The notes beneath the pieces were generated by a model that saw only the letters and a list, made by a program, of their open reading frames with translations, did not search any database and was not told the origin of the DNA. Both the position numbers and the translations under genes were made by a program. Below, piece by piece: positions 1 through 53,306 of a DNA stretch of 53,306 nt (its first letter is position 1; each line of letters begins with the position of its first letter). The stretch is from Prochlorococcus sp. AG-363-M21 (lineage in GTDB: Bacteria; Cyanobacteriota; Cyanobacteriia; PCC-6307; Cyanobiaceae), in NCBI GenBank assembly GCA_003278305.1, contig QCFU01000010.1:1-53306 (forward strand), given 5' to 3'.

Positions 1-672
1 TTAGCTGAAAGTAGTGAGGCTTTTTTGGCTGCCTCAGTTTTAGTAGGTTTAAAGGCAGAAGTTCTTGAGTCGGAAACTTTTCCGGTAGAAATTATTGGTG
101 AAGATGAAGAATTAGATTTTGCAGAACAAGGTTGGTTAGATCCCCGCATGGATTTACCTCAGTTTCCTGAGCGTCATCTTTATCGTCGCCTAGTTGCCCC
201 CCCTCCATTAAGGCGATCGGTTTCATTGGGCGAATTAATTGAACAACTTGAAACTATTGCGGAAACACTCGAAGCTGACGAATTGAAAAGGAGAAATCGT
301 AGAAAAGAAAAACGGCTTAGTGAAAGACAAATAATTGATCAAGTGTCTTCCCTTGCACACAGAGAAAAGTTACCCGAAACAACAGCTGCATTAGGTCTAT
401 TTTTAAATAATTGGGAGCCAGGTTTACATTGGATAGATTTTGATTGTCTTGTTAACTGTTGGCGAGATGCTGCTTATGATGACCTAGATACGGATCGAAT
501 AGGGGTGTTTTGGGCCCTTTTGTTTTTATGTTCTCAAGGAAAAGTTGACCTAGAACAAGATGAGTTTTTGTATGGAAAGTTAATGTTAAAAAGAGTTTTA
601 GCTCCAGGGTCTGTTACGCAACTTCCTTTACAAAAAGTTAACGTGCCAGATGGTTCTCCGGCTGCAGCTTAG
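1..672 (+). CDS. scpA: Segregation and condensation protein A, 5'-truncated
   Basis: C-terminal part of ScpA, the kleisin that bridges the SMC heads and binds ScpB in chromosome condensation and segregation. The reading frame is open back to base 1 (residues L-A-E-S-S-E-A-F before a TTG at 25), so the true start lies outside the window and the TTG should not be taken as the start. Visible features are the 'AASVLVGLKAEVL' helix typical of the kleisin middle region, a charged linker, and a C-terminal winged-helix part (roughly 'DRIGVFWALLFLCSQGKVDLEQDEFLYG'-type segment) that contacts SMC. It ends 55 bases before the nucleotidyltransferase on the same strand and may be co-transcribed with it. 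Family call is from pattern memory. Confidence 0.85.
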   Translation, partial: LAESSEAFLAASVLVGLKAEVLESETFPVEIIGEDEELDFAEQGWLDPRMDLPQFPERHLYRRLVAPPPLRRSVSLGELIEQLETIAETLEADELKRRNRRKEKRLSERQIIDQVSSLAHREKLPETTAALGLFLNNWEPGLHWIDFDCLVNCWRDAAYDDLDTDRIGVFWALLFLCSQGKVDLEQDEFLYGKLMLKRVLAPGSVTQLPLQKVNVPDGSPAAA

Positions 673-727
673 TGGAAGAGTTTAATAACAGTCTAATTTG
701 GCTTTATTCAATGAGGTCACTACGCCT

Positions 728-1906
728 ATGAAGGCGATGATCCTGGCAGCTGGTAAAGGCACTCGTGTGCAGCCAATCACTCACGTGATTCCAAAGCCAA
801 TGATTCCTATTTTACAGAAGCCTGTTATGGAATTTCTGTTGGAATTGCTTAAAGAGCATGGATTTACTGAAATAATGGTTAACGTTTCTCATTTAGCTGA
901 AGAAATTGAAAATTATTTTCGTGATGGACAAAGATTTGGCGTTGAGATTGCATATAGTTTCGAAGGACGCATTGAGGATGGCGAATTAATTGGGGATGCT
1001 CTTGGATCTGCTGGAGGATTAAAAAAGATTCAAGATTTTCAAAATTTCTTTGATGATACTTTTGTTGTTCTTTGTGGAGATGCATTAATTGATTTGGATC
1101 TATCTAAAGCAGTAAAGCATCATAAAGCGAAAGGGGCTTTGGCAACTTTGATAACGAAGCGAGTGCCCAAAGAAAACGTGAGTAGTTATGGTGTAGTTGT
1201 AACGGAAGATGATTACCGAGTTAAAGATTTTCAGGAAAAACCATCTATTGAAAGTGCTTTAAGCGACAACATTAATACTGGAATTTATCTTTTTGAACCT
1301 GAAATATTTGATCATATTCCTTCAAATCAACCATTTGATATAGGTGCAGATCTTTTCCCTAAGCTTGTAGAAATGAAAGCCCCATTTTATGCTTTGCCAA
1401 TGGATTTTCAGTGGGTTGATATTGGCAAAGTTCCTGACTATTGGAAGGCAATCAGAAGTGTACTTTTGGGAGAATTGCGTCAGATTGATATTCCAGGTAA
1501 AGAGGTGAGACCTGGGATATTTACTGGCTTAAATGTTGCAGCTAATTGGGACAAAATTAATGTTGAAGGTCCAATATATGTAGGAGGAATGACTAGGATT
1601 GAGGATGGAGCTACTATTATTGGTCCTTCAATGATTGGTCCTAGTTGTTGTATTTGTGAGGGAACGACAATCGATAATTCAATTATTTTTGATTATTCAC
1701 GAATTGGTTCTGGGGTTCAATTAGTAGAAAAATTAGTTTTTGGTAGATATTGTGTTGACAAAAACGGAGATCATTTTGACTTACAGGAAGCTGCTCTTGA
1801 TTGGCTAATTACTGATGCAAGAAGACAAGATTTCACAGAACCATCTCCACAACAAAAGGCAATGGCGCAATTACTAGGAACAGATCTTATCTCTGCTACA
1901 AATTGA
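728..1906 (+). CDS. Sugar-phosphate nucleotidyltransferase (NDP-sugar pyrophosphorylase)
   Basis: 392-residue enzyme expected to join a nucleoside triphosphate to a sugar-1-phosphate, giving NDP-sugars for envelope polysaccharide. The N-terminus carries the signature loop AAGKGTRVQPIT followed by PKPMIP (residues about 6-27), then the 'VVLCGDALIDLDL' metal and sugar site. The C-terminal third has hexapeptide-like repeats (left-handed beta helix, around GGMTRIEDGATIIGPSMIG). The ATG at 728 was chosen because the signature loop normally begins a few residues from the start; a TTG at 698 would add ten unlikely residues. The base and sugar (GDP-mannose, dTDP- or UDP-glucose) cannot be told from sequence alone. 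Its last 11 bases overlap the convergent metF. Confidence 0.85.
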   Translation: MKAMILAAGKGTRVQPITHVIPKPMIPILQKPVMEFLLELLKEHGFTEIMVNVSHLAEEIENYFRDGQRFGVEIAYSFEGRIEDGELIGDALGSAGGLKKIQDFQNFFDDTFVVLCGDALIDLDLSKAVKHHKAKGALATLITKRVPKENVSSYGVVVTEDDYRVKDFQEKPSIESALSDNINTGIYLFEPEIFDHIPSNQPFDIGADLFPKLVEMKAPFYALPMDFQWVDIGKVPDYWKAIRSVLLGELRQIDIPGKEVRPGIFTGLNVAANWDKINVEGPIYVGGMTRIEDGATIIGPSMIGPSCCICEGTTIDNSIIFDYSRIGSGVQLVEKLVFGRYCVDKNGDHFDLQEAALDWLITDARRQDFTEPSPQQKAMAQLLGTDLISATN

Positions 1907-2816
1907 TATTGGCCTGATCGAGAATATTAGGGATATATTCTTCTGCTTTGATTGCCATTAAATGTACTCCTTTGGCTACGCCAAGAAACGCTTTAACTTG
2001 TTCAGAAGCTATTTTTATTCCTTCTTGCATAGGGTTGGCAGAGTTTTCCAGTCTGCCGATAATTTCATTTGGTATACAAGCACCTGGGACGACTTTATTT
2101 ATAAAAGCAGCATTTTTTGCTGACTTAAGTAAAAAGACACCTGCAAGCACGGGTAACTCAAGAGGCTCTGAGATTTCCTTGCAAAAGCGCTCTAGAGTTT
2201 TTGGGTCCATAACCATTTGAGTTTGCAAAAACTTGGCTCCAGCTGTTTTTTTGCGCTCTAATCGTTTCCTAAGACTATTGATATTGCGACAATTTGGGTC
2301 GGCTGCCGCACCTGGGAATAAATCTATTTTGCCATCTGCTAAAGAACCGGATACTGGATCTTTGCCAGCATTAAGAGCGCTAACTTCGTTTAATAGCTTG
2401 ACAGATTCATAGTCGTGAACTGGTCTTGCATTTGGTTGATCTCCTGCTTGTACAGGGTCTCCAGTTAGACATAATATATTTTTTATTCCTAGAGCATGTG
2501 CACCAAGTAGTTCAGCTTGAAGTCCAATGCGATTCTTGTCTCTACAGGCTAATTGGAAAATTGGCTCAAGGTTTGCTTCTAAAAGAAGTTTGCAAACTGC
2601 CATAGAACTCATTCTCATGATGGCTCTGCTGCCATCTGTAACATTAATTGCATGAACTCGACCAGAAAGTTTCTTTGCCACAGAAAGTGCCCCAGAAGCG
2701 TCTCCACCCCTTGGAGGCATTATTTCGGCGGTAATAGTTGCCCCTTGTGATTTAAGTGAGTTTTGAAGTATGGAATTCAATGTTTTTCTTATTTGAAAAT
2801 TACTATCGCTTATCAA
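1896..2816 (-). CDS. metF: 5,10-methylenetetrahydrofolate reductase
   Basis: FAD-dependent TIM-barrel enzyme reducing 5,10-methylene-THF to 5-methyl-THF, the methyl donor for methionine synthesis. Diagnostic features are 'TAEIMPPRGGD' near residue 30 (catalytic Glu region), 'INVTDGSRA', the 'FQLACRDKNRIGLQAELLGAHALGI' barrel strand-helix and 'LCLTGDP'. Length about 306 fits the family. No ATG is available at the N-terminus; the frame starts at a TTG at 2816, and a second TTG at 2780 would give a start closer to relatives, so the start is uncertain. It is divergent from the pedR-like gene across 38 bases that contain a 7-bp inverted repeat. Confidence 0.9.
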   Translation of the reverse strand: MISDSNFQIRKTLNSILQNSLKSQGATITAEIMPPRGGDASGALSVAKKLSGRVHAINVTDGSRAIMRMSSMAVCKLLLEANLEPIFQLACRDKNRIGLQAELLGAHALGIKNILCLTGDPVQAGDQPNARPVHDYESVKLLNEVSALNAGKDPVSGSLADGKIDLFPGAAADPNCRNINSLRKRLERKKTAGAKFLQTQMVMDPKTLERFCKEISEPLELPVLAGVFLLKSAKNAAFINKVVPGACIPNEIIGRLENSANPMQEGIKIASEQVKAFLGVAKGVHLMAIKAEEYIPNILDQANINL

Positions 2817-2820
2817 ATAG

Positions 2821-2849
2821 CTTAGTTTGCCTAATATGAAATAACTAAG
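2821..2849. promoter_or_regulatory. 7-bp inverted repeat in the metF/pedR divergent region
   Basis: CTTAGTT at 2821-2827 is matched by its exact reverse complement AACTAAG at 2843-2849 with a 15-base spacer. It lies almost alone between the divergent starts of metF (2816) and the LuxR-type regulator (2855). The symmetry is seen directly; a role as an operator is inference. Confidence 0.35.
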
Positions 2850-2854
2850 TTGAT

Positions 2855-3148
2855 ATGGAGGGCATGTTTACAGGAGATTTTCCCAATTCATCGCAAATGT
2901 CTCTATCAGCAAGGGAGATGGAAATTATTGAGCTAGTTGCTGATGGCTTAACAAATCAAGAAATCGCTCAAAAATTAACGATAAGTAAACGTACAGTAGA
3001 TAACCATGTAAGCAATATGTTTACAAAAACAGGTTCTAAGAATCGAGTTGCTCTACTGAATTGGGCTATGGATCATGGGAAAATTTGCAGAGATGGTTTT
3101 AATTGCTGCTCTTTGCCCGACGATGAGCCTTCCTCTCAGGATCTTTAA
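2855..3148 (+). CDS. pedR: Small LuxR-type regulator, PedR-like
   Basis: 97-residue protein that is almost only a LuxR/NarL helix-turn-helix (residues about 17-80: 'LSAREMEIIELVADGLTNQEIA' region, recognition helix 'SKRTVDNHVSNMF'), with no receiver domain. A cluster of Cys follows (C76, then CC near 83-84). In Synechocystis the similar short protein PedR (Ssl0564) responds to photosynthetic electron flow through thioredoxin; applying that role here is inference, although the cysteines suit redox sensing. ATG at 2855; an in-frame ATG at 2864 is a possible alternative. Divergent from metF; its last 50 bases overlap the convergent 63-residue gene. Confidence 0.8.
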   Translation: MEGMFTGDFPNSSQMSLSAREMEIIELVADGLTNQEIAQKLTISKRTVDNHVSNMFTKTGSKNRVALLNWAMDHGKICRDGFNCCSLPDDEPSSQDL

Positions 3149-3290
3149 GTTTACCGAAATCTAAATCTGGCAAATCTAGTAAAGAGTATTCTTCCTTAGG
3201 CAATCCAATAAGATCTGCATAAGCCAAGCATGCCTCTTTATCAGAGCAACTGAAACGGAGTATTCCGTTTATGTCATATAAGCCAAACAA
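3099..3290 (-). CDS. Conserved-looking small protein, 63 aa, unknown function
   Basis: Begins MFGLYDINGILRF and is followed by 'CSDKEACLAYADLIGLP', then a charged tail rich in Lys/Arg. I recognise no domain with a named function; my memory is that picocyanobacteria carry similar small unknowns. The start is a TTG at 3290 and is well supported: a full AGGAGG Shine-Dalgarno lies at 3298-3303 on this strand, seven bases upstream. A GTG just inside that region is in another frame and stops quickly. The gene runs tail to tail into pedR and overlaps it by 50 bases, so both 3' ends are doubly coding. Confidence 0.7.
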   Translation of the reverse strand: MFGLYDINGILRFSCSDKEACLAYADLIGLPKEEYSLLDLPDLDFGKLKDPERKAHRRAKSSN

Positions 3291-3381
3291 GCTTCACCCT
3301 CCTGAAACTTGACTTTCTCATTCGGCCTTAAGCAGGCAAAACGAAATATAAAAATAATCTAAAGGATTTTGAGCTTTTTTT

Positions 3382-3882
3382 CTAGTTGATCTTGAAGCGT
3401 ATTTTGTCTTTTTGGGACCAACTTGAGATTGGTTGATTGGCTAAAGCTGCATTTGATAGAAGTTTTTCTCCTGTGATTTCAATATCGCACCAACTGGGTT
3501 TAATGACGATCGAATCTTTTTCTTTTAACTCAACTTCTGCTATGGCTAATGGAAAGTTTGAGCCCGAGAAGCAATCAACTATCCATGAACCATTATTTAG
3601 ATCAAGATGATATCGTTGTTTCGTTAACTTTTTTGTTGATTTACTAAGAATTTCCTCTGCATCTTCTACTGGAATTATGTATTCTAATTCAGTATTGACT
3701 AGCCCATCTAATGAATTTTTTAGTGTAATAAATGCTTTGTTTTGATTAATAATTCTTACTCTTACTATCCATTCCTCAAAGTTGAAAGATAAATAACATT
3801 GCTGTATTTCTTCAGAAGAAATTACTTGCTTTTTCCAATCATCTTTTTGAATTAAGAATCTTCTTTCTATTTCAAGTATCAT
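3382..3882 (-). CDS. CYTH-domain triphosphatase-like protein
   Basis: 166-residue CYTH (triphosphate tunnel metalloenzyme) protein. Family members hydrolyse tripolyphosphate or other triphosphates inside an eight-strand beta tunnel. The N-terminal motif reads E-I-E-R-R-F, matching E-x-E-x-K except that Lys is replaced by Arg. Later charged strands ('IVRVRIINQNKAFITLKN', 'EVELKEKDS', 'CDIEITGE') fit the tunnel. Start set at ATG 3882 because the motif normally sits within the first ten residues and this leaves 7 bases after the nadK stop; a TTG at 3909 would overlap nadK. Probably co-transcribed with nadK. Substrate unknown. Confidence 0.8.
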   Translation of the reverse strand: MILEIERRFLIQKDDWKKQVISSEEIQQCYLSFNFEEWIVRVRIINQNKAFITLKNSLDGLVNTELEYIIPVEDAEEILSKSTKKLTKQRYHLDLNNGSWIVDCFSGSNFPLAIAEVELKEKDSIVIKPSWCDIEITGEKLLSNAALANQPISSWSQKDKIRFKIN

Positions 3883-3889
3883 TTTATTT

Positions 3890-4798
3890 TTAGGACTTTT
3901 TCTTATCAATTACACTGCCTGCCCAATGCAGTTTTCTAGTAAGTGTTGTGTAATAAGAAGGCGTCGGATCAAGAATTAAAATTTGAGCATAATGTGGTGA
4001 CTTTTGAATTAAGCAGTTATCTCTTGGTGTGAGTTCTGTACTTCTAATTCCATCTTGCCAAAGCTTTACTGAGTGAGATGAGTCTCCAGTGGACTTAATG
4101 CTAATCATAGAATTAGAAGGAACAACTATAGGCCTACTAGATAAACTCATTGGGCAAATTGCAGTCACAATAATTGCTTCTATTTCTGGGTGCAGAATAG
4201 GTCCTCCTGCTGCCATTGAATATGCAGTGGACCCTGTTGGAGACGATAAAATTAATCCATCTCCTTTATATATATCGACTGCTTCTTCATCAATTTCTAG
4301 TTGCAAACTACATGTAGGTGATTTTTCATCTATGTTTGGTCGTAAATAAAAGTCATTTAAAGCTAAGAAAGTTTTGGAATTAGAACTTTCTTTTTCTCCT
4401 GATTCTATTTCAACTTTTGCTTGTAGCATCATCCGTTTCTTTATTTCAAAATGATCGTTTTTGATCATTTTCCATATATCTTTTACTTTTAATAGGCTTT
4501 TATCATGTGTTAAAAAACCCAGATTACCGCCAACATTGAAACTTAATATTGGTATTTTATGAGGAGCAAGATGCCTTGCTGCACTTAGAACAGTTCCATC
4601 TCCACCCATAACAATTGCTAAGTCAGGATCATTAAGATCTGATTGGTTTAATGATGGAAACTCAGTTAAGCTTGATCCACCTTTAATGATTTTTACACCT
4701 ATACCTATATCGGTTAACTCTTTAGAGAAACTTATTGCTGTATTGACTGCATTTTGATTCTTTGATTTATATATAAGCCATACATTTCTTAGTTCCAT
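3890..4798 (-). CDS. nadK: NAD kinase
   Basis: Phosphorylates NAD to NADP, the electron acceptor of photosynthesis. The phosphate-binding motif GGDGT is at residues 65-69 ('AIVMGGDGTVLSAARHL'), followed by 'FNVGGNLGFL' and the conserved 'DGLILSSPTGSTAYSMAAGGPI' region that binds NAD. 302 residues is normal. It lies 11 bases after ndhE in a minus-strand run and just ahead of the CYTH gene, so it is likely to be expressed with the ndh genes. Cyanobacteria often have two NAD kinases; which paralogue this is cannot be decided here. Confidence 0.93.
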   Translation of the reverse strand: MELRNVWLIYKSKNQNAVNTAISFSKELTDIGIGVKIIKGGSSLTEFPSLNQSDLNDPDLAIVMGGDGTVLSAARHLAPHKIPILSFNVGGNLGFLTHDKSLLKVKDIWKMIKNDHFEIKKRMMLQAKVEIESGEKESSNSKTFLALNDFYLRPNIDEKSPTCSLQLEIDEEAVDIYKGDGLILSSPTGSTAYSMAAGGPILHPEIEAIIVTAICPMSLSSRPIVVPSNSMISIKSTGDSSHSVKLWQDGIRSTELTPRDNCLIQKSPHYAQILILDPTPSYYTTLTRKLHWAGSVIDKKKS

Positions 4799-4809
4799 TC
4801 TTTATTCTC

Positions 4810-5136
4810 TTACCATTTTAATAAATTAAAACTTTCCATATCTATAGTTGTTCTATTTCTATACAGGGAGATTAGTATTGCTAGACCAACTGCTGCTTCA
4901 GCAGCCGCGACAGTTATAACAAAAACTGTAAATACTTGACCTCTTATTAAATTCCCGTCGATATAAGATGAAAAAGACATTAAGTTAATATTTACTGCAT
5001 TTAGCATTAGTTCAATACTCATTAAGACACGTACAGCATTTCTACTATTTATCAGTCCCCATACTCCAATGCAAAATAGAAGTGATGAGATTAATAAATA
5101 AGCTTGAAGTGGAATTGGTGTTATATCGTTAAACAT
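4810..5136 (-). CDS. ndhE: NAD(P)H-quinone oxidoreductase subunit 4L
   Basis: 108-residue NuoK-type membrane subunit of the cyanobacterial NDH-1 complex, which moves electrons from reduced ferredoxin to plastoquinone in cyclic flow and respiration. Three hydrophobic helices are visible, with the conserved acidic residues in '[13 protein letters not shown]' (helix 2) and '[17 protein letters not shown]' (helix 3) that take part in proton transfer. It is the last gene of ndhA-I-G-E, 4 bases after ndhG, which supports translational coupling. Confidence 0.95.
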
Positions 5137-5140
5137 GAGA

Positions 5141-5743
5141 CTATTTAGTGCTTTGGTCTAGAAGGATAGGTTCGTTTGATTTCTCAATTAAATTTTGATC
5201 AACTGAGTCACCAGTTCCAACGTCGCTTGTTAATACATCTCTTCTTGCTAAAACTATTGCACCTATCATAGCCATTAGTAAGAGTACTGATGCAACTTCA
5301 AATGGTAATAAATAATCAGTAAATAAATGTTCACCAATCCGTTCTGTAGCCATTTCACCTATTGCTTCTGGTCCAGGTGAAATCCATTGAGTTGTGAAGT
5401 CAACTCTTAATAATAGAAGTAGTAAGCCAGTGCAAACTAAACCCGAAAGAAATTTTCTTACTTTTAACCCTTGAATTTCTTTAAGTTTTTCTTTTTTATT
5501 TACTAGCATAATTGCAAAGAGTATTAATACATTTACCGCTCCCACGTAAACAAGTATTTGAGCTGCTGCAACAAAACTTGCATTTAAGAGAAGGTATAAT
5601 CCAGCAACTCCCATAAATACTCCACCTAATAGAAAAGCGGAATAAACAATATTATTTAATAAAACAACTCCTAATGCTCCTAGGATTACCACGCTTCCAA
5701 GAATCACGAAACATATTTGTTGAGCACTGCTAGCAATATTCAT
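5141..5743 (-). CDS. ndhG: NAD(P)H-quinone oxidoreductase subunit 6
   Basis: 200-residue NuoJ-type membrane subunit of NDH-1. About five hydrophobic segments are visible, including the typical '[18 protein letters not shown]' helix with the pi-bulge region, and '[19 protein letters not shown]' near the end. The C-terminal tail is polar. Its start overlaps the ndhI stop by four bases (ATGA), and ndhE follows after four bases, the standard ndhA-I-G-E operon order of cyanobacteria and chloroplasts. Confidence 0.95.
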
Positions 5744-6384
5744 TTGGATTGACCTCCTTTCCCTTCTTCGTTTGACAAGGAATTGTCTTTAGAAATAGCT
5801 TCTTTCTTCATTAACTCAAGAACTTGTGAAGGTAAATTGCCCGCACGAGGATTGTTATCTGGTATTTCATGAGGGTCCATAACTCCTTTTGGTAAATAAC
5901 CAAGTTCTCTAAGAGGTTTTATAGATGGGTCTGTGGTAACACTGGTGGGTAAACGGCCTAGGGCAACATTGTCATAATTGAGACTGTGCCTATCAAAAGC
6001 TGCAAGTTCATATTCTTCTGTCATTGATAGGCAATTGGTAGGACAGTATTCAACACAGTTGCCACAAAAGATGCAAACACCAAAATCAATTGAATAATTT
6101 CTAAGCTCTTTTTTCTTTGTTTCTTTATTCATTACCCAATCAACTACTGGCAAATTTATTGGACAAACTCTTACGCATACTTCGCATGCAATACACTTAT
6201 CAAATTCATAATGTATTCTTCCTCGATATCTTTCTGAAGGAATCAATTTTTCATATGGATATTGAACCGTAATAGGGCGACGTCCCATATGATCAAAGGT
6301 CACTGCAAGCCCTTTGAGGAGATATTGCCCCGCGCTTATAGCCTGTTGGGTATAGTCAGCAATTTGTTTAAAGAAGCTAGTCAT
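5740..6384 (-). CDS. ndhI: NAD(P)H-quinone oxidoreductase subunit I (2x[4Fe-4S])
   Basis: 214-residue peripheral-arm iron-sulfur subunit of NDH-1. Two complete ferredoxin-type motifs are present: Cys64, 67, 70, 74 ('[12 protein letters not shown]') and Cys104, 107, 110, 114 ('[12 protein letters not shown]'), which should hold the two 4Fe-4S clusters passing electrons toward plastoquinone. An N-terminal amphipathic stretch anchors it on the membrane arm. It follows ndhA after about 99 bases containing a small inverted repeat and overlaps ndhG by four bases. Confidence 0.96.
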
Positions 6385-6442
6385 TTGAATTGCAAGGAGA
6401 TCTTTTTCTAGTGTCTTTAGCTAGATTTTACATGGATTTTTC

Positions 6443-6469
6443 TTCTATTAAGCACTATCACTAATAGAA
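6443..6469. repeat. 8-bp inverted repeat in the ndhA-ndhI spacer
   Basis: TTCTATTA at 6443-6450 and TAATAGAA at 6462-6469 are exact reverse complements around an 11-base loop. No T-run follows on the minus strand, so it is not a standard terminator; it may affect mRNA processing between ndhA and ndhI, or be chance in AT-rich DNA. Confidence 0.3.
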
Positions 6470-6483
6470 ATCGTGTTTTAGAT

Positions 6484-7602
6484 TTACCCTCCAAATGCTA
6501 ATGGAAATGCTAGTTTTAGGGCAGCTGTAAAAAGTAAATTTACTAATGAAATTGGGAGTAGGAACTTCCAACCTAGATCTAGTAATTGATCAATGCGAAC
6601 TCTTGGAGTTGTCCATCTAAGCAAGATAGCCAAGAAGACTAGTAAATATGTTTTAAGTATTGTCATTGCTATCCCAATAGAAGCGGTGAATACTTGTACT
6701 AAAGGCGCATCAATATTTTGCCCTAGAAATTGAGCAATCCATTCCACTGGAATAGGAAATCCCCAGCCTCCCAGGTAGAGAATTGAAACCAATAAAGCAG
6801 ATAAAACCAGATTGATATAACTACCTAGATAGAAAAGGGCAAATTTCATTCCTGCATATTCAGTTTGATATCCAGCCACCAATTCTTCTTCAGCTTCAGG
6901 TAAGTCAAATGGAAGCCTCTCGCATTCTGCTAGTGCGCATATCCAAAATATTAAAAACCCAACAGGTTGCCGCCAAATATTCCAACTTAAAAAACCAACT
7001 CCATTCTGTTGGTTCACAATATCAACAGTACTTAATGAATTGCTCATCATTACGATTGCTAAAACAGATAATGCTAATGGAATTTCATAACTGATTGATT
7101 GTGCGGCTGCTCTTAATCCACCAAGTAACGAATACTTATTATTAGAGGCGTATCCACTCATGAGTAGCCCAATTGGCTGAATGCTGCTAAGAGCAATCCA
7201 TAAAAAAATTCCAATTCCAACATTGCTAATAATTAGATTTTGACCAAAAGGAACAATTAACCAAGAAAGTATGACTGGAATTAAGACAAGAACCGGTCCA
7301 AGCGAAAATAATAGGCTGTCAGCTTTGGTAGGTATAACATCTTCTTTAACAAGTAATTTCAGCCCATCTGCAATGGGTTGGAGAATGCCTAATGACCCTG
7401 CATATTCAGGACCTATACGCTGTTGTGCTGCAGCTGAAATTTTTCTTTCAAGCCAAACAGTTACCAGTACTCCTATTAGTGCTGATGTGAGCACTAATAG
7501 CATTGGTAATGGGAGCCAAAGGATATGTGAGACTTCGGAAGAAAGGCCTAATCCTTGAAGGAGGTTGTTGAAACTTGATTCAAGGTCTAAACCAGTATTC
7601 AC
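6484..7602 (-). CDS. ndhA: NAD(P)H-quinone oxidoreductase subunit 1
   Basis: NuoH-type membrane subunit that joins the NDH-1 membrane arm to the quinone site. Eight or so transmembrane helices are visible, with family hallmarks '[23 protein letters not shown]', '[28 protein letters not shown]' and a C-terminal '[15 protein letters not shown]'. The GTG at 7602 gives 372 residues, which I recall as the usual cyanobacterial length; AAAGGAAG lies upstream, somewhat far away. An ATG at 7638 would add 12 residues. First gene of ndhA-I-G-E, 60 bases after gltA on the same strand. Confidence 0.93.
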
Positions 7603-7662
7603 TGTAAAAAAAATTACTTCCTTTAGGTTAGTTAGCATTGCGACTATTTTGTTGCATTCAAA

Positions 7663-8850
7663 TTAGTTCTTTGTGATAGAAGAGCGCTCTTCGAGAGGTT
7701 CCCAGGTTCTATTGTGTTTGCCTGTATATATCTGAGTAGGTCTATATATACGATTAGCACTAAGTTGCTCTCTCCAGTGTGCAAGCCAACCTGAGACTCT
7801 TGAGATCGCAAAAATAGGTGTAAATAAGTCTTTTGGAATACCCAGTTTTCGATAAACCAGTCCAGAGTAAAAGTCAACATTTGGATATATTCCTTTTGGG
7901 CCAAGTTTTGGAGTGGCTGCTTGTTCTACTGCTTGTGCTACATCGTACATTTCATCTTTTCCAAACCTTGCAAACAGTTCTTCTGCAAAACTTTGCAAGA
8001 GATTTGCTCGAGGGTCTTTAACTTTGTATTCCCGATGCCCAAAACCCATAATTTTTTCTTTATTTTTGATTGCTTGATCTAAAAAAGAACTTGCACGATC
8101 AGGAGACTTTATTTTTTCAAGCATTTTGATTACATCCTCATTTGCGCCTCCATGTAAAGGGCCAGCAAGAGTTCCTACAGCAGAAGCAATAACAGCGTAT
8201 GGGTCTGTCAGAGTACTTGCTGTAACGCGCGCGCTAAATGTACTTGCATTTAAACTATGTTCGGCATGCAAGATTAAACATCTATCGAGAACTCTTGCTG
8301 CGATTGGATCTGGTTCTTTTTCTGTAAGCATATAGAGAAAATTTGCTGAATATGGTAAATCGTCTCTGGGTTGAATAGGGTCTTGACCTTTACGTATTAA
8401 TTGAAAGGCGGCAACCATAGTTGGAATTTTTGCGATTAACCTCACTACTGCGTCATAAATGTATTTTGGGTCATCTATTGCTCTTCTTGAATAAAATAGT
8501 CCTAATGATGCTGCACTCGATTGAAGGGCATCCATAGGGTGCCCTGATTCTGGAAAGCATTTCATCATGTCCCTTACTCGAAAACTTAGCCTTCGATGCA
8601 TTTGAATTTGGCTTTCAAATTCTTTTAATTGCTTTGATGTAGGAAGTTCTCCCCAAATTAAAAGGAAAGTTGTTTCTAAAAAACTACTTTTTTCGGCTAA
8701 TTCTGAAATGGAATACCCTCTGTATTTTAAGTCTCCTTTCTCTCCATCAATATCACATATAGAAGATTGTGCGACTGGTACTCCCTCAAGGCCTGGCCTT
8801 AAGTTGAGGCTATTTGGCTGTTGTTTATTTTCTATGTCAAGACCCTCCAT
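7663..8850 (-). CDS. gltA: Citrate synthase
   Basis: Condenses acetyl-CoA and oxaloacetate to citrate, the entry to the incomplete TCA route feeding 2-oxoglutarate for nitrogen assimilation. Conserved catalytic regions are visible: 'HAEHSLNASTFSARV' (His at the oxaloacetate site), 'GPLHGGANEDV' (catalytic His) and 'GFGHREYKVKDPRA', with the catalytic Asp in 'YPNVDFYSGLVY'. 395 residues, type-II-like short form. It precedes ndhA on the same strand. Confidence 0.96.
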   Translation of the reverse strand: MEGLDIENKQQPNSLNLRPGLEGVPVAQSSICDIDGEKGDLKYRGYSISELAEKSSFLETTFLLIWGELPTSKQLKEFESQIQMHRRLSFRVRDMMKCFPESGHPMDALQSSAASLGLFYSRRAIDDPKYIYDAVVRLIAKIPTMVAAFQLIRKGQDPIQPRDDLPYSANFLYMLTEKEPDPIAARVLDRCLILHAEHSLNASTFSARVTASTLTDPYAVIASAVGTLAGPLHGGANEDVIKMLEKIKSPDRASSFLDQAIKNKEKIMGFGHREYKVKDPRANLLQSFAEELFARFGKDEMYDVAQAVEQAATPKLGPKGIYPNVDFYSGLVYRKLGIPKDLFTPIFAISRVSGWLAHWREQLSANRIYRPTQIYTGKHNRTWEPLEERSSITKN

Positions 8851-8967
8851 ATTTTCAAAAAGATGCTGGCAAAAATTAATCTTATTGCAAAAGCGATAAT
8901 AGCTTAAATTAAGGTTCTTATTTAATGGGATTAGATATATCTCATCATAGATATAAAAAAAGATATT

Positions 8968-10572
8968 TTAGTCAAAGGTGATCTTGGCACGCAAATTAAT
9001 TTCCGAATCCTTTTCATCTTGGTTGTTACCAATAGCTATAAACAAACTTTCGATATTTTTTGCTAATTTATCTTCTGTCATTGTTTCTAAAAGGATCCAA
9101 GGGTTCCATTGCTTAAGTACTTTCTTTGCCGAATCTCTTCCTAATACTATTTGTTGATTAAGGTAAACCCCATTCTTTTTATATATATCCTCCTCACTAT
9201 ACTTTAGTGTAGAAAATAATTCATTTTTATTAAGACTCTTGATTGGGATAATGTCGTTACTCCATAAATTTAATCCGTCTAATTGTAATAAAATAGCTCC
9301 TAACTCATTTCTTAGGATATCTTTTTCTTCTTTTTCTTCCAGTCTTACCCTTGACCATACTGTTAGGTCTCCAAGTTCACTAGAGAGAATCATTTTCGAG
9401 AAATTTGCTTTGCCTAGATATTCATCTACTAATGCTTCCTGTTTATTCTCACCGGTAACTATTAACCAATTACGTTGATTTCTAGCAAATATCAAGGGAC
9501 CAGACTCTTCCTTGAGAATTTCTTTAGCAGCAATTAGTTGTGAATTGTTAAATACATTTGTTAAAGAAGGCTCTATTAATTGACTTATTGGATCTTGATT
9601 GTCTTTTAGGAATAATCTTTTGGTATCCGTTAGAATGGAAAAATCTGCAAATGAATTATCAATATCTTGTAAGAGATTTAAAGCTTCTTCAGATTGATTT
9701 TTTGTAGAATTTACTTCATTTTTAAAGGAAAAAATTCCATCTACTAAAACTTTTGAATTATTTATCTTCAAAGAAGCAGAGAAGTTTTCTAAATCTTCAT
9801 TTCTTGACAGAGAAGATGGAATTCCAAGCCAATTTCTTAGACCTTCTTTTGAGATTGACAATAGAGCCAGACCATTATCTAGTTCTGACGATATCTTAAT
9901 AATTTTCTGATTTTCGAATTGACTAACTTTTGGGTTTTTGAATATATCGAGTGATTCTTCTAATGTTCTTTCTCCAGATGCAATCAAGATTTGATTCTTA
10001 TTAATAATTGCAGTAGATAATATATCTTTGTACTTTCCAAATTGCTTTTTCGAACCTGATTTAATACTAATACCATCTTTAATATTTTCAGTTACTGTTG
10101 TTGCTCTTAAGGCTCTCCTTTCCCAAAAATCGTCTAAAAAGTTATCATCTAACGGATTCTCTCCCTGCTCTAAAACTAATAACCATTGTGCATCATCATC
10201 TTCATCTTTGGGATTAAAAATTGCAAAGCTAAATTTTTTGCCTCCCCATGAAGAAAGGTCTTTTTCATAATCAAGACCAATTAATGCAAAAATACTATCT
10301 CTGAATTCAATCGATTTCTTCTTTGCTTCTTTCCTTTTGCTGCCTGGTAAAGAAGCTTCTATATATTTTGGAAAATCATTAGGACTGAAGTTTATGTGGA
10401 GACTTAAAAAGGGTTCATGAGGGAAGAATTTTCCTGCTTCAGGGATTGTGATTTTTTCATTATTTGCATTTAAAGGACTTTTTAGATAAGAAGCTTTCCA
10501 TAAACCTAAAGAAATTCCAATCAATAGGATTATCGTTACGAATAAGCCAATAAGGAAAGTTCGTACCTTCAT
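8968..10572 (-). CDS. DUF3352-like membrane-anchored or exported protein, unknown function
   Basis: 534-residue protein starting MKVRTFLIGLF, with one strong hydrophobic segment at about residues 5-26 and no lipobox or cleavage site that I can call, so it is probably an anchored periplasmic protein. The rest is soluble, Lys/Glu/Asn-rich and beta-like ('FFPHEPFLSLHINFSP', 'SSWGGKKFSFAIFNP', 'WLLVLEQGENP'), which I associate with the cyanobacterial DUF3352 family. No catalytic motif is visible. ATG at 10572 chosen over TTG at 10578. It lies 117 bases upstream of gltA with no clear terminator between, and is divergent from the rhodanese gene. Function unknown. Confidence 0.75.
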   Translation of the reverse strand: MKVRTFLIGLFVTIILLIGISLGLWKASYLKSPLNANNEKITIPEAGKFFPHEPFLSLHINFSPNDFPKYIEASLPGSKRKEAKKKSIEFRDSIFALIGLDYEKDLSSWGGKKFSFAIFNPKDEDDDAQWLLVLEQGENPLDDNFLDDFWERRALRATTVTENIKDGISIKSGSKKQFGKYKDILSTAIINKNQILIASGERTLEESLDIFKNPKVSQFENQKIIKISSELDNGLALLSISKEGLRNWLGIPSSLSRNEDLENFSASLKINNSKVLVDGIFSFKNEVNSTKNQSEEALNLLQDIDNSFADFSILTDTKRLFLKDNQDPISQLIEPSLTNVFNNSQLIAAKEILKEESGPLIFARNQRNWLIVTGENKQEALVDEYLGKANFSKMILSSELGDLTVWSRVRLEEKEEKDILRNELGAILLQLDGLNLWSNDIIPIKSLNKNELFSTLKYSEEDIYKKNGVYLNQQIVLGRDSAKKVLKQWNPWILLETMTEDKLAKNIESLFIAIGNNQDEKDSEINLRAKITFD

Positions 10573-10646
10573 AAGCAAGTAACGAGATGCTTAGTTTTTT
10601 ATATTTATAGGACTGTACGCTGATACTAGTTAATTCAAAAAACTAA

Positions 10647-11000
10647 ATGAATCAGAACAATCTTCAAAATATTACCCCTAAGGAATTATGGAAATGGCTG
10701 CAAGAAGATTCTTTAGATTTAATTCTCATAGATGTTCGGGAAGATAATGAACTCGATATAGCAAAATTTCCTGCTAATACAATTCATCTTCCCTTAAGCC
10801 GATTCGATGAGTGGGGAAAAACTGTGAAAGAAAAGTTGAGCATTGACTCATCTATCGTCAGCATTTGTCATGCAGGTGTCCGCAGTAGGAGTTTTGCTCT
10901 TTGGTTACTTGAGCAAGATTCTAGATTTAAAGTTTGGAATCTTTCCGGAGGTATTGAGGCATGGAGCCTTGAAATAGATCCTTCTGTGCCTAGATATTAA
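10647..11000 (+). CDS. Rhodanese-like sulfurtransferase domain protein
   Basis: 117-residue single rhodanese domain. The active-site loop is C-H-A-G-V-R-S with Cys74 as the persulfide carrier; the early 'LILIDVREDNELDIAKFPANTIHLPL' segment and the closing 'WNLSGGIEAW' are standard for the family. Such proteins pass sulfur or act in redox defence; the substrate cannot be assigned. Divergent from the DUF3352 gene, convergent with trpB after 15 bases. Confidence 0.9.
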   Translation: MNQNNLQNITPKELWKWLQEDSLDLILIDVREDNELDIAKFPANTIHLPLSRFDEWGKTVKEKLSIDSSIVSICHAGVRSRSFALWLLEQDSRFKVWNLSGGIEAWSLEIDPSVPRY

Positions 11001-11015
11001 TTGAAAGTTAGAGCA

Positions 11016-12266
11016 TTAAATTTCATTTCCTAATTGCTCGGCAACCGTAGTTACATCTTTATCTCCTCGCCCAGAACAATTGATAATTATTTCTGATCCT
11101 TTGGGGATTGTTGGGCATAATTTCTCTAACCAAGCAAAAGCATGAGCAGTTTCTAGTGCAGGAATAATTCCTTCTAATTTGCTAACTAATTGAAGTGCTG
11201 CCAAAGCCTCTTTGTCTGAAACAGATACATATTGAGCCCTACCAATTTCATTTAAATAACTATGCTCAGGCCCAACTCCTGGATAATCTAAGCCTGCACT
11301 AATTGAATGAGCTTCTTGAACTTGACCATTGTCATCTTGTAATAAGAGGCTCATTGCTCCATGAAGGACTCCAATACGGCCTTTAGTAATAGTTGCTGCA
11401 TGTTTGTTTGTTTGAATGCCATTGCCTGCTGCTTCTATACCAATCATTTGTACTGTGGGATCTTCTATAAATGCATGAAATAATCCCATGGCATTAGAGC
11501 CTCCCCCTACGCAAGCCATTAAAACGTCAGGTAAAGCTCCAAATGCTTCATAGCATTGTTGTTTGGTTTCTTCTCCAATTACAGAATGAAAATCTCTTAC
11601 CAGCATTGGATACGGATGAGGTCCAGCTACTGAACCTAGAATGTAATGAGTGGTTTCGACATTGGTAACCCAATCTCGAATGGCTTCACTGGTCGCATCT
11701 TTTAATGTCGCTGTTCCTGCTTTGACTGGTTGAACTGTTGCACCCAGAAGTTTCATTCGAAATACATTCAAAGCTTGTCGTCTCATATCTTCTTCTCCCA
11801 TATAAATTACGCATTGCAAGCCAAAACGAGCGCAAACAGTTGCTGTAGCGACTCCATGTTGTCCTGCACCTGTTTCGGCAATAATTCGCTTTTTGCCCAT
11901 CCTTATGGCTAAGAGGGCTTGGCCAAGAGCATTATTAATTTTATGCGCGCCAGTATGGTTGAGATCCTCCCTTTTTAGCCAAATTCTAGGCCCTCCATTT
12001 TTACCTGCATAATGATTAGAAAGTCTTGTTGCTTCGTATAAAGGTGTAGGGCGCCCGACATATGTTTTTAGTAAATGTGAAAATTCTTTTGTAAACCCTT
12101 CATCTTTCCATGCTAAAGCAGCTGCCTTCTCAAGTTCTGCAAGTGCAGGCATTAATGTTTCTGGAACGTATTGCCCGCCAAATCGGCCAAAGCGTCCCAA
12201 TATTGAAGGTCTTGCATTAATTGCAAGGTTTTCATCTTTTGGTTGTGCTTGAAATGTGCTTGTCAC
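11016..12266 (-). CDS. trpB: Tryptophan synthase beta chain
   Basis: PLP enzyme joining indole and serine to tryptophan. The PLP lysine is in '[16 protein letters not shown]'; the glycine-rich phosphate-binding loop is '[10 protein letters not shown]'; '[13 protein letters not shown]' forms the ammonia/indole site. 416 residues is typical for TrpB1. The start is a GTG at 12266, only 15 bases from the divergent SUI1 gene, so the promoters of the two must overlap coding sequence. trpA is not next to it; the pathway is scattered, with trpG near 29 kb. Confidence 0.97.
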
Positions 12267-12281
12267 TAGAAAAGGCTCACA

Positions 12282-12632
12282 ATGAAAAAGACATTACTAG
12301 TGGAATTAATGCCTAAAAAAAATTGGCGAGAGTTTGGGAATCCCTCCCCTTATGAAGGTAGTCAAAAACTATTTAATATTCAATCTAAAGCTGAACAAGC
12401 AGTTCGTGTTAAAAAAACTCGAGGCGGGAAAGGAGGTAAAACCGTAACGCTGATTCATGGACTTGAATTAGATGCAGTTGCTTCTAAAAATCTTTTAAAA
12501 AGTCTAAAAGTAAAGTGCGGAACAGGTGGAACTTTCAAAGACAATATTCTTGAATTACAAGGAGATAAAGTTAAAGAAGTTTTACTATTTTTAACTGAAG
12601 CCGGCTATAACCCAAAACAATCAGGAGGTTAG
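12282..12632 (+). CDS. SUI1/eIF1-family translation factor (YciH-like)
   Basis: 116-residue protein with a C-terminal SUI1 domain ('[18 protein letters not shown]', '[17 protein letters not shown]', '[14 protein letters not shown]'). Bacterial relatives resemble eIF1 and are thought to affect start-codon fidelity, though their role is not settled. The ATG at 12282 has AAAAGG six bases upstream; a second ATG at 12309 ('MPKKNW') has a weaker site but resembles starts of relatives. It is probably transcribed with cysC, 54 bases downstream. Confidence 0.88.
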
Positions 12633-12686
12633 TGAGCATTTTGGTCTATATAGATAGAGAATGGTATTTAAATTTGTCTTGAAGCT

Positions 12687-13313
12687 ATGTCCAAAGTTAC
12701 ACAAGAAGGAAATCTCTCGAAATCCACAAATATTGTTTGGCATAAAGCTTCTGTCAGTCGTCAGGAAATTACAGATAAAAGGAAACATAAGAGCGTAATT
12801 CTTTGGTTTACTGGATTATCTGGCTCAGGGAAAAGTACTTTGGCTAATGCAGTAAATAGTGCTCTTTTTGAGAAAGGGCTTTCTACGTATGTACTTGATG
12901 GTGATAATATTCGCCACGGATTATGTAAGGACTTAGGCTTTTCAGATTCGGATAGAGAAGAAAATATTCGTAGAATTGGTGAGGTGGCAAAACTTTTTGT
13001 AGATGCGGGAATTATTGTTTTAACTGCATTTGTTTCTCCATTCCGTTCTGACAGAGACAATGCAAGAGCATTAGTAAACGATGAAGATTTTATTGAAATT
13101 TATTGTTCTGCAGGTTTAGAAGTCTGTGAAGAAAGAGATACAAAAGGTCTTTATGCAAAAGCAAGAAAAGGCGAGATCAAAGAATTTACAGGCATTTCAA
13201 GCCCTTATGAGAAGCCTGATTCGCCAGAATTGATAGTTGACACTGGTAAAGAAACTCTAGAAGATTGTGTGGAGAATGTTTTAATGAAGCTGAAAGCAGT
13301 GAATATTTTTTAG
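12687..13313 (+). CDS. cysC: Adenylylsulfate kinase
   Basis: Phosphorylates APS to PAPS in sulfate assimilation or sulfation. Walker A motif GLSGSGKST at residues 43-51, then 'VLDGDNIRHGLCKDLGFSDSDREENIRRIGEVA' (substrate-binding core) and 'FVSPFRSDRDNAR'. 208 residues with a 30-residue N-terminal extension, common in the family. It converges on purE 37 bases away; no GC-rich terminator is seen in that gap. Confidence 0.95.
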   Translation: MSKVTQEGNLSKSTNIVWHKASVSRQEITDKRKHKSVILWFTGLSGSGKSTLANAVNSALFEKGLSTYVLDGDNIRHGLCKDLGFSDSDREENIRRIGEVAKLFVDAGIIVLTAFVSPFRSDRDNARALVNDEDFIEIYCSAGLEVCEERDTKGLYAKARKGEIKEFTGISSPYEKPDSPELIVDTGKETLEDCVENVLMKLKAVNIF

Positions 13314-13350
13314 ATACCATTGAATTATTTTTCAAATCTTTGATTGAAGT

Positions 13351-13881
13351 TTAGGAATCATAATTTTTCGACTCTATTTCTCTGAGCCTCTTGTCTTTTT
13401 TGACTACATTGTCATGCAAGTCTTGACGATATTGAGATATTTTTTGGGATAAATTCTTATCAAATATTGCGAGTATTTCTGCCGCTAATAGACCTGCATT
13501 TAGGCCACCTCCTATAGCTACTGTTGCTACTGGAATTCCAGCTGGCATTTGAACAATTGAGTGAAGCGAGTCCACTCCTGATAGAGATTTGCTTTTTACC
13601 GGTACTCCAATTACAGGTAGTGTGGTTAGAGATGCAATCATGCCTGGTAAATGAGCTGCACCACCTGCTCCTGCGATAATTACTTTTAGACCTTTGGATG
13701 TTGCTTTTTCTGCAAAATCAATCATTTCAAGGGGTGTTCTATGAGCAGATAAGATTCTAACTTCTGCTTTAATTTGAAAATCTTCTAATATTTGTATTGC
13801 TGGTTGAAGTGTTGGCAGATCTGAGTCGCTGCCCATGACTACCGCTACTAAGCTTGTTTGTTCAGCATTTGCTGAAGACAC
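13351..13881 (-). CDS. purE: N5-carboxyaminoimidazole ribonucleotide mutase
   Basis: Rearranges N5-CAIR to CAIR in purine synthesis. The signature 'VVMGSDSDLPT' near residue 14, 'SAHRTP' (catalytic His45 region) and 'IAGAGGAAHLPGMIASLTTLPVIGVPV' are intact. 176 residues. The start is a GTG at 13881; the upstream frame closes at a TGA two codons earlier, so it cannot extend. Divergent from nagA across 78 bases. Confidence 0.95.
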   Translation of the reverse strand: MSSANAEQTSLVAVVMGSDSDLPTLQPAIQILEDFQIKAEVRILSAHRTPLEMIDFAEKATSKGLKVIIAGAGGAAHLPGMIASLTTLPVIGVPVKSKSLSGVDSLHSIVQMPAGIPVATVAIGGGLNAGLLAAEILAIFDKNLSQKISQYRQDLHDNVVKKDKRLREIESKNYDS

Positions 13882-13959
13882 TTTTCATCATGCAGGTTCC
13901 ATTATTAATAATTAGCATAATTTTTTTACTTCGCACTAACTTTTCAAGGATTAGATTTT

Positions 13960-15117
13960 ATGCGTTGGATTACAAATATTCGTTTTCCTCTTCCTTCAAG
14001 CCATTTACATCAAGAGAAGTCTTGGAATATTTGTTTGGATAATGCAAACATTATTAGATCTATCAAACCAGATAGAATTGATTCAAATATAGATTTTTCG
14101 GACTGGGATCGAGATTGGTTGAGTCCGATGGGAGTAGACCTTCAAATCAATGGTGGCTTGGGGATCGCATTTAATGATTTATCTTTTCAGCATTTGCCAA
14201 AAATCTTCGAAATTTTAGATTTGCTTTGGAATCATGGTGTTGAAGCAATTTGTCCAACAGTAGTAACTTCTAGTTTAGGTTCTTTAAGAAATTCGTTAGA
14301 GGTTTTAAAAGAAGCACGAAAAATCGAATCTCGGCAATCGTGCAAACTTCTAGGAGCTCATCTTGAAGGACCTTTTTTGTCAAAAAAATTTCATGGTGCT
14401 CATGATTTAGGTCATATTCTGGAACCTAGTAAATTAGCTTTAGAGCAAAGAATTGGGGGATTTGAATCTGAGATTGCATTGGTTACGCTTGCTCCTGAAT
14501 TGGATGGAGCCTCTGAAATTATTGAATATTTAAAAAGAAAAAAAATTTTAGTTTCTTTAGGTCATTCTGCAGCAACAGCAGAAGAGAGTGAATTAGCTTT
14601 TGCTCAAGGGATAAGCATGATTACTCATGCTTTTAATGCAATGAATGGGATTCATCACAGGTCTCCAGGCCCAATAGGTCAGGTAATGAGACATGAGAAA
14701 GTCATGGTTGGTTTGATTGCTGATGGTGTTCATGTACATCCAAATATTGCATTCATGCTTCATAAATTACTTTCTAAGCAGATTTTCTTAGTCAGCGATG
14801 CTTTACCTGCTTATGGAACAGATCAATCTGAATTCTTCTGGAATGACAAGTTGTTAGTTGTTAACGAAGGAGCATGTAGATTAAAAAATGGCAAGCTAGC
14901 TGGATCAACATTGTCTTTACTAGAAGGCTGTAAGAGATTGGCTAAATGGACTGGAGACCCTTCGTCTGCAATTTGGTCAGCTACAATCTCTCCTCGTTAT
15001 GCATTAGATCAAGGCAAGAGTATTGAAGATTTTTTGATTGGAAAACCACTACGAGAATTATTGCGATGGAGATTCCAAAAAGACTCTACTGATCTAGTTT
15101 GGACTCGAGCTGAGTAA
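13960..15117 (+). CDS. nagA: N-acetylglucosamine-6-phosphate deacetylase
   Basis: Amidohydrolase that removes acetate from GlcNAc-6-P in amino-sugar recycling. Motifs in order: 'VDLQINGG' after a short beta-sandwich, 'LGAHLEGPFLS' (metal Glu), 'SLGHSAATAEES' (metal His), 'MITHAFNAMNGIHHRSPG' (metal His), 'LIADGVHV' and 'LVSDALPA' (catalytic Asp). All main metal and catalytic residues appear kept. ATG at 13960 with AAGGA ten bases upstream. It is followed 23 bases later by chlM on the same strand; no other nag genes are nearby, so cell-wall turnover is the likely source of substrate (inference). Confidence 0.92.
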   Translation: MRWITNIRFPLPSSHLHQEKSWNICLDNANIIRSIKPDRIDSNIDFSDWDRDWLSPMGVDLQINGGLGIAFNDLSFQHLPKIFEILDLLWNHGVEAICPTVVTSSLGSLRNSLEVLKEARKIESRQSCKLLGAHLEGPFLSKKFHGAHDLGHILEPSKLALEQRIGGFESEIALVTLAPELDGASEIIEYLKRKKILVSLGHSAATAEESELAFAQGISMITHAFNAMNGIHHRSPGPIGQVMRHEKVMVGLIADGVHVHPNIAFMLHKLLSKQIFLVSDALPAYGTDQSEFFWNDKLLVVNEGACRLKNGKLAGSTLSLLEGCKRLAKWTGDPSSAIWSATISPRYALDQGKSIEDFLIGKPLRELLRWRFQKDSTDLVWTRAE

Positions 15118-15140
15118 GATCTTATTATTTCAAATGGATT

Positions 15141-15860
15141 ATGGTTTTAGAAAATTATAAAGATCTCAAGAACTCTGAGAAACAAGAAGTTGCTAGTTAC
15201 TTCAATGGAACTGGGTTTGAGCGTTGGAATAGAATTTATAGCGATACAGATGACGTCAATAAAGTTCAGAAAAATATACGTATAGGTCATCAAAAGACAG
15301 TTGATGATGTTTTGGTTTGGATTAAAGATTCGAACCTTATAGAACAAAGTAGTTTTTGTGATGCGGGATGTGGTGTTGGCAGTCTTTCTATACCTTTGGC
15401 TTTAATGGGGGCAGGTTCAATAGCGGCAAGTGATATTTCTGAATCAATGGTTAATGAAACAAGACTACGAGCAGAAAAAATTGGGATTGATATGTCAAAG
15501 ATGAAATTTAATATTTCTGATCTTGAAAATCTTCAAGGTTCTTTTCATACAGTGATATGTCTAGATGTGTTTATTCATTATCCACAGAAAGCTGCTGAAG
15601 ATATGGTCCGACATCTTTGCAGCCTTGCTGAAGAGAGACTAATTGTTAGCTTTGCTCCCTATACGCCTTTCCTTGCTTTATTAAAAACGATAGGTCAGTT
15701 CTTCCCTGGTCCAAGTAAAACTACAAGAGCTTATATTTTGCGAGAAAAAGGAATTGTACAAGCTGCAGAGACAAGTGGGTTTTCAGTCTTGAGGCGAAAA
15801 TTAAATCAAGCACCTTTTTATTATTCGCAATTAATAGAGTTTAGACGTTCAAATGATTAA
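15141..15860 (+). CDS. chlM: Magnesium-protoporphyrin IX methyltransferase
   Basis: SAM-dependent enzyme that methylates the C13 propionate of Mg-protoporphyrin IX, a committed step of chlorophyll synthesis. Residues 11-30 match the family N-terminus ('KQEVASYFNGTGFERWNRIY'); the SAM loop is 'DAGCGVGSLSIPLA' near residue 73; 'CLDVFIHYP' and 'SFAPYTP' follow. 239 residues is usual. It converges on the response regulator gene 13 bases away. Confidence 0.95.
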   Translation: MVLENYKDLKNSEKQEVASYFNGTGFERWNRIYSDTDDVNKVQKNIRIGHQKTVDDVLVWIKDSNLIEQSSFCDAGCGVGSLSIPLALMGAGSIAASDISESMVNETRLRAEKIGIDMSKMKFNISDLENLQGSFHTVICLDVFIHYPQKAAEDMVRHLCSLAEERLIVSFAPYTPFLALLKTIGQFFPGPSKTTRAYILREKGIVQAAETSGFSVLRRKLNQAPFYYSQLIEFRRSND

Positions 15861-15873
15861 AAGCTTTTTCAAC

Positions 15874-16602
15874 TTAAGTTACTAGATTATTTTCAAGTGC
15901 ATATCTCACTAGTTCTGTGCGACTAGAGGTTCCTGTTTTAATAAAAAGTCTGCTTACATATTTTTCTACATTTCGAATTGAAGTTTCTAATTTTCTTGCT
16001 ATTTCTTTATTCATTAAACCTTCAGCAACTAATTGAAGAACGCTGTCTTCTCTAGGAGTAAAGGTTGGAATAATAACGTCTTTTCTTGAAGATTCACTGT
16101 CATTGTGAGTTAACATGGATCTAATTTCAGTTATTTGTTTTGCCATTTGACTGACATCAGTATCTGCAAAACGTGCAGCTTCGGTTAATAATCTTTCTTG
16201 ACGCTTAACAACATTTCTAACTCTTGCGACTAGTTCTTCGGGATCAAATGGCTTGGGGATGTAATCATCAACTCCTGCTTGATATCCCTGAGTTCTATCA
16301 GTTGTCATTCCTTTTGCTGTAAGGAAAATTACTGGAGTTCCTCCAAGACGTTCGTCATCTCTTATTTTCTTTAATAAACCATATCCATCGCACCTGGGCA
16401 TCATTACATCACTAATAACTACATCAGGCATCATTTGCTGAGCTTTAGACCATCCGTCTTCTCCATCTATGGCTGTAGTTACTTCAAAGCCTTCGTCCTC
16501 TAAATAAGTTTGCACAGCATTTCTAATGCCAGGCTCATCATCAACCAATAATATTCGATGTTTTTGTGACTCAATTAAGTCAGAAGGTTTTGTTTCATTC
16601 AT
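15874..16602 (-). CDS. rre1: Response regulator with LuxR-type output (Rre1/Ycf29-like)
   Basis: 242-residue two-component regulator. The receiver domain (about residues 15-135) keeps the acidic pair D21/D22, phosphoacceptor D65 in 'VVISDVMMP', the Thr/Ala switch and K117 in 'DDYIPKPFDPEEL'. A linker leads to a NarL/LuxR helix-turn-helix (about 175-240, 'FTPREDSVLQLVAEGLMNKEIA'). I match this to Rre1 (Slr1783)/Ycf29, linked in Synechocystis to the histidine kinase Hik34 and heat or salt response; target genes here are unknown. Divergent from the cysteine desulfurase gene. Confidence 0.85.
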   Translation of the reverse strand: MNETKPSDLIESQKHRILLVDDEPGIRNAVQTYLEDEGFEVTTAIDGEDGWSKAQQMMPDVVISDVMMPRCDGYGLLKKIRDDERLGGTPVIFLTAKGMTTDRTQGYQAGVDDYIPKPFDPEELVARVRNVVKRQERLLTEAARFADTDVSQMAKQITEIRSMLTHNDSESSRKDVIIPTFTPREDSVLQLVAEGLMNKEIARKLETSIRNVEKYVSRLFIKTGTSSRTELVRYALENNLVT

Positions 16603-16686
16603 AAATGCATGAATTAATACTTGTGAAAATCTATAAGTGATTTAACTAATCATATTGATCTTCTAAGGAATTTTACGATTGGCTTC

Positions 16687-17835
16687 ATGGAGAATCAACC
16701 ACTGGATTTTGATTACCAGTCAACAACTCCTTGTTCAAAAGGGGTTGTTAGAGCCATGCAGCCTTATTGGAATGAGTTTTGGGCAAACCCTTCTGATAGA
16801 CAGAATCGTTCTGGACTTCATATGTCAGCGTCAATTGGTCTCGCGAGAGATAAGTTGGCAGATTGTTTAGGAGTTAAACCTGAACGGTTGATTTTTACAA
16901 GTGGTGCAACCGAAGCAAATAATTTAGCTTTACTTGGATATTCAAGAGCTAAAGCAATTGAAATAGGTAATCCTGGTCATGTGATAACAATATCCACTGA
17001 ACATCATGCAGTTCTTGACCCTCTTAAACAACTAAAACGAGAAGGTTTTCGTGTTACACAACTTGTTCCAGATTCTGAAGGAATTCTTTCTTCAGAAAAA
17101 CTTATAGAGGCTTTTCAAGATGATACTTTTCTGGTAAGTATTATGTTGGCAAATAATGAAATTGGTGTAATTCAATCTTTAGAAGATTTTTCAAAATTAT
17201 GTCAATCTAGAGGGATAGTCCTCCATAGTGATGCTGCCCAAGCGTTTGGTTATTTGCCTATAAATGTAGAACAAATGGGAATAGACTATTTAAGCATTAG
17301 TGGTCATAAAATATATGGACCTAAGGGCATTGGTGCATTGGTTATCAGAGAGTCTTTGCCTATTCAGCCTTTGATATGGGGAGGAGGGCAAGAGAATGGT
17401 ATTAGGGCAGGAACTTTGCCCGTTCCATTGGTAATAGGATTCGCAGAAGCAGCATCAATTGCAATTAATGATCTATCTTTAAATAATAAGAAGCTAACTT
17501 TTCTACGTGATAAACTATGGAATGATTTGCAAAGTCAGATTCCTGATTTAATTGTTAACGGATCCTTGGATAGGAGATTACCTCATAACCTTAACTTCAC
17601 AATCCTTGGTATTACAGGAAGCAGATTAAAGAAGCGTTTAAGACCTTTTATAAACTACAGCAGCGCATCAGCATGCAGTAATGGTTCTCCCTCGCATGTA
17701 TTGATGGCTATTGGCCGAACTGTGAAAGAAGCAGAATCATCATTAAGATTAAGTATTGGCCGTGAAATGGAAGAGAAAGATATCAATAGTGCTGTTTCTG
17801 TAATTAAGAAAGCAGTCAATGAACTTCGTGCATAA
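16687..17835 (+). CDS. Cysteine desulfurase (NifS/IscS family)
   Basis: PLP enzyme taking sulfur from cysteine for Fe-S clusters and thiolated tRNA. Seen: 'FDYQSTTPC' N-terminus, 'FTSGATEANNLAL', 'STEHHAVLDP', PLP Lys in 'SISGHKIYGPKG', and the persulfide Cys in 'SSASACSNGSPSHVLMA'. 382 residues, group I-like, with a long active-site loop. It ends one base before the convergent rsmH stop, so there is no room for a terminator between them. Partner scaffold genes are not in the window. Confidence 0.92.
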   Translation: MENQPLDFDYQSTTPCSKGVVRAMQPYWNEFWANPSDRQNRSGLHMSASIGLARDKLADCLGVKPERLIFTSGATEANNLALLGYSRAKAIEIGNPGHVITISTEHHAVLDPLKQLKREGFRVTQLVPDSEGILSSEKLIEAFQDDTFLVSIMLANNEIGVIQSLEDFSKLCQSRGIVLHSDAAQAFGYLPINVEQMGIDYLSISGHKIYGPKGIGALVIRESLPIQPLIWGGGQENGIRAGTLPVPLVIGFAEAASIAINDLSLNNKKLTFLRDKLWNDLQSQIPDLIVNGSLDRRLPHNLNFTILGITGSRLKKRLRPFINYSSASACSNGSPSHVLMAIGRTVKEAESSLRLSIGREMEEKDINSAVSVIKKAVNELRA

Positions 17836-17836
17836 G

Positions 17837-18745
17837 TTATATCTTCTTCCTTGCAACTCTTAACTTTGCACTTCTACTTCGAGGGTTTTTTGATACTTCA
17901 TTAATATTTGCTGTTATTGGTTTTTTTGTAATTATTTCTAGATCTTTATTCTTCTTGAATGAATTTTTGACTAATCTATCTTCTAATGAGTGAAAACTTA
18001 TAACCATAAAAATTCCATTCGGTAAAAGCCAATCTGGCCCTTGTTTTAAAATTGATTCTAAACAATCAAGCTCTTTGTTAATTACAATGCGTAAAGCCTG
18101 GAATGTTTTAGTTGCAGGATGGGTTCTCCCATAACGCCATTTTGGAGGATAACATCCTGAGATTGCATATGCTAAATCTACAGTTCCGGAATACGATCCC
18201 TTGGTTGATAAGTCATTTTTTATTTTTCTTGCAATACGTCTGGATAACTTTTCTTCCCCATACTTGTAAATGATATTGGCTAATTCTTGCTCGGATAATT
18301 GCGATATTAGCTCACAAGCTTTTATTCCTTTTGTATTATTCATTCTCATGTCTATTGGACCATCCTCTTTGAAACTAAAGCCTCGTGATGGTTCATCTAA
18401 TTGAGGACTACTAACTCCTAAGTCAGCTAAAATTATTGATAGTTTTTTTAATGGTTGAAAGTCACGGAAATTAGTTTGATAAATTTTTACTCTAGGATGA
18501 AAAATTTGCAAATGATTCTTAGCAGCGTTAATAGCTATTGGGTCCTGATCTAGTCCAATGATTTGTATTTCTGGGAAAGTCTCGAGTACTTTGGCTGAAT
18601 GCCCTCCACCGCCAATAGTTGCATCTAGCATACAGCCAGTATTTCTTATCTCTTCCGGGGAGTGATGAATAAATTCAATGATTTGTTCTGAAAGAACAGA
18701 ACTATGTTTGAAGTTGGAATTTGAAACTTTGGAGTTTTCTTGCAT
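17837..18745 (-). CDS. rsmH: 16S rRNA (cytosine-1402-N4)-methyltransferase
   Basis: Methylates N4 of C1402 in 16S rRNA at the decoding centre. 'MLDATIGGGGHSAKVLETFP' near residue 38 is the SAM loop, with 'GLDQDPIAINAAK', 'LADLGVSSPQLDEPSRGFSF' and 'FQALRIVINKEL' following, and 'ISFHSLEDRLVK' near the end. 302 residues is standard. Divergent from ndhH across about 44 bases. Confidence 0.96.
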   Translation of the reverse strand: MQENSKVSNSNFKHSSVLSEQIIEFIHHSPEEIRNTGCMLDATIGGGGHSAKVLETFPEIQIIGLDQDPIAINAAKNHLQIFHPRVKIYQTNFRDFQPLKKLSIILADLGVSSPQLDEPSRGFSFKEDGPIDMRMNNTKGIKACELISQLSEQELANIIYKYGEEKLSRRIARKIKNDLSTKGSYSGTVDLAYAISGCYPPKWRYGRTHPATKTFQALRIVINKELDCLESILKQGPDWLLPNGIFMVISFHSLEDRLVKNSFKKNKDLEIITKKPITANINEVSKNPRSRSAKLRVARKKI

Positions 18746-18789
18746 AAATTCTCTCTAATATCATAAGTATTCATTTGATGTTTGGCCCC

Positions 18790-19974
18790 ATGTCGCAATT
18801 GGAAACGCGAACGGAGCCAATGGTGGTAAATTTTGGCCCACATCATCCATCAATGCATGGTGTTCTGCGTTTAGTAGTCACACTTGATGGAGAAGATGTG
18901 GTCGATTGTGAACCAGTGATTGGCTATCTGCATCGTGGGATGGAAAAAATTGCTGAAAACCGAACAAATGTAATGTTTGTTCCTTATGTGAGTCGGATGG
19001 ATTATGCGGCTGGAATGTTTTATGAAGCAATTGTAGTCAATGCCCCAGAACGTTTAGCAAATATTTCTGTACCAAAGAGAGCTAGTTATATTCGTGTTTT
19101 GATGTTGGAGTTGAATCGTATTGCTAATCATCTTTTATGGCTTGGCCCTTTTTTGGCAGATGTAGGTGCTCAAACACCATTTTTCTATATTTTCCGTGAA
19201 CGTGAGATGATTTATGACTTGTGGGAAGCTGCTACTGGTCAACGATTAATTAATAATAATTACTTCCGTATAGGAGGAGTGGCTTGTGATTTGCCATGGG
19301 GTTGGTTGGATAAATGTAAGGATTTCTGCAAATGGTTTGGTCCAAAAATAGATGAATACGAAAAATTAATAACAAATAATCCAATCTTTCGACGCAGAAT
19401 AGAAGGTTTAGGTTCTATAAGCCGAGATCAGGCTATTAATTGGAGCTTGTCTGGTCCAATGCTTCGTGCTTCTGGTGTGGCATGGGATTTAAGAAAAGTA
19501 GATCATTATGAGTGTTATGACGACTTCGCCTGGGATATTGCGTGTGAAAAAGAAGGAGACTGCTATGCCCGCTATCGAGTTAGAATTGAAGAAATGAGGC
19601 AATCATTAAAGATATTAGAACAAGCTTGTGACATGATTCCTGGTGGTCCAACAGAAAATATCGAGGCAGTGCGTATGGCTAAAGATAAGAGCCATCCTTT
19701 TACAGGCTTTGACTATCAATACGTTGCCAAGAAAGTTGCGCCAACATTTAAGATCCCTAAGGGAGAGCTATATACTCGACTTGAATCTGGTAAAGGAGAA
19801 ATTGGGGTTTTTATTCAAGGCTCTAACGAAGTTACTCCATGGAGGTTCAAAATACGTGCTGCAGATTTAAATAACCTGCAAATTCTTCCTCATATTTTGA
19901 AAGGTGCAAAAGTTGCAGATATAATGGCAATACTTGGATCTATAGACGTCATTATGGGTTCAGTGGACCGCTAA
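18790..19974 (+). CDS. ndhH: NAD(P)H-quinone oxidoreductase subunit H
   Basis: NuoD-type 49-kDa subunit lining the plastoquinone site of NDH-1. Start at ATG 18790 gives the standard N-terminus '[24 protein letters not shown]' (about 394 residues); an upstream ATG at 18778 would add four. The quinone-site His pair in 'GPHHPSMHG', '[11 protein letters not shown]' and '[16 protein letters not shown]' are intact. It is apart from the ndhA-I-G-E group, as is usual in cyanobacteria. menI follows after four bases, suggesting co-translation. Confidence 0.96.
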
Positions 19975-19978
19975 TTAA

Positions 19979-20455
19979 TTGACGTATCTAAATCCTGAGG
20001 CGTGGCTTAATTTGAATAGAGTTGTTCGCTTTGGCGATACAGATGCTGCAGGTGTTATGCATTTTCTTCAACTCTTCCGATGGTGTCATGAAGCTTGGGA
20101 AGAAAGTCTTGAAATTTATGGTCTTGAAGCTTCGTCAATTTTCCCGCAAACCAATTTTCAAAAAGATGATGCTAAAGATTTAATTGGATTGCCAATAGTA
20201 CATTGCCATGCTGATTTTTTAAGACCATTACATAATGGTGATTATGTCGACATTGAGTTGAGACCAGAAAAGCTAGAAAGAGGCAGATTCCAGATTGAAT
20301 TTAATTTTAAGAAGAATAATACAAAAGTAGCCAAAGGACTGATTAGACATCAAGCAATTAATTCTCATACAAGGAAGTGTTGTTTGTTGCCAGATGAAAT
20401 TACTTTGTGGCTTGAAGCCTCATCAGTCACTAGAGGTATAACTACTTGTAATTAG
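19979..20455 (+). CDS. menI: 1,4-dihydroxy-2-naphthoyl-CoA hydrolase
   Basis: Hotdog-fold thioesterase that releases 1,4-dihydroxy-2-naphthoate in phylloquinone synthesis. The diagnostic motif 'VVRFGDTDAAGVMHFLQLFRWCHEAWEE' is present, with the likely catalytic Asp22. The start must be the TTG at 19979: the preceding in-frame codon is TAA, there is no Met until residue 27, and the family N-terminus 'LNPEAWLNLNR' is included only from this codon. It begins four bases after the ndhH stop, so it is probably translated by re-initiation. MenI ends the substrate side begun by MenE/MenC nearby. Confidence 0.9.
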   Translation: MTYLNPEAWLNLNRVVRFGDTDAAGVMHFLQLFRWCHEAWEESLEIYGLEASSIFPQTNFQKDDAKDLIGLPIVHCHADFLRPLHNGDYVDIELRPEKLERGRFQIEFNFKKNNTKVAKGLIRHQAINSHTRKCCLLPDEITLWLEASSVTRGITTCN

Positions 20456-20473
20456 ATCAATTGATTTGATCAT

Positions 20474-21715
20474 TTAGTCATCTTGCGTGAGCTTATGTTT
20501 TACCCATGATTCCCATTTGGCTAATTCCCATTTGCCTACATCATTCCTTGTAAGTTGAGGGCAATTCAGCCATCTAATTGGCTGTTCATGAGATGGCCAA
20601 CTTTTAACAAAGTCTTTTAGGTTATCTAATAATTCAGATACATTGATTGTTTCAGTATTGCACAATTGAATTAAAGCAACCATCCTTTGACCCCATTCAG
20701 AATCATCGACTTTAATTAACAAGAGTTCTTTAACAGGGAATTTAGCTTTTTGAATAGCATTCAATAAGTTCACTTGAATTAATTCTGGATATACTATTTC
20801 TCCTCCAGAATTAATAGCAGTATCTACTCTCCCAATAATTGTTAACTCTTTATTGCCTTTAACGTCAACTAACTCTGCGATATCTGCAGATGCCCACCAC
20901 CCATCTACTTTAATAATTGATTGTACTTTTTCATTGATTACATTACCTATAGCTAATCTGGGAGTTTTGATTTCTAATCTTTGATTTTTCCCTAGACGTA
21001 ATTGGACATCTTTTAAACAGCTTCCATGGCTGTTAATTCCAGACAAAAATTTTTCTGGACTAAGTGCAGTCACCATTGCTGTGGTCTCAGTTGTGCCATA
21101 ACAAGGCGCTAATCGGATCTCTGATTTTCGTGCAAGTGAGGCAAGCGTTATCGGTAATAATGCTCCTCCTACCCAAACAACAGAGAATGATTGTAGCCAT
21201 CTTATCCCTGCTGGATCTTTTAATAACCGACTGAGTTGAGTAGGGACTAATGATGTGATTTTAGGAGTATTTGTTCCATATGTTGAGTTGATAGATATTC
21301 TTTCGAGTTCCTCAGGATGCCTCATTACTTTAGGTGATATAGATATATATTGAGCATTCCAACAGTGACTTCGCCACCATGGCATAAGTCCACTGATGTG
21401 ATTGAGTGGCAAACAATTATAGATTTGACATTGTTGACTGTCTAAACCTAGCGAGTTGAGCCATTCCTTTGAAGCTAATGCTGATTTATTTAAATGACTA
21501 CATGGGATTAGACATTTATGTGCTCTTCCTGTACTACCGCCACTATTAATGATAAAACCCGGTCCTTGAGGCAATTGCTTGTAAGAAGGGAATACCTCTT
21601 TGTTGTTTTTGGAGAGTAAATGGATCCAAGTTTTGTTAGTTAATTCAAATTCTATTTGTTGAAGGATTTCTTCTGTTTTTTCAGGGTCACAAATGATTGA
21701 ACAAATTTTTTTCAT
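20474..21715 (-). CDS. menE: o-Succinylbenzoate-CoA ligase
   Basis: AMP-forming ligase activating o-succinylbenzoate in phylloquinone synthesis. The adenylation core 'GFIINSGGSTGRAHKCLIP' (P-loop), 'LAPCYGTTETTAMV' and 'GWWASADIAELVD' can be followed, then a C-terminal lid with the 'LTRNDVGKWE' Lys region. Start set at ATG 21715 since it forms an ATGA overlap with the menC stop; an ATG at 21727 is also possible. About 413 residues. Third gene in the menA-menC-menE run. Confidence 0.9.
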   Translation of the reverse strand: MKKICSIICDPEKTEEILQQIEFELTNKTWIHLLSKNNKEVFPSYKQLPQGPGFIINSGGSTGRAHKCLIPCSHLNKSALASKEWLNSLGLDSQQCQIYNCLPLNHISGLMPWWRSHCWNAQYISISPKVMRHPEELERISINSTYGTNTPKITSLVPTQLSRLLKDPAGIRWLQSFSVVWVGGALLPITLASLARKSEIRLAPCYGTTETTAMVTALSPEKFLSGINSHGSCLKDVQLRLGKNQRLEIKTPRLAIGNVINEKVQSIIKVDGWWASADIAELVDVKGNKELTIIGRVDTAINSGGEIVYPELIQVNLLNAIQKAKFPVKELLLIKVDDSEWGQRMVALIQLCNTETINVSELLDNLKDFVKSWPSHEQPIRWLNCPQLTRNDVGKWELAKWESWVKHKLTQDD

Positions 21716-22680
21716 GCTGCATTCCATACAGATATTGGATGATCACTAAAAAGAGGAGTATTTGGACACCAACCAGGGCCAAGGCCAGGGGCAGTAGGCG
21801 TTGGCCCTTGCTGTTGCAAAGTCGCTAAATATTGCGTCCACCGCCTGCCTATTCCTGTTTCAAAGGATGAGCTGATCACTCGATAGCCCACTTTGTCATT
21901 TAATTCTTTTAAAAGTTGTCTGGGGTCTCCTTCTAGCAAAGGTTTGCGTATTTGCCAGCTTTTCCATGTTTGTCTTAATACTGGATAGTCAATAAGTGAT
22001 TCATCTAAAGCGATTGGTATTTGTTTAGATAACATGGTCATTCCCTCAAGATCACTTGAAGAAAGTGGCTGTTCAATCCATTCCAATTTTGATTCATTAA
22101 CTAAATAATCAACCCAATCTTTTGCAGTTTTGCGATCCCATCCGGCATTAGGGTCGATTCTTAACCGAGCTTTGCTGGGTAAACGATTTAGTATTTTATC
22201 GAGAAGCTTTTTTTCTATTTCATTAGGAAGACAAGCTACTTTCCACTTAAAAGTTATATTTTCATCTTTAGCACTTTGTTCATTAAGTTTAGATTCTAGA
22301 ACTGAGATTAGAGAATCATCAGTTGGAAGAAGGAATGCTGATTCAAGCCAAGTCGATGAGTTATTATTTATATCGAGATCAATTAATGACTCAATTTCGG
22401 CTAGTGCAGCACCAATGCCAAAGGCAAATGCACCCGATGATTTTAATAGCTTTACTTCTAATTGTCTTTTAGAAAGTTTTTTCTCTAAATTATTTAGTAA
22501 GTTTTCACATTCACTCATTTCATGCTGATTAAGTGGAGCTATTTCCCCCCAGCCATTTTTGCCAGTCTCATCTTGAACATTTAATAGCCAACCTTCTTTT
22601 TTATTTATGATCCCTTTGGATGTATTTAAAGGCTTTACAAGCTCAAAAGAAAATGGCTTTATTTCAAGAGATAGTTCCAT
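21712..22680 (-). CDS. menC: o-Succinylbenzoate synthase
   Basis: Enolase-superfamily enzyme dehydrating SHCHC to o-succinylbenzoate. The base pair K-x-K is in 'FKWKVAC' near residue 145; the metal ligands follow as Asp in 'RIDPNAGW', Glu in 'LEWIEQPL' and Asp in 'IALDESL'. Its C-terminus keeps 'SSSFETGIGRRW'. 322 residues. It lies 13 bases after menA and overlaps menE by four bases, so the three are one transcription unit. Confidence 0.9.
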   Translation of the reverse strand: MELSLEIKPFSFELVKPLNTSKGIINKKEGWLLNVQDETGKNGWGEIAPLNQHEMSECENLLNNLEKKLSKRQLEVKLLKSSGAFAFGIGAALAEIESLIDLDINNNSSTWLESAFLLPTDDSLISVLESKLNEQSAKDENITFKWKVACLPNEIEKKLLDKILNRLPSKARLRIDPNAGWDRKTAKDWVDYLVNESKLEWIEQPLSSSDLEGMTMLSKQIPIALDESLIDYPVLRQTWKSWQIRKPLLEGDPRQLLKELNDKVGYRVISSSFETGIGRRWTQYLATLQQQGPTPTAPGLGPGWCPNTPLFSDHPISVWNAA

Positions 22681-22693
22681 TAAAGAATTTTTA

Positions 22694-23656
22694 TTAAATC
22701 CAATTTAATAATATTGGAAGAATAATAAGACCTATACTTAGACCTAAACCATTTAAGGTTTGAAACCTTAAGGCTAAGAACTTGCTCTCACTAATTAATG
22801 ATGGATTATTATGATGCTTTGTAAGCAAATTTATTAAAGCAATTCCAGATGGCAAACAAATATATGAAAGTAATGTTGTAATGGGCCAATCTCCGTGAAT
22901 GATTGGTAGTAACTCTAAAGTTAAAGTTATCAAAATAAACCATGGGATTAAACCAGCTGCATTTTTAGTACCAATTCGTACTAATAAAGTTTTTTTGCCA
23001 TTAGCAGCATCTTCGACAACCTGGTGAAAATGAGAGCAAAAGAGAACTAGTGTTGTTGCAAGTGCTGGGCCTGAGCCTAGTGTAAAGGCTGTCTTCCAAG
23101 GTACTGTCGCAGCACTTTCTATCTTTGAAGATAAAACTAATAATGCGGCAGCAGTAGCAAGAGGTCCAAAAGCAAAAAAACACAACAGTTCTCCTAAGCC
23201 TTTATATCCCAATCTAAAAGGCGGCCCTTGATATAGGTAACCAAGAATGCAACATCCAAACACTAGAAAAAAAACTTTGGTATTACTATTAAATGCAAGT
23301 ATGAGAATTAGTATTAGTCCTATTAATAGAACTAGATAGGCCAAAGTTCTTATCAATCTTTTGTTCCCAGTCAGAGCGACAACAGAATGGAATTTGAATT
23401 CATCTACTCCTGTATCTGCATCAAAAAGGTCATTTGTAAGATTTTCCCAAATCAAAAGCAAAATTGATGCAGTAAGAAAACCAACTAATTGATTTATACG
23501 AAGTACTTCTCCTGCATTTATTTTCCAAGCTGCAGCTATGAGAACTGGCATTACAGCTACAGAATATAAAGGCCATTTAATTGCTTTTTTCCAAAGCACA
23601 GCTTTGGTGCTTTTACTTGTTGGATGAATTGATGCAACAGCATTTTTTTCTTGCAT
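22694..23656 (-). CDS. menA: 1,4-dihydroxy-2-naphthoate phytyltransferase
   Basis: UbiA-type membrane prenyltransferase that adds the phytyl chain to dihydroxynaphthoate, making the precursor of phylloquinone, the A1 cofactor of photosystem I. About eight to nine hydrophobic helices are visible, with the first prenyl-diphosphate/Mg motif 'NLTNDLFDADTGVDE' and a second acidic region near 'VEDAANGKKTLLVRIG'. 320 residues. Heads menA-menC-menE, divergent from menF across 78 bases. Confidence 0.93.
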   Translation of the reverse strand: MQEKNAVASIHPTSKSTKAVLWKKAIKWPLYSVAVMPVLIAAAWKINAGEVLRINQLVGFLTASILLLIWENLTNDLFDADTGVDEFKFHSVVALTGNKRLIRTLAYLVLLIGLILILILAFNSNTKVFFLVFGCCILGYLYQGPPFRLGYKGLGELLCFFAFGPLATAAALLVLSSKIESAATVPWKTAFTLGSGPALATTLVLFCSHFHQVVEDAANGKKTLLVRIGTKNAAGLIPWFILITLTLELLPIIHGDWPITTLLSYICLPSGIALINLLTKHHNNPSLISESKFLALRFQTLNGLGLSIGLIILPILLNWI

Positions 23657-23734
23657 TGGATTTGACCTACCTGCTCTTAACCTGAGTACGGTTGATAAAT
23701 TGATTGGTTTCTTTGATCATTGCCTCATTTGGGT

Positions 23735-25138
23735 ATGAAGTTTGACTCAAACTTTAGTGAAATTCTGCAAGCTTCTAGAAAGAGTTGGATTTCTAGGAAG
23801 GTTGATGAATGTGTTTTGAGCTTGGCGTTGCCCATAAAAACTATTGATCCTTTGAAGCATTTTCCTGTAATTGCTGATCAGCAACAATTTAGCTTTCTCT
23901 GGGACCTCGCTCCTGATGTTTGTATTGCTGCATCTGGTAAATGCCAAAGCTTTGAATTAATTGGTCAAAGAAGGTTTGAACTGTCTCAACGTTTTGTTCA
24001 TGAAACATTTGCGCGATTGATTGATGTTGTACCTGAAGCTCCAATGCAATCTAAGCCGAAAATTTTATTTGCGTTTACATTTTTTGAGCAAAATTCTGAA
24101 ATCAATAGAGATTTAGACTTTGCACCTGCAGTTCAAGCTATTCTCCCTTCTTGGCAGCTTTCTGCACAAGCAGGCAATACTTGGCTTCGATTAAATGCAG
24201 TTGTATCTCAAGAGTCTAATGTTCGAGAATTTGCAGAAAAAATTTGGTTGATGCGCGAAAAACTGTCTAATTTTCTATGCTCTGATGTTTCTTTCTCAGA
24301 GGAATCGTCTTTATCCATAAAAAGTTCACAAGATTGGGAAAGTAAATATCGCTTATCTCTTGCTCAAGGTATTGATTTGGTTAATTCTGGTCAGCTTGAG
24401 AAACTTGTTCTTGCTGTTAGGCAATCAATTGTTCTTAATAAACCTTTAAATCCATTAGCAATATTAGCGTCTCTTCGAAATCACCAAAAATATAGTTGTC
24501 GTTTTCTTTGGCAACGCTCCAAAGAGGAATCTTTTTTTGGGGCTTCCCCTGAACGTCTACTAAGTCTTCGACAGAATAACATGATTACTGATGCACTTGC
24601 AGGCACTACAATTTCAGGGCCTCAAGATAGTGCTTTGTTGAGTTCTGAAAAGAATCTTCGAGAACATCAAGTAGTTATTAGTTCAATATATGATCAATTG
24701 TCTGGCTTAGGCTTATCACCTCAAAGTTCTCTACAGCCACTTTTGGCGAGGCATGGGAAATTAGTGCATTTGCATACGCCCATTTCTTCACATTTAAGTA
24801 GTCAATCTCCTTTGCAGATTTTGAATGCATTACATCCAACCCCAGCTGTAGCAGGTTTACCTAGAGAGAATGCTTTGAAATGGTTAAGGACTATTGAGCA
24901 ATTTGACAGAGGATTATATGCATCACCTATCGGATGGATGGATACAATGGATAATGCAGAATTTAGAGTTGGAATTAGATGTGGTTATGCAAGATCGAGG
25001 AATTTAGATTTAATTGCAGGAGCAGGCATAGTTAAGGGGTCTACCGTAGATGATGAATTACAAGAAGTTCGTTTAAAGTTTGCAGTTCTCAAAGATCAGA
25101 TTTTTTCTGATTCTAAATTTTCAGGACAAACTTTTTAA
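23735..25138 (+). CDS. menF: Isochorismate synthase
   Basis: Chorismate-binding enzyme making isochorismate, the first step to phylloquinone. Key segments: '[14 protein letters not shown]' , '[12 protein letters not shown]', 'ITDALAGTT' and '[38 protein letters not shown]', then '[14 protein letters not shown]' for Mg. ATG at 23735 gives about 467 residues; a TTG at 23720 is possible. It is divergent from menA-C-E, so the cluster could share a regulatory region of 78 bases. Its last 18 bases overlap the convergent gshB. menB, menD and menG-like genes are not in the window. Confidence 0.93.
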
Positions 25139-26047
25139 GAGAATTTCTATGATTTGATCTGCTAATTTACTGTTCATAAGATTTTCAACTTCACGAATTC
25201 CAGTAGGACTAGTCACATTTATTTCGCTCAGCATTCCTCCAATTACATCAATTCCAACGAAAAACAGTCCTTCATTTCTTAGGGATGGAGCAAGCTCTTT
25301 GCAAATCTCTTTTTCTCGATTGGATAATTTAGTTGCTTCAGCTGTTCCTCCTAAAGCAAGATTGCTTCTGAAATCTCCTTCTTTAGGTTTTCGGTTTATA
25401 GCTCCTAATGGCTCACCATTAATTAGTAAAATTCTTTTATCTCCTTTTTGGACTTCTGGAAGAAATTTTTGCATCATAACTGGCAAATTTTCTTGTGATG
25501 TAACTAGCTCTAAGAGTGCTTGAATACCTGGCGAATTGTTGGCAATGCGAATAACACCTTGTCCTCCTTTCCCTCCTAGAGGCTTTAGGACCACTTCACC
25601 ATTCTCTTCTGCAAATTTTTTTAGTTCATCAACTCTGCTGGCAACCAGTGTGGGAGCCATTAACTGACTAAACCTTAATGCTCCTAACTTTTCATTCCAT
25701 GCTCTGAGAGAAGAAGCTTTGTTAAGAACCAGTACACCCTCACGCTCTGCTACTTCAAGTAAATGAGTTGCATATAAAAACGCTTCATCTACTGGCGGAT
25801 CTTTGCGCATCCAAATGCAAGCAAATTGGTTCAGTGAAATGTTCTGAGGCTTTTCTGCAGTAATCCAAGGTGATGGGATTACTTTGCGAGCAATAACACC
25901 TGCTTTATTACCATTTGCTTGAAGATCTGCTGGGGTACAAACCCATACTTCAATGGAAGCACGATATGCTGCTTCCATAAGTGCTGCCGATGAATCTTTT
26001 TCAGGGTTGATGTACTTGATTGGATCAAGCACAAATAATTGCTTCAT
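25121..26047 (-). CDS. gshB: Glutathione synthetase
   Basis: ATP-grasp ligase joining gamma-glutamylcysteine and glycine. Seen: N-terminal '[24 protein letters not shown]', '[20 protein letters not shown]', ATP loop '[14 protein letters not shown]', '[17 protein letters not shown]' and '[26 protein letters not shown]'. 308 residues. It follows grxC by four bases on the same strand, so glutathione synthesis and a glutathione-using enzyme form one small operon. Confidence 0.96.
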
Positions 26048-26051
26048 TTGT

Positions 26052-26309
26052 TTAGGTACTCAATAATTCATCAAGTTGTTGTGTCTCTTCAAGTTCATAT
26101 AGCTCGCTGCAACCACCAATGCCTTGTTGATTAATAAAAATTTGGGGAAGTGTTGTTCTCCCATCGGCTCTTAGAGTCATTGCATTTCGAGCATCTTGAT
26201 CTCCGTCAATAGCATATTCTGTATATGGGATGCCTTTTTTTGTTAATAAAGCTTTTGCTCTAATACAAAATGGACAGTATGCCCATGTATAGATTTCAAC
26301 TTTGTTCAT
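26052..26309 (-). CDS. grxC: Glutaredoxin 3
   Basis: 85-residue glutaredoxin with the dithiol active site C-P-F-C ('[13 protein letters not shown]') near residue 12, cis-Pro in 'TTLPQIFIN' and the glutathione-binding '[10 protein letters not shown]'. Reduces disulfides or mixed glutathione disulfides. First gene of the grxC-gshB pair, divergent from prfB. Confidence 0.96.
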
Positions 26310-26390
26310 AAATCAAGAATTTATTTAATCATTATTTTATGTGAGGTCCTTCAACTGATAGTTTCATAGGAATAGTTTCTTTTTTAAGAA

Positions 26391-27519
26391 TTGTTAGATT
26401 TAACTGAGTTTAAAAGAGATCTTTCTCTATTGCATGATCGTCTGAGCAAAGCTCAGGAGTGTCTTTGACGTACCTGTTTTAAATGCTCGTCAATCAGATC
26501 TTGAACAAATTGTATCTCAGCCAGATTTTTGGAATGATCAGAATAATGCTCAGCAATTGATGAGGCAGTTAGATGATGTTAAAGATCAATTGAAGAAATT
26601 ATCTTATTGGAATAATTTATTAAAAGATGCTGAGGCATCCTTAGAATTGTTTGAATTTGAACCAGATGAAGAAATTATTACAGAAGCAAAATCTGGATTA
26701 GATCAATTAAGGATAGATTTGGACTTTTGGGAAGTAGAAAGATTATTAAGTGGACCTTATGACAAGAAAGGTGCAGTTTTATCTATTAATGCAGGTGCTG
26801 GCGGAACTGATGCGCAAGATTGGGCTCAAATGATTTTACGTATGTACACTCGCTGGGCAGAAGACCATGGAATGAAGGTTACAGTTGATGAGTTGTCTGA
26901 AGGTGAAGAGGCTGGTATAAAAAGTGCCACAGTTGAGATTGAAGGCAAATATGCATATGGATATTTGCAAAATGAAAAAGGGACGCATCGCTTGGTTCGC
27001 ATTTCTCCTTTTAATGCAAATGGGAAGAGGCAAACAAGTTTTGTAGGTGTAGAAGTGATGCCAAAATTAGATGAAGAGGTTGAATTAGATATTCCTGAAA
27101 AAGATTTAGAAATTACTACAAGTCGATCAGGGGGAGCAGGAGGGCAAAATGTAAATAAAGTGGAGACGGCTGTTCGGATTCTTCATGTTCCAACTGGTTT
27201 AGCTGTTAGATGTACTCAAGAGCGTTCTCAGCTTCAGAACAAAGAGAAAGCGTTGACATTACTTAAAGCTAAGTTAATGATTATCGCTAAGGAACAACGT
27301 GCTGCGGAAATAGCTGATATCAGAGGAGATATTGTAGAAGCAGCATGGGGAAATCAAATTAGAAATTATGTTTTTCATCCATATCAAATGGTTAAGGATT
27401 TACGCACTGCTAAAGAAACAACAGATATTGAAGGAGTTATGAATGGGAAATTGGACCCATTCATTCAAGCTCTTCTTCTCCAAGGAGTAGACAACTTAGA
27501 GGATCAATTAGATAATTAG
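26391..27519 (+). CDS. prfB: Peptide chain release factor 2, with programmed +1 frameshift
   Basis: Releases peptides at UGA/UAA. Coding needs two frames: bases 26391-26465 then 26467-27519 (375 residues). The first part starts at a TTG (26391; TAA lies in frame just before it) and reads [11 protein letters not shown], as in cyanobacterial RF2. It stops at an in-frame UGA at 26466; skipping base 26466 restores the frame at GAC ([13 protein letters not shown]). The GGQ loop '[17 protein letters not shown]' is intact, as is '[12 protein letters not shown]'. Low RF2 permits the shift, so the gene regulates itself. A tiny DUF3285 gene follows after three bases. Confidence 0.95.
26455..26469 (+). 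promoter_or_regulatory. prfB programmed frameshift site
   Basis: AGGAG (26455-26459), three bases, then CTT TGA C (26463-26469). This is the known arrangement in which an internal Shine-Dalgarno pairs with the ribosome and CTT slips forward one base over the UGA stop. Spacing and slippery codon match the textbook site; seen directly. Confidence 0.95.
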
Positions 27520-27522
27520 ATA

Positions 27523-27699
27523 ATGAGAAAAGATTCTTCTTTAAAAAATACTTCTTCGCCTAGCTTTATTAAGTTAGCTATGAGAAATATGGTAAGCAAA
27601 GGTAACCAAAGTTTAATTCATTTTGGACTTACTTTTTTTGGTTTTATTCTATTCATTGTTGTGATCGCTATTTTAGGTCGACCTAATTTGCCAGCTTAA
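27523..27699 (+). CDS. Small DUF3285-like membrane protein, 58 aa
   Basis: Short gene starting three bases after the prfB stop with ATG at 27523. A polar N-terminus is followed by 'SFIKLAMRNMVSKGNQSLIHFGL' and one transmembrane helix (about residues 34-51), ending with L-G-R-P-N-L-P-A. The 'KLAMRNMV' plus single helix pattern matches what I remember as the cyanobacterial DUF3285 family. Function is unknown. It sits between prfB and ybeY in a tight plus-strand run (15 bases to ybeY), so it is probably co-transcribed with translation genes. Confidence 0.8.
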   Translation: MRKDSSLKNTSSPSFIKLAMRNMVSKGNQSLIHFGLTFFGFILFIVVIAILGRPNLPA

Positions 27700-27714
27700 G
27701 ACGCATAAAACTTG

Positions 27715-28287
27715 ATGCTTTCACAAAATATCGATATTGACCTTGCATTTCATGAGTGTTTAGATGAGAAGCTTTTAAAAATAATTGACTCAAATACACA
27801 AAAATTGTTAATAAGCCCTCAACCTTGGATTGTTTATTTTACAAAATGGATTAAAGTTTTTCATCATAATAAGAAACTGAATTGCCCTTCTTTAGTTAGA
27901 CAAACAACTTCTTTTAGTATTGGTTTACAATTTACCGATGATTCTCATATAGCTTTAATTAATAAAAGGTGGAGGAATAAAGATTGTTCCACTGATGTCC
28001 TTTCATTTCCAGCTATTGACAATCATTTTTCTATGCAACCGGATCCAGCACTGGAATTAGGTGACATTATTGTTTCTGCTGAGACAGCACAAAGACAATC
28101 AAAAGATCAAAATCATAATTTAGATAGAGAATTAACATGGCTTGTTTGCCATGGTTTTCTTCATCTATTAGGTTGGGATCATCTTCATTCTACTAGCTTG
28201 AAAAAGATGCTTGATTTTCAAGATAAGCTGCTTAAAGTTAATACAGACTTCGCAATCAACCCTTTGAGCTGTAAAGACAAGTTATGA
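27715..28287 (+). CDS. ybeY: Endoribonuclease/rRNA maturation factor YbeY
   Basis: Zinc-dependent RNase of the UPF0054 family acting on 16S rRNA 3' end maturation and ribosome quality control. The zinc motif H-x3-H-x5-H is seen in 'CHGFLHLLGWDH'; the preceding 'NKRWRNKDCSTDVLSFPA' and 'LGDIIVSAETA' are typical. ATG at 27715 preferred to TTG at 27712. It overlaps dgkA by four bases, the usual ybeY-dgkA pair. Confidence 0.95.
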   Translation: MLSQNIDIDLAFHECLDEKLLKIIDSNTQKLLISPQPWIVYFTKWIKVFHHNKKLNCPSLVRQTTSFSIGLQFTDDSHIALINKRWRNKDCSTDVLSFPAIDNHFSMQPDPALELGDIIVSAETAQRQSKDQNHNLDRELTWLVCHGFLHLLGWDHLHSTSLKKMLDFQDKLLKVNTDFAINPLSCKDKL

Positions 28288-28733
28288 TTGATGAAAGACA
28301 AGAGTTAGAAAATAAAAATAGTTCGGTGAAGGCAAAACACCTTTCAAGAAGGAGTTCTTGGTTGATTTCTAAAGACTTACCTTCTAGTTTTAAATATGCA
28401 TCTCAAGGTGTTTTTTATGCTCTTCTAAGTCAACGAAATTTTCGTATTCATATTGTTATCGGATTCTTAGTGAGTGTTTTTTCAATATGGTTGGACTTGC
28501 CTTTTACTGAGCTTGCAATCCTAATTATTACTATTGGAGCTGTCTTGGCTCTTGAATTAGTTAATACATCTATAGAAGCAGTAGTTGATTTGACGGTTGG
28601 GAAGCAGTTTCACCCCTTAGCTCGTATTGCAAAAGATTGTGCAGCAGCTGCAGTGTTCATTGCTTCATTATGCTCTTTATTAATTGCAGGATTGTTAATT
28701 CTTCCTCCTTTTCTTGACCTTTTAGGTACTTAA
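28284..28733 (+). CDS. dgkA: Diacylglycerol (undecaprenol) kinase, DgkA family
   Basis: 149-residue membrane kinase with three helices; relatives phosphorylate diacylglycerol or undecaprenol for lipid recycling. After a 40-residue polar tail come 'FKYASQGVFYALLSQRNFRIH', the catalytic helix 'ALELVNTSIEAVVDLTVG' (conserved Glu and Asn) and 'ARIAKDCAAAAVFIASL'. The ATGA overlap with ybeY suggests coupling. Which lipid is used cannot be told. Confidence 0.92.
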   Translation: MIDERQELENKNSSVKAKHLSRRSSWLISKDLPSSFKYASQGVFYALLSQRNFRIHIVIGFLVSVFSIWLDLPFTELAILIITIGAVLALELVNTSIEAVVDLTVGKQFHPLARIAKDCAAAAVFIASLCSLLIAGLLILPPFLDLLGT

Positions 28734-28743
28734 GATTACTCAA

Positions 28744-29337
28744 ATGCTTTTAGTTATTGACAACTACGACAGTTTTACATTCAATCTTGTTCAATATTTG
28801 GGAGAACTTTCATCTGAGCATTCAATTGCGCAAGAGATTAAAGTTTCTAGAAACGATGAAGTATCTATAGACCAAATTAAAGTTTTAAACCCGGATGCAA
28901 TAGTTCTGTCACCAGGTCCAGGGGATCCAGATCAGTCAGGCATCTGTCTAGAAGTTTTGCATAACTTTTCCTCTAGTATTCCTACCTTAGGAGTATGTTT
29001 AGGACATCAAGTAATAGCACAAGCTTTCGGTGGAAAAATAATACGAGCAAAAGATCTCATGCATGGAAAGACTTCTAATGTGTTTCATAACGAAAAAGGT
29101 GTCTTTTGTGCATTGCCACATCCTTTGGTTGCTACTAGATATCACAGCCTGATTGCCGAAACAGAAACATTGCCAAGCTGTCTTGAGATAACTGCTTGGC
29201 TTGAAGATGGAACAATTATGGGGTTAATGCACAAAAAATATTCGCATATTCAGGGAGTACAATTTCACCCCGAGAGTGTACTCACAGAATCTGGACATCA
29301 ATTGTTGAGTAACTTTCTCTCTTTAGCTGGATCATGA
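28744..29337 (+). CDS. trpG: Anthranilate/aminodeoxychorismate synthase glutaminase subunit
   Basis: Class I glutamine amidotransferase of 197 residues providing ammonia for anthranilate (tryptophan) and perhaps p-aminobenzoate (folate). Starts 'LLVIDNYDSFTFNLVQYLGEL'; oxyanion region 'LSPGPGDPDQSGI'; catalytic Cys in 'GVCLGHQ', catalytic His and Glu in 'GVQFHPESVLT'. Only one such gene is visible in the window and no trpE is next to it. Ends three bases before a TTG-opened frame leading into the MBL-fold gene. Confidence 0.93.
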   Translation: MLLVIDNYDSFTFNLVQYLGELSSEHSIAQEIKVSRNDEVSIDQIKVLNPDAIVLSPGPGDPDQSGICLEVLHNFSSSIPTLGVCLGHQVIAQAFGGKIIRAKDLMHGKTSNVFHNEKGVFCALPHPLVATRYHSLIAETETLPSCLEITAWLEDGTIMGLMHKKYSHIQGVQFHPESVLTESGHQLLSNFLSLAGS

Positions 29338-29370
29338 AAATTGTTAAATTTATTATGTAAGAATTTGTTT

Positions 29371-30105
29371 ATGATTTACAACACTCATTTATTTAAATCA
29401 CTACTTAAGCCATTTATTTTAGGCGCTTTTCTATTGACTTCATCTTTGCCCACCAAGGCAGATGTTGTCGAAATTATTAGTTTTGGCCATAGTGCTTTTT
29501 TAGTTAAAGGAGGGGGACATTCTGTTTTGATAAACCCTTTTAATCCTGTCGCTTGTGCTAAGGGTTTGAAAAAACCTAATGTGAAAGCAGATGTCATCTT
29601 GGTCAGTTCTGAGTTGCCTGATGAAGGATCTAAAGATTACAAAGGAACTTATTTTTCCCAGCCTGGTTCTTATGCAATAAAGGGTTTGAACTTGCAGGGT
29701 TCATCTGCTCCGCATGATCGTTTGGGCGGGCGTCGTTTTGGTTATGCAACGGCATGGCAATGGAATCAAGGTGGGTTTAATTTTTTACATCTCGGAGGGA
29801 GCGTGACGCCGATTAACTTGGAGGAAAAGTTACTTTTTGGTAGACCAGATGTACTTTTTATAGCTGTTGGTGGTGGAGCGAAGGTTTATAACGGTCAAGA
29901 AGCTGCAAAAGTTGTCAAAGACCTCAATCCAAGAATCGTTATTCCTGCTCAATATGCCAGAAGTAAGGTCTTGAAAGAATGTGATCAAACAGATATTCAG
30001 CCGTTTTTGCAATCTATGGAGGGCGTTAAGGTAAAGAAAGTTGGTAAATCTTATAAAATACGAAGAAAGTCCCCTGAAGAAACAGTGATTTATCTAATGC
30101 CTTAA
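29371..30105 (+). CDS. Exported metallo-beta-lactamase-fold protein lacking metal ligands
   Basis: 244 residues. A signal peptide is clear (residues 1-30, hydrophobic 'FILGAFLLTSSLP', likely cut after TKA), so it is exported. The mature part follows the UPF0173/Lactamase_B_3 pattern: 'GHSAFLV' (39-45), 'VLINPF' (52-57), 'ADVILVSSELPDEG' (73-86), 'FLHLGGS' (138-144), 'VIPAQYAR'. At the aligned H-x-H-x-D-H positions it has Ser80, Leu82, Asp84, Glu85; the later Asp is Gly143 and the last His is Gln194. Metal hydrolysis is therefore unlikely; a binding or structural role is inferred. ATG at 29371 fits the signal peptide better than TTG at 29341. Overlaps convergent hisC by four bases. Confidence 0.75.
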   Translation: MIYNTHLFKSLLKPFILGAFLLTSSLPTKADVVEIISFGHSAFLVKGGGHSVLINPFNPVACAKGLKKPNVKADVILVSSELPDEGSKDYKGTYFSQPGSYAIKGLNLQGSSAPHDRLGGRRFGYATAWQWNQGGFNFLHLGGSVTPINLEEKLLFGRPDVLFIAVGGGAKVYNGQEAAKVVKDLNPRIVIPAQYARSKVLKECDQTDIQPFLQSMEGVKVKKVGKSYKIRRKSPEETVIYLMP

Positions 30106-31220
30106 ATTGACTTAGTTGTTTTTAATCCTTCCCAAAATATTTGCATTTGCTTTGTTGTTCCAATAGAGACTCTTAATGAGCCTTCTATTAGTGGTTTGTC
30201 TTGCATGTTTCTTATTAATATTCCTTCTTTTCTTAGGCTAGATTCAACTTCTGAAGCTTTTCTTTTTGGCCATAGAAGAAAGTAATTTCCACTATTCATA
30301 TGATGTTTTATGTTGTTGTCTAGTAATTTTTTCTGAATCCAATTGCGAGCTTGTAAGACTTTTTGGACATAATTATCTATATATTTTTGATCTTCAAGTG
30401 CGGCAAAGGCCGCAGTTACTGCAAAGCTATTTATGTCATAAGGACCAGAAACTCTTTTTATTAAATTGATCACATCTTTATGGCCTATTGCGAACCCTAT
30501 ACGTAAACCTGCCAATCCTGATGTTTTAGAAAGAGACCTTAAAACAATAAGATTAGGCATTCTTGAAAAGTTAACTATAGGCAGTATGCTATCACCTAAA
30601 AAAGCCTCATATAATTCGTCAATAACGACTAATGTCTCTGGAGAAGTGGTTGCTAGTTCTAAGATTTTATTAGCTTTTAAATTTGTTCCCGTAGGGTTAT
30701 TGGGATTGCAAATAATCAGTATCTTAGGTTTGTTTTTTATTAATAATTTTTTGATTGTATTGAAAGGAAACTCGAAAGTTGTTGTTTCGTAGGGAATCTC
30801 CAGCACTTCCATACCTTGCATCTTTGCACAAGGCTTGTAATAACCAAATGTAGGGACTGTTGTTAAAAGTTGATCACCGCGATCACCAAATGAATGACAA
30901 ATAGAATGAATTGCTGCATCAACACCATTAAATAGTCCAATTTGATTTATTTCAAGAGGATTAATTATGGTTGAAGAATTGATATTTGCAGCAACTGCCT
31001 TTTGGAGCCCATTATATTCTGGATAGATAGATATGTGTTCTGCCACAATTGTTTTTAGCGCAGCCATTACTTTGGGACTGGGCCCAATAGTATTTTCGTT
31101 AAAATCTAGACGTAGTAAATTCCTTCGGCCTTCTAAAGGGGCTGAGTAGGGAGTCATCATTTCTATTTCTGGTCTAGGTTTAGGGACCTTTACACAAGCT
31201 TTGTTTTTTATAGATTCCAT
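30102..31220 (-). CDS. hisC: Histidinol-phosphate aminotransferase
   Basis: PLP aminotransferase of histidine synthesis, 372 residues. 'LDFNENTIGPSPKV' N-terminus, 'LFNGVDAAIHSI', 'NPNNPTGTNL', 'VVIDELYEAF', PLP Lys in 'RSLSKTSGLAGLRIGFAIG' and 'LRVSIGT' are present. Start at ATG 31220 shares its A with the argS stop (TAATG), a sign of coupling; the upstream extension overlapping argS was rejected. A second, related aminotransferase at 45.4 kb is better assigned to cobalamin synthesis. Confidence 0.9.
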   Translation of the reverse strand: MESIKNKACVKVPKPRPEIEMMTPYSAPLEGRRNLLRLDFNENTIGPSPKVMAALKTIVAEHISIYPEYNGLQKAVAANINSSTIINPLEINQIGLFNGVDAAIHSICHSFGDRGDQLLTTVPTFGYYKPCAKMQGMEVLEIPYETTTFEFPFNTIKKLLIKNKPKILIICNPNNPTGTNLKANKILELATTSPETLVVIDELYEAFLGDSILPIVNFSRMPNLIVLRSLSKTSGLAGLRIGFAIGHKDVINLIKRVSGPYDINSFAVTAAFAALEDQKYIDNYVQKVLQARNWIQKKLLDNNIKHHMNSGNYFLLWPKRKASEVESSLRKEGILIRNMQDKPLIEGSLRVSIGTTKQMQIFWEGLKTTKSI

Positions 31221-33025
31221 TACATTCTTTCTAAAGTGGCAATTCCTAGAAGGTTTAATCCTAGCTTGAGTGTGCTTCCAGTCATTTGACATAAAATTAG
31301 GCGACTGGATTGAAAAGGTTCTTCCGCCTTTAAAACAGGAACATGATCGTAAAAGCGATTGAAAACTTGACTTAGTTCAAACAGATAATTGCAAAGGCGA
31401 TTTGGCAGCAATTCTTCTTCAACTTGTATGATCACATCTTCAAACTTTAATAATTCTCTAATTAAGCTCCATTCTTCTTTTTCATGAAACCTAACTTGCA
31501 TTTGTTTCTTTAAAAGGTCTTTACTTTTACGGTTAATTCCAGCAATGCGAACTAACGCATACAAAAGGTATGGTGCAGTATTACCTTGCAAGGAAAGCAT
31601 ACGGTCAAAACTAAACTGATAGTTTGTAATTCTATTTTGACTTAAATCGGCATATTTGACTGCTGCTAATCCCACAACCTTTGAAACCTCTTCTACAAAG
31701 CCAATACTTTCTTGACGACCTTCTTTCTCCAGACGATTTATAAGATCTTGCTTTGCTCTATTAATAGCCTCAGTTAGTAAATCTATAAGTCGTACGGTTT
31801 CCCCCGAACGAGTTTTTAGTTTCTTCCCATCCTCTCCTTGCACTAAACCAAAGGGTACATGCTCAACATGACAATTGTTAGGTATCCATTTTGCACGCTT
31901 TGCTACTTGAAATACACCTAAAAAGTGATTAGCTTGCCCAGCATCAGTTACGTAGATTACACGACATGCTCCATCTCCTTTAGGTGGAGGACTAAGTCGG
32001 TAACGAATAGCAGCTAAGTCAGTTGTTGAATAATTAAACCCTCCATCTGATTTTTTTATGATAACTGGTAGAGGATTATTATCTTTACCAGTTATACCTT
32101 CAAGAAATACACATTGAGCTCCTTGGTCGGTAACCAATAAACCTAGTTTTTCTAGATCAGTAACTACGCTTTCTAAGAAAGGGTTGTAAAAAGACTCACC
32201 TCTCTCTTCTAGCTTTATATCTAGTAGATCATATATTTTTTGAAACTCTTTTCTAGATTGACTACATAAAAGATTCCATGCTTTTATGCTTTTTTCATTG
32301 CCTTGTTGTAATTTGACTACTTCTTGACGTGAAGAAGATTTAAAATTTTTATCTATATCAAAACACTGTTTTGCTTGCCTGTAAAAAGCAACTAAATCTC
32401 CAAGGTCAACTTTATTTGCAGTTGTTAGTGCTTCAGGAGCAACATTTTTGAGGTGTGTTATTAACATGCCAAATTGGGTCCCCCAGTCTCCAACATGGTT
32501 TAGCCGTAGTACTGAGTAACCACGAAATTCAAGAATACGAGCGATAGAATCGCCAATAATTGTTGACCTTAAATGTCCAACGTGCATTTCTTTTGCAATA
32601 TTAGGACTAGAAAAATCTACGATTACACGATTGGACTTAGAACTTTCCTCTTGGAGGATAGGAACACCAAGCTTTTCGTCTTGAGCTCGATGAATGATCT
32701 CAGTAATTAGATACTCTTCTTTTAGAGTGATATTAATAAAACCAGGGCCTGCAATTACTGGTGGGAGACATACTTCTTTAAATTTACTATTTCTGTTGAG
32801 TTGATTAACTATATTGTCTGCGATCTGACGAGGTGACTTTTTGATTAATTTTGCTAAAGACAAGGCACCATTAACTTGGAAATCACCAAATTCAGGTTTA
32901 GATGCCGGCATTATTTGAGGGTTTAACAAATTCTTTGAGATGTTCGTTGCTAATATCTCTTCCCTGAAGGCGACTTCGATTGCTTGTTGAACTTGTATAC
33001 TTAGAAGTTGATAGATTCTTTGCAT
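31220..33025 (-). CDS. argS: Arginyl-tRNA synthetase
   Basis: Class I synthetase of 601 residues. The N-terminal tRNA-binding domain is followed by the HIGH-type motif '[22 protein letters not shown]', and the C-terminal alpha-bundle ends '[14 protein letters not shown]'. A catalytic-loop segment '[26 protein letters not shown]' holds the KMSKS-equivalent. Translation is tightly coupled to hisC. Seven bases separate it from nadC upstream. Confidence 0.97.
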
Positions 33026-33032
33026 GATTTTA

Positions 33033-33905
33033 TTATTGGCCTTTATTGAAACGCATACTAAAGTCTATCCAATAACTTTTAGTGATAGGGGAACTGCTTG
33101 AAATAAAGTCGACTCCGGTAGAAGCATAATCTTTTATTTTTCTTGGATCTATTCCTGATGCTTCTAAAACAATTTGCCTTGACTCTCGCTCATTAGAGCT
33201 TGTTCTTGCTAATTTTCGGAGAATAGGTACTAGAATTTTTAGTTGATTAGGGGGGATTTCATCCAGTAACACTCCATCAGCTCCAGATATCACTGCTTCT
33301 TTAGCTTGTTCCTCTGTTTCTGCTTCTACAATAATCTTTGCTGTCCATGGGATAGATTCTCTTAGTGATTGAACAGATTCAGAGATGCCACGACTCCAAG
33401 CTATATGGTTTTCTTTTAGCATTGCAGCATCATCAAGTCCCATTCTATGATTCATACCTCCTCCGCATTTAAAAGCATATTTTTCAAGTAGGCGAAGTCC
33501 TGGAGTCGTTTTCCTTGTATCTGCCAAGCGCACACCTGTTCCATTTAATTGACTTACCAGGTGCTTTGTTTCTGTTGCAATGCCTGATAAATGCATTGCA
33601 AGATTTAGAGAAGTTCGTTCACCAGCAAGTAACGCTGATTTCTTGCCAGTCACGCTTAGTACTTTTTGACCACTTTTGAAAGCTCCACCTTCGTCTACTT
33701 CTAGAGAAATCTGTGCAGATTTATCGAGCTTTTGAAAAATCTTTTGAACAAGAGGCCCACTACAAAAAATCCCACTTTGCTTTGCGATCCATATAGCAGA
33801 ACACACTTCATCATCGTCTAAGACAGTTGTTAGATCTCCTCTTCCAAGGTCCTCAGTTAACCATAGATCTATCAGATTATTGATGGTAGGAATTTGTAAA
33901 TCCAT
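33033..33905 (-). CDS. nadC: Nicotinate-nucleotide pyrophosphorylase (carboxylating)
   Basis: Makes nicotinate mononucleotide from quinolinate and PRPP in NAD synthesis, supplying NadK. '[10 protein letters not shown]', '[13 protein letters not shown]', '[32 protein letters not shown]' and 'MLKENH' are the standard active-site segments; '[22 protein letters not shown]' closes the barrel. 290 residues. In the minus-strand run mnmE-nadC-argS-hisC with gaps of four to eight bases. Confidence 0.96.
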
Positions 33906-33909
33906 TGAA

Positions 33910-35277
33910 TTATTTACCTATACAAAAACGTGAGAAGATCCTATCTAGTAATGCCTCAGATATTTCATCACCTGTTAATTCTCCCAGAGTTTGAATTGCT
34001 TCGCGCAAATCAATTGTCCAGAAGTCCCATGGCAACAATTGAGTTTCTTGAGTAAGCACTCTATTTAAAGCATTTGAAGCAGAAATCACAAGATCAATTT
34101 GTCTTTCATTTAGAGAGATTTCTATATTTTGAGCTTTATTTGCCCCACAAGTTTTTAATAAACTTTTAATTAAGCTCTTTTCTCCATTTCCGTTTAAAGC
34201 GCTAATGATTACATCTGTTTTTACAGGTTGGTCTTTGATATTTAGATCTGATTTATTTCCAATTAATAATACTGGGATATGCTGAGGAATCTTACTTAAT
34301 AGATTTTGGTTTGATTCATTCCAAGGCTTACTTATATCAAAGATAAACATAATAATATCAGCAGTTACTAGCATTCTTTCACTTCTTTGTACTCCTATTG
34401 ACTCAACAATATTATCAGTGTCCCTAATTCCGGCTGAATCAACTAATGTTATTGGAATGCCTTCTAAAATAATTTCATTTTCCAATAGGTCTCTAGTTGT
34501 TCCTGGGACTTGAGTAACTATTGCTTTTTCTTTTTTAGAAAGTAAATTTAGTAATGAACTTTTTCCAACATTGGGAAGACCAATCAGTGCAACTTTTAAT
34601 CCATTTCTAATATAACTTGCTTGTTTGTTCTGCTTGATTAAAGCTTTTAACTCTTTGTTAATACTTGTAATATTGGTCAATACTTCACTCTTATCTAAAG
34701 CTGGCAAATCTTCTTCAAAATCAATGCGTGCTTCAATCTCACAGAGTTGATCAAGTAATCTTTCTTTTAATTGATTGATTTGTGCATAAATTGCACCATC
34801 TACTCCAGCCATTGCAAGCTCTGCAGCTTTTTGACTTCTGGCTTTTATTAGATCATTAATTGCTTCTGCCTGAGTTAGATTCAGTCTTCCATTGAGAACA
34901 GCACGTTGACTAAATTCGCCAGGGAAGGCTCTCCTGACAAACGTTTGTCTTAGAAGTTCTTCTAGTATTCTTTGGACATTGATTAGCCCTCCATGACAGT
35001 GTATTTCAACAACATCTTCTCCTGTAAAACTTTTTGGGCCATCCATTATTAGAACTAAGACTTCATCAATATGTTTTTTCGTGATTTGATCTATTACATG
35101 CCCGTACAAAATGGAATGACTTTTCCATTGTGCACGCCCTGGTGTATGGACTATGTTTTTTGCTGCTTCTTTTGCTCGTACGCCTGAGATTCGAATGATT
35201 GCGATACCTCCTTGACCAGCGGCTACTGCTGAGGCAACTGCTGCAATTGTTTCTTCAGTGGGGAAATTGAAATTCAT
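33910..35277 (-). CDS. mnmE: tRNA modification GTPase MnmE
   Basis: With MnmG it modifies the wobble uridine of several tRNAs (cmnm5U). N-terminal folate-binding part 'TIAAVASAVAAGQGGIAIIRISG', helical domain, then the G domain: G1 'GLPNVGKSSL' near 225, G3 'DSAGI', G4 'GNKSD'. The C-terminus F-C-I-G-K carries the conserved catalytic Cys. ATG at 35277 preferred over TTG at 35280; 455 residues. Divergent from the DUF2062 gene across 68 bases. Confidence 0.96.
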   Translation of the reverse strand: MNFNFPTEETIAAVASAVAAGQGGIAIIRISGVRAKEAAKNIVHTPGRAQWKSHSILYGHVIDQITKKHIDEVLVLIMDGPKSFTGEDVVEIHCHGGLINVQRILEELLRQTFVRRAFPGEFSQRAVLNGRLNLTQAEAINDLIKARSQKAAELAMAGVDGAIYAQINQLKERLLDQLCEIEARIDFEEDLPALDKSEVLTNITSINKELKALIKQNKQASYIRNGLKVALIGLPNVGKSSLLNLLSKKEKAIVTQVPGTTRDLLENEIILEGIPITLVDSAGIRDTDNIVESIGVQRSERMLVTADIIMFIFDISKPWNESNQNLLSKIPQHIPVLLIGNKSDLNIKDQPVKTDVIISALNGNGEKSLIKSLLKTCGANKAQNIEISLNERQIDLVISASNALNRVLTQETQLLPWDFWTIDLREAIQTLGELTGDEISEALLDRIFSRFCIGK

Positions 35278-35345
35278 CAACTAAAGATTGGCAATATTTC
35301 TTACGATTAACATTTGAATGTATTTTAGGTCTAACAGTCTATCTA

Positions 35346-35807
35346 ATGAGGAAAAAGCTACTGAATTTGATTCAAAAAATAAGAAAATTTTTCATTTGGA
35401 TTTGGAGACAAGAAGGAACTCCTGCAGAACGTGCACGTGGAGTTGCACTAGGTGTATTTAGTGGGTGTTTTCCTTTTTTTGGTTTTCAAACTTTAATTGG
35501 TATTTCTCTTTCAAGGCTTTTTAAAGGTAATCTTCTTCTTGCTGCAACCGCAACTTGGATAAGTAATCCATTCTCTTATGCCCCATTATTTTGGTTTAAT
35601 TATAAAGTTGGAGAAGCTTTTCTTGGGAAAGGTACTGCTATAGGTGATGTAAGTCAATTATCAGGTAGAGAATTATTCGATCAGGGTTGGACTTTTAGTA
35701 GTAGATTGTTATTAGGCTCATCAATAGTGGGATTGTTTATGGGCTTGCTTCTAGGAGGTCTATGTTATGTACTATTTAAACGCTTAAGTGTTATAGATCA
35801 GAATTAA
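35346..35807 (+). CDS. DUF2062 membrane protein
   Basis: 153 residues. 'GTPAERARGVALGVFSGCFPFFGFQTLIGISLSRLFKGNLLLAATATWISNPF' is the core pattern of DUF2062, with two to three hydrophobic segments and a last one near 120-145. The function of the family is not known to me; some members are fused to glycosyltransferases. Alone on the plus strand between mnmE and rel. Confidence 0.88.
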   Translation: MRKKLLNLIQKIRKFFIWIWRQEGTPAERARGVALGVFSGCFPFFGFQTLIGISLSRLFKGNLLLAATATWISNPFSYAPLFWFNYKVGEAFLGKGTAIGDVSQLSGRELFDQGWTFSSRLLLGSSIVGLFMGLLLGGLCYVLFKRLSVIDQN

Positions 35808-35829
35808 TTTTGCAGTGATAATCTGTATT

Positions 35830-38097
35830 TCATGTTAGCTCAGTTCTTGCAATATCAATAACGTCTGCCATAGAACGAATTTGTTGCATTGTTGATTTTA
35901 ATTGGTTTGAATCTTTTAGCTCAATCCGTAAATCAATACAAGCTGGCTTGCTATAAGCTGTTTTTACACGAGCATCGCTAACATTAATTCCACTATCTGA
36001 AAGCCTCATTAAGATATCTTTCAGAATCCCAACTCTATCAATTACTTCGATTCTTAATTGAGAAGAAAATCTTTGATCTCCCATTAACTCGCTTTCACTC
36101 CACCTTACAGGTAATCTTCTTTCTGTTGGTATATTGGCTAAATTAACGCAATCTTGTCGATGAATTGTAATCCCATGGTTGCCAAGTGCTACTGTTCCTA
36201 TAATTGTTTCTCCAGGAAGAGGGCTGCAACATCCCCCTAATCTATAGTCAAGACCCTCGACGCCATAAATGGGAGTAGTGGTTGAACGTCTATTAGAAGT
36301 TCTTCTCTCAGACTGAGTAGGAAGCTTTTGAGGCTCATATGCATTTTCTGATAAGACTTCTGATTCCATATTTTGTAGACGTATCTCTTCTCTTAAACGG
36401 TTGAGGGCTTGATGTAATGTTATCGCTCCAAAGCCAAGGGCGGCCAGAAGATCATCCTTGCTCTTGAGATTGCATCTTTCTGCAACCTTTTTCATTGCTG
36501 TGCTATTTAATAGCGTATCAAATCCATCTCGACCCAGTTCTCGTTCAAGAAGATCTTTTCCACGTTGAATTGTTTCATCTCTATGACTTTTCTTATACCA
36601 TTGCCTTATCCTATTCCTAGCTGTAGGTGTGGCAACAAAGTTTAGCCAGTCGAGACTTGGATGAGAAGTTTTATTTGTAAGAATTTCAATGAAATCACCA
36701 TTGTTCAGTGGTGTAGATAATGGACATAATTTGTCGTTTATGCGACTACCATGGCAGTGGTTTCCAACTTCGGAATGAATGCGATAAGCAAAATCTATCG
36801 CAGTAGATCCTTTTTTTAGTCCGAGAACATCTCCTTTAGGAGTAAAAACAAAAACTTCTTCATCAAATAAATCCTCTTTTATAGACGATAGATAGTCATT
36901 ATGGTCATCTTTGCCTCCTTCTTGTTGCCATTCTAAAAGTTGACGAAGCCAATTAAATTTTTCTGCATTTCCTGTAGCAGGTGACCCTCCTTCTTTATAT
37001 TTCCAATGTGCAGCTATACCAAATTCTGCAACTTGATGCATTTCAGGAGTTCTTATTTGTACCTCGATAGGTCTATGCCTTCCAATGACAGCAGTATGAA
37101 GTGATTGATATCCATTAGGCTTGGGAAGACCAATATAGTCCTTAAATCGACCAGGAATAGGCCGAAATGTATCATGTACCACTGCAAGAGCTCGATAACA
37201 TGTTTCTAGATCAGGAACTATTATTCGCAATGCGGCGACGTCGTATATTTCATGGAATTCTTTTTGTTGACGCTGCATCTTGCTCCATATGCCAAATAGG
37301 TGTTTTGGCCTGCCACTGATTTCGCAATTAATTAGTCCTGCCTTTGATAATTTTTCTTTAAGTAATTGAATTGTTACTTCAAGGCGTTTTTCTCTCTCGC
37401 TTCTTTTGGTCATTAATTCTTCTTGAACTTGCCTATAAGCTTCAGGTTCTAGAAGCTTAAATGCTAGATCTTCAAGCTCCCATTTGAAACGACCTATCCC
37501 TAATCGATTCGCCAATGGTGCATATATTTCTTTTGTTTCTAAGGCTATGCGTTGTTGTTTATCAGATTGAAGAGAATCTAAGGTGCGCATGTTATGCACT
37601 CTGTCAGCTAGTTTTACGAGAACAACTCGAATATCACAAGCCATTGCAAGAAACATTTTTCTTAAGTTTTCTGCTTGAGCTTCAGTTCTATTTGTAAAGT
37701 GAATACCGCCTAATTTAGTTACCCCTTCAACTAATCCACTAACTTCACTGCCAAAAAAATCCTCTAATTGTTGTGGGCTGAGGTCTGTATCTTCGATTGC
37801 ATCATGAAGGAAACCGGCTGCTATTACGGTTGGACTTGCCCCTATTTCGCGCAATAAGTCTGCAACGGCCACAGGATGAACAATGTATGGATCACCACTT
37901 GCTCTAAATTGACCAGTATGAAGTCGAAAAGCTAAGTCAAAAGCATTGACAAGTAAAGACTCTGGATCAGTAGGACATGCTTCTCCTCTGCCAAGAGGAA
38001 TCTTTTCAAGGCAGTCTTTTAGCCAATTAGGCAATACAATGCCATAATCCTCAGCTTTAGCAATTGTTTTAGTTTTCAGTTGAGGTTCTTCAGGCAT
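35830..38097 (-). CDS. rel: Bifunctional (p)ppGpp synthetase/hydrolase
   Basis: 755-residue RelA/SpoT homolog. Hydrolase HD site: 'YIVHPVAVADLL', 'AAGFLHDAIEDT', 'KLADRVHNMRT'. Synthetase: 'GRPKHLFGIWSKM', 'IYDVAALRIIV', 'GRFKDYIGLPKPNGYQSLHT', 'VEVQIRT'-type strand and 'EFGIAAHWKYKEGG'. A TGS domain ('VFVFTPKGDVLGLKKGSTAIDFAY') and a C-terminal ACT domain ('VIDRVGILKDILMRLSDSGINV') follow. Both catalytic centres look intact, so it should make and degrade the stringent alarmone. Its 5' region contains a perfect 12-bp dyad (38126-38162). Confidence 0.96.
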   Translation of the reverse strand: MPEEPQLKTKTIAKAEDYGIVLPNWLKDCLEKIPLGRGEACPTDPESLLVNAFDLAFRLHTGQFRASGDPYIVHPVAVADLLREIGASPTVIAAGFLHDAIEDTDLSPQQLEDFFGSEVSGLVEGVTKLGGIHFTNRTEAQAENLRKMFLAMACDIRVVLVKLADRVHNMRTLDSLQSDKQQRIALETKEIYAPLANRLGIGRFKWELEDLAFKLLEPEAYRQVQEELMTKRSEREKRLEVTIQLLKEKLSKAGLINCEISGRPKHLFGIWSKMQRQQKEFHEIYDVAALRIIVPDLETCYRALAVVHDTFRPIPGRFKDYIGLPKPNGYQSLHTAVIGRHRPIEVQIRTPEMHQVAEFGIAAHWKYKEGGSPATGNAEKFNWLRQLLEWQQEGGKDDHNDYLSSIKEDLFDEEVFVFTPKGDVLGLKKGSTAIDFAYRIHSEVGNHCHGSRINDKLCPLSTPLNNGDFIEILTNKTSHPSLDWLNFVATPTARNRIRQWYKKSHRDETIQRGKDLLERELGRDGFDTLLNSTAMKKVAERCNLKSKDDLLAALGFGAITLHQALNRLREEIRLQNMESEVLSENAYEPQKLPTQSERRTSNRRSTTTPIYGVEGLDYRLGGCCSPLPGETIIGTVALGNHGITIHRQDCVNLANIPTERRLPVRWSESELMGDQRFSSQLRIEVIDRVGILKDILMRLSDSGINVSDARVKTAYSKPACIDLRIELKDSNQLKSTMQQIRSMADVIDIARTELT

Positions 38098-38125
38098 TAC
38101 TCACTGAAAGCTCAGATTGATTAGT

Positions 38126-38162
38126 GTTGAATTTGACCTATAGCTAGTATGTCAAATTCAAC
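38126..38162. repeat. Perfect 12-bp inverted repeat between rel and the ABC gene
   Basis: GTTGAATTTGAC at 38126-38137 has its exact reverse complement GTCAAATTCAAC at 38151-38162, with a 13-base spacer that contains TAGCTA. It lies 29 bases upstream of rel and 51 bases upstream of the ABC gene, in the middle of a divergent promoter region. It could be an operator or an RNA hairpin in either leader. Symmetry seen directly; role inferred. Confidence 0.6.
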
Positions 38163-38213
38163 TTGGCAGATAACATATATTTTATTCAGGCTTAACATCC
38201 ATTGCTACATCCT

Positions 38214-39818
38214 ATGTCGAGTTCTTTAGGGGATGTTTTAAATATTCAAGACTTAAAGGTGCGCTATCCAAATAGTAGAAAATGGGTTCTGAATGGGTTC
38301 AATTTGAATATCTCAGCTGGTGAAAGACTAGCTTTGATTGGAAGCTCAGGGTCTGGCAAAAGTACTGTTGCAAAGGCTTTGATGCAGATTTTGCCTTCTG
38401 GGAGTCGATGTGAGGGCCAATTACTTTTAATTGGCAAAGAACTTTTGAATTTGAATGATCTTGAATTAGAAAAAGCTAGAGGGGAATTGCTTGGATTGGT
38501 TTTTCAAGACCCTATGACAAGGCTCAACCCATTGATGACCATTGGAGATCATTTGCTTGACACACTAAAAGCGCATAACAGCAGGCAAACTTCTTTAAGC
38601 CTGAGAGCTCGTGCAGAAGAATTATTGGAAAAAGTGGGATTAAACCCAGCACGTTTTGATGCGTATCCCCATGAATTTAGTGGTGGAATGCGTCAACGCG
38701 TTGCTATTGCTTTAGCTATTGCCTTAAACCCACCATTAATAATTGCTGATGAACCTACTTCGAGTCTTGATGTTGCAGTTGCTAATCAAGTAATGAGTGA
38801 ATTAAGTCGCCTTTGTGATGAATTAGGGAGCTCACTCTTGTTAATTAGTCATGATCTTGCCCTTGCGTCTAGATGGTGTCAACGCATGGCAATAATACAA
38901 GAAGGGGCTGTTATTGAGGAAGGCTATACGAATGATGTCCTTGGCAGTCCTAAATCATTTCTTGGTAAAAGATTGGTAGCTGCTGCTAAAGCAATAGAAG
39001 CAAAAGCAGAGAACGAAACGTCAAATTCAGAAGTTATTTTAGAAGTTGATAGATTGCGTTGCTGGTATTCTGTTGGCAATATGCCTTGGGAAATTAATTG
39101 GATTAAAGCGATTAATGAAGTAAGCTTTTCTCTTCGTTTTGGTGAAACGCTAGGTTTAGTAGGTGTTTCTGGGTGTGGAAAAAGTACTTTAAGCAGAGCA
39201 CTTTTAGGGTTATTACCCATTAGAGGAGGGGAGGTTAAACTTCTTGGTAAAACTTTGATTAATTCAACTAAAAAATTTAATCAAAAATCTAAGCAATTGA
39301 TGCAAATGGTTTTCCAAGATCCCTTTGCATCTTTAAATCCCAAGATGACTGTTTTAGAGATTGTTTCTGATCCAATTTTGATTCATCAACTATCTACTTA
39401 TGCCAAAGCCAAAGAAAAAACAAGGCGATTAATTGAACAAGTTGGATTAATGCCTCCTGAAGACTTTCTTAATCGTATGCCTAATCAACTTTCAGGAGGG
39501 CAACAGCAAAGGGTCGCAATTGCTCGAGCACTAGCATTAAACCCTAAAGTTCTAATTTGTGATGAAAGCGTAAGTATGTTAGATGCTGAAGTTCAAGGAG
39601 AGATTTTGACATTGTTACGCTCCTTGCAAAGAAAACTTGGTTTGGCGATACTATTTATTACGCATGATTTATCTGTAGCTCATAGCTTTTGTGAGAGAAT
39701 TATTGTTTTAGATCAAGGTAAGATTATTGAAGAAGGTTTGGCAAATCAAGTTTTCACTAAACCCGCTTCACCAGTATCTAGAAAGTTGGTAAGAGCTTGT
39801 CCAAGGATAACAACCTAG
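38214..39818 (+). CDS. Fused double-ATPase ABC transporter protein (Dpp/Opp/Yej type)
   Basis: Two complete ABC domains in one 534-residue chain. Domain 1: Walker A 'GSSGSGKST' (43-51), signature 'FSGGMRQRVAIA', Walker B 'LIIADEPTSSLDVA'. Domain 2: Walker A 'GVSGCGKST', signature 'LSGGQQQRVAIA', Walker B 'VLICDESVSMLDAE'. This resembles YejF/DppDF ATPases for peptide or nickel uptake. No permease or binding protein is next to it, so its partners are elsewhere. ATG at 38214 preferred to TTG at 38202. Confidence 0.9.
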   Translation: MSSSLGDVLNIQDLKVRYPNSRKWVLNGFNLNISAGERLALIGSSGSGKSTVAKALMQILPSGSRCEGQLLLIGKELLNLNDLELEKARGELLGLVFQDPMTRLNPLMTIGDHLLDTLKAHNSRQTSLSLRARAEELLEKVGLNPARFDAYPHEFSGGMRQRVAIALAIALNPPLIIADEPTSSLDVAVANQVMSELSRLCDELGSSLLLISHDLALASRWCQRMAIIQEGAVIEEGYTNDVLGSPKSFLGKRLVAAAKAIEAKAENETSNSEVILEVDRLRCWYSVGNMPWEINWIKAINEVSFSLRFGETLGLVGVSGCGKSTLSRALLGLLPIRGGEVKLLGKTLINSTKKFNQKSKQLMQMVFQDPFASLNPKMTVLEIVSDPILIHQLSTYAKAKEKTRRLIEQVGLMPPEDFLNRMPNQLSGGQQQRVAIARALALNPKVLICDESVSMLDAEVQGEILTLLRSLQRKLGLAILFITHDLSVAHSFCERIIVLDQGKIIEEGLANQVFTKPASPVSRKLVRACPRITT

Positions 39819-39825
39819 AGTTGCT

Positions 39826-40791
39826 CTATTGTGCTCGTAAAACTTTTAATAAGCTATGAAATGTCTTAGGCATGGGTGCCTGGAAAACCATTTTTCTATT
39901 ATCACTTGGATGGTTTAATCCAAGCTGAATCGCATGCAATACTTGTCCACTTAGTCTAATAGGCAGTTTTCGGCATCTACTGTAGGTTTGATCTCCTAAG
40001 ATAGGATGGCCAAAATGCGCACAATGAACTCGAATTTGATGAGTTCTACCTGTATCTAACTTGAAACCCAGCAGTGAGTAATCTCCGAGTCTTTCTTTTA
40101 ACTCCCAATGTGTGCATGCATATCTACCTAATTCATCTTTAACTACAGAATATTTTTTTCTGTCAACAGGATGTCTACCTATAGAGCCAATGATTGAACC
40201 TTTGTCTCCCTTGGGAACACCATGAACAATTGCTATATACTCTCTTGAGGCAATTCTTTTTTGAATTTGTTTTTGGAGATTTATCAATGACTCTTGAGTT
40301 TTTGCAATGACGATACAACCAGTAGTATCTTTATCTAAACGGTGAACGATGCCTGGCCTGAGCTTCCCATTAATGCCGGGCAAGTCAGAGCAGTGGTTCA
40401 ATAAGCCATTAACAAGAGTCCCAGTCTTATTGCCAGGAGCAGGATGTACAGCTATTCCAGCTTCTTTATTTATTACGATTAAATATTCATCTTCATAAAG
40501 CACCTCGAGCTTCATATCTTCTGGCTGTAAATATGGGAGTGGTTCGGGTGGTGGAAGCCATAGGAGTATTACATCTCCTTCTCTAAGTGGAGTTTTTGCT
40601 TTTGCAAAGATCCCATTAACTTTGACGAATCTATCATTAATAAATTTTTGAATTCTTGCCCGACTTTGTTCTGGTCGCTGGCTTACAAGCCATCGATCAA
40701 GTCGCATTGGCAGGGGCTTACTGTAATGCATAGTAATTAACTCGCCCGTGCCTTCCCCAAAGTCTTTATGTTTAAGAGATGTATCTGTCAT
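39826..40791 (-). CDS. rluD: 23S rRNA pseudouridine synthase, RluD family
   Basis: N-terminal S4-type domain ('MRLDRWLVSQRPEQSRARIQKFI') followed by the catalytic 'GIVHRLDKDTTGCIVIAKT', with catalytic Asp in HRLDKDTTG, and 'FKLDTGRTHQIRVHCAHFGHPILGD'. 321 residues. RluD-type enzymes isomerise uridines in helix 69 of 23S rRNA; other RluA-family targets are possible. Overlaps rbgA by four bases (ATGA). Confidence 0.9.
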   Translation of the reverse strand: MTDTSLKHKDFGEGTGELITMHYSKPLPMRLDRWLVSQRPEQSRARIQKFINDRFVKVNGIFAKAKTPLREGDVILLWLPPPEPLPYLQPEDMKLEVLYEDEYLIVINKEAGIAVHPAPGNKTGTLVNGLLNHCSDLPGINGKLRPGIVHRLDKDTTGCIVIAKTQESLINLQKQIQKRIASREYIAIVHGVPKGDKGSIIGSIGRHPVDRKKYSVVKDELGRYACTHWELKERLGDYSLLGFKLDTGRTHQIRVHCAHFGHPILGDQTYSRCRKLPIRLSGQVLHAIQLGLNHPSDNRKMVFQAPMPKTFHSLLKVLRAQ

Positions 40792-41651
40792 AGTGGAATA
40801 TCAAGTGTAATACGACCTAATAGTGATTTGCGAAAATCATCTAGTATTCTTTGAGACATTCTTCTTATATTCTTAGACGTATGTAGACTTGCTGCATTCT
40901 CAAGCCATGTATGAGGAGTACTATTACTTTCTTCAAAACTAATTCGGTATCTTTGCTCAATTGACTCTTTCAGTAATTGTCTATTGTTTTGTTCTAAAGT
41001 ATTAATCATTTGCAGAAAAGCTATGGCTATTTGTTCAACGTCATATGCCCCTTCACCAATATCGTCACATATTGCCAGCTTAATTGCAGCTTGTTGATCT
41101 TCTATGAAAGGAGGTAGCACACCAGGAGCATCCAAAAGGTCGATTTTTGGATCAATTCTTACCCACCTTAAAGATCTTGTTACTCCCGCACGGCGTGAAC
41201 TTGAGACGACCTTTTTTTGAGTTAATCGATTGATCAGAGCAGATTTTCCAACATTTGGAAATCCAAGTAATAAGGCTCTAACAGCTCTTGTGCGCATTCC
41301 TCTCAGTTTACGGCGATCATTCAGCTCTTTGCCTAGTGCTATTGAAGCATCTTTTAATTCACTAACGCCATCACCATTTTTAGCATTGCACCATAATGTT
41401 TGCTGCCCATGTTTATCAAACCACTTTTTCCATGCACGAATGTTCTTTTCATGAATCATATCTTTTCTATTAATTACTAATAAATGCTTTTTATTTTGTA
41501 TCCATTTGCTTAAGTGTGGATGGGATGTAGAAATTGGAATTCTTGAATCCCTTACTTCTACAACTAAATCTACTTTATGTAGACTTTCACTTAGGAGCTT
41601 TTCAGCTTTTGCAATGTGGCCAGGATACCACTGAATAATATTTGTGCTCAC
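40788..41651 (-). CDS. rbgA: Ribosome biogenesis GTPase A (YlqF)
   Basis: Circularly permuted GTPase that helps assemble the 50S subunit. Order of motifs: 'WYPGHIAKAEK', G4 'VINRKDMI', G5-like 'NAKNGDG', then G1 'GFPNVGKSALINRL' and G3 'LLDAPGVLPP'. C-terminal helical domain to 287 residues. Start is a GTG at 41651. Coupled to rluD, so both genes serve large-subunit maturation. Confidence 0.93.
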   Translation of the reverse strand: MSTNIIQWYPGHIAKAEKLLSESLHKVDLVVEVRDSRIPISTSHPHLSKWIQNKKHLLVINRKDMIHEKNIRAWKKWFDKHGQQTLWCNAKNGDGVSELKDASIALGKELNDRRKLRGMRTRAVRALLLGFPNVGKSALINRLTQKKVVSSSRRAGVTRSLRWVRIDPKIDLLDAPGVLPPFIEDQQAAIKLAICDDIGEGAYDVEQIAIAFLQMINTLEQNNRQLLKESIEQRYRISFEESNSTPHTWLENAASLHTSKNIRRMSQRILDDFRKSLLGRITLDIPL

Positions 41652-42151
41652 GGAACTATTATGTGATAATAGTTTTTAAGCTTATGATTGTTAAATGAGT
41701 TACTCATAATCGCATTGCACTTTTTGAGTTTGTAGATGGGAGCCACTGCTTTCAAGGTTTATATGTATTACAAGATTATCAAGAATCAGTTCTTCAAAGT
41801 TTGATCTTTGGACAAATATATTGAGAGGAAATGATTTTTTTGTTTTTTGATTCCAGTCAGATTGCATAATTTCTTTTGTTTCTTTGGATTGCCCTTGATA
41901 AACATCTTTAAAGCTTTAGTTACGACATTTATATCAATCTTAAATGAATGAACGATTGCGTTGTTCTTTGCGTTGCTTGCTTAATTTTGAGTGTCTGGGG
42001 TTGTTCTAGAGGATTCATTGACCATTTTTAATAAAACTTGGTGTTTGTTTTGATCTAGACCATGTTCAGATACTATCTCTGGCTCAAATTATGACCATTC
42101 GTCCATTCCTCAGGTTAGTGTCAAGCCCGTTTGTATTTATGGCGGCTTAGC
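41652..42151. other. 500-base gap between rbgA and pgk
   Basis: The longest gene-poor stretch in the window. It should hold the promoters of rbgA (minus) and pgk (plus). I see no tRNA, known small RNA or strong hairpin. It has a 55-codon minus-strand ORF (listed separately) and a 27-codon plus-strand ORF at 41948-42031 with a lipoprotein-like end. Both are uncertain; decayed coding sequence is an alternative. Confidence 0.7.
41700..41867 (-). CDS. Possible small protein, 55 aa
   Basis: ATG at 41867, stop at 41700. Begins MQSDWNQKTKKSFPLN and has an alternating 'FEELILDNLVIHINLESSG' segment, ending in a polar 'QTQKVQCDYE' tail. The frame stays open 16 further codons upstream without a start codon. 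The Shine-Dalgarno is poor (AAAGAA). It follows the same direction as rbgA, but lies upstream of it by 48 bases. I recognise no family; it may be a genuine small gene, the decayed end of a larger one, or chance. Confidence 0.4.
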   Translation of the reverse strand: MQSDWNQKTKKSFPLNIFVQRSNFEELILDNLVIHINLESSGSHLQTQKVQCDYE

Positions 42152-43360
42152 ATGACAAAGCGTTCTCTTTCTAGTCTCAGCTTAGACGAGCTAAATGGAA
42201 AGCGTGTATTGGTAAGGGTTGACTTTAATGTTCCCATTAATGATCAAGGTTCTATTACTGATGACACACGAATTCGTGCAGCTTTACCAACTATTCAAGA
42301 TTTAGTAGCAAAAAAAGCGAAAGTTATTCTCTCAGCACATTTTGGGAGGCCTAAAGGAACAGTAAATGATGGGATGCGTCTTTCTCCAGTAGCTCATAGA
42401 TTGTCAGAGTTATTAGGCAAACCAGTGACTAAGACGGATAGTTGCATTGGTCCTGATGCAGAAGAAAAGGTTAATGCTATGAATAATGGAGACGTTGTTT
42501 TATTAGAAAATGTTCGCTTTATCCCTGGCGAAGAAAAGAATGATAAAGATTTTGCAAGGCAATTAGCATCTCTTGCTGAGGTTTATGTCAATGATGCATT
42601 TGGAGCTGCCCATAGAGCTCATGCATCAACAGAAGGTGTTACTAATTTTTTAAGTCCTAATGTTGCTGGTTATTTGATGGAGAAAGAATTGCAATACTTG
42701 CAAGGGGCAATTGATTCTCCAAAGAGACCTTTGGCTGCAATTGTTGGTGGATCCAAGGTCAGCAGCAAAATAGGAGTCTTAGAATCTTTGATTGATAAAT
42801 GTGACAAGGTTCTTTTAGGAGGAGGGATGATATTTACTTTTTATAAAGCAAGAGGTTTATCTGTAGGTAAAAGTTTGGTTGAAGATGACAAGATTGAATT
42901 AGCTAAGGCTCTTGAAGAAAAGGCTTTATCCAAAGGCGTAGAGTTTCTTCTGCCAACAGATGTTGTGCTTGCTGATAATTTTGCTCCAGACGCAAATAGT
43001 CAGGTTGCTTCAATCACTTCAATTCCTGAAGGTTGGATGGGGTTAGATATTGGACCAGACTCAGCAGAGTCCTTCCAGTCAGCCTTGAGTAATTGCCAAA
43101 CCGTTATATGGAATGGTCCTATGGGCGTTTTTGAATTTGATAAGTTTGCAAAAGGCACTAATTCAATTGCTAATTCTTTGGCTGATTTGAGTCAAAAGGG
43201 CTGTTGCACAATTATTGGTGGTGGTGACTCTGTTGCTGCTGTTGAAAAAGCAGGACTGGCCAGCAAAATGTCCCATATATCAACTGGTGGTGGAGCTAGC
43301 CTTGAATTGCTTGAAGGTAAAGTTCTTCCTGGAGTTGCTGCTCTTGATGATTTAACTTAA
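42152..43360 (+). CDS. pgk: Phosphoglycerate kinase
   Basis: Calvin cycle and glycolytic kinase (3-phosphoglycerate to 1,3-bisphosphoglycerate). '[13 protein letters not shown]', 'SAHFGRPKG' (substrate), '[13 protein letters not shown]', '[12 protein letters not shown]', 'WNGPMGVFE' and '[13 protein letters not shown]' are intact. ATG at 42152 gives 402 residues; the TTG at 42131 was rejected. The 500-base upstream gap may carry a long leader. Confidence 0.97.
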
Positions 43361-43418
43361 GTATTTTTTTAATTTATAAGGTAAAAGGTTTTCAATAGAT
43401 TATTTAGAGAGATTTATT

Positions 43419-44249
43419 TTATAAATCAATGCTTTCAGATTCGGATATTATCCTTACCCTTTTTGTAATGGATATTATTCCATCTGGATGTGCAATTAGA
43501 GCTGCCCATGTTTGAATTCCAGGATTTAAAGGTGCTTTTACTAATTTAAATAAACCACCTGAACCCATTGGCTTAAGTTCTAAACTGTCTTCAAAGATAA
43601 CATTCTTTTGAGAGTCCTCTAAGAGCATTAAACTACCTGCTATTATTGAACTTTCTAGGGGTTTATTGATTATAATATCTATCTCATACCAGCTACCTGT
43701 TAAAGCAGTACTTGGAATCTCTAGCGAGATATCAATTGGTTGATTTGTTGTTTTTAGAATTGAATATTCATCTATGATTTCGTAATTTTTTACTTTCCCT
43801 TCTTTGATATCTAAAGCTAATTTTTGTTTTGCTTCTAGCTTGTATGAATGAAAATCTTTTTTCTTTTGTGCTGTAACTGAAAGTGTCATCACATGACGCT
43901 TGTCTTTTAAAGTGCCTTGAGGCTTGACAACCCATTTCGCATTAGGAAACTCTTGAATAAAGGTTGAAAATTTTTGCTCAATTTCCATTAAAAGGTTTTT
44001 TTCTAAGAATTCAGTTAATTTATTTATATCTCTACTATTCAGCGCTTTTTCTATTGCTCTGCTTAGCTTTCCAATCTTTATATTTGTATTTAATGTAAGA
44101 GATTCGGCAACATCTATATTTAGCATATTTTCTTTATTGGCAGAATTCCTTATATTGTCTTTTGCCTTTATTGGATGATAAGGTAACTCATAAAATGAGA
44201 TGATAGATAAAATTCCTGCATTGAGAATGAGTTTAATTAGATTGCGCAC
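43419..44249 (-). CDS. Exported protein of unknown function
   Basis: 276 residues, GTG start at 44249. A hydrophobic stretch at about 3-19 ('LIKLILNAGILSIISF') with a following polar region suggests export. The middle is helical and charged; the C-terminal part is beta-rich ('WYEIDIIINKPLESSIIAGSLMLLE', 'GGLFKLVKAPLNPGIQTWAALIAHPDG'). I recognise no domain. It is convergent with pgk and divergent from murG by 56 bases, a position suggesting, weakly, an envelope role. Confidence 0.65.
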   Translation of the reverse strand: MRNLIKLILNAGILSIISFYELPYHPIKAKDNIRNSANKENMLNIDVAESLTLNTNIKIGKLSRAIEKALNSRDINKLTEFLEKNLLMEIEQKFSTFIQEFPNAKWVVKPQGTLKDKRHVMTLSVTAQKKKDFHSYKLEAKQKLALDIKEGKVKNYEIIDEYSILKTTNQPIDISLEIPSTALTGSWYEIDIIINKPLESSIIAGSLMLLEDSQKNVIFEDSLELKPMGSGGLFKLVKAPLNPGIQTWAALIAHPDGIISITKRVRIISESESIDL

Positions 44250-44305
44250 TAGTTTGATTTGCTTTACCTATAACTTCAGAGTAGGTAAAAAAAGAAATTA
44301 TTTCT

Positions 44306-45376
44306 ATGCCTAAGTTATTGATCGCTGCAAGTGGTACTGGAGGTCACTTATACCCTGCTCTTGCGATTGCTGATGATTTACCTGAATCTTGGGAGATAAG
44401 TTGGCTAGGTGTTCCCGATCGATTGGAGGTTCAATTAGTACCAAAACAATATGATTTGACTACTATTTCTCTCAAAGGATTAGGGAAAAATGCGTTTAAA
44501 AAACTTGCTCAATTGATTAGGTTTGGTATTGCTACTCTTTTAGTAATACGTTTAATTAAAAGAAAAAATATAGAGATAGTTTTTACAACTGGTGGATATA
44601 TTGCTGTTCCAGCGATACTTGCAGCGAAATATTGCCGAATAAAGGTCATGATTCATGAATCAAATGCATTACCTGGGAAAGCAACTAGGGTTTTTGGAAA
44701 ATTTTGTGATGTGGTTGCATTGGGTTTGGCTCCTGCAATTAAATATTTGCCGAGATGTAAATCTGTGATTACTGGAACACCTGTTAGAAAAGACTTTTTG
44801 CAAAGTCATCAATTACCTGCTTGGGTTCCAAAGAGCTATAGTCCATTAATTGTTGTCATAGGTGGTAGCCAAGGGGCAGTTGGTTTGAATCGAATGATGC
44901 AGAATATTTTGCCAACTTTGCTTGATCAGGGATGTAGGGTTGTCCATATACTTGGCAAAAATGAAGGTTCCAAGATTAAACATCAAAGTTTAGTTGAAAT
45001 AGAATTCACTACTGAGATTCCTGCGTTACTACAACATGCGGATCTGGTTATTAGTCGTGCTGGGGCGGGCACAATTAGTGAATTGGCTATATGTGGTACG
45101 CCTGCAATTTTAGTTCCCTATCCATATGCGGCTGATATGCATCAAGACTACAATGCCAGTTATGCTGCTCAATTTGGGGCAGCCCTAATTGTTCATGAAG
45201 ATAAAGAAAGTAAGCTAATATTGACGAATATATTGGGGCGTTTATTGCCAATATCTCAATCAGTTAGTAGTAGTCAATCTGCCAAACTATTGTCTCAAAT
45301 GAAAAATGGAATGCAAATGCTTGCGCGAAGAGACGCTCATGATCATGTTATTGAGCTTCTTTCCAAGCTTAGTTAA
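44306..45376 (+). CDS. murG: UDP-GlcNAc:lipid I N-acetylglucosaminyltransferase
   Basis: GT28 glycosyltransferase making lipid II for peptidoglycan at the inner face of the membrane. 'IAASGTGGHLYPALAIA' G-loop, 'TTGGYIAVPAILAA', 'IHESNALPGKATR', 'VIGGSQGAVGLNRMM' and 'VISRAGAGTISELAICGTPAILVPYPYAADMHQ' are the family core. 356 residues. Its 3' end overlaps the convergent cobD-like gene by eight bases. Confidence 0.96.
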   Translation: MPKLLIAASGTGGHLYPALAIADDLPESWEISWLGVPDRLEVQLVPKQYDLTTISLKGLGKNAFKKLAQLIRFGIATLLVIRLIKRKNIEIVFTTGGYIAVPAILAAKYCRIKVMIHESNALPGKATRVFGKFCDVVALGLAPAIKYLPRCKSVITGTPVRKDFLQSHQLPAWVPKSYSPLIVVIGGSQGAVGLNRMMQNILPTLLDQGCRVVHILGKNEGSKIKHQSLVEIEFTTEIPALLQHADLVISRAGAGTISELAICGTPAILVPYPYAADMHQDYNASYAAQFGAALIVHEDKESKLILTNILGRLLPISQSVSSSQSAKLLSQMKNGMQMLARRDAHDHVIELLSKLS

Positions 45377-46484
45377 GTATATGCTTCATTTCTTTTATAA
45401 TTCTTTTGTTATCATCTTTTGTCTGGAGACTTATCCTCAGCCAACTCTCGCCTAGTCCTTTAAAAGATCTACAGTCCCTTACTAATATACCTTTCTGAGC
45501 AAGCCTTTCGCGTAAATTAATGAGAGAATTTTTGCTTTGAATTAATTGAAAATTAACAGAACTAGGGTAAGCTTTGATTCCTTTTAAAGTTTGTAGGTTT
45601 ATGTGTAGCCAATGACCATCTTCGAGAATCCATGTTGCTATTTTATTTATTTGATTCTTGATAATGACGTCATTATTCATGATCATTGAACCAATGGCTA
45701 TAGCCATTGCGTTTAATGGCCAGGGGTCTCTTAAGCGTTGCCATTCTTCTAATCGTTCTGAATTGCTTATCACATAACCAAGCCTTAATCCTGCTATTGC
45801 GAATAACTTAGTCATGCTTCTGATAACTATAAGGTTTTTGTGATATGGAACTAGTGGAATTAGCGACTCTTTCTCTCCATTAGGTACTAGAGGAAGAAAT
45901 GCTTCGTCGCATATTACAAGGGTTTGTTTTTTTAGTAGCTTTTCTAGAGAACTACGACTCCATAATTGTCCTGTAGGATTATGTGGATTTGTAATCCATA
46001 TAACATTTAAGTTTGATTGTAGTGGAAATGGCTCAGGGAAGTCTGATCTCCACGTTAGAGGCAGAGATAACTCTTGGTAGCTTGAATTCCAGCATTTCAG
46101 AGCTCTCCTGTAATCTGAAAAGCCTGGTGAAGGTAGTGTGCTGAAGCCATAAGTGGATGCTTCTCGGGCGGCCCATGTAATAAGCTCTGCTGCACCATTG
46201 CCAGGAAGAATCATTGACGGACTTACGTTATGCCACTTGGCAATGGATTCTCTAAGCTTTGAGTGATGGGCATCAGGATAACTCCTCAATTCAATACCAT
46301 TAATTGTTTGGAGTAAACAATCTATAATTTCTTGTGGTTGTTGAAATGGAACTATTGATGCACTGGCATCTAATATATTATTTGGATTAATCCCTAACCT
46401 TGCGGCTTCTTGTATAACATTTCCTCCGTGATATAGCACTTTAGAGTAATTTGTATGTGAAGAATTATCTATGGCTTTTCCCAT
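45369..46484 (-). CDS. CobD-like (threonine-phosphate decarboxylase) PLP enzyme
   Basis: 371-residue fold-type I PLP enzyme of the HisC/CobD group. The N-terminus '[27 protein letters not shown]' is the CobD/CobC signature, not that of HisC. '[10 protein letters not shown]', '[11 protein letters not shown]' and PLP Lys in '[15 protein letters not shown]' are present. CobD makes the aminopropanol arm of (pseudo)cobalamin from threonine phosphate; a histidine role is less likely as a clear hisC lies at 30 kb. It overlaps pyrD by 16 bases. Confidence 0.8.
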
Positions 46485-47653
46485 GGTGCATTGCTACCAA
46501 TTGCTTCGGAAATATTTTGAAAGCCATGATGACTAAGTTGATTTGATAAGCCTTTTAATATGTCTGGGACCAATTGTGGGCCTTTAAAGATCCAACCAGT
46601 ATAGATTTGTACAAGAGATGCCCCAGCCACTAATCTCTCCCAAGCATTTTGTGGTGAATCAATTCCCCCTACTCCAATTAATATTATTTTGCTTTCTGTG
46701 TATTTTCTGAGTAGACGTATTACTTCTAATGCTCGTTTGCAAAGAGGTGAACCGCTCAAACCACCATCCTCTTTTGCAAGAGTTTTCCCTGTTTGTGAGA
46801 TAACTCGATTTTCTAACCCCAGCCTATCCATACTTGTATTTACAGCTATTAACCCATCTAATTTTTCATAAAGAGCTAGTTGTGCAATAGTACAAATTGC
46901 TTGATCATTGAGATCAGGTGCAATCTTAACTAATAGAGGAGGACAGTTTTTAACTGACCGAAGACGTTTAATTATGCGTCTTAATTGTTCTGGCTCTTGT
47001 AAGCTTCTTAATCCTGGAGTGTTCGGCGAACTTACATTGATTACGACATAATCGCTGAGCTCTCCAAGTAATTCAAGTGATGTTGCATAATCATCAGGTG
47101 CACTTTCTAATGGTGTTATTTTAGATTTTCCAAGATTGATTCCTAAAATCAATCGATGGTTATTTGCTAGATGAATATTTTGTTTTTTTAAGGTTTTGTT
47201 CATGACAATTGCACCATCATTGTTAAAACCCATTCTGTTTAAAGCAGCTTGTTCTTGTGCAAGACGAAATAACCTTGGCTTTGGATTTCCTGGTTGCGCA
47301 TGCCAGGTAACTGTTCCTAGCTCTGCAAATCCAAAACCAAAGTGATCCCAGATTCCAGCTGCGACTCCATTCTTGTCAAAGCCAGCAGCTAGACCAATTG
47401 GATTTTTGAAATGGCAGTTAAATAACTTTTGTTCCAGTCGATAGTCCTCATACCGTAATTCCTTTTCTAATTGACTAAGTAATTGAGATATTCCTGGCCA
47501 AGTTCTATAAAGGGATAGTTGCTGAAGAGCAGTTAATGAAATCTTTGTTAGGTCTTCAGGATCTATACCATTATCTTTTGAAAGTATTGGTTGGAAAAGG
47601 AATTGATATAGTGATTCGCTTGAAAAATAACTTGGTGATTTCTGTGCACTCAT
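46469..47653 (-). CDS. pyrD: Dihydroorotate dehydrogenase (quinone)
   Basis: Class 2 FMN enzyme of pyrimidine synthesis, using membrane quinone, here probably plastoquinone (inference). N-terminal amphipathic helix region, '[13 protein letters not shown]', '[21 protein letters not shown]', '[10 protein letters not shown]', catalytic Ser in '[12 protein letters not shown]', 'KIAPDL' and '[27 protein letters not shown]'. 394 residues. Two bases after rnhA, overlapping the cobD-like gene downstream. Confidence 0.96.
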
Positions 47654-47655
47654 TC

Positions 47656-48138
47656 TTAGCTATTCTTTGAATTTAGCTTAATCTCAATTTCTTTTGAGAA
47701 GCTCACAGCAATCTTATCGACTCTTTCATTGTCTATATCACCACTATGTCCTTTGACATATTCTAATTTCACATTGTTTAGTCTAGCTTTATCTAAAGCT
47801 TTCCATAGGTCTTGATTTAGTACTGGCTTGCCTGAGGATGTTTTCCAACCTTTCTTTTTCCAATTTTCTACCCAGCTATTCAGTCCATCAATGAGATATT
47901 TGCTGTCTGTTTTTATCTTTATGCTTGGATGAAGAGGCAGGCTTTTGAGTCTTTGGAGAACTTCTAATACTGCTTGAAGTTCCATTCGGTTATTGGTTGT
48001 ATTAGAAGAATAACCACCAAATTCTTCATAGGAACCGTCTTCAAATCTTATTAAAGCTCCCCAGCCTCCAGGACCAGGGTTACCACTACATGCTCCATCT
48101 GTGGCTGCAAGTACAACGAGTGGGGCTGCATTTTTCAT
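47656..48138 (-). CDS. rnhA: Ribonuclease HI
   Basis: Removes RNA from RNA:DNA hybrids. Catalytic acidic set D-E-D-D is present: D14 in '[16 protein letters not shown]', E53 in '[11 protein letters not shown]', D78 in '[11 protein letters not shown]' and the late Asp in '[14 protein letters not shown]'. 160 residues. A strong hairpin (48146-48165) ends seven bases before its ATG, leaving no Shine-Dalgarno space. pyrD follows after two bases. Confidence 0.95.
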
Positions 48139-48145
48139 AAGAACT

Positions 48146-48165
48146 AGCCGGTCTTAAGACCGGCT
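48146..48165. terminator. Perfect 10-bp hairpin between rplL and rnhA
   Basis: AGCCGGTCTT at 48146-48155 directly meets its reverse complement AAGACCGGCT at 48156-48165; this is the strongest GC-rich inverted repeat noticed between genes in the window. It lies 43 bases after the rplL stop, so it is probably the end of the rplK-A-J-L transcript. The five Ts follow on the plus strand; on the minus strand the tail is only AGTTCTT, so its strength as a terminator there is uncertain. Confidence 0.6.
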
Positions 48166-48208
48166 TTTTACTTTGAGGATTTGCAGGATTTGAATAAACC
48201 CTTTCTGT

Positions 48209-48607
48209 CTATTTAAGAGTAACTTTCCCTCCTACATCTTCAATGGCTTTCTTTAATGCATCTGCTTCATCTTTTGAGACACCTTCTTTAATTGTTTTTG
48301 GAGCTGCCTCAACCAATGCTTTTGCATCTCCTAGTCCTAATCCAGTTGCATTGCGAACTTCTTTTAAGACTTTAATTTTGGCTGCAGCGTCAAAACTTTC
48401 AAGGACGACTTCAAATTCAGTTTTTTCTTCAGCTGCTTCTGCTCCAGCTGCACCTCCAGCTGCTCCTCCAGGAGCTGCCATAACGACGCCAGCAGATGGA
48501 GCTGCAGAAACTCCGAAAGCATCTTCAATTTGCTTAACAAGTTCAGAAGCCTCAAGCAATGAAAGACTTTTTAGTGATTCAAGAATTTCGTCGGTTTTTG
48601 TAGACAT
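48209..48607 (-). CDS. rplL: 50S ribosomal protein L7/L12
   Basis: 132-residue stalk protein. N-terminal dimerisation helix '[25 protein letters not shown]', an Ala/Gly-rich hinge ('[15 protein letters not shown]') and the C-terminal factor-binding domain '[36 protein letters not shown]'. Last gene of the L10-L7/L12 pair, 53 bases after rplJ. Confidence 0.98.
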
Positions 48608-48660
48608 GGTTTTGAATTCAGCAACGGTTTGGGAAGAAAATTTATGTCGAAGTTAAGAAA

Positions 48661-49188
48661 TCAGCTTTCGCCACTATCGGCATGCTGTTTCAGGGCTCTA
48701 GCAAGACCAGAAGGAACTTCATTCACTCCTACAGCAATTTTTGTAGGCAATGCATGTAACGAACCTGCTATTTGCGCCATTAGAGCTTCCTTGGATGGAA
48801 GATCCGCGATTGCCTTGATTTCGGCATTAGATAGCAGTTTCCCTTCAAAAAGGCCGCCTTTGGTTTCGGACTTTTTGGTTTCCTTTTGGAATGCTTGAAT
48901 GGCTTTTAGAGCACTACCAACATCGCCTTTGACAAGTACGAATGCATTTGTGCCTGTAAGCAAAGAATCAAGGCCTGACCATGTTGTGTTTCCATCGATT
49001 GCCTTACGCATCAATGTGTTTTTGGTAATCTTGCAAACACCTTTGCTGGGCTCTAAGCGAGCCCTTAGATCAGACATTTCTTTGATTGACAAGCCCTGGT
49101 AATCCAGAACTAAAGTCATTTCAGCCTTATCGAGGAGCTGTTTGATCTCTTCGACAATTTGTTTCTTACTCTCCAGCGTGCGGCCCAT
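48661..49188 (-). CDS. rplJ: 50S ribosomal protein L10
   Basis: 175 residues anchoring the L7/L12 dimers at the stalk base. '[41 protein letters not shown]' is the family N-terminus; '[33 protein letters not shown]' follows. Preceded by an L10-type leader at about 49250-49345, through which L10 (with L7/L12) is known in other bacteria to repress its own translation. Confidence 0.97.
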
Positions 49189-49249
49189 AATAATTGGATC
49201 GAATCAGGGAAGTATCTAGATACGCGACCTTATAATTCTCTTATTTGAG

Positions 49250-49345
49250 ACGAGACTACTTAAGATTAATCTAATCGAGATCAATCCTTGAGCAAATGCC
49301 TCGGTAGGAATTACTGCAAAAAAATGCAACCTACTTTCTTTGGCC
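49250..49345 (-). promoter_or_regulatory. L10 leader (ribosomal protein autoregulatory RNA)
   Basis: Read on the minus strand, GTAGG (49330-49334) pairs with CCTAC (49304-49308) around an inner TGCA-T-run-TGCA hairpin, followed at once by CGAGG and TTTGCTC. This matches the pattern I know from L10-binding leaders (CCTnCCGAGG next to a kinked stem). It occupies the 208-base rplA-rplJ space. Edges are approximate. Confidence 0.65.
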
Positions 49346-49396
49346 GTGTTAATACCCTTAGGTATTTTCTAGTTAGTTAACTATATACTAACGAGC

Positions 49397-50104
49397 TCAA
49401 CTATCTTCTTGAATATCTTGCAAAGCAGTAACATCAACTTGCACTGAAGGCCCCATGGTTGAACTTAAATAAAGGCTTTTCCAGTAACGTCCTTTTGCAC
49501 CACTTGGTTTATTCCTATCTATCGTTTCTTGAAGAGTTTTTAGATTTTCTAACAGCGCCTCTGAAGAAAAACTTGCTTTGCCAAAGCGTACGTGGACAAT
49601 TCCACTGCGGTCTGCTCTGAATTCAAGTTTTCCAGCTTTAAATTCTTTGATAGCTGAACTTAAATCTGTTGTTACTGTTCCAGCCTTTGGGTTTGGCATT
49701 AAGCCTCTAGGACCAAGAACTCTTCCAAGTTTTGCAACTTTAGGCATCATGTCTGGAGTTGCAATAAGAATGTCAAATTCCATTGCTCCTTTCCCAATGG
49801 TTTCAACAAGCTCATCTTCGCCTGCTAAGTCAGCTCCAGCTGCTTTGGCTTCACTAACTTTTTCACCTTTAGAAATAACAGCAATTCTTACAGTTTGTCC
49901 TGTTCCTTGAGGAAGGGCAACGGTAGTTCTAAGTTGCTGATCTGTATATTTTGGATCAATACCTAACCTTGCATGCGCTTCAATAGTTTCGTCAAATTTT
50001 GCCGTAGCATTTTCTTTGACTAGGTTAATTGCTTCAAGTGGTGCATAGAGCTTGTCTTCCACTTTCTCTGCAAGAGTGGAAACTCTTTTTGATGTTTTTG
50101 TCAT
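49397..50104 (-). CDS. rplA: 50S ribosomal protein L1
   Basis: 235 residues forming the mobile L1 arm of the E site. '[35 protein letters not shown]', '[28 protein letters not shown]' and '[15 protein letters not shown]' are standard. Located between rplK and rplJ in the usual secE-nusG-rplKAJL order. Confidence 0.98.
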
Positions 50105-50186
50105 AATAAAAAGGGGTTTTAGCGACAGATTGTCTCCCCCAGAAATGTTGATAAAGGATTATGTAGAAATAAATCCAGCAAAAGGT

Positions 50187-50612
50187 TCAATCAGAGATTG
50201 AAACACCCATGTTTCTGGCTGTTCCTTCTATGACTTTCATTGCTGATTCAATATTACTGCAGTTAAGGTCAGGTAATTTAGTTTTTGCGATTTCTTCTAA
50301 TTGTGCTCGGTTGATTTTACCCACTTGGCCTTTAGCTGATTCACCTGAACCTTTTGTGATTCCTGCTGCTTTTGTAATCAGAACAGATGCAGGTGGGGTT
50401 TTGGTGATAAATGTAAAACTTCTATCTTCGAAGACAGATATTTCAACAGGAATAACAAAACCTGCTTTCTCTTGTGTCCTTGCATTGTATTCCTTACAAA
50501 AAGCCATGATATTGACTCCATGCTGACCTAAGGCAGGCCCAACTGGAGGAGCAGGATTTGCTTTGCCAGCCTGAAGGGCTAACTTAATCACTGCTACGAC
50601 TTTCTTTGCCAT
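50187..50612 (-). CDS. rplK: 50S ribosomal protein L11
   Basis: 141 residues, GTPase-centre protein. '[34 protein letters not shown]' is the proline-rich N-domain; '[27 protein letters not shown]' is in the rRNA-binding C-domain, ending '[12 protein letters not shown]'. Separated from nusG upstream by 119 bases and from rplA by 82. Confidence 0.98.
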
Positions 50613-50731
50613 CTTTGCTTGAGTGAAATTGGGTAAATTAAGACTTGCCTGTTAGAAGGGAAGTTTGAAGAGCTTCTGCAAACTTACTTCTTTGTTGGCT
50701 GAAAAATCTAATATAAAGCAGTTTTAGTCAG

Positions 50732-51406
50732 TTAGTTCTGTTTATTTATTTGAGAAAACTCAAGTTCAACAGGAGTCTCTCTTCCGAAAATTGAAAGAAG
50801 TGCTTTGAGTTTGCTTCTTTCGCCAGAAACTTCTATAACCTCACCTTGGAAGTCTTTAAAAGGTCCGCCTGTAACGATAATTCTGTCCCCTTCTGCTAGA
50901 TCAAGCTTCACAACAGTTTTCTTCTCTGCTGTGCGCTTGAAAATTCTATTTACTTCTGAACGGCTAAGTGGCCTTGGCTTGATATGACCTCTCCCTCTTC
51001 CTGTAGGACGTCTATCTTCTGCACCTACGAAATTAATTACGTTAGGCGTACTTCTAACAGCCATCATGGTGTCTTCGTCAAGAACCATCCTCACTAATAC
51101 ATATCCAGGAAAAACTTTTTCCTCTGTAGATTGACGACTTCCGTCTTTTTTTAATTTTACGGCTGGAGTTTGTGGGATTTCTATTTCAAGAATTCTATTG
51201 CTCACTCCTAGAGTTACTGCGCGTTGTTCAAGAGTTGCTTTGACTTTTTTTTCGCAACTTGATGCAACTTGAACAGCGTACCAACGTGCAATGGCTGTTT
51301 TTGCTAATGAGTTGGCTTCTATTGCCTGTACTTCTCCATCTGCGATTGCAGATGAATTGACTAGTTGAGAAGAGTTTTGTGATGTAGTGGGATCAAGCTC
51401 GGACAC
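50732..51406 (-). CDS. nusG: Transcription antitermination factor NusG
   Basis: 224 residues with an N-terminal extension of about 40, then the NGN domain ('RWYAVQVASSCEKKVKATLEQRA', 'VFPGYVLVRMVLDED') and a C-terminal KOW domain ('EGDRIIVTGGPFKDFQGEVIEV'). Binds RNA polymerase and couples it to ribosomes or Rho. Start is a GTG at 51406, with a TAA two codons upstream. Confidence 0.97.
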   Translation of the reverse strand: MSELDPTTSQNSSQLVNSSAIADGEVQAIEANSLAKTAIARWYAVQVASSCEKKVKATLEQRAVTLGVSNRILEIEIPQTPAVKLKKDGSRQSTEEKVFPGYVLVRMVLDEDTMMAVRSTPNVINFVGAEDRRPTGRGRGHIKPRPLSRSEVNRIFKRTAEKKTVVKLDLAEGDRIIVTGGPFKDFQGEVIEVSGERSKLKALLSIFGRETPVELEFSQINKQN

Positions 51407-51454
51407 TGTTTAAATGAATTGGTAAATTGATTAAAAATTGGTTGAATCCTTTAT

Positions 51455-51697
51455 TCAACGAAAAATTTGAGAGGCTCCCCAACCATAAAATCTACTGATT
51501 GCTGCAATTGACGCTGCAGAAAGGGTTACCATCAATATTACTGCTATGGATTCACTAAATAATTGTTGGCGACTGGGCCAAACAACTAATTTTAATTCAT
51601 CAATAGTTGCAGCTATAAATCCTTTGTTAGGTGGAGATTTCTCTTCATCTAATGGTGGGATTGGTTTTTGGTTTTCTTTAGGAGAAGTGCTTGTCAC
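51455..51697 (-). CDS. secE: Preprotein translocase subunit SecE
   Basis: 80 residues. Short single-helix SecE: a polar N-terminus, 'FIAATIDELKLVVWPSRQQLFSESIAVILMVTLSAASIAAISRFYGW'-type core with the conserved W-P-S-R hinge and one transmembrane helix. GTG start at 51697; an in-frame TAA stands upstream and no ATG exists. 48 bases ahead of nusG. Confidence 0.94.
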   Translation of the reverse strand: MTSTSPKENQKPIPPLDEEKSPPNKGFIAATIDELKLVVWPSRQQLFSESIAVILMVTLSAASIAAISRFYGWGASQIFR

Positions 51698-51740
51698 AGT
51701 GAAAAAGTACGAATATGAAGCTTTTTAATATGCAATAGCT

Positions 51741-51767
51741 AAAAAATATCAGATCATTATCGATATT
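51741..51767 (-). terminator. Possible weak terminator after clpB
   Basis: On the minus strand, AATATC (51767-51762) and GATATT (51750-51745) form a 6-bp stem with an 11-base loop, followed by further Ts. It lies just after the clpB stop. The stem is almost all A-T, so it may be chance or inefficient. Confidence 0.35.
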
Positions 51768-51773
51768 ACTCTC

Positions 51774-53306
51774 TTATTCTTCTCCTATAAAATTTAATAT
51801 TTTCGAATCATCGTTGGAATTTTTTACTCGCACTGCATTAAAACCTACAAACTCATCTTCCAATAGTTTTGTTGCAAGAGGATTTTCTATACGTCTTCTT
51901 AAAATTCTCTTCAAAGGTCTTGCTCCGTATTCAGGCTCATAGCCTTCCAGGGCAAGAGTCTCTATTGTTGATTGATCTACCCGGAGTTCTAGGCCTTGCT
52001 CAAGCAGTAAACTGGTTAATTCTGCAAGTTGCAATCGTATGATTTCTGTTAAATCATTTTTTGAAAGAGGTGAGAATTGAATAATTTCGTCAATTCTATT
52101 AAGAAATTCTGGACGGAATTGTCTTTTTAGGATTTCATCAATATTTTTAATTAGGTCATTACTTTGGCCATTCTCTTTTGGATCAATCTCATTTAGAAGC
52201 TTTGTGTTATTTAAAATTGTTCTACTAGCCAGATTACTTGTCATTACAATAACCGTGTGACGGAAATCTACAGTTAATCCTTGCGAATCAGTTAAACGAC
52301 CATCATCTAAAACTTGAAGCAAAATATTAAATACATCAGGATGTGCTTTTTCTAATTCATCAAGAAGGAGTACTGAATAAGGCCTTCTCCTGACAGCCTC
52401 AGTTAGTTGCCCTCCCTCCTCATAGCCAACATATCCTGGAGGTGCGCCAAGTAGTCTTGCTACAGCATTCCTTTCCATGAATTCGCTCATATCCAGTCTT
52501 ATTAATGCTTCCTCTTCGTCAAATAATGAGGCTGCAAGTGCTTTCGCGAGTTCTGTTTTGCCTACGCCCGTAGGTCCTAGAAATAAAAAAGAACCAATAG
52601 GTCTATAGCCATCTTTCATTCCTGCCCTTGCACGTTTAATTGCTTCTGCAACTGCTTTAACTGCTTGATATTGTCCGATAACTTTATTTGATAATTCTTT
52701 CTCTAGATTTAAAAGTTTATGTTTTTCTCCTGCCATTACTTTATTAACTGGTATGCCAGTCCAATTTGCAACAACATCAGCAATATGCTCTGCTTCAACT
52801 TGTTTTTTTAAAAAATTTGATTGTGATTGATTTGTTTCTTTTAGAGATTCTTCTGCATTAATAATCTTATCTTTTAAATTATAAAGATTATCATATTCAA
52901 GCATTCCTGCTAGTTCAAGATTTCCTTCTTCTCTTGCTATTTCTATAGACTCTTCTAAATTATTTTTTTCTTCATATAATGCCTCGATTTCTTTTATGCT
53001 TGATACGTTGCTTTCCCATTGTTGAATTAAATTTTTAAGATTATCCTCTTTGTTCCTTATAGTGTATTCTAACCTGTCAATCTCTTCAGTTGAATTATTT
53101 TGCTTGGCTTTAATTAATTGATTGTTTAACTCTTGGAGCAAGCTTTCTTCTTCATTTATGAAACTTGGTTTTGATGTAGATTCAATTTTTATTTGTGCAG
53201 CTGCCTCATCAATTAAATCAATTGCTTTGTCTGGCAAACATCTGTCACTAATGTACCGATCTGCAAGTTTGTTTGCTGTAATTAAAGCCTGGTCAGATAT
53301 TTCTAC
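51774..53306 (-). CDS. clpB: ClpB-type disaggregase, N-terminal part outside the window
   Basis: C-terminal 510 residues of an Hsp100 ATPase that works with DnaK to dissolve aggregates. The frame is open to the window end, so the start lies outside. 'LPDKAIDLIDEAAA' closes the first ATPase domain; a Glu/Lys/Asn-rich coiled coil (M domain) follows and separates it from ClpC. The second ATPase keeps Walker A 'GPTGVGKTELAKALA', 'GAPPGYVGYEEGGQL', Walker B 'VLLLDELEKAHPDVFN' and sensor 'EFLNRIDEII'. Cyanobacteria have ClpB1 and ClpB2; the position next to secE-nusG suggests ClpB2 (from memory, unsure). Confidence 0.9.
   Translation of the reverse strand, partial: VEISDQALITANKLADRYISDRCLPDKAIDLIDEAAAQIKIESTSKPSFINEEESLLQELNNQLIKAKQNNSTEEIDRLEYTIRNKEDNLKNLIQQWESNVSSIKEIEALYEEKNNLEESIEIAREEGNLELAGMLEYDNLYNLKDKIINAEESLKETNQSQSNFLKKQVEAEHIADVVANWTGIPVNKVMAGEKHKLLNLEKELSNKVIGQYQAVKAVAEAIKRARAGMKDGYRPIGSFLFLGPTGVGKTELAKALAASLFDEEEALIRLDMSEFMERNAVARLLGAPPGYVGYEEGGQLTEAVRRRPYSVLLLDELEKAHPDVFNILLQVLDDGRLTDSQGLTVDFRHTVIVMTSNLASRTILNNTKLLNEIDPKENGQSNDLIKNIDEILKRQFRPEFLNRIDEIIQFSPLSKNDLTEIIRLQLAELTSLLLEQGLELRVDQSTIETLALEGYEPEYGARPLKRILRRRIENPLATKLLEDEFVGFNAVRVKNSNDDSKILNFIGEE

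Follow-up and report, generated by a model that had tools for sequence, protein, structure and literature searches.

A lineage-specific palindrome over a lost rel start codon in a Prochlorococcus-type cyanobacterium, probably made by template switching

A perfect inverted repeat, GTTGAATTTGAC-N13-GTCAAATTCAAC, lies exactly at positions 38126 to 38162 of the window (the whole stretch of 53,306 nucleotides that was analysed), between the divergent genes rel and a fused double ABC ATPase. This dyad is probably a young, lineage-specific palindrome, formed most likely by template switching over a dead rel start codon and carrying little or no selected function. An earlier note on this DNA had described a perfect 12+12 repeat with a 13-base spacer between the divergent starts of these two genes. 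The repeat was found again at the same bases, and the gene positions agree, with rel starting on the minus strand at ATG 38097 and the ABC gene on the plus strand at ATG 38214 or TTG 38202 (Table 1). If one mismatch is allowed, the arms grow to 15 bases (38126-38140 and 38148-38162) and the loop shrinks to 7. As read here, the dyad would be a clear case in nature of a perfect hairpin that came into being in a single bacterial lineage, on top of a start codon no longer in use.

Table 1. Features of the rel-ABC region in the window
Feature	Position	Strand	Remarks
rel	35830..38097	-	RelA/SpoT family, bifunctional type; HD, synthetase, TGS and ACT domains
Fossil of Rel N-terminal extension	38098..38157	-	No longer in the rel frame; the relatives' version has about 23 codons
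Decayed place of the relatives' small stem	38108..38124	-	CTAATC AATCT GAGCTT; 2 of 6 pairs left
Left arm of dyad	38126..38137		Rel-strand sequence GTCAAATTCAAC; matches codons of the relatives' Rel N-terminal extension
Spacer of dyad	38138..38150		13 bases
Right arm of dyad	38151..38162		Rel-strand sequence GTTGAATTTGAC; lineage-specific, over the relatives' extension start codon
Predicted rel -10 element, TAAAAT	38179..38184	-	Conservation-based prediction
Fused double ABC ATPase gene	38214..39818	+	Oligopeptide/nickel kind (Opp/Dpp/Nik/YejF-like)

The source organism is a Prochlorococcus-type cyanobacterium whose closest named relatives by Rel identity are AG-439-G12 (85%) and AG-402-G22 and AG-363-N16 (82%). 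We examined 84 rel loci, 79 of them non-redundant, with the window included. Gene order at this site is stable: the divergent rel/ABC arrangement was kept in all 30 loci tested, and 114 to 123 bases separate the rel reference codon from the ABC start in 23 of them. Despite this conserved synteny, the dyad is absent from all 78 other non-redundant loci. It is present in one of the three genomes of the genus, both other members being without it, and when any spacer of 3 to 30 bases was allowed, it occurred in one of 400 family genomes, namely the window's own. The exact dyad with its spacer of 13 had no match in a collection of named genomes from which near-identical genomes, including the window's own, may be left out. 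Drift in the arms is likewise accompanied by no excess of compensating changes in an alignment of seven rows (53.7% of cells paired; covariation matched by 59 of 500 shuffles). Nucleotide identity of rel to the relatives is only 75 to 79% (nearest, 77.8%), so a functional site that evolved recently could not appear conserved in this comparison. In the rel tree, the window branches outside the pair formed by loci L002 and L003.

These comparisons bear directly on the suggestion of the earlier note that the dyad is an operator linking (p)ppGpp control to nutrient uptake. Palindromic operators of dimeric repressors do occur between divergent genes, and the dyad shares with them its perfect symmetry and its position between divergent starts. 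It differs from them in being unconserved, in having no regulator gene next to it among the adjacent genes read, and in the spacing of its half-sites, whose centres are 25 bases apart, which would not correspond to a whole number of helical turns. The dyad also stands alone in its genome, where the exact arm occurs twice, both times within the dyad, although an operator with a single target would look the same. Given the lack of conservation and of further copies, this reading was dropped; we regard a protein-binding operator that ties (p)ppGpp metabolism to uptake as very improbable, and there is no support for an operator that would also serve the ABC gene. The case is a caution that dyads seen in a single genome should not be read as operators. 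As for the ABC protein itself, the top-scoring models were Opp, YejF, Dpp and Nik ATPases. The adjacent genes read include no transport partner, a PF00496-type binding protein is encoded elsewhere in the same genome, and a search of the assembly, which is only 70% complete, with OppC_N gave no match.

The stretch beneath the dyad corresponds to coding sequence in the relatives. In nearly all Prochlorococcus- and Synechococcus-type loci, the rel frame is open for about 23 codons upstream of the window ATG. This Rel extension begins M-(L)-N-A-T-S or similar and later reads N-S-T-Q, and Rel open frames are about 776 to 791 aa long in most Prochlorococcus loci, compared with 756 in the window. In the window, a TGA stop stands two codons before ATG 38097 and makes the extension untranslatable as part of Rel. 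Translation of its rel can therefore begin no earlier than ATG 38097, about 23 codons further into the gene than in most relatives. On the rel strand, the left arm matches the extension codons around N-S-T (AAT TCA AC). The right arm covers the column of the old ATG (about 38155-38157), where L002 reads GTCGGATGCTAA, and is without counterpart in the relatives.

The extension has decayed in the two sister genomes, too. L003 has ATA where the relatives' extension has ATG, and L063, a further locus, is likewise without the extension ATG. L002 (G001, AG-439-G12) has kept the ATG and lost one base, and its frame ends with TAATG at the downstream rel start; this shifted extension may act as a small upstream reading frame with translational coupling to rel. 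The lineages of the group thus do not all start Rel at the same site, and homology-driven automatic annotation could misplace the rel start in the window lineage.

The distribution of changes between the arms suggests how the palindrome arose. Compared with L002, which stands in for an unreconstructed ancestor, 1 of the 12 left-arm bases and 6 of the 12 right-arm bases are different, and each of the six right-arm changes brings that arm closer to complementing the left one. L002 is itself already quasi-palindromic at this site, with 6 of 12 positions in Watson-Crick pairs plus one G-U. Changes clustered in one arm, six of six of which are explained by copying the other arm, are the pattern expected of a template switch. 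We propose that the extension decayed in the window's genus and that, in the window lineage, the stretch holding the old start codon was turned into a reverse-complement copy of the fossil codons next to it (AAT TCA AC). The simplest route would be a single brief template switch of the quasi-palindrome kind during replication, which would leave the arms perfect. L003 and the window have ten bases, GACATACTAG, in common next to the arm, so an inverted insertion of about 9 bases together with a 7-base deletion explains the data no worse than a 12-base replacement does, and the ancestral sequence is uncertain. An alignment to L003 would imply the same kind of event.

Template switching is known to create perfect RNA stems (PMC8794818). 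The dyad resembles the hairpins described there in that one arm appears rewritten as a nearby reverse complement, giving a perfect stem in one lineage, and in that a relative is already partly paired. Here, however, the setting is no RNA gene but the leader of a bacterial mRNA, at the site where a start codon has been lost, and the event is deduced from two to three diverged relatives rather than from a reconstructed ancestor.

A palindrome of this length could also have come about by pure chance, through point mutations in a dead stretch. To judge this, we counted perfect dyads of at least 12 bp. The window has two (spacer 3 to 30), whereas 20 windows simulated under a first-order Markov model averaged 0.2. 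In a genome sample consisting of the window and 20 stretches of 20 kb, taken from 1,161,170 bases, there are 19 in 453,306 bases, against 1, 4 and 1 in three Markov simulations. Thirteen of the 19 lie outside ORFs of at least 80 aa, and 10 exceed the rel-ABC dyad in length. The dyad is above a simple null, yet ordinary for its genome, and the description of it in the earlier note as much longer than other repeats does not hold. The second dyad of the window, also a perfect 12 bp, lies at 20778-20815 with a spacer of 14, inside a 417-aa minus-strand ORF (20474-21727).

Within the rel loci, perfect dyads of at least 8 bp are as frequent in the relatives' rel-ABC gaps (0.603/kb) as in the remainder of these loci (0.599/kb). 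Those of at least 12 bp number 2 in 8,298 bases of gap, a count that includes the window's own starting dyad, versus 7 in 425,913 bases of remaining locus sequence, which is mostly coding. For these two reasons, and because the 8-bp rates are equal, we do not claim the gap as a palindrome hot spot. Chance formation gains from these equal rates and from the fact that such dyads are not rare in the genome; it is opposed by their excess over the Markov expectation and by the uniform direction of the six right-arm changes, and we consider it improbable.

An artefact of single-cell amplification or assembly appears very improbable. Whole-genome amplification is known to make inverted chimaeras, and the relatives that carry names come from single-cell or metagenome assemblies. 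However, both flanks of the dyad are collinear with the relatives, from the -10 element upstream to the rel codons downstream, so an artefact would need two exact switches. A perfect dyad of 13 bp in the same gap is moreover found in another genus, on one contig of G082 (locus L052). Among the 84 rel loci, only this one and the window have a perfect dyad of at least 12 bp in the gap.

Upstream of rel, a -10-like pattern, GAATANN[A/C]T, occurs in 65 of 72 loci, and the remaining seven carry near variants. In 59 of the 65 carrying loci, it lies 79 to 80 bases from the rel reference codon. The predicted element of the window stands beside the dyad, which should consequently be transcribed in the rel leader. 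From its position we infer a rel transcription start near 38172, which would make the dyad leader bases about +10 to +46. The earlier note had described the repeat as centred where promoters should be; for rel, the conserved -10-like element is adjacent to the dyad, not in it. A sigma-70 scan of about 500 bases gave one site, equal to shuffles and away from the dyad.

The rel mRNA would, on this prediction, carry a leader hairpin of 12 to 15 bp. The 41-base dyad segment folds at -15.4 kcal/mol on the rel strand (z -6.4) and at -15.6 on the other strand, and the fold of the 79-base leader has a z of only -2.2. We dropped a terminator reading for lack of a T run: each arm has 4 of 12 G/C, and neither strand shows such a run. 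A search of Rfam at the gathering score found no RNA family in the window or in 11 loci. No rel leader hairpin is mentioned in the portions of PMC5607370, PMC2518516 and PMC7406221 consulted, and its absence in print is unproven.

The main rival to a lineage-specific palindrome of little or no function is a functional leader hairpin, in which the dyad replaced a small stem of the relatives and tunes the stability or translation of rel mRNA. Leader hairpins of the ompA type stabilise bacterial mRNAs from their 5' end. The dyad is like them in that it would form a stem near the predicted mRNA 5' end with the start codon outside it, and unlike them in being unconserved. The leader hairpin offered as an alternative by the earlier note is still in keeping with the data: the dyad lies just downstream of the predicted -10 element and folds strongly for its length. 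Pairing of the dyad has not been preserved in evolution.

The small stem itself sits at a fixed place in the first rel codons of many relatives, 27 to 11 bases ahead of the reference codon, which corresponds to ATG 38097 of the window, as CAGACC-N5-GGTCTG or as the variants CAGGCC-N5-GGCCTG, CAGGCT-N5-AGCCTG and CAAGCC-N5-GGCTTG. Carriers include L004, L005, L006, L009, L040, L042, L043 and L046. The changes are paired on both sides and alter T..V to A..A in the protein. Across 71 loci, 81.6% of cells are paired (75.7 in shuffled alignments) and covariation is 0.260 (0.163 shuffled), with none of 500 shuffles reaching either value. Versions slid along the alignment reach at most 46.1% paired, and the true register tops all of them in both pairing and covariation. 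These scores are inflated by protein constraint, since the stem codes for Q-T-x-x-V-C, and by the counting of related rows.

The stem is far from universal. Of 72 loci, 25 have standard pairs at all six positions and 45 at positions 1 to 5, and full pairing occurs in only 8 of 20 added loci. The stem is missing in marine Synechococcus-type loci and in several Prochlorococcus loci, including L044 and L045. G-U pairs number 22 and A-C pairs 11 (37 and 25 when shuffled), so the RNA strand is not singled out. Stems can also stay paired through template switching itself. We treat the small stem of the relatives as a selected element only as a lead; if selected, this covarying stem would add a so far unlisted candidate to the controls of (p)ppGpp synthesis in the streamlined cyanobacteria of the ocean.

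For a functional leader hairpin in the window speak the scores of the small stem, its loss there, the folding of the dyad just upstream on the mRNA and the strength of that fold. The many lineages without the small stem, the inflated scores and the strand-neutral pair counts speak against it. With 12 to 15 bp and a place elsewhere, the dyad is also no direct replacement. On balance, we find this reading unlikely. The same low standing applies to the broader scenario in which the small hairpin of Prochlorococcus rel is selected and sets how much (p)ppGpp enzyme is made, the window lineage having lost hairpin and extension and a template switch having supplied a longer hairpin beside the old place. 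If true, a cis-regulatory RNA element of the stringent response would have undergone structural turnover. Under the preferred reading of a young palindrome, the effect of the leader hairpin would probably be mild at most, on mRNA 5'-end stability or spacing, and would not amount to a regulatory link to the ABC gene.

A second perfected palindrome of the rel-ABC gap is the 13-bp dyad of L052, which is unrelated to that of the window and lies at a different place. In that locus, the small stem has grown into a perfect one of at least 13 bp inside the coding rel extension.
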